Positions 1 through 64,000 of a stretch of DNA of 64,000 bases are shown here, piece by piece; positions within the stretch are counted from its first letter, which is position 1, and each line of letters opens with the position of its first letter. The position numbers were made by a program, and so were the translations under genes. The stretch is taken from NCBI GenBank assembly GCA_025526995.1, contig JAHLKG010000016.1, forward strand, positions 1 through 64,000, given 5' to 3'. The notes beneath the pieces are model-generated. The model saw nothing but the letters and a program-made list of their open reading frames with translations, did not search any database and had not been told where the DNA came from. The DNA is from Powellomyces hirtus. Lineage: Eukaryota > Chytridiomycota > Chytridiomycetes > Spizellomycetales > Powellomycetaceae.

Positions 1-433
1 GGTCAGCAACAAACACGAGGTCGCGTAGCTCAAAAAGAGGAAACCACAATCCAGAGCACAAAACGCGTAACCCAACAGTGGGTACAGCGCAAATCCGGAA
101 CAAAACGCGTAACCCAACACAAACCCGAAATAGACGTGCTTGTTTCGGATAGGCTTTACGAGGGAAAAGAGTTGCTAATTCTGGTAATGATTTGCCACAA
201 AGAATTGACACGGGGAGATGCACAAGTTTTCTCGATTTCCAGCTGACTTTCCTTTCAACCTTTTGGAGAGAGTGGCTGTCTCAGATCTGAGAGAGAATCA
301 AGAGGCCAAGACCATGGCCAATCTCGCCATTGTCCTGGGCATCGGTATGGGAGAAAACTTGCCATCTTGAAAATGATTGACACACAGACGGATAAACTTT
401 TGAGATGTTGGCACACACACAAAGGCTGACAAA

Positions 434-775
434 ATTTTGAGATGTTGGCACAAGCACACACCGCATTTGCACAAGCTGAGCTGCATGTGCATACTCGGCA
501 CCAAATATGTGGATGTGCTGCGTATGCCGAAAATGCGCAATGCCGTTGAAATCTCTGTTTAAGAAAAAAAAAAAAAAAAAAAAAAACGGCAATTTTCTGT
601 TGTAGATCAATTTTGAGATGTCACAAGCACACACCGCAATTGCACCAGCAGAGCTGCATGTGCATACTCGGTACCAAATATATGGATGTGCTGCATATGC
701 TGATAACGTGCAATACCGTTGCACTCTCTGTGAGGGAAGAAAAGGACAACTTTCTGTTGTTGCTCGATTTGACCG
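434..775. repeat. Diverged ~177-bp tandem duplication
   Basis: Two adjacent copies begin with TTTTGAGATG at 434 and 611 and share the order of words such as GAGCTGCATGTGCATACTCGG and ATGTGGATGTGCTG-like segments. A partial third copy start lies near 398. The first copy contains an A-run (about 569-587) that is much shorter in the second. No coding function is visible; overlapping ORFs in both strands simply follow the repeat. Confidence 0.8.
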
Positions 776-1082
776 CGGAACGGTGCCTACGATTTCCCGT
801 TCCGTTCGTCTCTTTCTCCCACTTGCTTATCACGCGGAACGGTGCCTACGATTTCCCGTTCCGTTCGTCTCTTTCTGCCACTTGCTTATCACGCGGAACG
901 GTGCCTACGATTTCCCGTGCCGTTGGTCTCTTTCTGCCACTTGCTTATCACGCGGAACGATGCGTACGATTTCCGTTTCCCCCCGCTACTTCTCCACCTC
1001 CCTGTTCTCCACATTCCACTCCCCGTACAACATCTACTTTTTTTCCCGTTCCGTTCGTCTTTCTGCCACTTGCTTGTCACTG
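775..1082. repeat. 59-bp tandem repeat array
   Basis: Units begin with GCGGAACGGTGCCTACGATT at 775, 834 and 893 and, degenerate, at 952, giving an exact 59-bp period. Each unit also contains CCACTTGCTTATCAC. A partial unit reappears at about 1044-1082 after unrelated sequence. The array directly follows the 177-bp duplication, so 1-1.2 kb is a compound repeat block with no recognisable gene. Confidence 0.85.
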
Positions 1083-1478
1083 TCTCGAAAAGTCCACCAA
1101 AGTCAGACAGTTTGACAACAGTCCTAACCCCAAGTTGCTTAATGACAGTACATACTGTCATTCAATCAATATGGAAGAGATCTCCGGATCAGGTATGTTA
1201 CATCAGATTAACATCTAGCCTAGCCTAGCCTACGCCAGACCGCCAGACACTCGAACATGAAACTTTACATATTGAAGCTATGGGCGTGTGAACCCATATT
1301 CCCAATACCCACAACCAATAATCCGACGTAGAGATTACAGAAACAAAAAATATATAGCAGAATAAAAAAGAATACAAGGAAAACAAAACGACGAGGTCAA
1401 GGCGGGGGAAGGGAGCTTTTGAACTTCTTCGTGGAATACCCACAAAACGTCCGGTACCAACCCCCGCTCCGCCATTGT

Positions 1479-4317
1479 TTACCCTCCACCCTTACTCCTG
1501 ATCCCCTCAAAGTGCTCAATGACCTCGTATATCCGTGCCCGCTTGACCGGTTTCGTGATATACTCGTCCATGCCGCGTTGGAGTGCAGTCGCTACGTGAT
1601 CCTGTCGGGCATTTCCCGAGAGCCCGACAATGGGGATACGACTGCTAGGATGTCGGAGACGTTCCAGACGCCGGATCTCGCTGGTGGCCGTGAGACCGTC
1701 CATGACGGGCATTTGGATGTCCATAAAGATGAGATGTGCCCGTTCGTATTGCGAGAGTGCTTCGAGACCATTGTTGGCGATTAGGACCGTGTAGCCTTTG
1801 GATTGGAGGAAGCGGAGCATGATTCTTTGACTGTTGGTTGGTGAAAAGGGGTTTAGGGTTAGTGGAAGTCCGGCGAAGAAATACTGCAAGAAAACTTACT
1901 TGAGCTCGTTATCCTCCACAACCAAAATGGTCTCGATCTTCCTTTGGATCACATGAGCGGCCAAAGCCTTTTCCAAAACGTCCAAAGACCTGTGCGACGT
2001 CAACGACGAATTCGACTTCTCCCGCCAAGCAAGGGTCGGTGCAGCCGAATCCACAGGTTCGCCCTTGAACGTGAAAATGAACTCGGACCCCATCAATTTC
2101 TCGGTTTCCACCGAAATGGACCCGCCCATCAATTCCACCAGCCCTTTGGACAAAAACAAACCCAAACCCGATCCACCGTACTCGTGTGTCGTCGATGAAG
2201 GCTGCGCAAATCTCTGGAACAACATGGCCGCCTCCTCCGTCGTCAGTCCAATCCCAGTATCCTTGACCGAAACCCTCAACAACGTATGCTTCGGTTTCCG
2301 CTCAGCAATCTCCAACGCCAGCGTGATGTTTCCGCTATCCGTAAACTTGAGCGCGTTGGCAAGAAGGTTTACGACGATTTGGGAGAGGCGGTGTGGGTCG
2401 CCTTTGATTCGGATGTCGGAGATGGGGAAATTGAGACGAAGGTCGAGCCCTTTGCGCGTCGCTTGGGCTTCAAACATTTTTGCAACGTCTGCGAGTGTGG
2501 ATTTCGGATCGAATTCAATGTTTTCGAGCGTGATTTTGCCGAGTTCCAACTAAAAGAATGCAAGATGTAAGATTACCGGTTCTACCAAATGGTATTTTGA
2601 ATGTAAATGCTCCAAGCTACCTTTGACAAATTTAAAACATCGTCTGTGATGACCTTTTGATGAGCGACGCACTTTGAGATTGCGTGAACACACTCCTGAT
2701 CGAGCGTCAACTGCTCACGGAGTGAATGAACGCCCACCACGGTCATCGGAATCTTGTCCAGCGCAGCGCGACGAACTTCAAGACCCATCTCGAGCAATTC
2801 AACGTTGCCGTTGATACCATTTAGAGGATTTCGTAATTCATGGCACAAACTATCAATCCACTGGTCTTGTTGCTCTTTGTGTTTTTCCGCCTCTTCCGCT
2901 CGGTGTCTTTGATGTTTCTCCGCAGCCTCTTTGGCCTCCAACCGTTCTTTTTCGATATGCTTCAACTCGGTGATATCGAGGATGGTGTGGACGTATCCTC
3001 TCACGTTCCCGTCTTCATCCATGTTGGTGGCCGTCTCGCCGGCAACCCAGCGGAGCGATCCATCGGAAAGGACAAAGCGGTATTCGTATTTCCCGGTCAG
3101 AGTGCAATGTTGGCATTCGGAGAAGGGCCAGTCGCTTGCTAGGCGCTCGCGGTCCTCTGGGTGCACGGCGTCTTGCCAGCCGTTGATGCGGATTTCCACC
3201 TGGGACCTTCCGACGATTTCGCTGAATCGACGGTTGATGAAGAAGTCGTCGTCATCTCCAAATTCTATTCCGTAGACGCCAACGGGAAGGATGGATAAAA
3301 GAGTACGGTACACGTCTCGTTCCCGGCAGAGAGCTTCCTGAGCATGGTTGGACAAGACTTTGAGTGAGTTGTGAAGAGCGGCTTCGGCGGCTTTGCGACG
3401 CTCGATTTCCTTTTCGAGGGCCTTTGACTTTTGCATGAGAATCGCGACCATTGTATTTTGGTCCGCCGGGTTGTCCGCCAGATCCGAGAACCCTTCACCA
3501 GGGGTGACTTTCGAATGTGTCGAGCACACATTCAGAAACGCATCCTTGTGTGCCTGATCCCGAAAGTTGTTGAGGTTGTACCCGCAGAGCAGCGTGAACG
3601 AGTGCCGTTCCTGCAGCCCATTCCACAGTTCTTCAAGGTCGACTGATCTGTCGTATTGCCCACGGGCAGCAAGGATGTCGACGATTTCGCCAAACACGCA
3701 GATACGACCTTGATATTGGCGGTCGAGGCGGCGGATGAGGGTACCGACGAGCTCCTGGAACTTTGTTGCAGAAATGGTACCGTCTTTCAATTGAAGAACC
3801 GAGAGAAGCACATCCGAGTGCGTCGATGAGTGTCAGCTGCCCTTTCTGTTGCCTCTTTGCAACGTTGAAATCCACGTTCCGCCAACGTTGCCTCGACCCC
3901 CGCCAAATGCTCTTTTGTGGCAATGATAACAACCGCATCACGAGCAGTCAGAGCCGGTGCCACGAATCTAACGAGATAACGAGAGAAAGCGGTGAGCACA
4001 AACAAAAGGGCAGTCCACCAGTATCACCTACAACCACGACAAAAAAAAAAAAAAAGAAAAAAAAGAAAAAACTCACCCCACAACAATGTTGAACAAATAC
4101 TCCTCGGTCTCCCAAAACTGGAACAATATGGTCATGGCCGTCATGCCCATCACAGGGCGCTCCACCCTTGGCGACGTCGGTCAGGACGGCATCCTCGTAC
4201 CCAGGTAGACTCTCTTGGTAGGCAGGAGCGGTCGACGACCCCCTCGTCGGACGCGGCGGAGCTGTTCTCCTCGTCGACGAAAACCGCTGGTTGCTTTACG
4301 AGAGACGACGAGTGCAT
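1479..4317 (-). CDS. Hybrid histidine kinase: MEDS-PAS-HisKA-HATPase-receiver (5' part frame-disrupted)
   Basis: Two-component hybrid sensor kinase. From the N-terminus: a MEDS sensory domain (ATKEHLAGVEATLAERG, then ICVFGEIVDILAARGQ), a PAS domain (about 3050-3320 on the plus strand), a coiled linker, the HisKA H-box HELRNPLNGI, a HATPase with N-box NLLANALKF and G-boxes DTGIGL and GGSGLGL, and a receiver with EDNE, phospho-acceptor MDIQMPVMDG and the KP signature YITKPVK. The intact 3' exons are 2621..about 3812, 1900..2549 and 1479..1830; the introns use GTAGCT and GTAAGT donors and all junctions keep frame. An intron at about 3970-4078 lies inside the MEDS domain. Upstream of 3812 the MEDS homology continues, but only by changing frame near 3812, 3875, 4118 and 4235. 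The proposed start is the ATG at 4317. No membrane segment is seen, so it is probably cytosolic. It may be a damaged gene or carry assembly errors. Confidence 0.85.
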
Positions 4318-5534
4318 TATGTGTTTGTTCGCCGTGGGGGTATGTGGAGAGGGACGGAGGGGCTACAGTATGTGGAGAGACGGAAGTAAATGTGCAACGG
4401 GGCCTACTTCGGAGGGCGGGGGGAGCCGAGAGTTGGCCTTTGTATGCGTGGGGGACGTGTCTAGGTGGGTGGGGTAATGGGTGGGGTGCTCTGTGGGAGG
4501 CGTGCAAGTTTACCACGGGCGGGGAGAGCGAAGGGGAGCGCGTGGGAGAGTCAGTGCGTCTGGGCGCAGTCGATGACGATAAACAAAGCATTTCGTCGCA
4601 TTCGTCAGCATAAGCGGCACGTGCGCCTGACTCATCCTGCATCCATCCGCACGTGATTGACGAAGAGAGCGAAATGGGCACGTGAGGGAGGGCCCCTATT
4701 TTTAGAAACGCAAATTGAAAAGGGCACGAGTATGATATCGATAGGAACGCTGCGGCCATGACTGTGTCCTGCGCATAGAATAATACCTTAGCCGGTGACA
4801 GTGGCTTAGTCACGCGCCATCAATACTGACTCATAATACTACATCTGGGATCATACTGCAAGGTAATCCCTTGAATTTGCCCGTGTCTTTCTTCTCTTCA
4901 GTATTGCCCTTTGCTGGATGCGACCGTGAGGTGGCCATGCTCGTGAGGTTGCGACGGCCTCAAGGAGGAGGAAGCCGTCAGCAAACAGGTGGGCCGCTTG
5001 CGTCCTCTTTTTCAAAGCGCGGGAGAATCGCACACCCTATTTCCGGGTAGGAGTGTAAAGAAGAGGATTTTCGCGTGACGAGGTTGCAACGCCGACATTC
5101 GCTCAAACTTTTACATGCAAGAACAAAACTACCTCTCTGCCGTCCGGAGGCTGCGCAGAACCTTTTTTTTGAAGCTGATGGTGGTCAGAGAGCTATCCAA
5201 ACACGCCAGCTTTGCAGAGCCATGTTGTTTGTCGGAATTAGCAATTTTCCCAAATCTAGTCAATGCTCGGGGCCAGCTAACGCCCACTCTGCTTCCGTTG
5301 ATGAAGGGATATATCCACATGGTGGACGGATAGACAGATCCATACTATGTCCATCGAGGGCATCGCAATACAGTGCAACCTTTGCCTGTCTGGGTTTGGT
5401 GAGACGCATTATGCGGAACATCACCAGGGGAATTTTTGCGCAATAGAATAATTCAAACATTTCTCCCCATGAAAGAGGTATTGCAGCTTGGCTTTAGTTC
5501 TAGAGTGAGTGGTGGGTTGTGCTGGCGGCCGCTT
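4318..5534. other. Intergenic, no gene recognised
   Basis: Short ORFs occur on both strands but none shows a protein family, convincing splice structure or membrane pattern. The first part is the presumed promoter of the histidine kinase. Confidence 0.5.
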
Positions 5535-7020
5535 CTAAGCCTCTCCACTTTTGACAGCCGTCTTGCTCTTTTCAGCCGATAAGGCCTCTAGCGACTTTCT
5601 ATTCCCAGGCTTCTCCGCCTTCTGGGAAGCTATCATTGCCTGATTTATTTGAACTTGGGCAAGGACTTCGAAAGCACATTCTGCCGTCATCCATATGGTG
5701 CTCAGGAGGAGCGTAGCTGGAAGAACCCATCTGTTGGTTATAGCTGGGGTTGTAAAGAGTTTGTTATATGGGACACGAAAAGAGTTTGTTGATTCTCGAA
5801 AGTGTCACTTACAGTCTTCAGCCTGAGTGATCGCAACGAGACATATAGCGCAAACAAGCGTGATTCCCATGAGAATGTTATTTGTAACTCGCAAATGAGA
5901 CAAGGGGCTTGGCCGAGATAGGTCTATTGATTGCACATGCTTCAGACTATCTTCCGCTTTTTGGAGCTGAAATGCGCATATGAAAAAAGTTATTCGAGGG
6001 GTATCGGAAGATTCGAAACGTTACTCTTCTATACCGTTCGCGTGAAGACAACCAAGCCAATGAGTATGTACGCAGCTGGCTGACCGACGACAAGTCCCCA
6101 ATACACGGTAGAAGCTTTTCTAGAAGCAGCAGATACTTAGCATCGACCAGATGCGATTCGGTCGGTAGCCTTACCCATGCTTTGCCACATTATAACACCC
6201 CAGAACTATCAACATTGTAGTCCAAACGACCTGCAATCGAACAAACACATGAGAAGGCGGTTCCTTACGTTCCGCGGTCGCTGGCACAGTGTAACGCGGG
6301 CATACCGTAAAAGCACTCAGACCCCAAGAGGTCAGATTCCGGTGAAACGGTGTAATGAAGACCTTTGAGAATCTACAATGCGCCGTTAAACTTTGACGCG
6401 ATGATCTAGCCAGATGTTGAACGGACCTGATGGCCCCCGCACAGATCAACAAGCCGATCTTCAGTTGCGATAGCATGATTGCTAGATCGAAATGCAATTT
6501 GTAGGTTTCCGGAGTCCTCAACTTCAATGGATCAATGGTCCTGATCATTGGCATATCTATAAGCGTTGTCCACTCTCATTCGAGGAGCAGCGCCGTACCT
6601 TCCCCAGGAGACGTTGACGCAATCCCCTATGTTTGCTAGGACGGCAAGCAGTAGCAAAACCGAACGAGTGCGCCGCAAATGGGTCAGCCTCCACACAGCG
6701 ATTGCAAATGCAGTCGCGACTATCGGCCATGTTGTTCCCAGCAAGATGTTCGGGCCACCGTACTCGCCTAATCCCGTAATACGTTACATTATTTCAAAGA
6801 TACAGTTTTGCGATCCGTTGACTTACGGGCTCCTTTCTGGTAACCTGCTGTGGCATATTTCCCCTAGAAGGGAAGGCAAGGGAAAACTAGCGTTTGAACA
6901 ATGGTGGTATACTTGTTTCCTGTATAGGCCATTGCGCTATGCTAGCTGAAGCATCTTTCTACTGACCTGGAATAGGCCCAAAATGGTGGCATTTGCTGCG
7001 CAACTCTCGAAAGTTGTCAT
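5535..7020 (-). CDS. Seven-helix membrane protein, paralog of the 12728-14622 gene
   Basis: Unnamed multispanning protein, 314 aa from nine exons: 6967-7020, 6827-6863, 6599-6767, 6427-6540, 6306-6372, 6175-6230, 6035-6119, 5813-5966 and 5535-5743; the total is divisible by three. Seven hydrophobic segments are visible, the first around LLGTTWPIVATAFAIAVW, the second LLLLAVLANIGDCV, the sixth NNILMGITLVCAICLVAI and the last around LLSTIWMTAECAFEVL. The C-terminus is charged and lysine-rich. It aligns along its whole length with the gene at 12728-14622, including most intron positions; shared elements include Y-G-x-P before helix 1 and an AFEVL end to helix 7. The number and spacing of helices resemble a 7TM receptor, but no GPCR signature is recognised and the function is unknown. 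The gene has a short N-terminus (MTTFESCAANAT) compared with its paralog. Confidence 0.75.
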
Positions 7021-9880
7021 ATTTGCGAGGTGATCGAGTCCTGTGGTTGCTCCTTTGAGTGAGTCTCATGCGTGGAGAGCGGTGTGAGTGGTCTGTGTTT
7101 ATCTCAGCGCTCGAGGTTGATATTGAGGCACAGAAATGTGAATGAGGTAGATATGCAGGCGGCCGTTTGAGTTGCGCATTGATATTGCATTGTCGGAACC
7201 GTATTCCCGGAAGCTTGGTTCTAATCCAAATGCTGGCAACAAACCAATTACTAATCTAAACCATCCACCATAGTTGGCTATTGTCTAATCTGAAAGCTTG
7301 CCACTCTCGGTTTTTTGTGTCGGATTCTTGCGTCGCATAAGGTTCTACCCTTGTTTTTTTTTATGTGACAATGGTTTCTACAGTACGCACATGGATCAGA
7401 TGGCCGCCAGTGGCTGCAAGCCTTTATTCTGCGCTTCATAAGGCGAGCGGGCCAGGATCCAACTCGGCCTGGAAGTGCCATATAAATGTCAAACAGTAAA
7501 GTATGGCCGACGGCTTAGATGACTAGCAAAGCCCTACAGTGTGAATCTGTCCACTTGCTAAACTGACGCGCGAGAGAATGATCTCCGATGTCACGTAATA
7601 CCGTGGGTCTTCACGCGCCATGATTGTCACAACCATCTTCGCCTTCAAATCGCCCATCTAGGGCAATTCCTGACGTTCTTGCTCATCCTTTTCCTGCACT
7701 AGAGTTCATCCGCCAGCGATTCTCACCCACTTCACGCTCGAACGAAGGCTTCCAGCTGAGATACTCAACAAAGTGGTGGGTGGCGTGAGCCTGGTTGAAC
7801 CGTTCGTTCAATATCTTTCCGTTCGTTCGATATCTTTCCGAGCACCATACATTGAAGGCGTACTAAGGTATCTCTCACTCAATGGGCTTCTCTTCCGGTT
7901 TCCCACACAATGCCTCCTCTCCTCTGGTTATTCCTTATGTCCGCAGCCAGAACCCGGATAGACGCGCCGGATGTTTTGCGCCTACCGCTCAACTTACATA
8001 CAGCGATCTTTATTATTGAACACTCAGCACGCGATCCACTTAGTTCTTGAGCCGAACTCGTTTTCCCAGGACTGGGCTGAGGCCGATTGCGAATGTGTAC
8101 AAATGAAGATGGTGGAGGAACTAGTTGAGGCGGGAACCACGAATTCGACGTCAAAAACAATCAAGAGGCAAATGGAGTTCCTCCGCGCATCGCCCTACCG
8201 AAGACAGAGACCGCAAGGTTGCATACGGTATGCTTTGACTTTGAGCGGATGTTCTCAGAACTGCCGTCCCTCTTCTGTCGATATCCTATGCAGTATGATA
8301 CAGCGCCATGTTTGAGAGGCCTCCCGTTTTCGCTGACTGTTGGAGCCACCAAATTCCGGGCCTTTAACGATCCGGTTGTCACCTATGTGGCCATATTGAA
8401 GGATTCTGCTGAGTTGCACGATCGCTGGCGCGATGCGGTATGATCCATCACTTACAGCATTTGGGGTATCGATATTCTGAATCCAGAGTATACACTGTGT
8501 GACCATCGAGGGAAATGAAGATGGAATTGTTAGATTGACAGAAAGGGAGCAACTCTATCCGGGACTATTCGAAAAACCTGCTGCGGGAGGGGACGGAGGG
8601 CGTTGTCTCCAAGGCGGGGTGAGATGTCAAGGCATTTGTGTCAAGGCATTTGTGTCAAGGCATTTGCAAGGCATTTGTGTCAAGGCATGTGTGTCAAGGC
8701 ATTTGTGTCAAGGCATATGTGTCGAGGCATTTATGTCAAGGCATCTGTGTCAAGGCATTTGTGTCAAGTCATTTGTGCTCTATGAGCTCTATGAGGCTGA
8801 ACCTTTGTCGGAAGGCGCAAACTTTTTATCAAGTATGCGGTGGTGGAGCAACACAAGAGAAGACCTGATGGTGGTGTAGTTTGGTGACATGTATCTTTGA
8901 CATCATGGACAACCGATTTCGGTCACGAGATTGACTGCGTGACTGAAGCAAAGACCACCACCGTTGCCACACACTCCTGGATAACGAAAGAGGGTTTTGT
9001 CCCGCACAGAATGGACCATGTGGGTTTCATAGAAGGTGTATATCATTTGGCGCACAGGATTTCTCCCCCGCACTTCTGTTGTACCGGCTGCCGTCTGGAA
9101 CATGATGCCCTTAATTGCACTATGAGTTAGCCGTTGCAAACTGCAACCATTGGCAGTGACCTGTGTACTGTATGTATCTGAAATTCTCTGTTCATATCAT
9201 GAAGACTTGTGTTTTGATTGATGTTACTGGATTTGGTACGGGAATGACTTCATGATTGTTTTTGCGAGTTGTTCACGGAAGCTCATCATGTTTCCTCATG
9301 ATGCGCTTGCCCAAGTTGAATTGGACGCGCACAATGAACCCTATTCAAAAGGGGCCCATTGTTGCGGGTTGTTGATCCTACCCTGTCTCATGATCATCTT
9401 GGCGCTAAGGGAGAGTGAGCAACTGATGGAGAGCGGCGGGCAGATGGACGGTCAGAAGATGGCGGCGGGAAAATGAGTGGCAGGAGGATGAACGGCGGGA
9501 AGGTGGGCAATCTGATGAAGTCGAAGGGAAGCCTTTTTGAAGCCCGTCAAATATCGTAATCAAATCCCGTTCATCAGCATGGCGAAACAAGTGGGATGTT
9601 GGGTGGCGCGCACGATACTGTTATTGTTGCATCCGGGTGCAATAGATCCGGATGCATGAGGGTTGACGTGCAAAATGCGGCTGTTCAGATCGTTCGCCTG
9701 TGGGTCAGAATCTATTAAGATAGCCGGCTATGGGCCGACCATATCCACGCTGTTGATTGCCATGGGTTCAGTTGATCATTGGGATGACCACGGGTGTCAT
9801 TGGAATCAGATGTTCGGCAAGCAAGTAGAGATCCTGCCGCTACTACTTAGGGTCTGACCTATTACGACTCACCACTCTAT
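7021..9880. other. Gene-poor interval with minisatellite
   Basis: About 2.9 kb without a gene I can support. ORFs of 60-126 codons exist at 7971-8315 (+), 8219-8443 (+), 8897-9130 (+) and 9663-9857 (+), but none resembles a known family or forms a consistent spliced model. The 14-bp minisatellite sits at 8626-8776, and a G/A-rich, loosely repetitive stretch (GGCGGGAAGATGG-like words) at about 9420-9510. Confidence 0.5.
8626..8776. repeat. 14-bp minisatellite, 11 copies
   Basis: The unit GTCAAGGCATTTGT is repeated about eleven times with point variants (GCATGTGT, GCATATGT, GCATCTGT, GTCGAGG) and one 2-bp deletion in the third copy. Because 14 is not a multiple of three, translated frames alternate between CQGIC and VKAF-like peptides. 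The ORFs here are therefore repeat artefacts. Confidence 0.9.
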
Positions 9881-12341
9881 CTATGCATACATGCCATGGT
9901 CCGCACGTCCAACCCTCTCATCCAAATCCAGGACCAGATGCCCAACGTATCTCTTCGCCAAAACATCCACCGCAGCAGCCCGATCAATCCTCTCCACATC
10001 CGCGCCCAGCTCCGTCATGCTGTCCGCCGGCCGAATCACCTTGCTCGCGCCAAACTGGACGCTCCTGGGTGCGAGAGCCGCACATAGCTCGTCAGGGGTG
10101 GCATCACACATGCCGTCTAATGTTTTGAGCAAAGGCGATCCCGCAAGTGCATTAACGAATGCGAGATCGTCGCTGAGAAGATACAGGGCTCGCCGTGCCC
10201 CGGCGTTGCTGATGCAGGATAGACGGAGCGACGATGCGAGCCAGGTTGCGAGGATTAGGGATGTTCCGTATCCCGCACCGAGAATGAAACACATGGGCGC
10301 TGCGCTGACTCGAATGCGGTCCCCGCCGACATGGTCAACCTGAAAAACTAGATATAAACAAACGGGGAGAGACAGAGCGGTGAGCGAGGAGGCCCTGTTT
10401 TTGCACTACGATCGCCAACAGTTCAACGTGCCACACGTCAAATAAGCAAGTCAAGTCGCACCTTGCGTCGACAACACCCCGAGACCAAGCAAACCGGCTC
10501 CAAATAAGGCGGAGGCAACACCGGTACTGTGAACTCGCATCATAGTGAAGACGCCGACCCAGGAGAGAACGCGGACCGAGCGCACCTTAACAAAGAAGAG
10601 GGTTGGGAACCTTTAGTCAATCACATGGAACACGAAATGGAGCGCCAATTTGTCCTGTGTTCTTGTTTTTTTTCTTTCCCGCCGCCTACCCTCAAGATCT
10701 CTGCCAAAGTCGTGCGGTCAAGCGCGAGACGGGCAGCGGTGGTGGCGTAGAACGTGAAAAGCACGAGTTGCCCAACGGTGTAAGTTGCGACGGTCAACCC
10801 GATAAGACTGTGCAGTGCAATACATTTTGCTTCCGGTTAGCATACCCATGCAAAGCCCCTTCAGCATGACACCTCGCACGCCCTCCCGACACCTACCCAA
10901 ACATGGACCACCACATGGTGAGTTGATCAGTCACTTCAAAATTGAAATCCGTCACCGCAAAAGCAACGCAGGCCGCACACAAGATCGCAGTCACAGCCGG
11001 CAACACAGTCATCGAGCCCTCCGGCATAGCCCACCCTAACCATCCGAGGTGTGCCTTGGTATACAGCAATTTGTTCATCCCGCCCTTGACGGTTGTGGGG
11101 AACACGCTGCTCATGGCCCACCATATAAAATGATGCATGGATACCCATTTTTCGGTATCAGAGTCATTGCTGGCCAGATGGCGGTGTGCAAGCATGGAGT
11201 TTAACTCGCTCTTCATGCTCTCGAAGGATATTACCGCACCCGCTGCAATTCCGTGCATGGCGAGCTGGTAGCTCCCGCTCCAATCCACCGCCTCCTGAAA
11301 GCTCATTTCAACGTCCGCCGGGCAAGTCACGGGTTTGTCGTAGAACCCACATGCAGTTTCACCTTCTTCTGCTGCCGCTCCATCCGCCCCATCTTCCGTA
11401 GTACGCATGGGCATTGGTGGTGGCGGCGGAGCTACTTCGTTAAGGTTCGCGGTACTGTTGGCTGCAATCAGTCCTGTCAAATGAAGTCGCAACGTCATGA
11501 GATCCGTGACAAGTACCGACGCCGCGTCTTGGTCTCGCTTGGGTGCACCCATAGGATCACATTCATGCCCTAACGCCCGTCCTCTACGCACGAAATTCAT
11601 AACAGATGTTGGCGCGCCGGCAACACAGATCGCAATGGTCTTCTCCCCCGCTTCCATTTTCTTCTTCACTTCCTCGCCGGGGAACTTGGCGTCCTCATCC
11701 AACACCAATGTCCCGTTGCAACGCAGCTGACGGTCGCGGCGTAGACACCCCGCATTGGCGCCATTGCACATAATGACGCACGCCCATTCGATGTAGTGCA
11801 CGTCGACCCCACTCAACAGCTTGAGCGCGCTCTCGTCCGTGAACAAACCCCGTTGCAGCTCGCTCATTTCCGACTCGATCCGCCCGGAGAGACTCGATCG
11901 TTTGATTCGATGCACCATACTGGTCCGTTTCCGCTGCTGACCTTGTTCCGATGATGGGCCTCCCGCATTGGACGACGACGACAGGCGCTCCGCTAGCTCA
12001 GGCGTGAACTGGTAGGCCGGCACCGCGACTATCAACGTCGTACCGGGCTCCGCATCAGGGTGTTTCTGATTCTTTTCTTCGTCGTCGAAGCCTTCCTCTC
12101 CACTCCACTGCGCAATACACACTTTTTCCCATCCTTCTTTTGGTGTAATGCGAGCCCGATCTAACAGCGAACGGAAATGCGATGTCGACCGCGGAACGAC
12201 TAGTCGCCAGCCGTTGGGAGAGGTTGCCCATGGTCGGTCTTTGGGATTGAGGGATTCGACTACCTTGCGACCAAGCCCTGGTCGGTGTTTCTGGGGTTTC
12301 TCGCTGGCTCCGGTGGCGGACGCTGGGGTAATGGCACTCAT
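9881..12341 (-). CDS. Large multispanning membrane protein of unknown function
   Basis: Four exons (10897-12341, 10690-10807, 10462-10585, 9881-10347) give 717 aa with all junction phases matching. The N-terminal ~330 residues are hydrophilic: a short lysine/proline-rich start, a serine-rich linker (about residues 120-140) and a cysteine-containing segment (CVIMCNGANAGCLRRDRQLRC). A PPPPPMPM stretch and an acidic patch precede the membrane part. Hydrophobic segments follow, including VLPAVTAILCAACVAFAV, LIGLTVATYTVGQLVLFTF and FGAGLLGLGVL, then a further one around CFILGAGYGTSLILATWL. The C-terminal ~120 residues look soluble. I recognise no family. It lies between the two seven-helix paralogs and starts 386 bp from the divergently transcribed one, so they may share a promoter region; a functional link is inference only. 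Confidence 0.75.
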
Positions 12342-12727
12342 TGGGGTGTTTTCTTTTCCTGTGTGTTGACTGCGAGTAAGATGTTTTCCGCACGGGCATT
12401 TTTCGCATCAGTCCAGAACCGGGAGTACGAGTTGCTGGACAGCGGAGTGCTGATGTCAGCCCGTCAGTCCATTTTTGGCTCTGTTAAACCATATTTTTTA
12501 TCTCGGCTCAATTTGCTGAACAACTATCAGATATTTTTGGATTAAAATTTGGTTTAAGGTCCCATTCAAAGAAGGACAGTTCAGCTATAGCTAGTCCAAG
12601 CCTCTTCGAAGGGCGCGCGCCTTACGTAATCCATATCTCATGGCAGCCCCGCCCCCATTCCCCGGTACCAGACAAGACCTGCTTCCTCAATAATTTTATG
12701 CAACTTGACAGAAACCACCACCCTACC

Positions 12728-14622
12728 ATGTCCACCTCCGACTGCGCAGCCAACCCCACCGTCCAGGAACTCATCCTCACCGCTTTCTTCTCCAATGCCA
12801 CTGCCGTCGGGGCGCTCTGTACGCGTCCTGAAGTCGTGGCGGGGCTGATGAGCAGCCCGGCGGTGCAGGCGGCTATTGCAGCCAACCCGGAGATCCAAGC
12901 TGCGTTTATGAACGATCCGGCGGTGCAGGCGGGTGTGGCAGTGACGGTGCGGAAATATGTGGACATTGTTGCAAGTGGGTTGTGAGGCGAGAGTGCAACA
13001 AACCGTCACGGGCGCAAAGAAAAAAGTCTTTGACTGACACTGAGCCGCGCTGCATCATTTTTTGCCGTTCATTCACCGCAGCGTCGTACGGCGCCCCAGC
13101 CATCATCATCGGGATTGCCATCACCCTCTCCATCATCGGTAACCCTTTCCTGACTGAGATTTCAAACATTCATCCACGGCGGGAGACAACTCAACCACGT
13201 GTACTCGCTCTCCCTCTTCTTCTCTCGCGCACCGCCAGGAGTCGGGTTGGCTGCATGGCGACTCTGTGGCAAACGCGATGCGCGTGCGTATCTGCTGATG
13301 TTAAGCACGATATTGACAGGTGGGTTACGGTGGACGCGATTGTCGCGTGAGTGGGTATGAAGGCCTTGTATTCACTGCCTTACTCACCCGCGCTCTTTGG
13401 TTTCGAGCAGTTTTGGATTGCTGTACTGGGATATATGGAAAGTAAGTTCTGAAAAGAGAGAAATAAATGGAAGGGAAACCCCCGATGACAAAGACGCAAC
13501 AGTTTTGCTGACTGGAGCCGCGCATTGCCTTAGAGTCATTTCGCCTAGTCGTCTCGAAGCCATTGAGACAACGTATATTTTGACTCTCATTAGTGTGTCT
13601 CTACTCCGCGATGCCTCGCTCGTCATCGCTGCTGGGTACAGGTACGTCTGTTGAAAGCGCAAAACAAAGCAAAGGCATGGCGTTTCGTGGGCCCGCTGTA
13701 TTCCGGCAAAGAAAGCATGGTTCACTTGACCCATTTTGCCCACATTAACAACTCATTATCCACCCCGCCCCCCGCGGTTTCCCAGATATGCCGCCGTCTA
13801 CACCAACCCCGCGCACCAACGGCTCACCTTCCTTATCATCACAATCATGTCCATCGCCAGTACGGCGGGCGGGCTCACGTTCGGGATCACCGACTGCTTG
13901 AAATTTGAATCCGTGTCCAAAGAATTCTGGGCCGTCGCAATTCTGAATCCTGTTATATATCTTATCCCGGGGATCGCGACGTTCACGTACAGGTTGCGGC
14001 GCGCGCAGCGGTTGATGAAGAAACGGATGGTGACGAAATTGGCGCATTTGGAGACGGCGAATAATGTGATTATGGGGGTGACGATTACGTCGGCAATTGT
14101 CGCGATTGTGGTATGTGTATGTGTGTGTGTGTGTCTGTATGTGTCCACGCGAGCAATGACTACCCGTTGCGTAAGACACCTTTGATACTTACTATGCTTC
14201 TTTCCTCCTCGGTTTCTCATTCATCTCCCCTTCCCCCCGCTGGCGCACTGGGTGCATAGATTGTCCAAATCTTTGACGGCAAGTCGCCTCACCCTCCTTT
14301 CATTGCTCAAATCCACCCTAACCCTTATCTTTTCCGTCCATTAGTCAAAGTGAACTACTACGTCGTCCCCACGCAAATGCTGGCGGCCGTGATCTGGACC
14401 GTGGGCGAGAACGCGTTCGAGGTGCTGACGACGGTACGGGAGGCCATGTCGAATGCCAAAGTGTCTAATCCGCCAAGCTGGGTGCATTTTACGAATATTA
14501 AGACGACGGAGGATGACAGTCACGGTGGTCCCGTCGTTCCGAGTCTGGACCGAAAGCCGCGGATAGCAAAGCCGAAGATCAGGGGGGAGGAGGAGGAGGA
14601 GGAAAAGGGGGAGGCAGTGTAG
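12728..14622 (+). CDS. Seven-helix membrane protein, paralog of the 5535-7020 gene
   Basis: Eight exons (12728-12974, 13082-13138, 13239-13319, 13411-13441, 13534-13641, 13786-14110, 14260-14278, 14345-14622) encode 381 aa, in frame throughout. The start is taken at MSTSDCAAN, which matches the paralog's MTTFESCAAN; an in-frame ATG ten codons upstream is possible. The N-terminal ~75 residues carry repeated [N/S]P-x-[I/V]Q-A motifs (SPAVQAAIAANPEIQAAF), reminiscent of STI1-type helices, absent from the paralog. Seven hydrophobic segments follow, with helix 7 TQMLAAVIWTVGENAFEVL. The tail ends in a run of glutamates. The last intron (14279-14344) begins with GC rather than GT. Function unknown; 7TM-receptor-like topology is inferred from helix count only. 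Confidence 0.78.
14279..14344 (+). other. GC-AG intron
   Basis: Between exon ...ATCTTTGACG and exon TCAAAGTGAAC the intron begins GCAAGT and ends TTAG. Only this donor keeps the reading frame; the nearby GTCGCC would shift it. The paralog at 5535-7020 has an intron at the equivalent place, with a normal GTAAGT donor. Confidence 0.75.
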
Positions 14623-14916
14623 AGGAGTGGAGATTTAGCTTTCCTTCATTGAACGCCAGGTAGTTCATTTTGTTGATGTTTTTTCTTCTATCGTGCGGCG
14701 GACGGAAGGGAGAGGTAGAAGCAGATCTACATACCAAAAAAGCAGCAGACAAAAAAGTGAATAGATTCCGCCAGATTCCACCCGCCCAAACCATAAACTA
14801 AAATAAGAACTTAAAAACCTATCATCTACGCTGCTTCCATACCATGTAAACCCTCCTTCCGGCCGCCCACACGACATACATTCCAATCATCCCCGAGCCC
14901 ATGGCCAGGAGGCCCG

Positions 14917-16334
14917 TTCACTTGACAGCATGCAAATGTGTTCCAGCAAGCAGGACGCTAACCATCGTAAAGGCCTAAATGATCGTCTCATTCAGTCCCT
15001 GCAAGATGGCCAACTTTCGCGAGAACGCAGGTGCTTGGGTCGCAATCATCGTCGAAGCTCCAAGATACGCAAAATCCCACCCAAGTCCTAGCAAGAACAA
15101 ACCACCGAGATACAGGCCATACGCTTGTCCGGCGTAGAGGGTGATGACCGATGCAACGAGGATGAGGAAGCCCGAGGAGACGACAGTTCTGGAGCCGACG
15201 CGGTTGATTAGTAGTCCTGTGACGAAAGAAGGGGCAAACATCCCGCATACGTGGATTTAGATGGTGGTGACAGATTGCTTGAATAAATAGCCGTGCGCGA
15301 CCATGGCGACAGGTGTGGCAGGCATGATCATGGCCATGACGCAGTAAGCGGTTGTGCCGGCAATGATGGCCAGCCGGGTGGAGGGATCCCGGAGGAGCGC
15401 CTTGCTGGTGGCGAGGAAGGAGGTGGATGATGGAGTGTTCGCGGACGCTTGTCCGTTCTCTGCTGCCCCGGCGAAAGAGGTGTGTGTGTGTGAGTGTTTG
15501 TGACTACTGCAGATCCATTTAATGTTCCACTGAATTGCTGCTGCCGGTCGTCCGGGACCCTCGGTGGTGGTTTGGCGATTGGAGGCCATCTCACAACCGA
15601 TATGATAACCAAGTAGAGGATCTACAACGTGAAGCAGAGTTATAATCAGCAACGTGGGAGCACGCATCTCACACATCTAAGAAGAGTAAGTAGCAGGCAC
15701 GGTACCTGCATACCGGCGACAGCCACATAGACGCCCCCTTACTTTATGGTTGGAATGGTTCAGACGGTCCACTTGGCAATTTCCGGCCCCAGCACTGATC
15801 CAATGACATCAGCACCGACGATCGCGCTCATGGAACGAGAGACGTAGCGGAGGGTAACGCCTGCGACATGGCAAAGCGCAGCAGCTGCGAACTGGCCTGG
15901 GCGACACCATGGACGGTCAGGGCGACACACAAGAGCGGGAAGCTCTTGATGTAGACGGTGAGGATGCAGAGGCCCGTAGCCACCAAGCCCAGCAGACCAC
16001 CAATGACAAAGGAGGAGCGGCGTCCGATTTAGTCGCCCAATTGGGCTAGCGGGATGGCGGAGGCGAGACTACCGACAAAGGACAAGCCGACGGGGATGGT
16101 GCTGACGGACGAGTTTGCGAGCTCGCTAGTGACGACAATGGTGGTTGTGTCGTGGATAAAGACCACGGCCCAACCGAGCAGCCATGCAACTGCGATGGCG
16201 GTCGCGTTGTAGAACATCATCCCGGCGGATGGGTTTCTTTGGTGGTGGTGAGCCATCCATGGAAGCGCTGTAAAGAGAAGGTGAACGTCCGTCCTCTCTG
16301 GGAGAACGCGTCGAGAGCGTGGGCGCGTCGGCAA
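14917..16334 (-). pseudogene. Decayed MFS transporter
   Basis: Fragments of one major facilitator protein lie collinearly on the minus strand. The N-terminal half reads ...TIPVGLSFVGSLASAIPLAQ, LGD, then a stop (16029), then IGRRSSFVIGGLLG, the usual D-x-x-GRR loop 2-3 motif. After FAMSQ (about 15850) the homology continues only in another frame and meets TGA and TAA. The C-terminal half has MFAPSFVTGLLINRVGSRT just after an in-frame TAA (15257), and QGLNETII followed by TAG (14975). At least four stops and one frameshift rule out a working product. Stops at 15257 and 14975 could come from glutamine codons, as expected for C-to-T decay, but this is inference. Neighbour 12728-14622 is convergent. 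Confidence 0.85.
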
Positions 16335-17576
16335 TGAGTCGGAGAGTAGGCCTGAAAAAGCGGAACCGTGAGCAGAGAGGACTGTACACTACGTGCAACT
16401 GCACTGGCAGCGGGTACGGCGAATGCTGAATGCTGCTTTCCAGACAGCGTTCTTCAGCGGCGGTGCCATTTTGCCGGGTAGTGCGAGAGAAGTTGTGTGC
16501 GGACGAGATATTGCCAGCCTGTGGGTCGGGCCGGCAATTGATTCACTTGCGGCCTGTATCTCTATCAAGTAGACCAGCAAAAGCGGCGGCGAGGACTACA
16601 GTACCCAAGGATGCCGGAATCTGCAAGTTGTTGGTGGCGATTCACTGTACAAGCGCTTGTTTGGTTGTGAGCGGCTCAGACGAATCCATAGTGCCCGAGT
16701 TGCGGTGTATCGCCGCTTTTTCCAGTTTTGTCCCGAGAACCCTCAGAATGGGGGCTGCATAACCGTAACTGACCAAGTCCTATCCTCTTTACAAGCACGG
16801 CGGAAGCGGGGTTTCGGGAATACAGGCGGGCGTTCAGTCTATTTAGTGTCCTGCATTTTTTTCTACATCTAACGTCTAACTAACACATGACGTCAAAAGG
16901 AAATCAATGGGGAAAGGTAATTCTGATACTGCTAATATGTGAGAATACCAAGTCGAACCCCTTCACTATTGACGAAACCTGCTGTACCGACCGGCCCACA
17001 ACGTCTTTGACACTGCATTGCCTTTGCATACTGCTGATGACCATAGATACTTATCTTTGGACATGGACACGTGCGCGAGAAAAGAAGGCCGGCGACACAG
17101 TTGCATTGCCCGCGTGTGCAAATAGTCGATGCAATTCACACTTCCGTGCCTCGCTGCTATGCGCAGAATCACGTCGCCGACGCTCTGCACACTATTTTCC
17201 GTTTTCCAGTTCAGACCGTGTTTCCTTTCTTTCGTTGATTGACAAGGGAGATGAACTGGGAAATGGGGGCCCAGCGGCTACTGCACAGACTGTGACTACA
17301 TGTGTATATCACGTGACAGGTGACAGTTGGCTGGAGGTTGACTTACCCCACTTACCGTACTTCATCCTCGATGCAGCATCGCTTGAATGTACAGTGCGAC
17401 GAAACTCTTATGTGTGCAAAGGTACCATATAGAAAAGAGTGCAAAGATGAAACGGACCCAAGAGAAGCAAGGGCAAGAGGAGCGGAATGTTTTGCATGCA
17501 TATGAATGGTCAGGATATATTATAAAGAGAAACAAAAAAAAGCAATATCATCTAATCAGTCGCAACGGGGCGGCGC
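16335..17576. other. No gene recognised
   Basis: Intergenic between the MFS pseudogene and PEPCK. A 181-codon plus-strand ORF (16887-17432) shows no family or domain feature and I do not support it. Confidence 0.5.
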
Positions 17577-19220
17577 CTACAGTTGAGGTCCAGCGGCAAT
17601 AACTTCCGGCTGGGCCTTGTCCTCAAAGCTCTTAAAGTTGGTGTTGAACAGCTTGGCGAGCTTGACGAGGGTGTTCTGGTACGACTCCTCGGTGCCGCTC
17701 CAGGTCTTTGCGGGGTTGAGGATCTCGGATGGGACGCCAGTGCACGTCTTGGGGATGCTGAGGTTGAATTTGGGGTAGTTTTCGTACTCGGCCTTGGCGA
17801 GCTCTCCATTGTGGATGGCGTCAATGATGGCGCGCGAGTACTTGAGGGCGACACGCTTGCCAACGCCGTACGGGCCACCGTTCCAGCCGGTGTTGATCAA
17901 CCACGCGTCGGCCTTGTGCTTCTGCATCTTCTCCGCGAGCATGGTAGCGTACTTGACGGGGTGCCACACGAGGAAAGGAGCGCCAAAGCATGTGGAAAAG
18001 GTCGCTTGTGGTTCGGTGACACCTTCTTCGGTACCGGCAATCTTGGCAGTGTAGCCAGACATAAAGTGGTACATGGCCTGCTCGGGGGTGAGCTTGGAGA
18101 CGGGAGGCAGGACACCAAAGGCGTCGCAGGTGAGGAGGATGATGTTCGAGGGGTGGGTGCCAACGCAGGGGATCTTGGCATTGGGGATGTATTCGATGGG
18201 GTAGGCGCAACGGGTGTTTTCCGTCTTGCTAGAGTCAGAGTAGTCGACAACGCGGGTAAGTGGGTCGTAGACAACATTCTCCAGGACGGAACCAAATCGG
18301 ATAGCATTGAAAATCTCGGGCTCCTTCTCGCCAGAGAGGTCAATGGTCTTGGCATAGCATCCACCCTCAATGTTGAAGACACCGTCGTCAGACCAGCAGT
18401 GCTCGTCATCACCAATGAGGAAACGGGTAGGGTCAGCCGACAAGGTGGTCTTGCCGGTTCCAGACAGACCAAAGAAGAGAGAAACGTCGCCGTTGGGGCC
18501 CTCGTTGGCACTAGAGTGGAGAGACAAGACTCCGGCCTTTGGCATGTAGTAGTGCATGACAGTGAAGATTCCCTTCTTCATCTCTCCGGCGTACTGGGTA
18601 CCGAGAATGACCATTTCGGCGCGCTTGAAGTTGAGGCAGATACTGGTGGTGGAGGTCATGCCGGTTGTGTATCGGTTGGCGGGGAATTCACCAGCGTTGA
18701 AGATGGTAAAGTCGGGCTCACCAAAGTTGGCGAGCTCGGCGTCGGTGGGGCGGATCAACATGTTGCGCATAAAGAGAGCGTGGTAGGCGCGAGCGCAGAC
18801 GATTCGGACCTTGATCCTGTACTTTGGGTCCCAGCCGGCGTAACCGTCAAAGACGTAGAGACGGTCGCGGGTGTTGAGGTAGTCGATGGCGCGCTCGCGG
18901 TTGACCATGAACGAGTTTTCCGACATGCCGACATTGACGGGTCCCCACCAGACATTGTCCTTGGAAGACTCTTCCTCGACGATACGCTTGTCCTTTGGCG
19001 ATCGGCCCTTCTTTGTGCCCGAGTCAGTGACGAGCGCACCGGCGGCGGTGAGACCAGTTCCGCTCTCGTGCTGGAGAGCCTCTTCGTACAAGAGGGGGAT
19101 GCTAGCATTTCGGATGATGGGCTTCTCGTAGTCGACGCGAGCCACGTTGTGCAGAGACTGGTGAATCTCGTCGTGCATGGCTTTTTGCTCTGCCGAGTCT
19201 GTTATGCCGTTGTGGATCAT
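17577..19220 (-). CDS. Phosphoenolpyruvate carboxykinase (ATP)
   Basis: Catalyses oxaloacetate + ATP to PEP + CO2 + ADP, the committed step of gluconeogenesis, in the cytosol. The 547-aa protein is a single uninterrupted exon and contains the P-loop [11 protein letters not shown], the metal/ATP loop [26 protein letters not shown], and the family's FDGYAGWDP and RNMLIRP segments. This places it in the ATP-dependent (fungal/bacterial) class. The frame extends upstream to 19301, but the ATG at 19220 (MIHNGITDS) is chosen because a probable 5'-UTR intron (19247-19347: GTAAGC donor, CTGCAG acceptor) lies just before it and removes the longer N-terminus. It is the fungal counterpart of yeast PCK1. 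The opposite strand carries a 566-codon open frame that I regard as codon-bias shadow. Its pathway partner ACS is at 45 kb. Confidence 0.97.
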
Positions 19221-19246
19221 TGTGTGAAAGGGGTGGGGAAGATTAT

Positions 19247-19347
19247 CTGCAGAGGGACACAGGAGACCGAGAAAAAAAAGTAAGGACACACAGATAAACA
19301 CACGAGTGGGAGAAGGGGTCTGTGGGAAATTATGTTTGCACGCTTAC
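19247..19347 (-). other. Probable 5'-UTR intron of PEPCK
   Basis: On the minus strand the stretch runs from GTAAGCGTGC to a pyrimidine-rich CTCTGCAG acceptor, 101 bp, ending 26 bp before the start codon. Size and signals match the other introns here. Confidence 0.6.
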
Positions 19348-19500
19348 CAAGAGCGAAAGGGTTTGTGGGAAAAGGGCAGTAGTTGTGATAGAGGAGGAAC
19401 TCCTGAGCGCAATGCCAGAGAGGGAGACGGTTGGGGGGTTGTTTGAATGAAAGACGAAGAATCAAAGAACAAGGACGAAGGGGCGGACGGCAGAGGGGGG

Positions 19501-19510
19501 TCTATTTATA
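19501..19510 (-). promoter_or_regulatory. TATA box of PEPCK
   Basis: Minus-strand TATAAATAGA lies about 280 bp upstream of the start codon, or about 180 bp once the UTR intron is removed. The same octamer occurs before the carboxypeptidase gene. Confidence 0.5.
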
Positions 19511-19520
19511 TGTTTATATG

Positions 19521-20657
19521 AGTGAGCGAATGGAGAGCGACACGCGCGTCAGACGAGTCATTCCGTGATTCACTGGGCGGGGCAAACCGGAAGACAAGCG
19601 ACGCGGGCAGATGCGCGTTTGACTGACTGACTGCCTGAGAAAGAGAGAGAGAGAGAGACGAGGGCGACGGGGCGACGCGGATGGAATGAGGAGGCGCAAG
19701 GAGAACAATCCATCCGCCATTCCCCTCCCGCTCTGGTCTCTCCGACTCGACCCGATAGCGTCTCTTATGACTGACTGACCACTGCCTTATTGTAGCACAT
19801 GCCCCTGTTTATAGCAATCATCCATTATTTACCACTTGCCGCCTCCTCAAATGGCGCTTTGTTGCTTCTCAGCCGCCGCTGTTTGTGCGCCACAAACTGA
19901 CAACTCTATCCGTGTCCTTCCCAAACAGCCGCGTCAAACCCGACAACCCGCGCTGAAATCCAAAAAAGCTTCTTCGTTATGGAAAACATCCTACTCTAAC
20001 AACATGGCTGCAATGCTTAAAGCATCTGCTTCTTACTCTTGTTATTCTTGGGCACTGCTTTTGCGCGCAAGGGCCACTGGGGGAAGGTAGACAAACAAAA
20101 AAAAACGAAAAACCAAGGTCAGGCTGAATGTAGGAGGGCCGTGCTGGGCACGTGCGGGCAGAAGGTGTTTCTGTAAACGCAGCGGGTGATGTCGCACACG
20201 GGCTGGTGGAGCATCCCGGGAAGCGCGTTGATTGGCTGGAGCAGATCGGACATGCGGTTTTTTCACCTTTTTTTTCTATTACAATTGATACTCCATCATA
20301 CATAAGCGCATAGATGATGATGACGTTGGTTGGTTGCGTTTGTGACTCTTTCCGACTTTGCCCGATACCGCTAAACAAGACTACTGTACATCTCACGCCT
20401 ACTACTACCCGTACTCGTACAGTCAACAGGAAACGCTGACTTTTGACACGAACAAACTCATCCGTCTGCGCTTGGAAGTAAGTAGAGGTAGGCATTGCCT
20501 GTGACTTTCCGGTCTTCAACAGCATCTATGTCTCTTTATCGAGCTCTGCTCAGGTGAAACACCCGCGCCACCCTAACCCACTCTCGCGTTGTCTTTTTTC
20601 CCATGAGCTCTTTTCTGAGACCCCCATGCCAGTTGACATGCAATACCTGGCCCCACG
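19521..20657. other. Intergenic, no gene recognised
   Basis: About 1.1 kb between the divergent PEPCK and F-box-like genes. It contains a GA-rich run near 19640-19660; I see no coding signal. Confidence 0.5.
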
Positions 20658-21308
20658 ATGATTGCTCTCTCCGCTGAACTTGTCGATCAAATCGTCGATC
20701 ACCTTTGGGATGACCTCGTTACGCATCTCGACACAAAGCAATACCTCTGCCTAGCACTTGTGTGCAAGGCATTCAAGAACGTCATGTACGCCAAGCATCG
20801 GCGCAAAACCCTCATGCTGGCCCAGTCGGCAGCTCTGTCTACTATCGTGGGAGGTACGAGTGGTGTGTCCGCACGACATCTCATTCGCTATAAGGATCCG
20901 TTCAGCAATCCTTTCATACCGCCGTTGGAACTGCTTGCGTCTATATTCGATCGCATCGAGCTGGACACATTTGCGACATACATGTTGCCGCTCCTCTTGA
21001 AGCACAAGAGCAGAATCGACTCTTTCCTCTGCACGACTGAACGACCGTATTTGTGGAAGACAAAGGGCGCCGCATACGTGTACGGGGCATCGCTGGGCCG
21101 CGAGATCAGATTGTTTATGAGATATCGCACGTGTTGGCTTTTGAAGGGGGTGGGAACACTGGAAAGACCAGAGATCATTTGGGAGTATGCTTACATATCG
21201 GACCTCCCATGTTATTCCAGTGTCTTTTTCAATCTCGAGCGTAATTTCGAGGCCGAATTGCAACATGTGGGCACGCTGGGAGGGTACTTCAAGAATATGA
21301 AAAAGTGA
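20658..21308 (+). CDS. Possible F-box protein, 216 aa
   Basis: Single-exon ORF starting MIALSAELVDQIVDHL. The first ~45 residues follow the F-box pattern: L-x(2)-E-L-x(2)-I-x(3)-L, then LCLALVCKAFKNVMY, where L-x-x-V-C-[KR]-x-[FW] is the typical second half. The rest (HRRKTLMLAQ, then a leucine-rich middle) has no recognisable repeat or partner domain. If the call is right, it would link a substrate to an SCF ubiquitin ligase through Skp1. There is no membrane segment or signal peptide. It could instead be an unrelated helical protein. Confidence 0.6.
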   Translation: MIALSAELVDQIVDHLWDDLVTHLDTKQYLCLALVCKAFKNVMYAKHRRKTLMLAQSAALSTIVGGTSGVSARHLIRYKDPFSNPFIPPLELLASIFDRIELDTFATYMLPLLLKHKSRIDSFLCTTERPYLWKTKGAAYVYGASLGREIRLFMRYRTCWLLKGVGTLERPEIIWEYAYISDLPCYSSVFFNLERNFEAELQHVGTLGGYFKNMKK

Positions 21309-23030
21309 CGCGAGAGGATGGGGTTACTATTATGTTCGCACGTCATTGTACATGTTTGCACGTTGCCGTACTGCAACCTGCAGTCCAGAGACTGTAAAAC
21401 TGACTAGTATAACTGAAATGTGTCGTAGCGTTAACCCTTTGTACAAACTTGATTGGATCAATAACAATTGTGGAATTGGTATGGCAGTCACCACAAATTA
21501 TTCTAGCTGCAACGCTGATTGATGAGATTCTGGAGGCTCACGCAATCAGGATGCGGTCCTTTCGCGTGCCTTGATCGATCACGCAAAGGAGGTGGGAGCG
21601 CGGGGGCGCTACAAAAAACGCGTGCCGCACCCACACACCCCCATCCCACGCGCGCCGTCGGAAATGCACCCCCAGTGCAATGCTGCTGACGAGAGACGAG
21701 ACGTGTGTGTGTGTGTGAACAAGGTGTGATCGGCATGTGCATCATCCATCATCATAAATCATAATCAGCTTAGCGTTCGTTCGGTTGCGCAAAGTGACAC
21801 GAGATTAGAAGCCCAAGCCCAACACGTCGCCCCTCCCCCCCCCTCCCAGCTCCGATCAAGCGCGCGCTCGTATACGGTACGTACCGTGATGGGTATAACA
21901 TACTAGTATAATGAAGACAAGGGGGGGGGGGATCGATTTGTGGTTGGGTCGCACTTTTTCGGGGTGGTCAGGATCTTTGTTTTACCCCTGCCAGTCAAAG
22001 TTCAACCCATCCCTCCCGACGATACGAGATCACCCCCCCCCTCCCGCGGGAAGTATACGGTACGGGAGCGTAGATACAAGGACCGTAGAGAACTCAGCTG
22101 AATCAAGGGGCGGCGGCACACACACACAGACGTTGCGGGGGCCCACGGGGCGAGTGTTTTGGATACGCTTTTGTGGGAGGTGGGAGAACAGGGGGTGGAT
22201 GATCGCTTATGCTCTGCTACTGTATGTTATGCGCCTGCAGTATCTCTCTCTCTCTCTCTCAGCCATGTCACGGTGCACACACACACACACACAACATCGT
22301 TACGGTGGGTTCGTAATGGAGTTGTGGGAACAGTGGGGGGGCCTCTTTGATTACGGTACATGCTACAACCCCAGGTCCATACTAAACTGTCCGGGCCCGA
22401 GCTGGGCCGACAGTCTGGTATGCGAAGAACTGTGACGGACGGTTGCCCACGCGTGAAAAAACGCGGGACGGACAGTTTTTAGTATGGACCTGGGGTTGTA
22501 ATGCTATGATGGATAGATATATCGGATCTCGGTCTTTGGCAGGGGGTTGTGTGTGTGTATGTGTGTGTGTGGTGGGTCAAATCCGGTCAAGTCACGGATT
22601 GGGGGGTGTAACTCTGTGGACGGGCCGCCAAAGCAAGCGATCATACCGTACGTGTTTTATTCTTATTTTTCTCTTTTTTGGTGAGTCGGACTCCCGATCG
22701 CGCAACCCTGGCGTTACGGACGGCTGTCTGTCTCTCTCTCTCTTCCCTTTTCCTGATCCCCATTTGTATTGACGTGTGGCGGTCATGAACGCTGACTGAA
22801 AGGCGCAAAAACAAAACAGTATTGCGCATGACATTTCTGAATCTTGGGCCCGGGGTGGGCCTTGGGGGACGCATTGTGATACCCCTCTCTTCTCCGCTCG
22901 GCAGTCCACGGTGTCTTTCTGGAGATTGTCACGCCGGGGCCAGCGGCGCACGATGTCAGCAACGAGCATGATCCCGTCGTCGTCGTTAACGTCGTCATCG
23001 TCGGGGCGAACCCTGTGGGCGAAATGCGTG
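21309..23030. other. Low-complexity intergenic region
   Basis: About 1.7 kb rich in simple sequence: a G10 run near 21917, CT repeats (22238-22260, 22728-22742), CA/GT repeats (22276-22291, 22545-22570) and the inverted-repeat element at 22364-22500. A 174-codon ORF at 21911-22435 is made of these repeats and is not supported as a gene. Confidence 0.6.
22364..22500. mobile_element. MITE-like inverted-repeat element (137 bp)
   Basis: The left end TACAACCCCAGGTCCATACT is matched exactly, as reverse complement, by the right end AGTATGGACCTGGGGTTGTA. The match continues inward through CTGTCCG with a 2-bp gap, giving inverted repeats of about 30 bp around a ~70-bp core. The element is flanked by ATGC on both sides (22360-22363 and 22501-22504), a perfect 4-bp target duplication. 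Read another way, the ends could lie just inside TA dinucleotides, as in Tc1/mariner insertions. It has no coding capacity, so it would depend on an outside transposase. No second copy was noticed in the window. Confidence 0.8.
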
Positions 23031-23038
23031 TATAAATA
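23031..23038 (+). promoter_or_regulatory. TATA box of carboxypeptidase gene
   Basis: TATAAATA is 74 bp upstream of the start codon, at the right distance for a short leader. Confidence 0.6.
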
Positions 23039-23111
23039 GAGCAGACATTTTCCCCGCACTTTTCCCTTCTCTCCTCACCAGACCCTCACTACCACCGCCC
23101 CCGACATCACC

Positions 23112-24601
23112 ATGTTCTTCACCAAAGCCGCAACGCTGGTCGCTGCCGCCGCCGTCTGTGCCTTCAGCCGTCTCTCCCTCGCCGCGCCCGCGCCCTTGCC
23201 GGCGGCGGCGGCAGTCCAAGACGGCTACGTCAACGACCAGCTCGTGCGCCTGCAAGTCCCCGAGGGCGCGCAGCTGCTGCAACTGCACAAGTTCTTGGAA
23301 GACAATCTCAATCTGGATATTTGGGATACCCAGGCGGACCATATTGATTTCCGCGTGCCGGCCGCCCGCGCGGACGAGATTCTCAAGAAGGACCCGCTCG
23401 CAAAGGCGAATGTCAAGGTCCTGCACGCGAATATCCAGGAGTTGGTCGATGCAGAGGCCGTGACGCTCCTCCCCGCCGCGAGCGACTTTTCCGCAAAGTT
23501 GAGTGGCGCCGGTGCCGCTGCTGATGTTGCCGTTGCGGCTGCCGCCGACTGGTTCACCGAGTACCACCGCTTCGCCGACATTGTCGCATGGTACAAAGCC
23601 CTCGCGACAGCCAACCCTACCCTCGTCACGTTCGTCCCCTCGATCGGCAAGACGGTGCAAGGCCGCGACATTTTTGCCGTCAAGATCACCAGCCCGACCA
23701 ACGCGGCCGCCAAGAAGCAGTACTTTTTCCAAGGCCTCATCCACGCGCGCGAATGGATCAGCGGCGCCACGGTGCAGTACGTGTCGGACCAGCTCGTCAA
23801 GAGCTACGCCACGTCCAAAACCTTGCTCGACACGACCGAGTTCATCATTGTCCCCGTCGTCAACCCGGATGGGTACGAGTACACGTGGACGGGGCAGCGG
23901 TTGTGGCGCAAGAACCGCGCGAGTCCCAGCGGGGTCGACCTGAACCGCAACTACAACGACCACTGGGGCCAGGGCGGGTCGTCGAGCAACCCTGGCTCGG
24001 AGACGTACCGCGGGCCGTCGGCTGCATCCGAGCCCGAGACGCGAGCCGTGCAGAGCTACTTTATGTCGTTCCCGCGCCTGGTGGGTGCGATCGATTTCCA
24101 TGCGTACTCGCAGCTCGTCCTCCGTCCGCTCGGGTACTCGACTGCGCCCGCCAAAGATGAGGCTTTGAACAAGCAGGCGGGTGATGGCATCTCGGCGGCT
24201 ATTCGCAGGGCCAGCGGTCTGAGTTACGTGTCCCAACCATCCATTGACTTGTACCAGGTATGTTTTTTTTTTTCACGACTCGAAATCCCCCTCCACTGGC
24301 AGTCGCCCCCTTCCACTGGCAGTCACGCGCACTGTGTCGCCTTTTGATCATAGCTCCTTATCCGTGTCTCATTTCTTTCTCTCTCGCTCTCTCTCTCTCT
24401 CAGACCACGGGCAGCTCCACCGACTACTGGTACACGCAACGCCGCATCTACTCGTTCTGCATCGAGCTGCGGCCCAACTCTGCCTCTGGCAACGGCTTCA
24501 TCCTCCCTCCGGCCCAAATCATCCCCACCGGCAAGGAAATCTGGGAATCCCTCAAGTGGTGGGTCGACTTTACCAGCAAGAACCCGCTCCCCAAACGTTG
24601 A
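23112..24601 (+). CDS. Secreted zinc carboxypeptidase (M14A)
   Basis: Removes C-terminal residues from peptides outside the cell. Two exons (23112-24257, 24404-24601) give 447 aa. Residues 1 to about 25 form a signal peptide (hydrophobic VAAAAVCAF, then SLAAPAP). Residues ~40-120 look like the inhibitory propeptide of pancreatic-type carboxypeptidases. The catalytic domain has zinc ligands H211 and E214 (HAREW), a third ligand H330 (DFHAYSQ), the DLNRNY substrate-binding motif (about 276-281) and catalytic E403 (FCIELRP). The 146-bp intron starts GTATGT and ends in a long CT tract plus CAG, and it separates the catalytic glutamate from the rest. GC content at third positions is high relative to neighbours. 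The A/B specificity cannot be decided by eye. Confidence 0.95.
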
Positions 24602-26327
24602 ACGTTGAGCGACGGCACACAACAACGACGACATGTACATCCACGCATTTGCGCCCATGTGTAATAGTATATAGAGGAAAGGCGAGGGGGGCGCACATAG
24701 CTAGACTATGAATTTCGCACCCCCTTTTGTTTTGTTTTTGTTTCTCCTGCCGATCTGGTCCTTTTGTGAAGGCCCGTGAACTGCATACACATTGTATATC
24801 CTTTTGACATTTGTGTTTTTCCTCTATCGATGAATTTTTCGATAATATACAAATTTGATTTCTTGAACCCCACGTGATGAATCACTCGGACGGACGGTTG
24901 AACCGCTCCATTTTGCATGCCCTCCGTCTCTCTTTCGCACAGCGGATTACTTGTAGAAAGAGCAAAGGGGGGGGGGGGGTGGAACGCGTTGTTGTGGGGC
25001 TGGCTGGAGTCTGGAAACAGGCCAGGCACCGGGTAGAGGGGAGACGTAAGTTAGGCCACGTGTGAGCGCTGAATGCGACTAGATATAGGGCGTGGGCAAG
25101 ACATCGGCGATCGCAGTCTGAATGGTTGATCCATCGAGTCATGATCTAGTGAGCCATAGCCTGTGTGAGCCATAGCAATAGGGGGAGCGTGTAACTAACT
25201 AATGGGGGGGATGGGATGGGAATGGGATGGGGATGGCATGGAGGGAAGCGCGTGAGACGGAATGGAAGGAAGGAATGAATGAATGAATGAGAGGGGCTTA
25301 TCTCTCGTGTGACTCACCCGACTGCTGACTGACTGACTTGGCATATCGATTCCCCCTCCCATTGACCGAGAGAGTGGGGGTGAGTCATCCATGCGCAGCA
25401 CTCACTTGATTGACTCTTTGGACGGATTGAGTGACTTGGACTGAGCAACACGCGAGGGAGCGAGACGCCCTGGGGATATTTGTTGTTGATGTGACTTGCC
25501 ACGACACCCTCGTCCTCTTGTTCAGTTTCTCGCGTGTCGTCTTCTTCAACCTGTCCTGTCTGCCGGGGTGGGTGGTGCGTAAACGGGGATTCGGCTCCGG
25601 TGGGAGCGTGTGTGCGAGTTTTTAGTACGCGTTGGGCAAAGGGGGGGGGGGGGGCGAAAGGGAAGGCGTGCGGGTGCTTTGGGTTGCGAATTCCGCTTCA
25701 CAAAGTTGCGCAAGGACTCCCTACTACCCTGTCGTCGCCATATATTCTCCACAAAAGCTTGGCCTTTTCCGCCGGTGCTGGCTGGCTGCGCGCTCTTTTC
25801 GTTCAAAAAAGTGGTCGTACATAAAGAAACTGCTATATATCTTTTCGTTCCTTCCTTTTCGTCCCACCCTCTGTTTCCGTCACACCTCTGCGCCCCGCGC
25901 TTGGACCTTCTGCGCCCGATCGACACCTCTCGGACTCGTCGTTCTCTCATACTTTCGATCCCCCCCCCCCCCCCCCCCCCTTGCGCAGCCTTCCGTTCCT
26001 TCCGTTCCTTTGCTCCGCGGAAGAGAGCGTGGCTTGATTCCCGCTTGCTTGTTTCCAAGCACTTTCATGATCTGAGACTTGTGTGTGTCGCACCCGCCCG
26101 CAGTCCCTCTGTCGGTTTGCCTGCGATTTGCTGTTGTATGTGCGAGCGAGCTGTGGTCGTTCCTCGGAAGTCTTCAGTATCGTCAGAACAAGCAATACTA
26201 CAATACCAATAGTAGCACCTGTTTTTCCGTACCAGGCGCGAAAGCACAACGGCTGCTCCGCCTGCACACCCCACGTCTTGCTGCATTAATTTGTATTCGT
26301 CAAACCTGTTCTCTTCAGTCTTTTTCC
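24602..26327. other. Intergenic and velvet 5' leader, homopolymer-rich
   Basis: Holds a G-run near 24967-24980, a GATGG/GAATG simple-repeat stretch (25204-25290), another G-run near 25640-25652 and a C21 run at 25960-25980. The reading frame of the velvet protein stays open upstream to 26079, but that extension looks non-coding. I see no independent gene. Confidence 0.5.
25960..25980 (+). repeat. C21 homopolymer in the velvet gene leader
   Basis: Uninterrupted run of 21 cytosines about 350 bp upstream of the velvet start codon, within pyrimidine-rich sequence. Confidence 0.8.
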
Positions 26328-28587
26328 ATGACGGGATCCACTCACCAGCACATCCCACGTACAATGCAAGGCGGCGTCACCGCATCCGCATCCTGTCACG
26401 GTCCGATCGAACCCCTCGCCATACCGCTGCGAGTCGCATCCTCGCCTTCCCAGTCTCACTCTCACCCGCTATCCGAGCTTGAACTGCAACCACAGCCACA
26501 TCTGGCCACCGCATCACCCTCCGTGGCATACCTCTTGCACCCGTACCCGAGCTGCACCACTCCAGCCCTGCCCGTGCCCCACCCGACGTACGCATCGGCC
26601 GCGCCATCATCAGGAGTTCCATACGGCTATTCCGCTGCGCAATCATTGATGGGAGCGTATCCCGTCATTGCCACCCCTGCCGACATGCCGCTTCCGAACC
26701 CGGCAGACCGACCTTTGTCGATGCCCATGCACGCGCCGCTCCCCGGGGACTATACCCCACAACAGCACTTTCAGATTCCCGGCTCGTATGGCAAACCGAT
26801 GCCATCGACGGGATCGCCGGTCAGCATGATCGGCACTAGTACGAAACAACTAGCATCGGCGCCGACGCCTGCGCCCCATGACCACCGACGAGGCAGCAAA
26901 TCGTCTGTGCCGGATGTCATCGACGACGACGCCGGCACGGCCAAGAAGCCATCGGGACCCGGCCGGAAGCGACACAAGCTGAACGCGCGGTTTCCGCACG
27001 CGTCTTTCACCTCGCTCACCGACGCGCAGCTGAAGGAGACCGAGAGTCTGCTTCGCTGTGGCAGCGAGCTGCTGGTCAGGCAGCAACCCGTCAGAGCCAG
27101 AATGATAGGGTTTGGGGAGAAAGATCGACGTCCAATCGGTATGTTTACACGGCGGGTTAAGATCGCGGCTTGACGAGGCAAGACTCTGTTCTTGGTTTTT
27201 TTGTGCACACAAAAAACAATGGAGCAATATACAATATGCAAAAGTAAAATATGACGTAGGATACGGCCGTAGCGGAGGGATTTGAGACGCTGAAGCCGTC
27301 GACAATGGTGTTACGTACAGTGATCTTACATGGCTATGCGAGATGCGCGGGGAATGTGACTACAGTACATCACCGTGGCAGCATCACGATATTGCTGGTT
27401 GCAGTTGATTGAGGACATGGCCCAGTGCAGAGATGGAATGTGAAATCATTTCTCACGTCAAAAGGATGCCCATCTTATACATGCTCATTTTTATATTTGT
27501 TTGTTCACAGATCCACCACCAATTTTACAAATCAAGCTCACACGCGAGGATGGCGTTCCCATTGTGAGGTATGTGTGTGTTAGTTAGTATTCGCGCTTGT
27601 TCTCGAAAATGTGTGTCTGTTGTTGCACCGGGTTTCCTAACGTTACTATTTCGGATTTCGTTGTTTCGCCCCTCACAAAAATAGTCACGCCACAGCAGCT
27701 CAAATCGTCGCACACGCGTCGCTCGTATCCGAATGCGGCAAACACGAGCGCAACCTCGTCCTCAACCCTTTTGCGACCCTCCCGCACCGGCCAAAGTCGC
27801 GCCGTGACTCACTGTCTACAAGCAGCAGCGCTTCCCGTCTATCCTCGTCCTCTGCGGCGGGGGGCACTGTCGGCGGCGGCCAGTCGGCGTTCCCCGCGTC
27901 CGAGGTGAATGTGGATCCGGAACACCATATGCAGGTGTTGATTGGAAACCTGGTCTCGCCGTGCAACGTGCTGTCGGATCTGGATGGGTCAAAGTCCATG
28001 CTTTTCTCGTTTCCGGACATCAGCGTGCGCGTCAGCGGGCGGTACCGAATCAAGTTTTTGGTGCTTGATGTGAAAAGGTGAGCACACACACAAAAAAAAA
28101 AAAGAACACGCAAGAAAGAAAGACAAAAACTGTGTGGGTGTGATGTGCACCTGAGCCCCCACACAGTTGGGACTTACCTAAATTGCCGCCCCTATGGTTC
28201 GGGCCGTCCTGCAGCTCGCGCGTAGCCGAGTTTGCGCCCTCGAAAGACTGCACTTCTGCGACGGGACAGCAGTGCTGTCCCTCCTCCCCGGCACAACGAA
28301 ACCCGTACTCTACCAACCACTGTGTCCTTTCCGACGTGTTCACAGTGTACCATCCCAAAGAATTCCCGGGCATGGCTGGTATGTCGCACGATATCCAACA
28401 TTGACTTATTGGATGCATTTCAACAGTCCCGAGTGGGTTATTTATTGACTCAAAAAACACTCATCCCGTAGATTCAACCCCGCTCTCCAAATGCCTGGCA
28501 CAGCAAGGCATCCGGATCCACATCCGGCCCGACAACCACGGCAAGCCCAAAGAGGAGGAAGATACCAGCGCACTGTCTACTGCGTAA
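26328..28587 (+). CDS. Velvet-domain transcription regulator
   Basis: Velvet proteins are fungal DNA-binding regulators of development and secondary metabolism. Five exons (26328-27138, 27511-27568, 27685-28077, 28167-28378, 28472-28587) give 529 aa, in frame. The first ~220 residues are disordered and rich in Pro, Ser, His and Gln, followed by a basic stretch GPGRKRHK that could be a nuclear signal. The velvet domain runs from VRQQPVRARMIGFGEKDRRPI across the splice to DPPPILQIKLTREDG, then HASLVSECG and RNLVLNP. It continues past an alanine/serine-rich insertion to MQVLIGNLVSPCNVLSDLDG, FSFPDISVRVSGRYRIKF, and ends with VFTVYHPKEFPGMAGSTP-like sequence and GIRIHIR. The start at MTGSTHQH is preferred; the frame is open further upstream. 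Subtype (VosA, VelB or VelC-like) is undecided; a VeA-type PEST tail is absent. Confidence 0.92.
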
Positions 28588-29816
28588 AAAAAAAGAGAAA
28601 AAGAAGATAACATCTCCCTCCTAACAGAACACCGGGTGGGAAATGGATGGCTTTTTTTCGTTTCATTTTGTAGTCAATGGTAGCGCGCCGCCCCCAATTT
28701 TATGATTATTGAAGTACTGTAATTTCCATTCTCGCGGTGGGGACAACGAGCTTCTTGGTTTCGTTTGCTGTACTTTCGAATAATGGTGACCCGCTAAACC
28801 GGGGGGCACGCGAAACGAGAGGCTCAAACAGAATCCGGGCAGCACACCATAAACATATACATCCGGCACCCGTGTGGTTGTATGTTTCACGTAGGGGAGG
28901 GATACCTTTTCTGGAGTGAGAAACTCTAGGTAACGATACGGAACGCCATTCTGCAGAGACAATCCCCCAGGGGTTCTAGAACGGGGGGTTGTGACTCGCT
29001 GCCCCTGTATGTGTGGATCTCACAACCCCAGCAAAGACACCTGTCTACTCGCATCCGCGTTAGAATCCCCCCCCCCCACGCATCCGGTTTTGTTGAGGGG
29101 GGACGCGGAGGAGAACAGAGCAGCGAAAGTCTCTTCCTTTGGTTTCCAGAATCAGTGGGGTCCGAAGAGCTCGCGCGGTTCCATTCCCAGAGGTTTGTGG
29201 CGCAGGGTGGCGCAGGACTTTCCATACGAAACTGTCTATAGTTATGTGTGTAAGAACCACCCAGGGGCTGTTGTAAGGGGCGGCTAACCCTGCCTCCCGC
29301 GCCAATTGAGTGTGCCCAATCTACTGTACTATAACAGAAGCCGCGAACGCGGCCACTTTTTAAAGTTCGTCTGCCAGCGGGAACCAACGAAAGCAATAGG
29401 AACTGTGAATAAACAGGGCGCAGCTTGATAGGGGTGCCAAGCAACACGGTGTGCAGGGTCCCAGAGTTTGTTTGTTACATATCGGGGGATGGGATTCATG
29501 GTGCGAGTTGGGTGGAGCATCCAACTACTGTTTCGTAGAGCGGCGGGGTCGTAGTTGTGCAATTCGCGCGGGGAGGGGGTAAAATCAGGGGGTTTTCTGC
29601 GACCCGGCACACAGCCAACATGCATAACACACACGCACGCACACAGATCACACAAGTACAGTAATTCAGATAGAGGTGGGGGACAGCACAACAAGCAGCA
29701 TATTGTGCATGATTGTTGTTGATATATATACGTAAACGGCCCAGAAAAAAACGTAATACCCACACCCCTGCGCACTCTGCATCTCGAAAATGGGGGGGGC
29801 CACTGTTTGTCGTTTT
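28588..29816. other. Intergenic between velvet and SF3A2 genes
   Basis: No gene recognised. ORFs on both strands (for example 28926-29447 minus) show no family feature. Contains a small hairpin (GGGTTGTGA at ~28984 against TCACAACCC at ~29021) and a C9 run at 29067. Confidence 0.5.
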
Positions 29817-30662
29817 TTACTGATTTACAAAAGTCGGTGGTTGCAGGGGTGGAGCGCCGCCAAACGGATTCAATGGGTTGAGTCCTGGTGGCGGGCCGCT
29901 CATTCCCATCATGGCCGCTCTTCCCCTATCCATCACCCCTGCGCCAGGTGCTCCACCGCCATACTGCCCCGGGCGCTCGGTTTTGAAAAAGAACTGCAGA
30001 TGAAACTGCCGCGCATCCGGGTCCCAAAAGGTCCAGAACCGACCCTCGGTTTTGTCGATTTCCTTGCTCTGCACTTTGAACGCGATGGTTTCGTACGGCT
30101 CGGCTGCAAACAAGAGATACTGGAACGCCTTATTGGGTTCCTCCTGCCGTTGCTCGTACGCCGACATGAAGCGATGGCGAGGTCGGATCCCATCGTCGGT
30201 TTCCGGGTACTGGATCTGAAACAGCAAGCCCAACTGTCGGGTCATTGGATCCCGAATCTTGGTCACTTTATATCCCGGGCGCCCAATCTTCACCGCCACT
30301 TTCTTGGGCACAATCCTCGTTCCCACCCCACCCATCCCCGCAGCACCCATCTGAGCCGCCCCGTCCTTTGTCGCGACATTCTGGGTATCGTGCGCGTCTT
30401 TCGCTGCTCGACGTGCCAAATTCGTTTGGTGCTTCTTCCCTTGCGTGTGCGCCAGGTAGGAGCCTTCGTTATTGTGGAGCGTCAGACAAAGCTTGCATTC
30501 GTAGGATCCGAGATGGTTTTTCATAAAGTAGGGATCTTTGGCGAGATCAATGGTTTCGAGGGCGAGTTTTCGGAGTCGTTCCCGGCGATCAATGTTGGAT
30601 TCGGACCCGCCGGCGACTCCGCCGGAGCCTGGTTTAGACCCGGCTCGGTTTTGAAAGTCCAT
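29817..30662 (-). CDS. Splicing factor 3A subunit 2 (Prp11/SAP62)
   Basis: Component of the U2 snRNP SF3a complex, acting in branch-point recognition in the nucleus. Intronless, 281 aa. It starts MDFQNRAGSKPGSGG, the conserved SF3A2 beginning, so the ATG at 30662 is chosen over the open frame upstream. A matrin-type C2H2 zinc finger CKLCLTLHNNEGSYLAHTQGKKH lies at about residues 54-78. The core domain includes KVAVKIGRPGYKVTKIRDP and the C-terminal FWTFWDPDARQFHLQFFF. The proline/glycine tail is short, as in fungi. It is divergently arranged with KRI1, about 330 bp away. Confidence 0.97.
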   Translation of the reverse strand: MDFQNRAGSKPGSGGVAGGSESNIDRRERLRKLALETIDLAKDPYFMKNHLGSYECKLCLTLHNNEGSYLAHTQGKKHQTNLARRAAKDAHDTQNVATKDGAAQMGAAGMGGVGTRIVPKKVAVKIGRPGYKVTKIRDPMTRQLGLLFQIQYPETDDGIRPRHRFMSAYEQRQEEPNKAFQYLLFAAEPYETIAFKVQSKEIDKTEGRFWTFWDPDARQFHLQFFFKTERPGQYGGGAPGAGVMDRGRAAMMGMSGPPPGLNPLNPFGGAPPLQPPTFVNQ

Positions 30663-30988
30663 TTTGTGATGCTTGTCGTGTTGGTGCGGATTTACACTCG
30701 AATAGTCACGACCCAAAAGTTTCAATTGTGTGCTCAGTTGTTTCAACCACGAGGTCCTCACATCACAAAGCGATCCTGTCAATGAGCGTCTGTTGGGATG
30801 GCAACAATGCGCGTCTGACCCGATTAGGCCTTAATTGACATTTGACAAAAAGTGTGCTTTTCCCCTTTTCTTTTTTGTTTTTTTTTCGTATTCTTGACGG
30901 GTTCGTTCTCATTTTTTGTTCGGAGATATAGATTCAAACACACGCGCGGTATCGGTTGATTGACAGCAAACAGTATCTGTTGCCCGCT

Positions 30989-33438
30989 ATGTTTGCCGAC
31001 GATGATGGAGAGGTGGCTTTCACCATCAATGAGCATTTTGCTCAGAAATACCAAAACAAGAAGCGGCATGAGGAAATGACTGACTGTAAGTTCATAACAT
31101 TAACGTACATGACAACCATCCTAACGGCGATATTCTGAACGCTACGGGAAAGCTGACCTGCCAAACTTTGAAAACGTTCTGTAGTGCGAAGGAAATATGG
31201 CGACGAAGAAGACAATGGTCCCAACTCGGAGTCTGAGGAGGAAGAGGACGAAGTCGGCGAGCTCGTGACACCCGAGGTCGACGCCCAAATCATGCGGACC
31301 ATCGCCACCATCCGCGCAGGCAAGCCCGAAGTATACGATCCGAACAAAAAGTTTTTCGCTGAAGACGAGGTGCAAAAGGCCCGCCAGCAATGGCAGGCGA
31401 AACAGGCAAAGTTGAAAGATTCGGGCAAACCCATGCACTTGAAAGATTTCCACCGAAAGCAGTTGATGGAAGGCAGAGATGGAGAAGAGGAGGAGGAGGA
31501 GACGTTCAAGGCGGAACCCCTCACGCATGCGGAAGAGCAAGATTTGATCAAGAACTCATTCAAGGCGGTGGTGGAGAACGATAACGATGATGATGAAGAC
31601 GATTTCTTATCACTCCGCAACAAAACCGACTCTGAACAGAAAACAGAGGAAGAGGAGTACCGGAAATTCCTGCTCGAGAACATGGCGGCGGAAGGCGGGC
31701 AGGGGTTGAAAGAGTACCGGGATTTCAATGCCGGGAAACCCGACAACCCGGACGAGGCGTTCCTGATGGAGTATATTTTGAATCGCGGATGGGTGGACAA
31801 GAACGCTATCTCGGTACCTACATACGACGATGTAGTGGATCTCAGCGGCGACGAAGAGGCAGTTGATGAAGCGGAAGATTTTGAGCGGACACATAATTTC
31901 CGATTCGAAGAAGAGTAAGTTGACAAACATCTTCCATTGGTCATCGAGCTTCTTATGTGGCGAGACACTTTGGCTAAGCTTCTCATGTACGGAATTCTCT
32001 CAGGGGAGCCACGGACATTGTGACGCACGCGCGTGACATTGAAGGCACGATGCGACGCAAGGACGACAAGCGTAAGAAGCAGCGCGAAGCCAAGAAGAGT
32101 CGTCAATCCGAAGAGAGCGCCAAGAAAGCCGAAGAGCTAAAACGCCTCAAGAATCTCAAGAAAGAAGAAATTCGCAAGCGGCTCGAGCAAATCAAAGAAA
32201 TTGCCGGCGGCGATTTCGCGGGACTGGATGAAGTGGATCTGGAAAACGATTTCGATCCGAACGAGTTTGATAAGAAGATGTCGGCGGCGTTCGATGAGAG
32301 CTATTACGAACAGGAAGAAGGCGACCTGAAACCCGACTTTGGCGATGACATTGACGTTAGCGAGTTCATGCCGCCGGAAGTTATGGATGGCAACCTATGG
32401 GACGATGATGATGATGAGGAAGGTGCGGCAGAGGAAACATACGAAGAAGAATGGACCGGAAAGGAAGAGTGGGATGGTAATGAAGAGCAACCATATGCTG
32501 AGGATGATGAAAACTTCAACATGGATGCCGATTATCTTCCGGGAGGCGCTGCGTACGGCAATGTTCCAATAAAGAAGGAGGGCAAAGGTGAGCCAGATCT
32601 CAACCCCTCCAAATTGAACCCGAACTCGGTATCATCATGCTAATCACTGCCTGATCCTCTCTCAGTCTCCAAAAAGGACAAGAAGGCTAAAAAGGCCGCT
32701 GCACCCAGCGAGGCAGGAGACAAGAAGATGTCGCTCGATCAGTACCTCGACGAGTACTACCAGCTCGACTATGAAGATATGGTAATTGCACACAACCCAC
32801 CCCTCCACCTCTCAACGTATAGTCACGCCTTACTTACTCACCCATCTCCATTCTAGATTGGCGATCTCCCCACGCGCTTCAAGTACCGGAAAGTTGAGAA
32901 CAACGATTTCGGCCTGACACCCCTGGAAATCCTGGAAGCCGACGACGCGGAACTCAATGAATTGATTGGACTCAAGAAACTCGCGCCGTTCCGACGACCT
33001 GATCTCGTTGAGAAGGATATGGCCAAGTTCAGCAAGAGCAAGAAGAAACGGCTACGAGAGTTCCGAAAGAATTTGGAAGCGAGACGCGCAAAAGCTCAAC
33101 CACAACCACCGAAAGAACAACCACCAAAAGAACCGTCGGTTGAAACCCCCAAGAAGACCAAGAAATCGGGCGACAAACGAAAACGCGAGGGAGAAGATGA
33201 GGGACAGGTCCCTACACCAGAACAAGCGGCAGGCAATGATGATGAGGTCGTTGTCCCCGCCAAGAAGACAAAGAAACCAAAGAAGGAAAAGAGCCATCAC
33301 CACACGAACGGCAAATCAAACGGCGACGGGGCGGGTTGGTATATTGACAAGAAGGGCGATGGAGGGAAGAAGAAGAAGGGGGGTCTGACGGAAGACCGGT
33401 TGGCTTCTTACGCTATCCCGAATAAGAAGAAGTTTTAG
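30989..33438 (+). CDS. KRI1: KRI1-like ribosome biogenesis protein
   Basis: Nucleolar factor for 40S subunit assembly. Five exons (30989-31085, 31185-31914, 32004-32587, 32666-32781, 32857-33438) give 702 aa, in frame. Recognisable Kri1 segments: INEHFAQKYQNKKRHEE and RRKYGD at the start; the central FLLENMA, YILNRGWVDK and FRFEEE; the R-x(2)-DDKRKKQREAKK lysine block; then LDEYYQLDYEDMIGDLPTRF and KYRKVENNDFGLTPLEIL, the conserved C-terminal domain. Long acidic runs and a final lysine-rich, nuclear-signal-like tail complete it. An in-frame ATG lies 11 codons upstream (30956). Introns are 62-99 bp, all GT-AG. Confidence 0.93.
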
Positions 33439-34145
33439 ATCTGAGAGCTCATAGCTCTGGCACTATCATTACCCAATATCACAGCTTCATCATCCACCCC
33501 TCACCTCACCATTCTCCCCGTCAAGAGTTATAGATACACACATTTGCATAAATATATTTATTGTTCGAAACAAAAGACTGTATACAAGCGTTCTCTCTGC
33601 CCAAAATTACCAAACCCCGTTTCCCATGAGCGCCACTTGCGCTCACTACACTGCTTGTGCCTCTTCCCCCGAAAAGCCTATGGTTGTCTCAGGTTGCGCG
33701 AGCATGGCCCCATGACAAAGTTATTCTGTCGAATAAACGAGGGTAGCCGACCAAACTCTCGCTCTGAACGAGAAATCACCTTTGCGTTGTTTTGGCCGAC
33801 CCAGATTCGTTTGTGTCTTGGAAGCTATTGGGCTTCCGTCTTGTCTCGTTGTTATTGGAGAGTCGTCTCACTCAACCTTCGCAAACTTACAAGATTATTT
33901 TCTCTCTCCAATGTGGTCGGAGTCGGCGCAGTCAACTTACTGGTTGCATAAATCTGCTTTCTTCCCCTTGCTCCGGACATAGTCAGGAGTCGACTCTACA
34001 TTGGAACAACTCGGTCGCCTAACCTACGGCAAGATCACGCCTTTGTTTCTAAACTGTGAACCGTCGTCTTCTGCACAGTAGCTGAACTAGTCCAACGTTT
34101 TGCATTAGAGCACCATGGCCGCGAATACAATCAGTCCGGACGCGC

Positions 34146-34165
34146 GGGGGGGGGGGGGGGGGGGG
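34146..34165 (+). repeat. G20 homopolymer
   Basis: Uninterrupted 20-base guanine run in a gene-poor region. Confidence 0.85.
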
Positions 34166-34579
34166 CGCTTTCCCGAAACACCCATCACGACAAACTGCGC
34201 AAATCCAACGGCCATTGCTACTAAAAGCCCTCAAGAACAAGCTGACACCTCTGTCCCTGCAGCGCCCTTCAGCCGGTGCATTCTTTACGTGGATGCGACG
34301 AGAAGATGCAATGGATGTATCCGTGCGGTACGACTGCAATGAGTAAACCGGTGCGATGAATTGATCAGATGCAGTACGGCCGCCAGTGCTATAGGACAGC
34401 AGTGAGAAGTGCTCGGGGCAAGAGTTCCTACCTTCACTTTGAGGAAGGGTGAGGCGACGTGGTTTCCCAAGGCGCTTTCCTGAGCGGCTGCGTTCGTGGC
34501 GCTGCACCCGGAGATCAATCCCCCGCCATCTTCAATTTCGGTTGGTGCTGAGCACGGTGGCTCGCTGCGATAGACGTGC

Positions 34580-35021
34580 TTATCGTCTAGCTACTTTCTT
34601 CGACTGAAAGGGACAATCCGAAGAAGAATCTGCTGGGGTTGCACACAACGAGGGTGCCAACTGCAATAGTTTGAAGTCCATAGAATGCCCAGCGGTCAGG
34701 TCGTCCCTGCTGATCGCAATGCCGCAACCGCAGTTTTTCAAGTGGCCCCAATGAAATGAACCCCATACAGAATGAAGTTTGAGACCGCGCATGTACCGGA
34801 AATCCAAGTACTTGAGGCGCGGTACGACGGTGAGTTGGGGGTCGACCTCGCATGTGATCAATCGTGCCAAAGTAGCGATTCAGTTCGTGGAGGTCATCGT
34901 AGTTGACAATCCGGCCGAGTATATGGTTCAGTGCAGGTAGTGCACCAAGTTGTGTATTGAGCCTGTCGTCGTCCGCAGCGATGAGGGGTACAAGGATTTC
35001 TTCCATTACGCTCCCACACAC
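34580..35021 (-). pseudogene. Possible LRR/F-box-type relic
   Basis: Two overlapping minus-strand frames share the signal. One reads IAADDDRLNTQLGALPALN, then NYDDLHELNRYFGTIDHMR, and later LGPLEKLRLRHCD; the other reads LTVVPRLKYLDFRYMRGLKL in between. L-x-x-L-x-[LF] spacing suggests leucine-rich repeats interrupted by two frame changes. No intact ORF joins them and no F-box is seen. It could be chance. Confidence 0.35.
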
Positions 35022-35289
35022 ACACCCATGTCGTCAAAGCAGCTTTTCCGCTCAGACATCAAGTATCCCATCGTCAATGCATAGGGATCATGTTGTCGCT
35101 GTCCACTCAACAGTACATAGGCTCCACGACCGGCATCCTGGTCAGGGTCCATACATACAAAGCACGATAAAGGGTGATAAGTCCCACACGTGGTATCTTT
35201 TTTCCATCTAGATCTTCTGGGAGGCGTATCATCATCTACTCCCGTTCGACCCTCACAACGCGTCGCGTGTTCGCCCCTGGCCATGCTGT

Positions 35290-35810
35290 TGCCCGCAGTC
35301 GCCTCTTGGTTTTCTGTCCGTAGAAACGACATATCTCGGCGAATATGGGACATCACGACATGAAATAAATTCAAATAAACTCCATTTCGTAGTAGCTCGC
35401 AGTCTTTGCGGTTACAATGAAGTTTAGCTGAGCTCTCTACGATTGTTTTGGACCAAGTTGCCCAGCGGTGATGGGAGTCGCATTCCGTCCCCACAACTGC
35501 GTTCACACACCTCACACCACGCATCTGCCCTTCCCCTATCGCCTCTCGTTCTTCTCCGGGGACTAGCCCGTAAAAAGTATCTATCCCGACCGATATGGGA
35601 CGTGGACACATGAAGTATATTCCTACCACTCCCTTTTCGCAGTAGCTCCCAGTTTTTGCGGTCACATTGAAATTCACATCAATTCTCTACGACCAGTTTT
35701 GGCCGAGTTCGCACAGTAGATTCGCGACCGATAGAACGCGTGCCGCCCCCAAAACCAATTGCGTGGTTAACTGCGATTTCCCCCGCACCTCACACCACGC
35801 GTTAACCTCA
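35290..35810. repeat. Diverged direct repeat, ~250-280 bp period
   Basis: Matching words in order: ATATGGGAC, CATGAA, TTCG[T/C]AGTAGCTC[G/C]CAGT, TTTGCGGT[T/C]ACA, TCTCTACGA, CACCTCACACCACGC. First copy about 35320-35520, second about 35580-35800. Similarity is moderate; no open frame is shared. Confidence 0.6.
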
Positions 35811-35957
35811 CTCCATACAAAGACACCTACCTTAGTAAACTCGCCCCAGCCCAGAGGCGATAACAGATCAGCCCCAGCTGACCTTGCAGCCAATGAGAAG
35901 CGACCGGAAGTCGCTTTTTTTGCGTTTTTTCACAGCACAGCCACCGACCCATTTTCT

Positions 35958-35966
35958 TATAAATAG
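35958..35966 (+). promoter_or_regulatory. Orphan TATA-like box
   Basis: TATAAATAG, identical to the boxes before PEPCK and the carboxypeptidase gene, followed by a pyrimidine-rich stretch resembling a leader, but no recognisable gene follows. Confidence 0.35.
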
Positions 35967-37756
35967 CTGCTGTTTCCGCCCTCCCCTGCTCGCCTTTCAT
36001 TCACTTCTCTCTACCTTCTCACTGCTCTTCCCTACCCATCAACGTGAAGACTTCCTTCGCTCCCTCAACTCTCACTCTCTACGACTTCACGACTTCAATA
36101 CTTTTTTTCGCTTTCATCAAGACTTCAACACTCCTGGCATCTCAAAGCCAAGTGCTTTTGTCGGGGTTCATTTCCATGCTTTTCCCATCTTTCTTTCTTT
36201 CTTTGTTTGGACGTTTCCTCCCCGTTCCCAATTTTCTTTGTTGCGTGGACGTTTGGGGCGTCGGCGGCGCTTTTGCGACGTACGCCAGGGCATGGCTTTG
36301 CAGACATGCGCGAGTGGTGACGCATGTTTCCGAAAGCAATGGGGTCGCGTATCGCTTCTTGAGGTCCTCAGCTTTCGCTAGGATCCTCCCCGATCCCAAA
36401 AAAAAATTTCCTCCCCCGTTCCCAATTTTCTTTGTTTCTTTGCTTGGACGTTTCCGCGTCTCACTTGGTCGGAATGTTTGAAACCCGGTACGAGAGCTGC
36501 AACGCTCATTAATAACTAGCAGTGCCAGAGAGAGCTGCAACGCTCAGCAATATCTAGCGAACAGTTCGGGACCGAAATTGTCCAAATCGGTCAACTAAGA
36601 CCGCGCCCCTCGTCCCTTGCATGACGTTAAAGCGCGGCCGTTGATCGCTGACCCCCGGTGGACAGGAGGCCGTCACACCAAACCTGGAGTTGCCGCTCCC
36701 AGGCAACGGAATTGGTACCGGGGTTTCCCTTTGGAGAACACTATTTGTTTCGACTCGTTTAGTTTGTAATAATCATAATAAAATCGTTCAAGCATCTACT
36801 TCTCTTGTCAACGGCTCTTTTGAATTTCGGCTGTTTTCTCTTCGTGTTTTCAAAAGAGCACTGTGGTTCTCCTTTTTCCCAATTCTGCATGTTCGGTCGG
36901 CTACTATGTGCTCCAGTGTCGGAGGAATACAGGAATAGCTACAACAGAGCATAACAGAACATGCAGCCGCATTGGTATCCGTGATTGGCTCAAGGTAACC
37001 CCAATTGCGCGCGCGAAAGTTGGACCAAAGCGAGAGCAGCGGACGCCGCGGGGTGTGCACCGACCGCAGCTATGAAGTAGAGTCCATGTCGTGTTATCAT
37101 GGTTCACTCCACGGCGAATGGCAAGTTGTTTGTAGGTAGACCGGTGTCCAGAGGATGGACGTTCGGCAACGGTATAGTACAGTGAAAGCTACCCCTCAAC
37201 CACATGTGCTTTCCTCCAATTTCGTTCCGGTTCTCCGCCTCAACAGCGGAGTTTGCGCAATGTCAAAAAGTATAGCGGTAGGACCCTGAAAAAGTAGGGA
37301 TCAGAAGATGGAAGTTCCTGCAATGTTCTGCGGCGCGGTACTGAACTATGTCTACAACAATGGAATCATTGCGATGCGCAAATCTTCAGGGTTCGGTAGA
37401 GTGAACTATTTGATGAAAGTTTATTTGATGTAGTGCAGGGTAAACTTTGAGTAGGGAACGCCAAACTACCAGCTGTGTTACGCATATTTGGTTAAAGGCT
37501 TGCGTGCAGGTAGCAATCATCACCATTTTGGAGAGGCATCAACTCCCCGAGGTAGATTTGATGTCATTGGGGCTCTGTGATGTGATACCCCGGGCATGCA
37601 CTTGTATTATGTGATACGTTTCCGGCACAGAGTTTGGTAATGAGCAAGAAGAGAGAGAGAGAGGGTTGTGATAGAGAGATGGAGAATGACGGTTCATGAT
37701 GTGAATGGTCAATGCGAATATATTGTCGGGATGGTGATAGAGACAAACAAATTATC

Positions 37757-39340
37757 TTAATACGCCGTAACAAACAGCCGCAACAACTGCAACTGTTCAT
37801 CAGCGCCATCGACAAGCGCCTTGTCCATCTCCGCGATGCTGATCGAGATCTTGGATTTTTGGATGGACGAGAGGTGGTCGTCTGTGATGATGCGGTCTTG
37901 TAACTGCAGGTCGTTCAAGAGCAGAGAGGGGTTGGCGCGAGTTAGTTGACAGTGCAAATGATGGATAACTGGGTGGGTTTCATGTTTGCTCCCACCTGGT
38001 CCAACAGCTGAGTTCCAGAGTATCCCAGCCGTACAACCCGTTCGACGGCGAGTTCCATCTTGGCAACGTCACGCGAGTGCCAAGCGGCGAGAAGGCCGTC
38101 AATGACCGGTTCTGGCACAACCTATTTTCAAATTAGCTTCCCACATTACAATCGCGTGCTGTAAGTCGCCTCCCCTCTGTCTGACTCTTACCCCGGCTAT
38201 TTCCCATATCGCTTCTTTGGTGATCACATTCGTTTTATGCAAGCGAAACGCACTCTGCAGCAACATAATGGATCGTCGCATGTCACCGTCCGCGAGTCTA
38301 ACGAGCGTCTCCACTGTCTCCCTCGGTGCATTCACGCCCTCGTTCTGGCAAATGTGCTCGATGCGCGAGGTCGTGGATGCCGTATCGAGGGGCTTGAAGC
38401 GGAATTTGGCACATCGGGAAGCCAGCGGCTCGATAATTCTGCGCGAGAAGGATTCAGCGTGGCGAACGAGTGTGCTGGTTTGAAGGAAGGGATGTACCTG
38501 CTGATGTAGTTGCAAATGAGGCAAAAGCGGGTGGATTTGGAGTAGGTTTCCATGGTGCGGCGGAGGGCAGACTGCGCATCGGTGGTCATGGAGTCAGCTT
38601 CGTCAAGAATGATGATTTTGTAAGGTGGGCATGGCCAGCCGCTAATTCCCAGTGGGGGAAAACGACGGTTAGAGAACCAAACAGCGCGAGCTCCTACTAA
38701 TCCAGCTTGAAATCCCCCAACTCACTTGACGGAATGACTGACTGTGACTTTGGCAAAGTTCTTCACCTTGGCTCTGATGACATCAATTCCCCGCTCGTCA
38801 GAGGCATTGAGCTCTAGCACGCGGTCCCGGATCATATCTGGGCTGTGTGGGTTGACGTATTGATCAGAAATGCGTTGAGACACAAGAGCACACATCCAAC
38901 GTCTCATTCCGATGGGTTAGAGACGCTCCACAGTTTGCTTTTCGGTAAGCTTCTGATGGGGTGTATGGAGCGCTCACCCGTAAAGCTCTTTCGCCAAGGC
39001 CAGAATTGTCGACGTTTTGCCTGTCCCTGGTGGTCCATAGAACAGCAAATGTGGGAGCTGCACACCAGATTCAAATCATATTTTCGGTCAACATTTCATC
39101 ACAGAATCTACCAGCGCAAACGTTTGTGAATGGTCTTTGCCTGCGTACATTTTGGGATTCCAGAGTCTTCTGAAGCACGGCGACGACTTCCTCTTGTGAG
39201 CTAATATCATTCATGTCCTTTGGTCGATATTTCTCGATCCATGGCCGGCTCGGTAGTTCACGCCCTGGAACAGCAGCTGAACCTTTCGGAGCAGGCTTGG
39301 GCTTTTGTTGGAAGAAGTTTGGTGCCATGTTTTTTGACAT
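37757..39340 (-). CDS. Replication factor C small subunit (human RFC4 / yeast Rfc2 type)
   Basis: Subunit of the clamp loader that opens PCNA at primer ends. Seven exons (39149-39340, 38978-39057, 38726-38842, 38498-38641, 38192-38438, 37996-38121, 37757-37903) give 350 aa with consistent phases. Motifs in order: PWIEKYRPK (RFC box II), Walker [36 protein letters not shown], Walker [32 protein letters not shown] with the SRC arginine finger ([17 protein letters not shown]), then [11 protein letters not shown] sensor 2. The C-terminal collar domain ends ...[16 protein letters not shown], which with the WPCPPYK insertion points to the RFC4/Rfc2 type rather than other small subunits. The start is [10 protein letters not shown]; a second ATG lies four codons later. 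Confidence 0.95.
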
Positions 39341-39622
39341 AGATAGTATGCGAATATTGGCAATATTGAATATTGACAGTATGCAAACCCGTTTGGATTG
39401 ACAGGGTGGACGGGGCCTCGGACAAGTCGGACAAATGGGCGTCACGGGACTCCACGTGAAAGGAAGTATGTCACAGCGAAGCCACACGGAATGATGTGAA
39501 TTATTTGGTCATCAATTGAGACTTTTTGATACTACGTCATGCACACCTTCCATCATGATTCGCGCGTGTGCCTTTCATTGTTGTCGTGTTCGTCATTCAT
39601 TCGTTCATGATGCACACTGCGA

Positions 39623-39630
39623 TATAAAAG
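39623..39630 (+). promoter_or_regulatory. TATA box of the repeat-protein gene
   Basis: TATAAAAG, 144 bp upstream of the start codon, followed by a CA-repeat leader (39687-39706). Confidence 0.55.
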
Positions 39631-39773
39631 GAACACCCCCCTCGCTATCCCCCTGACGTTGTTCATCAACCCACTCAACACACAAAACCACACACACACA
39701 CACACGCAAGCAAGCAAGTTGGCTGCTGCCCCATCACATCAACACACATTCCCTCCGTACCTACGCAATCATC

Positions 39774-41696
39774 ATGTACAGAGCTACTCAAGCCGCCTGC
39801 CGGATATCCTCCCGTCGCGTCGTGATGACGCGTCCATCAGTGCGCCCGCAAGTCATGATGCGCAAGCTCGCCACCCAGCCTGCACCAGCAGCCGCCTCAA
39901 CGGGTGCCTCGCACTTTGTCGCCGGTGTTGCTGGCGGCACAGCGGTGCTGCTCGCCGGTTACGGATACTACCGATACAGTGGGGCGCACAAGATTGTATC
40001 TGCTGCTCAACAGACCATCGACACCGCCAAGGCGATTCAGGACAAGGCCCCGTCCCCAACGCAGGCCGGCCGCGCGGTTGTTTCCGCGATCCGCGCCGTT
40101 GCCCCCGGATTCTTCAAGGTCGTGCCAGGACTTGACGGTGTGGTCGACAAGGGTTTTGAGCAGCTTGACCAGCTGGCCGAGACGCACGGCGATGAAGTGG
40201 AGGAGCTCGTCAACAAACTCTACGGCGACCTGCAAAAACTGGCCAAGAAGGGATTCAACGAGGACACCCTGAAGGAGGCTGTCGAGCTGGTTCAGAAGCG
40301 CGTCAAGGAAGCCCAGCAACTGGCAGTCAAAATTGGCAGTGATGCCACCGACAAGGTCCTCGCCTCGAACCCCGAACTGAAAAAGTCGGTCCAGTCCGGC
40401 ATCGAGGAACTAAAGGACATGGTGGACGTGCCTGAAGTCGAGCGCATCCTCCACGACACCTACGCTGAGCTCAAGAAGATGGCCGACAAGGGCTTCAGCC
40501 CCGAATCCATCGCCGCTGCCGGCCTTTTGGTCAAGACTCAGGTCACCAAGGCCAAGGAAGTTGCCGGCAAGGCCGGTGATGCCGCTTGGGACAAGGCGGC
40601 CGAGGCGGCCAAGCCATGGCTTAAGAAGATGCCTGAGGTTGAGAAGCTGTTGAACGGCAACATTGACAACCTCAAGAAGATTGCCAAGGAGAATGGCGGA
40701 CCCGAGCTCGAGAAGATCGTTACTGACATGTACAGCGAGCTCAAGAAGATTTCCGAGAAGGGCGTCAACAAGGACTCGATCGCACAAGCCACCAAGGTTG
40801 TCGAGACCAAGGTCGCTGAAGCAATGAAGCTCGGCGGTGGTGTGGCTGGCAAGGCCACCGATTTCGCCTGGGACAAGGCCACCGAGGCTGCCAAGCCGTA
40901 CCTGAAGAAGATGCCTGAAGTCGAGAAGCTCCTGAACGGCAAACTCGACGATCTCAAGAAGATTGCCAAGCAGAACGGCGGTCCCGAACTCGAGAAGATT
41001 GTCACCGACATGTACGCCGAACTGAAGAAGATTTCCGAGAAGGGCATCAACAAGGACACCATTGCCCAAGCGACCAAGGTCGTCGAAGACAAGGTTGCGC
41101 AAGCCACCGAGATTGGCTCGAAAGCCGCCTCCAAGGCCGGTGACATTGCCTGGGACAAGGCTGCTGAAGTCGCCAAGCCCTACCTGAAGAAGATGCCCGA
41201 AGTCCAGGAGCTCATCGACGACAAGCTGGACGACCTCAAGAAGATTGCCAAGGAGAACGGCGGCCCCGAACTCGAAAAGATTGTCACTGACATGTACAGC
41301 GAGCTCAAGAAGATTTCCGAGAAGGGCGTCAACAAGGACTCGATCGCACAAGCCAAGAAGATCGTCGAGTCCAAACTCGCCGAGGCCGGCAAGATTGGCG
41401 GCAACGTGGCCGACAAGGCGTGGCAGAAGGCCGCTGACGCCGCTCAACCTCTCCTCGACAAAGCTCCCGAATACAAGAAACTCGTCGAGTCCCAAATGGG
41501 TGACCTGCAGGAAATCGCCTCCAAGCGCGGCCCCGAAGGCGAGAAACTCATCGAGGAAACCTACAACAAGATTGCCAAGATTGCTGAGAAGGGTGTCAGC
41601 AAGTCTACGATAGCCGACATGAAAAAGGTCCTCGAAGACCAGGCATCAAAGGCCAAGAAGCTCGCTGAGAAGACTGCGGACGATGTTAAGAAATAG
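39774..41696 (+). CDS. Mitochondrial-type protein with tandem 94-aa helical repeats
   Basis: Intronless, 640 aa. The first ~35 residues are rich in Arg and Ser with no acidic residue (YRATQAACRISSRR), a typical mitochondrial presequence. Residues ~45-68 form one hydrophobic segment with glycine spacing (FVAGVAGGTAVLLAGYGYY). The rest is almost entirely amphipathic helix, Lys/Glu/Ala-rich. Three near-identical repeats of 94 aa begin KKMPEVEKLL at codons near nucleotides 40626, 40908 and 41190 (282 bp apart), each containing NGGPELEKIVTDMY and ELKKISEKG[VI]NKD; more diverged copies lie on both sides. It resembles LEA-like or apolipoprotein-like helical repeats, and could be an inner-membrane protein with a large soluble domain. 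No named family recognised. Confidence 0.85.
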   Translation: MYRATQAACRISSRRVVMTRPSVRPQVMMRKLATQPAPAAASTGASHFVAGVAGGTAVLLAGYGYYRYSGAHKIVSAAQQTIDTAKAIQDKAPSPTQAGRAVVSAIRAVAPGFFKVVPGLDGVVDKGFEQLDQLAETHGDEVEELVNKLYGDLQKLAKKGFNEDTLKEAVELVQKRVKEAQQLAVKIGSDATDKVLASNPELKKSVQSGIEELKDMVDVPEVERILHDTYAELKKMADKGFSPESIAAAGLLVKTQVTKAKEVAGKAGDAAWDKAAEAAKPWLKKMPEVEKLLNGNIDNLKKIAKENGGPELEKIVTDMYSELKKISEKGVNKDSIAQATKVVETKVAEAMKLGGGVAGKATDFAWDKATEAAKPYLKKMPEVEKLLNGKLDDLKKIAKQNGGPELEKIVTDMYAELKKISEKGINKDTIAQATKVVEDKVAQATEIGSKAASKAGDIAWDKAAEVAKPYLKKMPEVQELIDDKLDDLKKIAKENGGPELEKIVTDMYSELKKISEKGVNKDSIAQAKKIVESKLAEAGKIGGNVADKAWQKAADAAQPLLDKAPEYKKLVESQMGDLQEIASKRGPEGEKLIEETYNKIAKIAEKGVSKSTIADMKKVLEDQASKAKKLAEKTADDVKK

Positions 41697-42205
41697 ATAT
41701 ACCCCCTGCGCTCTACCCTCTCTTACCCCTACCTACCCATTGAATTTTTCGCCCCATTTTGGCTTTGAAAGCTACACCCCTTTTCTGTGAATGATTATTT
41801 TTTGGTTATATATAACCTCTTGACGTGTTTTCTCCGTGTCGACCTGTCAAACTTTCAACACATGTATGACTGCACTTTTATGCTCAATGGCCCTCCGGGG
41901 GTTACGCTTCTTGTTACGACCATCAGGGCCATTCACTCTGTATCGCGGGAGTAGACCGACTTGTCTACGTGATTTTTATACCATTTTAGACTGTATTTCA
42001 CATTCACATGTCCTTATTAAGATCAACGCATGACCGATCAGCAACAGCATCAAGTATATTCTAAAAGTCCATATGTGGAAAGCCCACAAAAACTAAAATG
42101 TGTGTAATTAAAAAGTCCCCAAAGTCCAGTTGTCCAAAAACCGATAAACACAAACATCAAAACAGCCCACATATGTACAAACGGCGCAAAAGTCTCGTTT
42201 TCTCG
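41697..42205. other. Convergent 3' intergenic region
   Basis: About 500 bp between the ends of the repeat-protein gene and the MFS gene; AT-rich, with no coding signal. Confidence 0.5.
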
Positions 42206-43742
42206 CTAAACACGGGTATCAGCACGTCGTAGTCCAACATCGAATCGCACAAAAAAGGTGCACGCAAACGCCAGCAATCCAAGGGCGCTCAGGACGGCAA
42301 AGACCGCATTGGGGTACGCGGTCGATGAAGTGGCTCCGTAGATAGCGCTTGAGCTCTGGAGACACAATTGTAAAGTGAGTGAAAAAGGTTGGGAGTTGCG
42401 ATAACAAAGTGGGCATGTAGGCCTTTACCTTTATAGCAGCCATGCCTCCTAAGCTGAGAATGACTCCATACACTGAGTTAACGGTGCCGTAACCCTCCAC
42501 AGGGGCAAACTCCAAAATGATGGTGCGGGCCGCCAAGCCAGTCAGGTTTCCAATGGTTTCGAGGGGAACAATGGCGTACAGCATCCAATACTTGTTAGCC
42601 ATGGCGAAGAGAATGGCGTGGAACATCGAGAAGGCGGTATAGTAACGCATCTGGACGAGCCCCACTTGTGCGTTCCGCAGTGTTGTCTGCTTGAGCGCGG
42701 TTTCCGAGTCGGCGGATTCTGGTCCGTCAGCAATCAGAGGCGTTCGTTCGTCATTGGCGGGAAGGCATTCGGGCGTCGGTGATGGTTTCTTGTTGTCAAA
42801 GTAGCGTCGTACGGCAGTATCGACTGCTCCAAGCCCGAACATCGATGCGATGGCACTGAAGGCACTCCAGTCGACAAGGTAGAGGGTGTTTTCCCACGTT
42901 TTCCAGCCAAACATTTGGGCTGCATAGAAGGGGACGATGAAGAGAAATCCCATTGCGCCTCCCCCTGAGAGGACGGCGATGACGACCACGAGGTATGGGA
43001 CTTTTCGCATGAGACCCAGAGTGTAGGCCACCATTGCCTTGAACCTCTTGGACAGCGGCTCGTTCGAGGTTTCCGTCCCTGGTGCGGAGACGGTGATTTT
43101 CCGAGTCTCGGGGACAACGGTGGCATAGTAGGCCAAAGTAAAGAATCCCAGGATGAAACTCAAAGTGAAGGTTGCCTCAAAACTGTCGGTGGACTTGACG
43201 AGCCATCCCCCCAACAACATGCCACTCAGATTTCCGATCATCGACACTCCGTGCAGGATGCCAAGATATCGGGTTCGATCAGCGGGGGCACAGACGTCGG
43301 CTACGGAGGAGAAGATAACCATGATGGGCGTCGAGACGCCTCCGCACACTCCCAAGAAGGTTTTCCCCAACGCCAACACCCATAATCCCACATGGTATTT
43401 GACAACAAGCACGGGACACAAGGTGTCCAGCATCAAGCCACACAGCCAGAAGAGGCAGATCGGTTTGCGGCCATATGCATCGGACAAAGGACCCGTGAGA
43501 AGGGATGTGACTAGGGAGGGAATCGTCAGCAGCATCATGAGAAGGGAAGTAAAGTCGGATGCGGGTGCAAGGATGTCGGGCAGGGTGCAGTCCAGTAACT
43601 GATCGGGTGTTACCGTATCTGCGCGGAGACCGTAATGCGCTTCACAGTATCGCTTTATGATGGCTTGGTCATAGGCATTGGCCCCAATTGCGAGGCCAAA
43701 GTTGATCATCAGAGTGGCGCCGCCAATCCTGTTGGGGAGCAT
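42206..43742 (-). CDS. MFS transporter
   Basis: Plasma- or organelle-membrane transporter of the major facilitator superfamily; substrate unknown. Exons 42429-43742 and 42206-42355 give 487 aa from MLPNRIGGATLMINFG. The loop 2-3 motif is GPLSDAYGRKPICLFWLCG (G-x-L-[SA]-D-x-x-GRK), and helix 5 carries a G-x-x-x-G-x-x-x-G-type pattern (GNLSGMLLGGWL). Ten or more hydrophobic segments can be counted, with a charged central loop (about 42700-42790) containing DERTPLI. The start is uncertain: another ATG at 43930 opens a 40-residue N-terminus (MPEVEDEAAVETG...) in a different frame, but no splice pair joins it cleanly, so the N-terminus may be longer. It is separate from the decayed MFS gene at 15 kb. 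Confidence 0.85.
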
Positions 43743-43941
43743 GAGTGTGGTGATGGGCGAACGCTTTGACAGAAGGAAAGTACGTAGGCACGGAGAACGC
43801 ACAGATAGATGGTTTTTGCAACGGTCTCGACAACGGCGGGTGGACTGCTGCCTGCAGTGGCGGAAGTCGCAACAGGCGCATGCAGAACAGGTCCTGTCTC
43901 AACAGCCGCTTCGTCTTCCACTTCAGGCATGGTTGTTGTTT

Positions 43942-43957
43942 GGGGGGGGGGGGGGGG
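43942..43957 (-). repeat. Poly-C (minus) run upstream of MFS gene
   Basis: G16 on the plus strand, that is C16 in the sense of the MFS transcript, 12 bp from the alternative ATG at 43930. Confidence 0.75.
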
Positions 43958-45046
43958 TTCAAGGGACGTGTCGGAGTGCCAATGCCTTGTGAATCCTCTG
44001 GAAAAGTAAACTGACGATGAGGAGCAACGTCTTGGGGTTAACCCAGAGAACGAGTGAGCCGTGTGAGATGTGTAAGATACTAGGCGTTTGGCTTAGACTT
44101 CTGTAGCGGAATGGAATGGAAAGAAGGAGGAGACGGTTCGGCGGTTGCAAAGAACGTCATGGGCTGCGTAATGCCAGATTAAGTTCATGGGAGGGCTAGA
44201 TTAAGGCCATGGAAATGCTAGATTAAGGCTTGCGACGACGAACCCCAAGCCTAAATGTAGGCAGGACAGTTGATCACGTTATCAATGCTAGATCTGGTCC
44301 GGTACTACTAGTGTAACAGAACGTGACACATGGCGCCGTTGCACGACGATGATGATGATGATGACAGCCGCCATCGCATGGCCTACTTTAAGCCTTGGAC
44401 CGAGTTGAACGAGTCTTGAATGAAGTCGTCCGACGCCATATGTATTTATTATCGATACCTGCTGGGTTGGTTGTCTGTCGGAAGTGGATAGATGCGTCAC
44501 AGCCAGCAATGTTTGTGACAGGGCTCTGCTTATACGGGTGAGTGGGTATGGTGACAACAGACTCGCATGCGCAGATGGGGATTCTTCATGGATCCCGCGT
44601 CCAAACACCGCTTCAAGATGAGTTACTCGTGTGCGCGGGAGAGTTGCACAGGGATGGCCGGAAACGTTCTCTTCAATGCAATGCGGCAGAGGCAGCGACA
44701 TGGCGGGGGGCAGGTCTCCCGCGCTGAGCCGCTTTTGGCTGGCCACCTGCGTCCTTGCTTTGCCTTTCAATGGTTGGTCGGGTTTCCTCGGTAAAATCTG
44801 CTAAATCCCAGCATTCCCCATCAAAGGCCTATTCTTGCCGTCGTTCTTGCTGGCCCGCAACCTGATAGCAAGCAGCGTTGTCCTATAACCTTTTTTTTTC
44901 TCTGTATATTTTGTAACCTACGCTTGACTTACCACTCGTCGCTTGTCAACACTGTTGCATAGTCCTGCCAGGCATCCGGCCTGCCCCGTGTACTCGAGTC
45001 AAGCCGTCACCCACACTAACCCAACACTCGTCACAACAATACCGCA
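43958..45046. other. Divergent promoter region MFS / ACS
   Basis: No gene recognised. Small features: a 4-fold ATG/GAT trinucleotide repeat near 44348-44361 and repeated GCTAGATTAAGG words near 44190 and 44218. Confidence 0.5.
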
Positions 45047-47529
45047 ATGTCAATCGGCTCCGCCAACGAAACGACAGCGGATCCGATCCCTATGTTCCAT
45101 CCGCACGCACCTCGTCCTGGAGACCCCGTCCCGCACATCCCCTCCATGGCGCACTACCGTGCAATGTACGAGGAAAGCGTCACCAAACCCGATGTTTTCT
45201 TTGGCAAGCTGGCGCAGGACTTGCTGTCCTGGCACAAGCCTTTCAACCAGGTCTCCCATGGCAACTTTCATGAGGGAAACGTCTCTTGGTTCGTGGACGG
45301 ACAAGTCAATGCGTGCTACAACTGCGTAGATCGCCATGCCTTGGTCAACCCCAACAAAGTCGCAATCATCTGGGAGGCCGACGAAATGGACCATCATCGG
45401 TCGATCACATATGGAGAGGTTCTAGCGGAAGTGTCACGACTGGCCAACGTTCTGCTTAAATATGGTGTTCGCAGAGGACATGCTGTGGCCATTTACATGC
45501 CGATGGTATGTACCCTATCCATGGATGTTTTCTGATGTTGTACTTAGGCCAAAACTTACGGTTGTGTGACCTGCCAGGTACCGGAAGCAGTATACGCAAT
45601 GCTTGCCTGCGCCAGAATTGGAGCTGTACACAGGTATGCATCACGACGCATAAAGCAAAGGTTCCTTTCAGTCTGGAATACTCAAAAGAGTTTGTCTCTC
45701 GCACATAGTGTTGTGTTTGCAGGCTTCAGTGCAGATGCATTGCGCGACCGAATGCTTGATGCCAAGTGCAGACTCCTGATAACGGCTGATCAGGGCAAGC
45801 GCGGAGGAAAGACGATCCAATTGAAGAACATTGCAGATGAAGCATTGGCCGAATGCCCAGCTGTGCACACGGTCATCGTGTTCCAGAGAACGAATGACAA
45901 GTCTGTACCATTCCATCCTCCGAGAGATATTTGGTGGCATGAGGAAACCAGCAACCAGCGACCGTACTGCCCGTGTACCCCGATGAACTCGGAAGACCCA
46001 TTATTCATGCTTTACACAAGCGGCAGGTCCGTTACATACTCCCTTTACTAGTCTTTGTAAGATCCCTCACTTATCTGCCAACTCGTTCCCAGTACTGGAA
46101 AGCCAAAGGGAGTGTTACACACCACGGCTGGTTACCTCCTGGGAGCAACTGCAACAACAAAGTACATCTTTGATCTTCACGAGGGGGATGTTCACGCATG
46201 CATGGCTGATGTTGGATGGATTACCGGGCACTCTTACATCGTTTACGGCCCCTTATCCAACGGCGCAACCACTGTCGTCTTTGAAAGCATCCCCACCTAT
46301 CCCAACGCTGGACGTTACTGGGATCTTGTCGACAAGCACAAAGTCACTTCATTCTACACGGCACCCACCGCCATCCGAGCATTGCGAAGGCTGGGCGACG
46401 ACTTTGTGAAGCCTTACGACTTGTCGTCTCTTCGTATTCTCGGCTCGGTTGGAGAACCCATCAACCCCGACGCGTGGATGTGGTACCACTCCGTTGTTGG
46501 ACGCAGTCGCTGCGCGATCGTAGACACGTACTGGCAAACCGAGACGGGTTCTATCATTATCACACACCGCTCCCTGGATGCACGCCTACTAAACCCGGTT
46601 CGGCAACGCTGCCCTTTTTTGGTGTTGATGTCGCTGTCCTGGATCCCCAGACTGGCGAGGAACTCAAAGGCAACGGAGTCACTGGTGTGCTGGCTGTCAG
46701 AAACAGTTTCCCCAGCATCGCCAGAACTATCTACGACAACCATGCGAGGTACATGGACACCTACCTGCTCCCGTACAAGGGATTCTACTTCTCTGGAGAT
46801 GGAGTATCCCGAGACGAAGATGGTTATTACTGGGTCCGCGGACGAGTCGAGTAAGTGCCGAGTTTTACAGATATCTGTCATATCAAGAGAGTATTAACTG
46901 TTCCATTGTTGGGATGTCGTTTCTGTTCTTGCGCCATCAGTGGTAGGTTCCATTCTTTATTCGAATCAACACAAGACTATATTATCAGATTGCTCACATC
47001 ACGTTCTACTCCCCTAGATGTCATCAATGTTGCTGGACATCGTCTGAGCACGGCAGAAATCGAGTCGGCTCTCATCAAGCATCCTGCTTGCGCCGAAGCC
47101 GCCGTAGTCGGCGTTCCGGACGATTTGACTGGGTACGACGGCGGCGACTTTAACAATCCATCTCAGATCCATCTGTCTATCATCGTACTCATTCCTGTCC
47201 CATCCTACAGACAAGCTATCGTGTGCTTTTGCACGCTCAAGTCCAGCGACCTCGACAACAAGACACTATCCGCCGCATTGACCGCCCAGGTCCGAGCCCA
47301 CATTGGACCCTTTGCGACCCCGAAACGCATCATCATCACCCCCGACCTACCCAAGACTCGCAGCGGCAAAATCATGCGCCGCATCCTCCGCAAAGTTGCC
47401 GGCCGTGAGGTCGTGCAGGAAGACCTGCAGGACGACGCCATCCTGAAAATCAAACTGGGCGACCTTTCGACTCTCGCGGATCCGGCTGTGGTTGCACTCT
47501 TGATCAACTCTGTTGCTGACAGATCGTAA
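45047..47529 (+). CDS. Acetyl-coenzyme A synthetase (with a 2-nt exon and one frame break)
   Basis: Makes acetyl-CoA from acetate, ATP and CoA through acetyl-AMP. Exons: 45047-45505, 45578-45633, 45709-46026, 46093-46850, 46941-46942, 47018-47132 and 47211-47529. Family motifs: [20 protein letters not shown] near the start, the AMP-binding loop [15 protein letters not shown] formed across a splice, [51 protein letters not shown] (hinge), and catalytic lysine TRSGKIMRR near the C-terminus. GRVDDVIN is recovered only if TG at 46941-46942 is a separate exon. After [11 protein letters not shown] the frame must drop two bases in the CACACA at 46561-46566 to continue as [19 protein letters not shown]. 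With that correction length is about 674 aa, normal for the family. Either the gene is damaged or the sequence has an error. It would feed the gluconeogenic route that uses PEPCK. Confidence 0.9.
46941..46942 (+). other. 2-nucleotide microexon of the ACS gene
   Basis: Upstream exon ends ...CGAGTCGA before GTAAGT (46851). The sequence CATCAG|TG|GTAGGT places two bases between an acceptor and a donor. The next exon begins ATGTCATC after CCTAG (47017). GA+TG+ATGTC reads GAT GAT GTC (DDV), the conserved motif; skipping TG breaks the frame. Confidence 0.75.
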
Positions 47530-49213
47530 AAATTTCCCTTGTCGTCTTTCCTTCATTCCACAATATAGGCTCTCCGTCTCTTTCCCCCTTTCGTCATATG
47601 AAGAGAAATGTACAGCATTTGGAAAGTGACCTTTGCTGTTGAGTTCTTTACTTATTATTAAACAAAACATTGATCTGAAAACTATTTTGTGTTCCTGCCC
47701 GTGGGACTGAAGGACTTGATTCAGCGCATTGTGACAAGATCATAGTATGTGCAGATATCTACGTTCTCAAAGCTGGCGCAGCGATTGCCCAAACTCCTGA
47801 GCCGCACGCTTCGTGTGCCCCACAAGGTGTTGCGTACATAGATTCGTCACGTTGACCCAGGCCAGTGAGAAGGAGCATGGCATCTAGCCCAACTCTGCAA
47901 ATCCGTTGTGCTCCGTTGTTAGATGGAGAGTCAGAATGTTGATGCTTCAGGAAGAATCGGCGTCGTAGGGTCCTGCCTCGGATGACCGCCTGCTCTTCAG
48001 TTCAAGCGCTTCGAGGGGGATGTTTCATGCCATGCCAAGGGAAGGTGAGGCGAAGTTTGAACCGTCTTTGCACCAGGTGCACCATCCCAACACGTGAAGC
48101 ACTTTCCCATTGTGGGCTTTGACGGGCGTCAGTGTTGCGGGTATGGCGTCGTTGACCAGCAACCGGCCGCCGTTCCCGCGTCCTCGCGAAAAATGCGCTA
48201 CATATCCATCAAGATAATCTGAAGGAATTGATGGCTAGTGTCGTGGACCCACGTCTGAACAAAGTTTCATCCCAGCGCTCCGAGATAATTGACACCACCG
48301 CCGGTCCCTCGTCCGACAAACAACATTCGCGGGTCCAGCGTCACCCAACAGCAGCGGTCTTCTTCACCGATTCGCGGAGAGTAGTAGTTGCAGGAGCAGC
48401 CGAGGAGCGCGATAATGACAACCGAGCTGTCGAAGAACCTGTTGTGTTAGAGAGAAACGGCGGGGACGGCGAAGGCTAGGAATGGAGTAATTTACCAGTA
48501 GAGACATGGTTTGTGGGTAACGAACAAGCAGAGAAGGAAGGAGAGAAGAAAGAAATTTGAGGCTTGGGGGAATGGTATTAGGAATAAAAATCTGTCAAAA
48601 CGCGGACCGAGTCAGTAAAAAGCGCCCACAAGGTTGGGAATGTGAACCACAGAGACAGCCGTCTTACATGAAATACTGCATGCAAAACATCTTGTTCGAC
48701 AATATGGGAAAGCGGAGGTTGGCAGGCTATCGGGCGGAGTGCAAACCAAGTGTTCTCTCAATTGCTTCTGACACACAGACTCCTTGAATCAGCTTGGAGC
48801 ATTCCGCAGTGGGGAGTAGGACGTCCGTGAGTAGAGTGCGTGGCTATTGGCGGTGAAAGGGTTCTGTTCTGGATGAGTTTGGCGGTGACTCGGCCGGCCC
48901 ATTGACCTGAGCAGGTTTCAAAGCAAGCTTGCTCAAAAAGCATGAAATTTTACGAGCGCGTCTCGAAGGTCGCCACAGCGCAGCGTGCTGTCAATTCCTG
49001 CATACTTGCCCTTGCCGCCTCATGACATAAAACTGCCGACAGACCAGGTAGCCATAACTTGTTTTTGAAAGGTGGACGACGGGTTTACGGTCCGGATGGT
49101 CACCATGTAATACACCAGTTGTGAAATTTGTATATGTATAATGTGTTCAAAGCTCATTTTATTTGTGTAATATCGAAAGGAAATCAAAAGGGCGGGGGCC
49201 ATGTAGAACAGCG
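47530..49213. other. Intergenic, no intact gene
   Basis: About 1.7 kb. A minus-strand stretch at 48030-48220 reads RLLVNDAIPATLTPV, faintly like the C-terminus of histidine acid phosphatases (VRVLVND-type), but stops and frame changes surround it. I do not call a gene. An 83-codon plus ORF at 48228-48479 is unsupported. Confidence 0.4.
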
Positions 49214-51139
49214 ATGCCTGTGCTAAAAGCGGCTGTCCGGCTATTCATGCGAAACCCATTTGCTCTGATCTGGGTGTTGAACCTATTTGCATGCGAGTTT
49301 CTGTTGGCACGGCGTTACATCGGAGCTTGTTCATGGCCAATTCTAACACAGGTGAGGGCGCGGGCACGTTTGCTCGGTAGACGTATATATGTCAGAGCTC
49401 TGACTGTTATTCAGTTTAGGCGAAATGATTTTCACATCGCCGTCTTGACGGATCCGCAACTCACGGATGCGTATTCATATGGTCAATCCGTAAGTTCTTG
49501 TTGTTTGTGGAGATATTCCAACGGCTCGACACGACACTTGCCAACCCGCGAACGCCGCTTCTCGTTTAGGGGCTATCCCTTAAGCTCACGCAATTCTACT
49601 CGGATCTGTATATGAAACGCAATTTCAAAGTGTTGGAGTCAAAGTTGCGCCCGGACGCTTTCTGGGTCCTGGGAGACATCATGGACGGAGCGCGGGAATG
49701 GGAGAGCACGCGAGCGTAAGCATCAACTACTTTCGGGTCACTTGGACGACGTAGAGGGGCTTCTCAAATAGGTCATGTTCCATTTCTTAGGCGCAACTTT
49801 GAGCCAGAGCTGGCTCGGGTACGGAAGGTCTTCAAACTGCAGAATCCGTCCACTCCGTTCTTCTGGGCTCCTGGCAATCACGACATTGGATACGGCGACC
49901 GAGGTGGGCACCCATGCACTCTTGGGAAATAGCGGTACTCGCGCTGATGTTTTCCTTGTAGTTGTTCCATCGGCGTACGACCGATTTCGCACGGTGTTTG
50001 GGGAGCCAAACTACATGGTGGACATAGGCAACAACACGCTCGTCGTTCTAGACACCGTCAGCCTCAGCGGACATCCCGGCGCCGCTCACTATGATAACGC
50101 GCGGAACTTTCTGGACACTGTCGCTAAAAGTACGTGATTGACGATGTATCTCACCCCAGAACCCGTCATTTCTCACTGCTTACATTCCGCACAGCTCCAG
50201 TGACCTCTCCCCGGATCCTCATAAGCCACATCCCACTCTACCGACCAGACAACTCCGACTGTGGCAAGCTACGCAAATCCAAGCGTTCTATCAACCAAGG
50301 ACGCGGCTACCAGTACCAGAGTGGGTAATTACCGTTTGTGGATCGGGCGGCGACGCGAAATGGATGCTGAACACACGAGTCTGGTTTCGCAGATCTGGTC
50401 GTTGAGGGGCTATCGCGAGAAATACTCGACGCTGTGAAACCATCGCTGATATTATCAGGAGATGACCACGACTGGTGTACGTACAGCGGGAATAGTGCTA
50501 TCCATGCTTTTACATGTCACAGCGCTCAAGTATCCATCTTCTAGGTGAACAAATACACACACTCGGCAATGGCCACTCATCTGTAGAACAAACGGTCGCC
50601 ACATTCTCGTGGATGCAGGTGGGTGACAGCATTTCGGCATTGAGGTCGAAACTGACGCAGGATACCAATAGCTCCATACATTTTAGGGCAACCACTTCCC
50701 AGGCTTCGGTTTACTCACGCTACGGCCAGCAAACGTACCGGGCACCACCGACGCGACCTTTAAATTCGCCGCCTGTCATCTCCCACCACAACTTCGCATC
50801 TACTTTTGGTACATCGCCCTCCTTCTCATCACGCTCCTTGCCCTCATACCCTGGATCAATTACCAACGCAGCCGCGACGCGCGGTCCTATGTCGAGATCC
50901 CGCTGTTCACCTACAACCAGCTGCGCGGCGGGCAGTACCTCCGCCGGACCCCCAAACGACGACGCGGGAACCCCGCGTGGGCGAATTCCCGCTTCGGACA
51001 CTGCTGTGCGTCCATCTTGTATTGGTACAGCGAGCTTGATAGCCGCACATGGCATAGCGCGCTCCGCATCTTGGGAGAAACGGCGGGGATTGGGGTCGTG
51101 TGGTACCTGGTACTGATAGCGTGGGATTGGATGGGGTGA
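49214..51139 (+). CDS. GPI-remodelling metallophosphoesterase (Cdc1/Ted1/MPPE1 family)
   Basis: Family members remove ethanolamine phosphate from GPI-anchor mannose in the ER or Golgi. Nine exons (49214-49351, 49415-49489, 49570-49715, 49791-49903, 49962-50129, 50195-50320, 50393-50476, 50545-50618, 50687-51139) give 458 aa, in frame. Metal-binding motifs appear in order: LTDPQLTD (D-x-H-like block with Q), WVLGDIMDG (GD-x-x-D), WAPGNHDIGYG (GNHD), ISHIPLYRP, and SGDDHDWCE (G-x-H-type). One membrane segment lies near the N-terminus (NPFALIWVLNLFACEFLL) and others near the C-terminus (FWYIALLLITLLALIPWI and VVWYLVLIAW). The donor at 50477 is chosen so that DWCEQ is formed. Start MPVLKAAVRLF precedes the first membrane helix. 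Confidence 0.9.
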
Positions 51140-51254
51140 AAACCTTGCGCATGACACACTACCTCCTCATAGAAAATAGTGCGCCCCGATGCTGATCCGG
51201 GAAGAAGAATGCATTATTGATCATATATATTTGTGAAAGCGAACAACCAATACG

Positions 51255-51680
51255 TCAGTTTATACATTGGTCCGAGTGTCTCCTATCTGATGCCATTTTG
51301 TCAGAGGGGCCCAGAGTACCCGCCAGCAGGGGGAACAAACGCTCCGACTTATGCGAATGTACGTCGCATTCGCAGGTGCAAAAACCGGGTGCATGTTCTT
51401 TGGGCACGAGGATGCGGTTGAGCTGATCGGTGTTCGTGAACGCAATTGATCCGAATCGGTTGAGCTGCGGGTTGGGCGAAGGGAGGTGACTTGCTAGAAC
51501 GGGCAAGAGGGAGACGTGTGGGTTGGCACCCATGTTTGTGACAGACAGTGTGTACTGGCACTGAGTCCGGCCCGATTCACATGGGCCACTTGAGCGAGCA
51601 TCAAGCTCTTGCGACGTCGGCTTTGAACGATTGGCTGATAAGCGTAAGTGCCATATATTGAGGGAAACCCATCCAGACAA
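51255..51680 (-). CDS. Unrecognised 141-codon open frame
   Basis: Minus-strand ORF with protein-like composition in its middle (SVTNMGANPHVSLLPVLASH, SPNPQLNRFGSIAFTNTDQL) and no matching shadow pattern. It might be the last exon or a remnant of a gene running leftwards, but no start, splice partner or family was found. Confidence 0.25.
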   Translation of the reverse strand: MSGWVSLNIWHLRLSANRSKPTSQELDARSSGPCESGRTQCQYTLSVTNMGANPHVSLLPVLASHLPSPNPQLNRFGSIAFTNTDQLNRILVPKEHAPGFCTCECDVHSHKSERLFPLLAGTLGPSDKMASDRRHSDQCIN

Positions 51681-51957
51681 CGATTTCGTTCCAAAGTTGC
51701 TCCACTGTCATGTTCGCGCTGACAAGGAGAATGTTTCTGGGCATTTTTTTTGAGAGAGCAGTATCGTATGCGTTGTATGATCCATGATAAAAAGTGCCAG
51801 TATATTACATGATCCATCCATATTTTACATATACCACATGCTGCATCCATATATACATTGGTACCTGCATCCAAGATCTTACAAGATAATGCTACGCTCC
51901 GCAAACGAAACCTGAATCACCAGCGCTCCCGTGCGTCAACGCCGCGTGTCAGTTTGC

Positions 51958-52546
51958 TCAATCTCCTTCGCGGGCGGGAGCAACGACTTCTGCTCCACTG
52001 CTTCTTCGTCGAGCGCTTAGTACGGATGCACGCCGTGCTCTCGCTTCCCTGTCCTCTTCAATCAGTTCTAGAACCTGTGCTCTGCGAATTTTTTCTTCCT
52101 CGAGCTTTTGTTTGGCGGTTCTGGCTTCGCGGTCCTTTCGCTCAAGAGCTTTTTCCTGATACTCCTCCATAATTTTGAGTACCAATCGCAGCTTATCGTG
52201 CTCCAAGTCTGCCGGAAAAGTCCAGACGGCTTCAAATTGGGTGACTTTGCGTATGAGCCCCATCTCGACAAGCGCTTCCTGTCCACACTGTGCTTTGATG
52301 ACCTTTTGTTTGAATGCCCCGTTGTTTTCGCGAACAGATTGATACTTGGCGTCGCCTGTCAATGCGTTCCGAACCAGAGTGATAAGAGTCTATAGTACCT
52401 CGCGTGAGCACAAGGTTGCCGGGGCAGTAGAGCAGTCCCAAATAATGAACCTCAAGACATGCCAGACCAGCTGCTCCGCTGTTGTCTCGGAGGATCCCGG
52501 AATCCACTAGACGCCTGAATTTGACGTCGAAAGGCGGTGAAATCAT
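51958..52546 (-). CDS. PUB-domain protein
   Basis: PUB domains bind the C-terminal tail of the AAA ATPase Cdc48/p97, so a role beside ubiquitin-dependent unfolding is inferred. Exons 52451-52546 and 51958-52389 give 175 aa and join as ...GLACLE|TLITLVRNALTG. The PUB core follows: KYQSVRENNGAFKQKVI and ALVEMGLIRK, ending with FEAVWTFPADLEHDKL. A long charged coiled coil (about 75 residues; EEYQEKALERKDREARTAKQ) makes the C-terminus. The start at MISPPFDVK is provisional: the frame stays open upstream to about 52680 and an earlier exon is possible. It is divergent from SSF1, 234 bp away. Confidence 0.75.
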
Positions 52547-52780
52547 CTTTGTATCGCTTTGTGGTGTGATGAAGGCTCTACGAATTTGGTGCCAAATGTC
52601 TCTGAGACCGAGGGATAACCACACGCGAAATGACAGTGCTGACCAAGATGATCGAGTTGCGCAGTAAGCTTGGGTTGATGGTCACGTGCTGGTTGGTTGA
52701 GCAACATTTTGCTCTTTCCAGCAAACGTTGTCAAAAAGAAATCTGATTTTCCTGTTACAAGTCACAAGTAGCGGATAACA

Positions 52781-54155
52781 ATGGCAAAACGAGTACGTGC
52801 ATCGCATACCATTCGTTGAAATGAAGGAATAATTAGGACTGACATGGACTTCCTTGCAGAGAAAGAAGAGAACTCACGTCAAAGTGGACGAGGCTGCAAT
52901 TGCCAAAGTCCCCAAGTCCTTCGTTATAAAATCCGGAGTGGTGGGCCGAAGTCTGGCTCACCTGGTGATGGATGTGCGGAAAACCATGGAGCCCAACACG
53001 GCTCTCAATCTGCGGGTATGAGCTTTGTCGACAGCAGAGTGGGTTCGCAGAATGAAAACTCACCAACAAACCCCACGGGTTCTTGTAGGAACGCAAAGGC
53101 AACAAGCTGAAGGACTTTGTCCACGTCGCTGGACAGCTGTCAGTCACACATCTGATGGTGTTTTCAAAGACGCCCGCCGGAATTAACCTGCGGATAGGTC
53201 GTATCCCGCGTGGACCGACATTGACGTTCCGAGTTAACTCGTATGGCCTGGCCGCCGACGTGCTGGCTCTGCAGAGCCGACCGAAGTCTCCCGGATCAGA
53301 ATTCAAAACATCGCCGCTTGTGGTGTTGAACAACTTTGGTGGAGATGCGAAGCACATCAAATTGATGGCGACCATGTTCCAGAACATGTTTCCCCCGATT
53401 CAAGTCCAAACCGTGAGTGAAATTTCGGCACGAGCGGGCTCTTTTGGTCATACACTCACAGAATGATACTGGTTCTAGATGAAACTCGCAGATGCCCGAC
53501 GAGTTGTTCTCTTCAACCTCAACAGCGAAACCAGCGAAATCGAATTCCGACACTATACCGTCACCGTGAAGGTTACTGGGGTGAGCAAGAGCGTAAAAGC
53601 CATCATACAAACGGATGTTCCGGATCTTGGACGATACGATGATATCAGTGACTATATTCTCAGAGGAGCGTTTGCCTCTGAGAGCGACGTCGAAGATGCA
53701 GGAGAGTCAACCGTTACTCTTTCGCAAAACTACGTCGGAAAGGGCAACCGGACAGCAGAGCAACGAGCAATCCGATTGGTCGAGATGGGCCCGCGTATGC
53801 AACTGTCTCTGATCAAGATCCAAAATGGATTATGTGAAGGAGAGGTTCTCTATCACTCTCTCGGTATGCGTTTTGTAACATGCACATGTTGCACACTCCG
53901 TTTCTCACCCATGTCTTTTCCGTAGTGCAAAAATCTGCTGCTGAGATCAAGGAGCAGGAGCAGAGGCGGAAAAAGTCTGAGGCTGAGCGCGGACGCCGAA
54001 GGGCAGAACAAGAGAAGAATGTTGCTGCGAAGAAGGCAGCTAATGCTGGTGAAGGGGCTGATGAAGATGAGGAAGCTGGATCAGACCCGCAAGCAGAGGA
54101 CGATGAGGATGAGGAGGACGATGACGAAGAAGGATTGGATCAGATGGAAGAATAG
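52781..54155 (+). CDS. Ssf1/Peter Pan (PPAN) Brix-domain ribosome biogenesis factor
   Basis: Nucleolar 60S assembly factor that acts on 27S pre-rRNA. Exons 52781-52792, 52860-53015, 53089-53412, 53479-53863 and 53926-54155 give 368 aa. The first exon is only 12 bp (MAKR). The Brix domain starts KVPKSFVIKSGVVGRSLAHL, with LVMDVRKTMEPNTALNL. It contains the G-x-L-x(2)-T-H-L-M-V-F-S block (QLSVTHLMVFSKT), LRIGRIPRGPTLTFRV and the PLVVLNNFGG motif, and closes with EIEFRHYTVTVKVTG and RMQLSLIKIQNGLCEGEVLYHS. A lysine/glutamate coiled coil and a long acidic tail ending DQMEE complete it, as in Ssf1. All phases agree. Confidence 0.95.
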
Positions 54156-55062
54156 TCTGAACCCCCATTGATACGTTTTGATTCACACTGTAAATACTCA
54201 ATATTTTATTTCAATTCTTAATCAATCCGATCGTTACGGTGCACACTCATGCGGAGTGCATGGCTGCCCTGTGGAAGTATGGTGATCGAGAGAGGCCTGG
54301 CGAGGACGCGCCATCTGCCTTGAAGAAGCCGAGACATTGCACAGCTGAGCGAAAGTTCGTCCCATGCGAATTGGAGTCTCATCCAAATCAACAGAATGAC
54401 CTCCACCATATCTTATATCTGCCAGTCTTTAATAGTGCAGTCAACGCTCGCATCCCGGGTAAAAGCACGTTTGGCGACATAAACAACACACAGGCATTTC
54501 AGGGGTGAAGGGAGGCAATGTTCATTGCTCTTGTACTATCTGTGATCCCGGCCTCGCATTTGCCATAGCTTTGGCCGTCAAATCGGGCACCTATGCCGGC
54601 CCATCCAGATACAGCGCTTTTAAACGTATGCTCACTGATACGTTGGGCGTTGCCAAATCCCAGCTACTGTTCCATGATCTGTTGGAGAACCCATGCGGGA
54701 CGAATGCTCCACTGCAGCCGGATTCAGAGCTTTCCGTCCTCACTTTCCCTGTGAGTTCTGCCTCAGCTTTCGCACGCAGCCCACGCCGGTTATTCCGAAC
54801 CTCAAAACGGTCAACCAAGTTTGTTGCGTGAGCTCCCCCTGAAGACGCCTTGCTGGCACAGTTGATGAAGACGTAGGTTTTCCTCCACAGCCCAACGAAC
54901 GCAAAATTCGGAAAATCCTCGGTTGAACCCACCACCCCCCCTCCCTCCCCGGGGAAAGCACATTGTTGGCTGTGTTCGCTTCACATGTACTGGGATTCCG
55001 CTTCAACCTCCACTTTCGTCAAATGAGCTCCAGGGATCATGATCAGACCCACAAAGCGACGC
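54156..55062. other. Intergenic, no gene recognised
   Basis: Convergent region between SSF1 and the NAA38-like gene. ORFs of 60-114 codons on both strands have no family feature. Confidence 0.45.
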
Positions 55063-55287
55063 TCATCTGCTGATCGTGAAAGTTAGACCCAGCACGTTTA
55101 CACCCTTCCCAGCGAAGGCAACACGATCTGTACCGTCTTTGAATTCCTCGGTAGAGGCGAGGATTACGTTTCGTCCTTTGTCTATGCACATAAAGTATCC
55201 GATAAACACCCGGCCGTCGGTGATGGAGATGCGAGTGCGTTGGTTGAGCATGGACTGCAGTTTTTCGGTGCGCCACGTCTGAGCCAT
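55063..55287 (-). CDS. Sm-fold protein, NAA38/LSMD1-like (NatC auxiliary subunit)
   Basis: Small single-exon Sm-like protein, 74 aa from MAQTWRTEKLQSM. The Sm1 motif is ISITDGRVFIGYFMCIDKGRN followed by VILASTEEF; the Sm2 motif is degenerate (GLTFTISR), as in LSMD1/NAA38 rather than canonical Lsm8. NAA38 is an auxiliary subunit of the NatC N-terminal acetyltransferase on ribosomes. The frame is open 34 codons further upstream, but that extension is not Sm-like. An Lsm8-type spliceosomal role is the main alternative. Confidence 0.8.
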   Translation of the reverse strand: MAQTWRTEKLQSMLNQRTRISITDGRVFIGYFMCIDKGRNVILASTEEFKDGTDRVAFAGKGVNVLGLTFTISR

Positions 55288-55810
55288 TGGAGGTGATGAA
55301 AGAATGGCAGGACACCTGGAGAAGAGTTCCAGAACAGCAACGAACCCACCAACACGCGTGCTTGTGAACTGCAGTACTATATTGTCCAAGCGGCTAGCGC
55401 GGCCGTCGCGGCCGTCCTTTCGCTTTTATTTCCACATACTGTACAAGGTATACGCAGTTCCCGACTCTCTCTCCTGTTTCGTTGCCATTAACAGTGCGCC
55501 ACCCTTATTGCTCTCATGAGAAGTGCAACACTGTTTGCAACATTCCCCCTCACCGAAACAGCATCTCGCCATCTCGCCATCTCGCCATCCTCACGCGTTC
55601 GCATCCATCCATCTCGACATTGTCTGCCCTTGAGGAACATGCTTCTGCCTTGCAGTTTGCAAGGTGCTCCAGTCTGGTAGCAGGGCTGTTTGTTGTCGTT
55701 GTCATTGTCTGCGCTTAGGGAACATGCGCTGCTCTGCAGCTGTGCGTTGCTCCAGTTTGGTAGCGGGACACCGACTTGATACTGTCCTCGTAGCTAAGAA
55801 GTTGATCACA
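55288..55810. repeat. Intergenic with short repeats
   Basis: CATCTCGC repeated in tandem (about 55562-55590), and a ~45-bp direct repeat about 87 bp apart sharing GAACATGC, TGCAG and GGTGCTCCAGT[C/T]TGGTAGC-like words (near 55637-55684 and 55720-55765). No gene. Confidence 0.6.
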
Positions 55811-58800
55811 CTAACTTGCTGTCTTACGGGCAGCAGACTCTGCTCGTCTGTTGCCTGGTGCGGTCGTGCTCGCGACAGGTTTGCCGACATTGGGTTTCGC
55901 TGCAGCTGGTTTGGGAGGAGCGGGTTTGGCGGGCAATATTGACGGCGCAACTTTCGCAGCTGCAGGTTTACTGACAATGGGTTTGGCCGGGGTTTTGGCG
56001 CCGGCTTTTGCAACGCCCGGTTTTGGTTCTTTGCTGGTCTGGGCCAGCTGTTTCGTTTTGAGCGTACTGGCTTCCTGATGCCACTGGATACACCACTTCT
56101 GTTCTTTCACGCGGCCCGGAGGAACAGTGGCATCTTCAGATGCAAGGTGACCGTGCTCGGCCTCTATCGCCGCCAGAAACGATTGCTCTGCCTCATCGAT
56201 CTTTTTGACGTCGTTGAGATACACATAGTTCTTATCAAACTGATCCAATTGACTTGATCCCAATGCCGACAAGAACATGCAATTGCGCGGTTCGAGTGCC
56301 ACAAGCGCTTGGGCGACGACCTCGGCGGTATCAGTGGCCATGTTCTGTATCGAATCTTGCATATTGAATCTCGTCAAGCAGCGTCGGGTGAGTCTCAATA
56401 AAGAGTTGAGAATGCTTCTCATGCGCAGCTTGGACGATTCTCCAGGACATCGCGGGAGAACTCTCAGCAGACTGCTTTGGGCGGTACACATTGCCAGCGC
56501 GAGCTTGGCCACTCTGGTGCTCCGCCTGGGTGTGCGGTGGAGAATATCGGGTAAGATATAAAGCAAATCCGATAGTATTGCAGCGGATTTGACTGGCTGA
56601 TTGTTGTAGCGGTATGCTTGCGCCAGGATTAAGTACATCTCGGTAAGATATAGAGAGGCAAAACGGTCTGTCAGCATTCCTTCATCTGTGACCGGCGTTT
56701 GCGGCCGGATTGTCGACAGGTTGTACTCTTCCAGTGTTTCTTCGAGATAACTGATACCCTCTTGAAGGCCTTCCGTTGGTGTTGCAGCGGTGCATGTTGA
56801 CAACAGGGCAACACCCTGGAACAGAGCAACAAGAGCATCAGAGATCAAAAAAAAGAAAAGGATGGAACGTCCTGACGCACCAACATCGCCCTTGCATATT
56901 TTGACATAGGTTTCTGGCCCAGTGCGGTGCGTAAATGCTTGGCGGCTTCTCCTGCTTGACCAATTTGCAACAGATGCCGCCCCAAATGCAAACTAGGCAT
57001 CTGTGGTCAGTACATTCAGCACTTGCATTCAAATTGCTGTATATGAAAAGGCCCTCACTTGGCATCAGCACTCGCCGGATTGATTCCCAGTGCGTCTCGA
57101 TACTTCTCAACGATATGCATCGCAGACAAGTTGGTGACGGCATTCGCTCCTTTACTGCTATTCCATCCTGACACTGGGCTGGATGATGCCACCTTTTTGA
57201 TTAGCCAGCCGTGCAGGCCTTGCACCTCTGCAGCCTACACAAAGGTCAGACAGATTTTTCAGATCTCAGGGACATAGCAGTCTTTCGATGCTAACCTCAT
57301 CGGGAAGCCCCAAAGCCAGCAATCTGTGATATTCCGCTTCAATGGCACGAATCTTGGTGGGGTTGTTTGCAGATTTATCGACTCCCAGTTGCTCCAGTAA
57401 GCCGTCGACCTCATCACTCATGAAGCTCTCTGCAGCAGCACCATTTTCATTCACCTCCGCCCTTTCGGTTTTGCTGAGTGCTGGCAACGGAAATGCCTCG
57501 TTGCACAACGCTGTCTCCTCCAAAGCCAGCCCCAGTCGCACGTGAAGGATTTCGTCCCATGCGCCGCCTTTGGTCGCCTTAGCCTCATTATTGATGGCTG
57601 TAGCTGTCGCATACAGGGCCGCCGCCTCGTCCAATAGCGTAGTATCGGGTCGAACGGAACTTTGCCCAAACGTATCGGCCGAGACCTGCAATGCTTTCTT
57701 GAGCGATTGCACGTATGTGGATTCCCGTTGTGATGCTGCGGTAATGCAGCTGTCGATGGACACCGAAGACGCCTTCTTGTCGACAAGTGCCAGTTCCCAC
57801 GGTGATGTTGCTGCTAACTTTGGTTCTGGCTTTTCAGATCGAGTCAGAGGGCAACCACCTTGCTCCTTGTGGTATGCCGACTCGGCCAATCTTATCTTTG
57901 CTCCGCATTCACATTGCGTGGTACATGGAACCTTGTGTTTCCCTCCAGCAATATCCGCCGCCTTTACGCAAGTACGGCCGCACTCGACGCACGAGACAGG
58001 CGCAAATTTACACTCGTCCACATGATCTGTCAGAATGTTCATCTGCAAAGCAGCTTCTGCACACCCGTATGCAGTGAACGGACAAGAGACCAAGATAGCT
58101 CCAAGCTTCTTCTCCATCTCCGGATCTGTTTCCAAAAGCGGATTGTTGGTCCAAGTTGCATTTGGACACAAGGGACAGCCAACTCGTGGTTGTGTGTCTC
58201 CAGCCACGTCACTGCTTTCGCTCAGTAGATCCAAGCAAGTGAAGCAAAATTGGTGGGCACAGCTCGATTCTCCTCGTGAGTACTTTCGAGGTCGGAATAC
58301 TATGGAGGTGCAAACGGAGCATATTGTCTCCGCGTCGCTAGCTGTTTCGGATGATGGCCGAGGACGATAGTGTGGTTTTTCTACTCGTCAAGGTCAGAAA
58401 GACTCAAAATTGGGGTCGCGTTTCAACATACCTTTCCGCGCTGTGACTCGATATGTTTGTGTGCTAGTTTTATCGGCTGATGCTACGATGAACTCAATCT
58501 CCGTGTCACCGAAAAACAAACCCAGTTTTTGCTTTTCGGTTTCCGGATGAGAAGACGAGATCACTACGGTTGCCTTTGGGTTCAGCGGCGGTGCTTCACA
58601 TGAAATGGCCTTTGCGTTTGCGACTGCTCAGAAGCGTTAGATCTTAACACTTTTTGGAACCCATTTTCATGCGCATACCAATCTGAAGCAGATATCGTGT
58701 TTCCGCTCGATGGTAGTCAGGGCGTAGGGATCCCGCGGAGAATGACAGTGACCTCAAGCTGGTATCCGCCGCTATATTTCAAGCATCAGAGGCGAGCAGC

Positions 58801-59269
58801 AAGCTTGTCGAAGTCAATAACCTCGCGAATCTAATGCTAACCTGATGGTTTGTAAACTGATACAACATATGTAGAAGAAGAGCCATCCGGGGCATCCACC
58901 TTGACCTCGATGTCGTTCGTTCCCTCTCTGATGGAGACAACTGTATCGTATGGACATTTAGCTGATGAAGTAAAGTTTGATAATCTGAAAGGACAGCTGA
59001 CCTTGATCCGCGTCTCCTTTGACTACTTGCAAGAAGGAATCGGCTTCATTCGCTGCAGCGCGGATTTGTACGCCTAGCAACATATTACAGATACTCTGTG
59101 AGGCTCTGGCCTGAGGGAATCTGCTACGATGAAGAAACACACCCACAGTATCCGATCCAACATTGCAAGAATAATGCTTGTTGAGCCGCGAAAAAGAAGG
59201 TTCGAGAGCTATCGCCTGCTTTGTGTCAGCAGCCAGAAGGCTTAACGATTTGAGCGTAGAATCGTCCAT
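55811..59269 (-). CDS. Cadherin-like / RING / TRAF-type zinc finger / TPR protein
   Basis: One multi-exon gene of about 1000 aa. N-terminus: MDDSTLKSLSLLAADTKQAI and SFSRLNKHYSCNVGSDTV, then REGTNDIEVKVDAPDGSSST with YVVSVYKP, the cadherin-like beta-sandwich pattern; a second copy ends GDTEIEFIVASADKTSTQTY. Next, a C3HC4 RING finger: CSVC, SSCAHQFCFTC, GCPLC (about 58180-58340). Then TRAF-like Cys/His repeats (LVSCPFTAYGCAEAALQMN, HVDECKFAPVSCVECG, HYKEQGGCP-like). Helical TPR-like units follow across several splices (HIVEKYRDALGINPASADA, LHLGRHLLQIGQAGEAAKHL, then 55811-56816), and an Ala/Lys/Pro low-complexity tail. A RING suggests an E3 ubiquitin ligase. Large exons 57302-58380 and 55811-56816 are firm; several 5' exons are approximate. 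It shares a 148-bp promoter region with the sirtuin gene. Confidence 0.75.
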
Positions 59270-59354
59270 CGCAGATCGCTCTTGCCGAATTGACAGTAGT
59301 GTCACAGGCAAACTCCGCTGCCGAGACGCGTTCTCAAGTCGAAGCCCTCCGTAA

Positions 59355-60749
<1,395 letters not shown>

Positions 60750-61106
60750 TTTCCGAAATGCAAAGAATCGGCCGGTTCCGTGAGGATCAGTATTTTTGCA
60801 AGGTTATATTTTGGTCGGGGATTTTTGAGTTCTTTCTGACTTAACCGTTTTGGTCTATCGAGTATATAGTATTTTATCGAGAGGCGAGCGACAATGGGAA
60901 ATGTTTAAATTAAGAAGGCATCAGAACGCGCAATATGAGTTTGCGCACCAGACTGTTAGATAAATGTGGGTCGTCACATTGCCGTTAAATAAAATTAATA
61001 GTGCGCCTCTCGAGGCGAATGGAATGCTACGCTTACGCCAATTCTCCCCATTCGGAGCGCAATAAAGCAGAATTGCTTCACCGTACTGCAACCTGTCCCG
61101 GCAGTC
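60750..61106. other. Convergent intergenic region sirtuin / UBA4
   Basis: 357 bp, AT-rich, shared 3' flank; no gene seen. Confidence 0.5.
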
Positions 61107-63151
61107 TCAATATGTAGGGAACGAAGAGTCCATATCCCTCGCCCAGGTTTCAAGTCCACCGATAACGTCCTTGGCCTGCCCAAATCCGGTTTTCTGAAGC
61201 ATTTGGACAGCAAGTTGGGAGTCGTTGCCGCGTCGACAGATGACATAGACTGGTGAGCCAGGAAATGTTAGGATGTCCAGTTTTTCAACTCTTACGGTAA
61301 GTGAACATACTTGGAAGCGTCCCACTTGTGTTCGGTCCGTGTCTGGCGGCAGCCCGCACATCTGGAAGACGCCTTTCGAGTTCCGCCAATGGAATGTCTA
61401 GAACAGTTCGGTTAGCTTGCGATTGGTGACATGATGCATGAAGCAACGCACGTACTCAATGAATGCGGAAGTGAGCAAATGTCATATTGAACTTTCTCCC
61501 GCACGTCCAACAAGAGATGTGAGTGTGCAGCTTTCCTGAATTCTCCTAGTTCCTTTGTAGGGGAGCAATGTCAACAATTTGCGATCTGTCGAGAACCCGG
61601 TCGCATGCAGGCACCTACTTCTACTGTTATCCGGTCGACTTCCTTAAGGATTCGTTGTGTCGGCGTCTAAAAAACGAGAGTCGGAGAGCGTTCCATATTG
61701 TTCACATGTTTCATGTATTCCACGTTACCTTATCTGAAGGCCCTGATCCACAGAATTGAACGTAGTCAATCAATTCTGTAATAGTCGGCTCGTCTCCACA
61801 CACAGCGCAAGCTGGCGAACGGCCGCGGAGCTTTATTGTTCGGAACGACCCAAAAGTCGCATCAAAGATCAACAACTTCTGGGAGAACTTTGCTAACGGG
61901 TTTGACGACAATGAGATCACGCATGATTGGTCATTTGACAGTGGTCGTGCTGCTCACCACCGATATCAGCCGCAATCTTTACAACCTCCAACGCTTGTAA
62001 ACATCCGATAATGCCTGGAACTGTGGAGCAGATTCGAAAGTCAAATGTTATGCTCGTGTACATGGCTCTCCTAGCAACATGCGATGTCAGTACCTACGCC
62101 AAGGACGCCTCCGTCACTGCAGTTTGTCACAGTTTCTGCTGGTGGTGGCTTTGGGAAGATGCAACGATAGCACGGTCCGCCGTCATAATTGTACACCGTC
62201 AACTGGAGTCACATCAGCCAGATGGCACGTTTCGCAAGAAAACAGGAAGTGCCTTTACCTGACCATCCATTCGCAATGCACTACCGGAAACCAAAGGTTT
62301 GTTCAGCAGGACGCAGGCGTCGTTGAGCAAATATCTCGTAGCAACATTGTCAGTCGCATCCACGACAATGTCCCATCTACAGCCACAATAGTCAGGACCA
62401 AGGTATCCAATGCTTGCAAGCCTCCGAGTGGGTCTTACGGCTTGATAAGATCCATTGCATTGGAACTATCGAGAAGCATGTCATATGCTGTGCAGTCGCA
62501 GAATGACGAAAGCCTGGAGCACCAGAACTGTCAGCCGCTCAACCAAGTCGCCAGAGACGGACGGCAATCACCTGTTTACAGTCGCTTTGGCGGATTCAGA
62601 CTTCCGCATGCCAACCTTGGGTTCATCGTGGATAATCTGTCTTTGAAGGTTGCTTGCTTCCACCACATCGTAGTCCACAACTCCCAAGCGACCTACGCGC
62701 GTGATCGTTCATAATCAGACAATTCGACCCTATCGCCGGGAATCAAATATTTCATACCAATTCCAGCTGCCGCAAGATACATGATAGCAGGCGCTCCTAG
62801 TCCTCCACATCCAACCACCAGCACAGAGGTGTTGCGCAACTTGAGTTGACCTGATATCACAAGGTGTGGTGAAGGTCACTATATTATTATTTATATTGTA
62901 GTTCAGGCCAAATTGAGATTTTTCCAACCTTGAACGCCAATCTCAGGCATCAACAACTGCCGGCTGAAGCGAGCAATTTCCTCATTTGTTAATTCAGTTG
63001 TTGCACCACTATCGTCCCTTCCGACAGTGAACGGAAGGGACAACACACTTGCGGCGCCCGATGCTGCTGATGCCCTCAATGCGGCATTTTCTGTCCGTAG
63101 TTGTTCAATCTCTGCTTGCAACGCCGCCACGTCCATCTTGTCGCCCGACAT
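61107..63151 (-). CDS. UBA4: Uba4/MOCS3: E1-like sulfurtransferase for Urm1
   Basis: Adenylates and thiocarboxylates Urm1, providing sulfur for tRNA wobble-uridine thiolation and protein urmylation. Many short exons: the first is 62929-63151 ([18 protein letters not shown] coiled start, [14 protein letters not shown]). Then [21 protein letters not shown] (nucleotide-binding loop), [58 protein letters not shown] (zinc), the active cysteine in [46 protein letters not shown], and CAVC (second zinc pair). The C-terminal rhodanese domain has persulfide cysteine [10 protein letters not shown] and ends [17 protein letters not shown]. Introns between exons are 50-90 bp; one donor is GTTGGA. Not every exon edge is fixed, but all blocks are in order. 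Confidence 0.93.
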
Positions 63152-63409
63152 TCAAAGCAAAGATATCAAATGTTTAACCCTAACGATGATGACTCGCAAG
63201 AGGGTGAGGTTCTAAGCCCTCCGAGAACGACAGGACGGTATGCGCAGCCGGACCTTCACGTGACTTGTCAATGTTTTTGGCCTTCAACGCTTTCATCCTC
63301 GAGTTTGCACTTTTCGGCATTGCTTCGCTCGGAGACCAACGTTGCTCTGCCACTTGATAGCTTTGAAACTCATCGGAACTCTCGTTGATCATCAGCACAG
63401 TATTACAAG

Positions 63410-64000
63410 ATGAAGCTTACACCAAATGTTCTGGTATCAAAAAACCCGGGAACTCCGATAGCGGAGCTGGTTAGCGCGAACTGCAGCAACATGGAAATAG
63501 CGCACATTGAAGACCTTTCGGTAGCAGTAAACCTCCACAAGCTCGATCTGAGTAAGAACTCCATCAAGAAGGCCGATGCACTCAGCGGACTGAAGCATAA
63601 CAAGGAATTGACGCTACTCAATCTGAATGGAAACTCGCTGGAAAGCTTGGAAGGCGTCGAGTATCTGGAAAAGCTGTTGGTCTTGAACTTGAGCCATAAT
63701 CAAGTCAATCGCATCTCGCACCATGTCGCTAGTTGCCAAGCCCTGAAAGCCCTTATTCTCAATCACAACAAAATCGCCCGGATAGAAAACCTCACAAAGC
63801 TGACCCAGTTGAACACGATAGGTACCGTTGCGCCTGTGCGAATGCTTGCCTCTCCAATTAATAACGCCACAGATATCTTGTAGTCCTCTCTCACAACTCA
63901 TTGACATCCCTGGAAGGACTAGGGTCTCTCATCAACCTCACCAAACTCTCTGCAGCTCACAACCAAATCCGCGCATTCCCCGATCTCCGACTTCTCCCAG
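63410..64000 (+). CDS. Leucine-rich repeat protein (cut by window end)
   Basis: Exon 63410-63821 joins exon 63884 onward (IVLSHNSLTSLEGL), running past the window end. It starts MKLTPNVLVSKNP. At least five SDS22-like repeats of ~22 residues are visible: LHKLDLSKNSIKKADAL, LTLLNLNGNSLESLEGV, LLVLNLSHNQVNRI, LKALILNHNKIARIENL, and LTKLSAAHNQIRAFPDL. Such proteins act as scaffolds; SDS22-type LRRs often bind phosphatases or axonemal partners, but nothing here decides. It is divergent from UBA4 with a 258-bp gap. Confidence 0.85.

Follow-up and report, generated by a model that had tools for sequence, protein, structure and literature searches.

A predicted two-base exon at the hinge of an acetyl-CoA synthetase gene in the chytrid fungus Powellomyces hirtus

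Based on our analysis of the sequence, we propose that the acetyl-CoA synthetase (ACS) gene of Powellomyces hirtus contains an internal exon of only two bases. The dinucleotide TG at positions 46941-46942 of the forward strand of the window, by which we mean the whole 64,000-nucleotide stretch of contig JAHLKG010000016.1 that was analysed, is very probably a constitutive exon that completes the codons of the enzyme hinge. It supplies base 3 of the codon for the first hinge Asp together with base 1 of the next Asp codon, and we infer that it is included in the mRNA. Three lines of evidence make a two-base exon the best reading: an enumeration of splice solutions, the divergence between strains, and the errors that different gene models make here.

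The gene occupies positions 45047-47529 on the forward strand. Exon 1 (45047-45505) extends from the ATG to ...YMPM, exon 2 (45578-45633) has GT-AG flanks and matches the two public P. hirtus models, P0001 and P0002, and exon 3 (45709-46026) matches positions 138-250 of the profile TIGR02188. Exon 4 (46093-46850) ends with GRV followed by GA, the first Asp codon being split after GA; its end sequence, ...GGACGAGTCGA, has its last base at 46850 (GTCGA) and is followed by GTAAGT. Intron 4 (46851-46940) is 90 nt long, runs from GTAAGT to CATCAG and lies at GA/TG (the slash marks the intron), and intron 5 (46943-47017) is 75 nt long, runs from GTAGGT to CCCTAG and lies at GATG/AT; if retained, intron 5 is in frame and open. 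Exon 6 (47018-47132), which starts ATGTCATCAATGTTGC (ATGTCATCAATG...; ATGTCATC), belongs to the C-terminal domain, and exon 7 (47211-47529) runs to the TAA stop. Positions 3-627 of TIGR02188 are covered exon by exon, save 136-137, in this profile match. The whole-protein cut-off of 724.95 bits is reached by no single ACS exon; it is the full-length match over the exons that assigns the predicted protein to the ACS family. Its closest protein relatives are two P. hirtus proteins at 95% identity, one named acetate---CoA ligase and the other hypothetical, and the window protein is identical to P0002 across the first 435 amino acids, the stretch that corresponds to exons 1-4 up to a frame slip described below. 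The original prediction had recognised an acetyl-CoA synthetase gene in a fungal host; it was right on both counts, the host being a chytrid.

The layout claimed for the hinge is likewise in place: the exon ends at 46850 before GTAAGT, CATCAG/TG/GTAGGT lies at 46935-46948, the introns measure 90 and 75 nt, and GA+TG+ATGTC reads GAT GAT GTC, giving a 13-residue hinge sequence. When introns are enumerated with starts at GT or GC in 46780-47029, ends at AG in 46800-47059 and a length of at least 20 nt, this sequence is found in no one-intron product and in exactly one two-intron product, that of the pair around TG, which is the only solution found. The nucleotide target, too, is given by no one-intron split, whatever the boundary. 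Sixteen single-intron readings keep the downstream frame open, none of them with the 13-residue hinge sequence. The dinucleotide has AG before it and GT after it, each part of a complete GT...AG intron, and it is needed for both the frame and the motif, which no ordinary splice alternative gives; with two coding bases between AG and GT, it differs from zero-nucleotide recursive splicing. How readily would such a site arise by chance? We made 5000 dinucleotide shuffles from the 167 nt at 46851-47017. AGNNGT flanked on each side by an intron of 50 nt or more turns up in 29% of them and so is not rare as such, AGYGGT, which is needed for D-D, in 3.0%, and YAG/YG/GTRNG in 0.2%. For the site overall we estimate a chance of 0.002-0.03.

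The motif restored by TG is a conserved one. Among the best 120 of the 7999 ACS relatives scored, 115 carry GR[VLIM]DD[VI], and GRVDDVINV is the reading in P0003-P0005, which come from Thoreauomyces, Fimicolochytrium and Gaertneriomyces. To call the hinge invariant, as had been done, is slightly too strong, in that P0001, P0002, P0029, P0027 and P0111 depart from the pattern; the first three are the models from Powellomyces and Spizellomyces that we take up below. P0111 reads GRDDVINV. The hinge of P0027, from Batrachochytrium salamandrivorans, reads GRLDGNYVINV, possibly a splice-model error at a GATG/AT intron. The two masked hinge residues fall at 517-518 of the solved chains 1pg3 and 2p2f (equal-length match of 1-44 to 497-540), which we take to be the Salmonella enzyme. 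Provided that the micro-exon is spliced in, GRxDD would align to the hinge Asp of the solved enzymes, and PMC4176424 gives Asp-517 of the Salmonella enzyme as its equivalent.

Splice sites were scored with a rough model derived from 31 mechanically chosen introns of the window. We use it loosely, since at least one training intron is surely false (47350-47195 on the minus strand, overlying the ACS gene) and the donor of ACS intron 3, at 4.0 bits, falls under all 31. By this measure the donor of intron 4 reaches 10.0 bits and that of intron 5 reaches 7.9 bits, or 9.2 bits in the context that arises once intron 4 is removed. The acceptor at 46940 is low (4.1 bits, the 19th percentile of the 31 introns), and those of ACS introns 1 and 2 are slightly lower still, at 3.8 and 3.7 bits. 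Intron 4 has no CTNAY branch motif; its branch-like TTAAC lies 43 nt from the end, farther from the acceptor than the CT-type sites of introns 1, 3, 5 and 6, of which the CTCAC of intron 5 lies 21 nt from the end. The branch pattern finds nothing in intron 2 either. A single intron of 138 nt (46851-46988) deserves attention here, as its acceptor scores 3.5 bits, close to 46940, its ends are canonical GT-AG and the frame of its product stays open, with a hinge nine residues longer. We consider it very unlikely that this is the true structure: it would swap the hinge Asp for Glu and lengthen the loop at a place where nearly all listed relatives have DD, the sole branch-like site within 60 nt of the acceptor is TTTAT, and neither P. 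hirtus model uses 46988. The junction strings predicted for the different products are GTCGATGATGTCATC for inclusion of the micro-exon, GTCGAATGTCATC for its skipping, GTCGATGGTAGGT for retention of intron 5 and GTCGAATTGCTCAC for use of acceptor 46988.

What do the public gene models reveal about the two-base exon? Both P. hirtus models found, P0001 and P0002, miss it, in different ways. P0002 (DFJ77DRAFT_512463), which is the model of this very gene, jumps from GVSRDED to DVINV (...SRDEDDVINV) and loses GYYWVRGRV, a reading that corresponds to one of the sixteen single introns with an open downstream frame, 46823-47017, whose donor scores 0.17 bits, under all 31 training introns (lowest 5.18). 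P0001 comes from another assembly and, as its scattered residue differences and the lack of a frame slip indicate, apparently from another strain; in this model intron 4 is spliced, the protein resumes after GRVD with the reading from 46941, and intron 5 is kept as a 25-amino-acid insert. A third model, P0029 of Spizellomyces 'palustris' (a cluster of three sequences), stops at GRVE, an end that would fit GA/GTAA or GA/GTGA read into the donor. Strains P. hirtus CBS 809.83 and Spizellomyces palustris CBS 455.65 are reported as sequenced in PMC6572847, and P0001 and P0029 presumably derive from that work. At the level of protein models P0001 and P0029 fit the micro-exon, and any conservation beyond P. 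hirtus would be read from such models; no Spizellomyces-named C-terminal ACS protein occurs among the 120 matches listed in a search for a split model. An unseen two-base exon would explain, as one cause, three failed models in two genera.

P0001 could also be taken at face value, with intron 4 spliced, intron 5 kept and the 25-residue hinge insert belonging to the main form of the enzyme. The 75 nt are indeed in frame and open both in the window and in P0001, and P0001 is annotated in this manner. However, the insert is present in none of the other 119 listed relatives, and an intron at GATG/AT is common among the ORFs of relatives. A direct test is offered by the comparison of P0001 with the window, in which 3 of the 25 insert residues differ, compared with only 5 of the other 671 (Fisher p=0.002, on a small count); the insert thus appears to diverge as expected of an intron, and we regard its retention in the main form as exceedingly improbable.

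The frame slip upstream is a reason to keep a sequence error or a decaying copy in mind. Inside exon 4, on the forward strand, a CACACAC run at 46561-46567 bears a two-base slip, unmentioned in the original prediction, in this assembly and in P0002, which carries the slipped frame and works round the slip with an unlikely intron, whereas P0001 reads through without it. The slip is most simply, for a CA run, an assembly error or a strain-specific or local variant, and the hinge is untouched by it. A genome error near the micro-exon had been named in advance as a ground for abandoning the two-base exon; such an error may exist at this upstream site, and the protein evidence points away from one at the micro-exon itself. 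Might two bases nevertheless have been lost from the assembly just before 46851, the true gene having one intron of about 167 nt at GATG/AT? That exon 4 already has one two-base slip, and that GATG/AT is a common intron position among relatives, would agree with such a loss. Against it, P0001, with its scattered differences and no slip, resumes after GRVD with the reading from 46941 onward, and P0029, which belongs to a different genus, likewise ends at GRVE and not at GRVDG, both being evidence at the protein level; moreover, GATG/GT would have made a normal gene model simple. We attach next to no weight to this loss of bases.

The same slip could be read as the mark of a decaying pseudogene whose splice layout is no longer under selection, a view that is compatible with a two-base exon. 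Decay seems to us very unlikely, given that the frame of P0001 is intact at the slip, that the compared residues differ at only 5 of 671 and that no other gene among the best genome candidates scored fits TIGR02188 equally well, the summed score being about 817 bits here versus about 520 for the gene on contig C4. A paralogue on contig C4 of the P. hirtus genome encodes RTDDIINTAGHR uninterrupted. The genome also contains runs of AMP-binding domains, mostly in long open frames, at L002, L003, L006 and L007 (G000:C1:2099442-2113957), with further runs at L004 and L005 (G000:C4:1544158-1557879). These runs on C1 and C4 resemble peptide synthetases of the multi-module type, in this case from a chytrid.

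How could two introns be excised from either side of a pair of bases? We suggest that the spliceosome would recognise each short intron across the intron, and that introns 4 and 5 would be removed in turn, not together, because only two bases separate the CAG acceptor from the GTAGGT donor, which makes simultaneous binding of both hardly feasible. We lean towards intron 4 leaving first, for which the rise of the intron 5 donor context from 7.9 to 9.2 bits is a weak hint. The P. hirtus genome holds three U1 loci and six FF-domain matches at two places, the latter of the kind found in Prp40-like proteins; these loci show only that the expected splicing parts are present. Recognition of short introns across the intron, with PRP40 as a bridge, is described for yeast (PMC8378409), and since short introns can be recognised in this way, a tiny exon would be a lesser obstacle. 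The original prediction had called two-base exons extremely rare and hard for the splicing machinery, and had raised a recursive or stepwise mechanism, which is plausible. The difficulty is smaller than exon definition suggests if recognition proceeds intron by intron, as that yeast work describes, and the claim of rarity has to be tempered by the two-base and other ultra-short exons reported elsewhere (PMC4674806, PMC8831610, PMC12940212).

The intron positions of relatives offer a view of how the arrangement may have originated. Unspliced ORFs in the protein collection were used as markers of intron position, their fungal origin being judged from similarity. Among the 120 listed relatives of exon 4, 92 have the DD hinge, 19 have GRVDG followed by unrelated sequence, which is the expected reading of GATG/GT, and 9 are uninformative; GRVE followed by unrelated sequence is seen in 0 of these 120. 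The hinge of the 120 listed C-terminal relatives is uninterrupted in 54, absent by pattern in 34 and broken before DVINV in 32. If 8 ORFs that simply begin with the hinge (MD or VD) are set aside, 24 remain, in which the residue before D is L, I, V, T or A in 19 cases, S in 4 (ambiguous) and H in 1; the first five residues are those expected of xxA G/AT, with the acceptor at the intron 5 position. P0253 with P0156 and P0262 with P0193 are pairs that lie on contigs of matching length, and each pair therefore seems to show both sides of one intron. Intron 5 therefore looks old, as the ORFs of relatives meet an intron at GATG/AT from either side. Among the four ORFs with S is P0141, whose sequence GRVEYVFNFNNSDVINV may fit a 24-nt intron at GA/TGAT, the position of intron 4. 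Both P0141 and P0171 contain at the hinge a seeming intron of about 24-30 nt, open in frame, and P0141 has a similar one at LTG/QAI as well; these are possible ultra-short introns.

In other organisms GA/TG and GATG/AT each seem to be found without the other; in P. hirtus both appear to be present. The arrangement could have arisen from an old intron at GATG/AT when a second was inserted, probably 2 nt upstream at GA/TG, with two bases left between them. We rejected an introner origin: in a genome search that passes over very common words, neither intron 4 plus TG nor intron 5 has another match at E<=1. For structured RNA, Rfam yields nothing at gathering score in 44800-47700. Nelson and Syed (PMC12940212) describe an alternative route for the Fusarium one-base exon, namely base loss and then use of a cryptic exon, and a comparable course is possible in the P. 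hirtus ACS gene. A more far-reaching scenario, which we put forward tentatively and hold to be rather doubtful as a whole, is that both sites, each used alone in relatives (GATG/AT in many, GA/TGAT apparently in P0141), are occupied together in the lineage of Powellomyces and Spizellomyces, with the result that a constitutive two-base exon was kept across genera within a hinge codon, its splicing being strictly ordered. Failure of the second step would then produce the open 25-residue hinge insert, and the order of splicing could tune the amount of active enzyme.

What are the implications of an exon of this size? If RNA confirms it, a two-base exon would exist in a primary-metabolism gene of an early-diverging fungus. 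It would provide a natural test of how little sequence can separate two introns, and would illustrate cleanly a possible origin in which two neighbouring intron positions become occupied together. There is also a practical side, as both P. hirtus models that we found misread the hinge, and that of a related genus seems to be cut short at this point.

One-nucleotide exons have been published for Arabidopsis, other plants and Fusarium (PMC4674806, PMC8831610, PMC12940212), and exons of 2-5 bases are cited for Arabidopsis, Drosophila and humans (PMC12940212). Among the papers listed in our searches, from which subscription papers were mostly absent, none reports a two-base exon for a chytrid or an ACS gene. 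As far as our searches show, the TG of P. hirtus would add a new lineage and a new gene to those known to have ultra-short exons, and would not be a new kind of exon. The nearest counterpart is the one-nucleotide exon of Fusarium CYP621A (PMC12940212), which, as here, lies in a conserved motif of a fungal enzyme gene, was missed by gene models and was deduced from phase and motif; it differs in that it is a single base in a P450 gene and is confirmed by SRA reads, whereas that of P. hirtus has two bases, belongs to an ACS gene of a chytrid and is predicted from DNA. In Arabidopsis APC11, and in the APC11 and VPS55 genes of plants, an ultra-short exon of one nucleotide also restores the frame (PMC4674806, PMC8831610). 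For the APC11 exon, intron definition and the removal of the introns one after another have been proposed (PMC4674806), but there the base lies within 422 nt of a plant gene and reporter constructs were tested, while the P. hirtus introns measure 90 and 75 nt. Recursive splice sites, or ratchet points, resemble the P. hirtus site in that acceptor and donor nearly touch and stepwise removal is implied; as described in PMC8605326 they are juxtaposed sites in long introns, whereas the P. hirtus introns are short and leave two coding bases between them. The Trichoderma virens Xlr2 microexon (PMC11121469) is a fungal microexon too, with a functional role, but it acts as a regulated switch, whereas constitutive inclusion would be expected of the two-base exon in P. 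hirtus.
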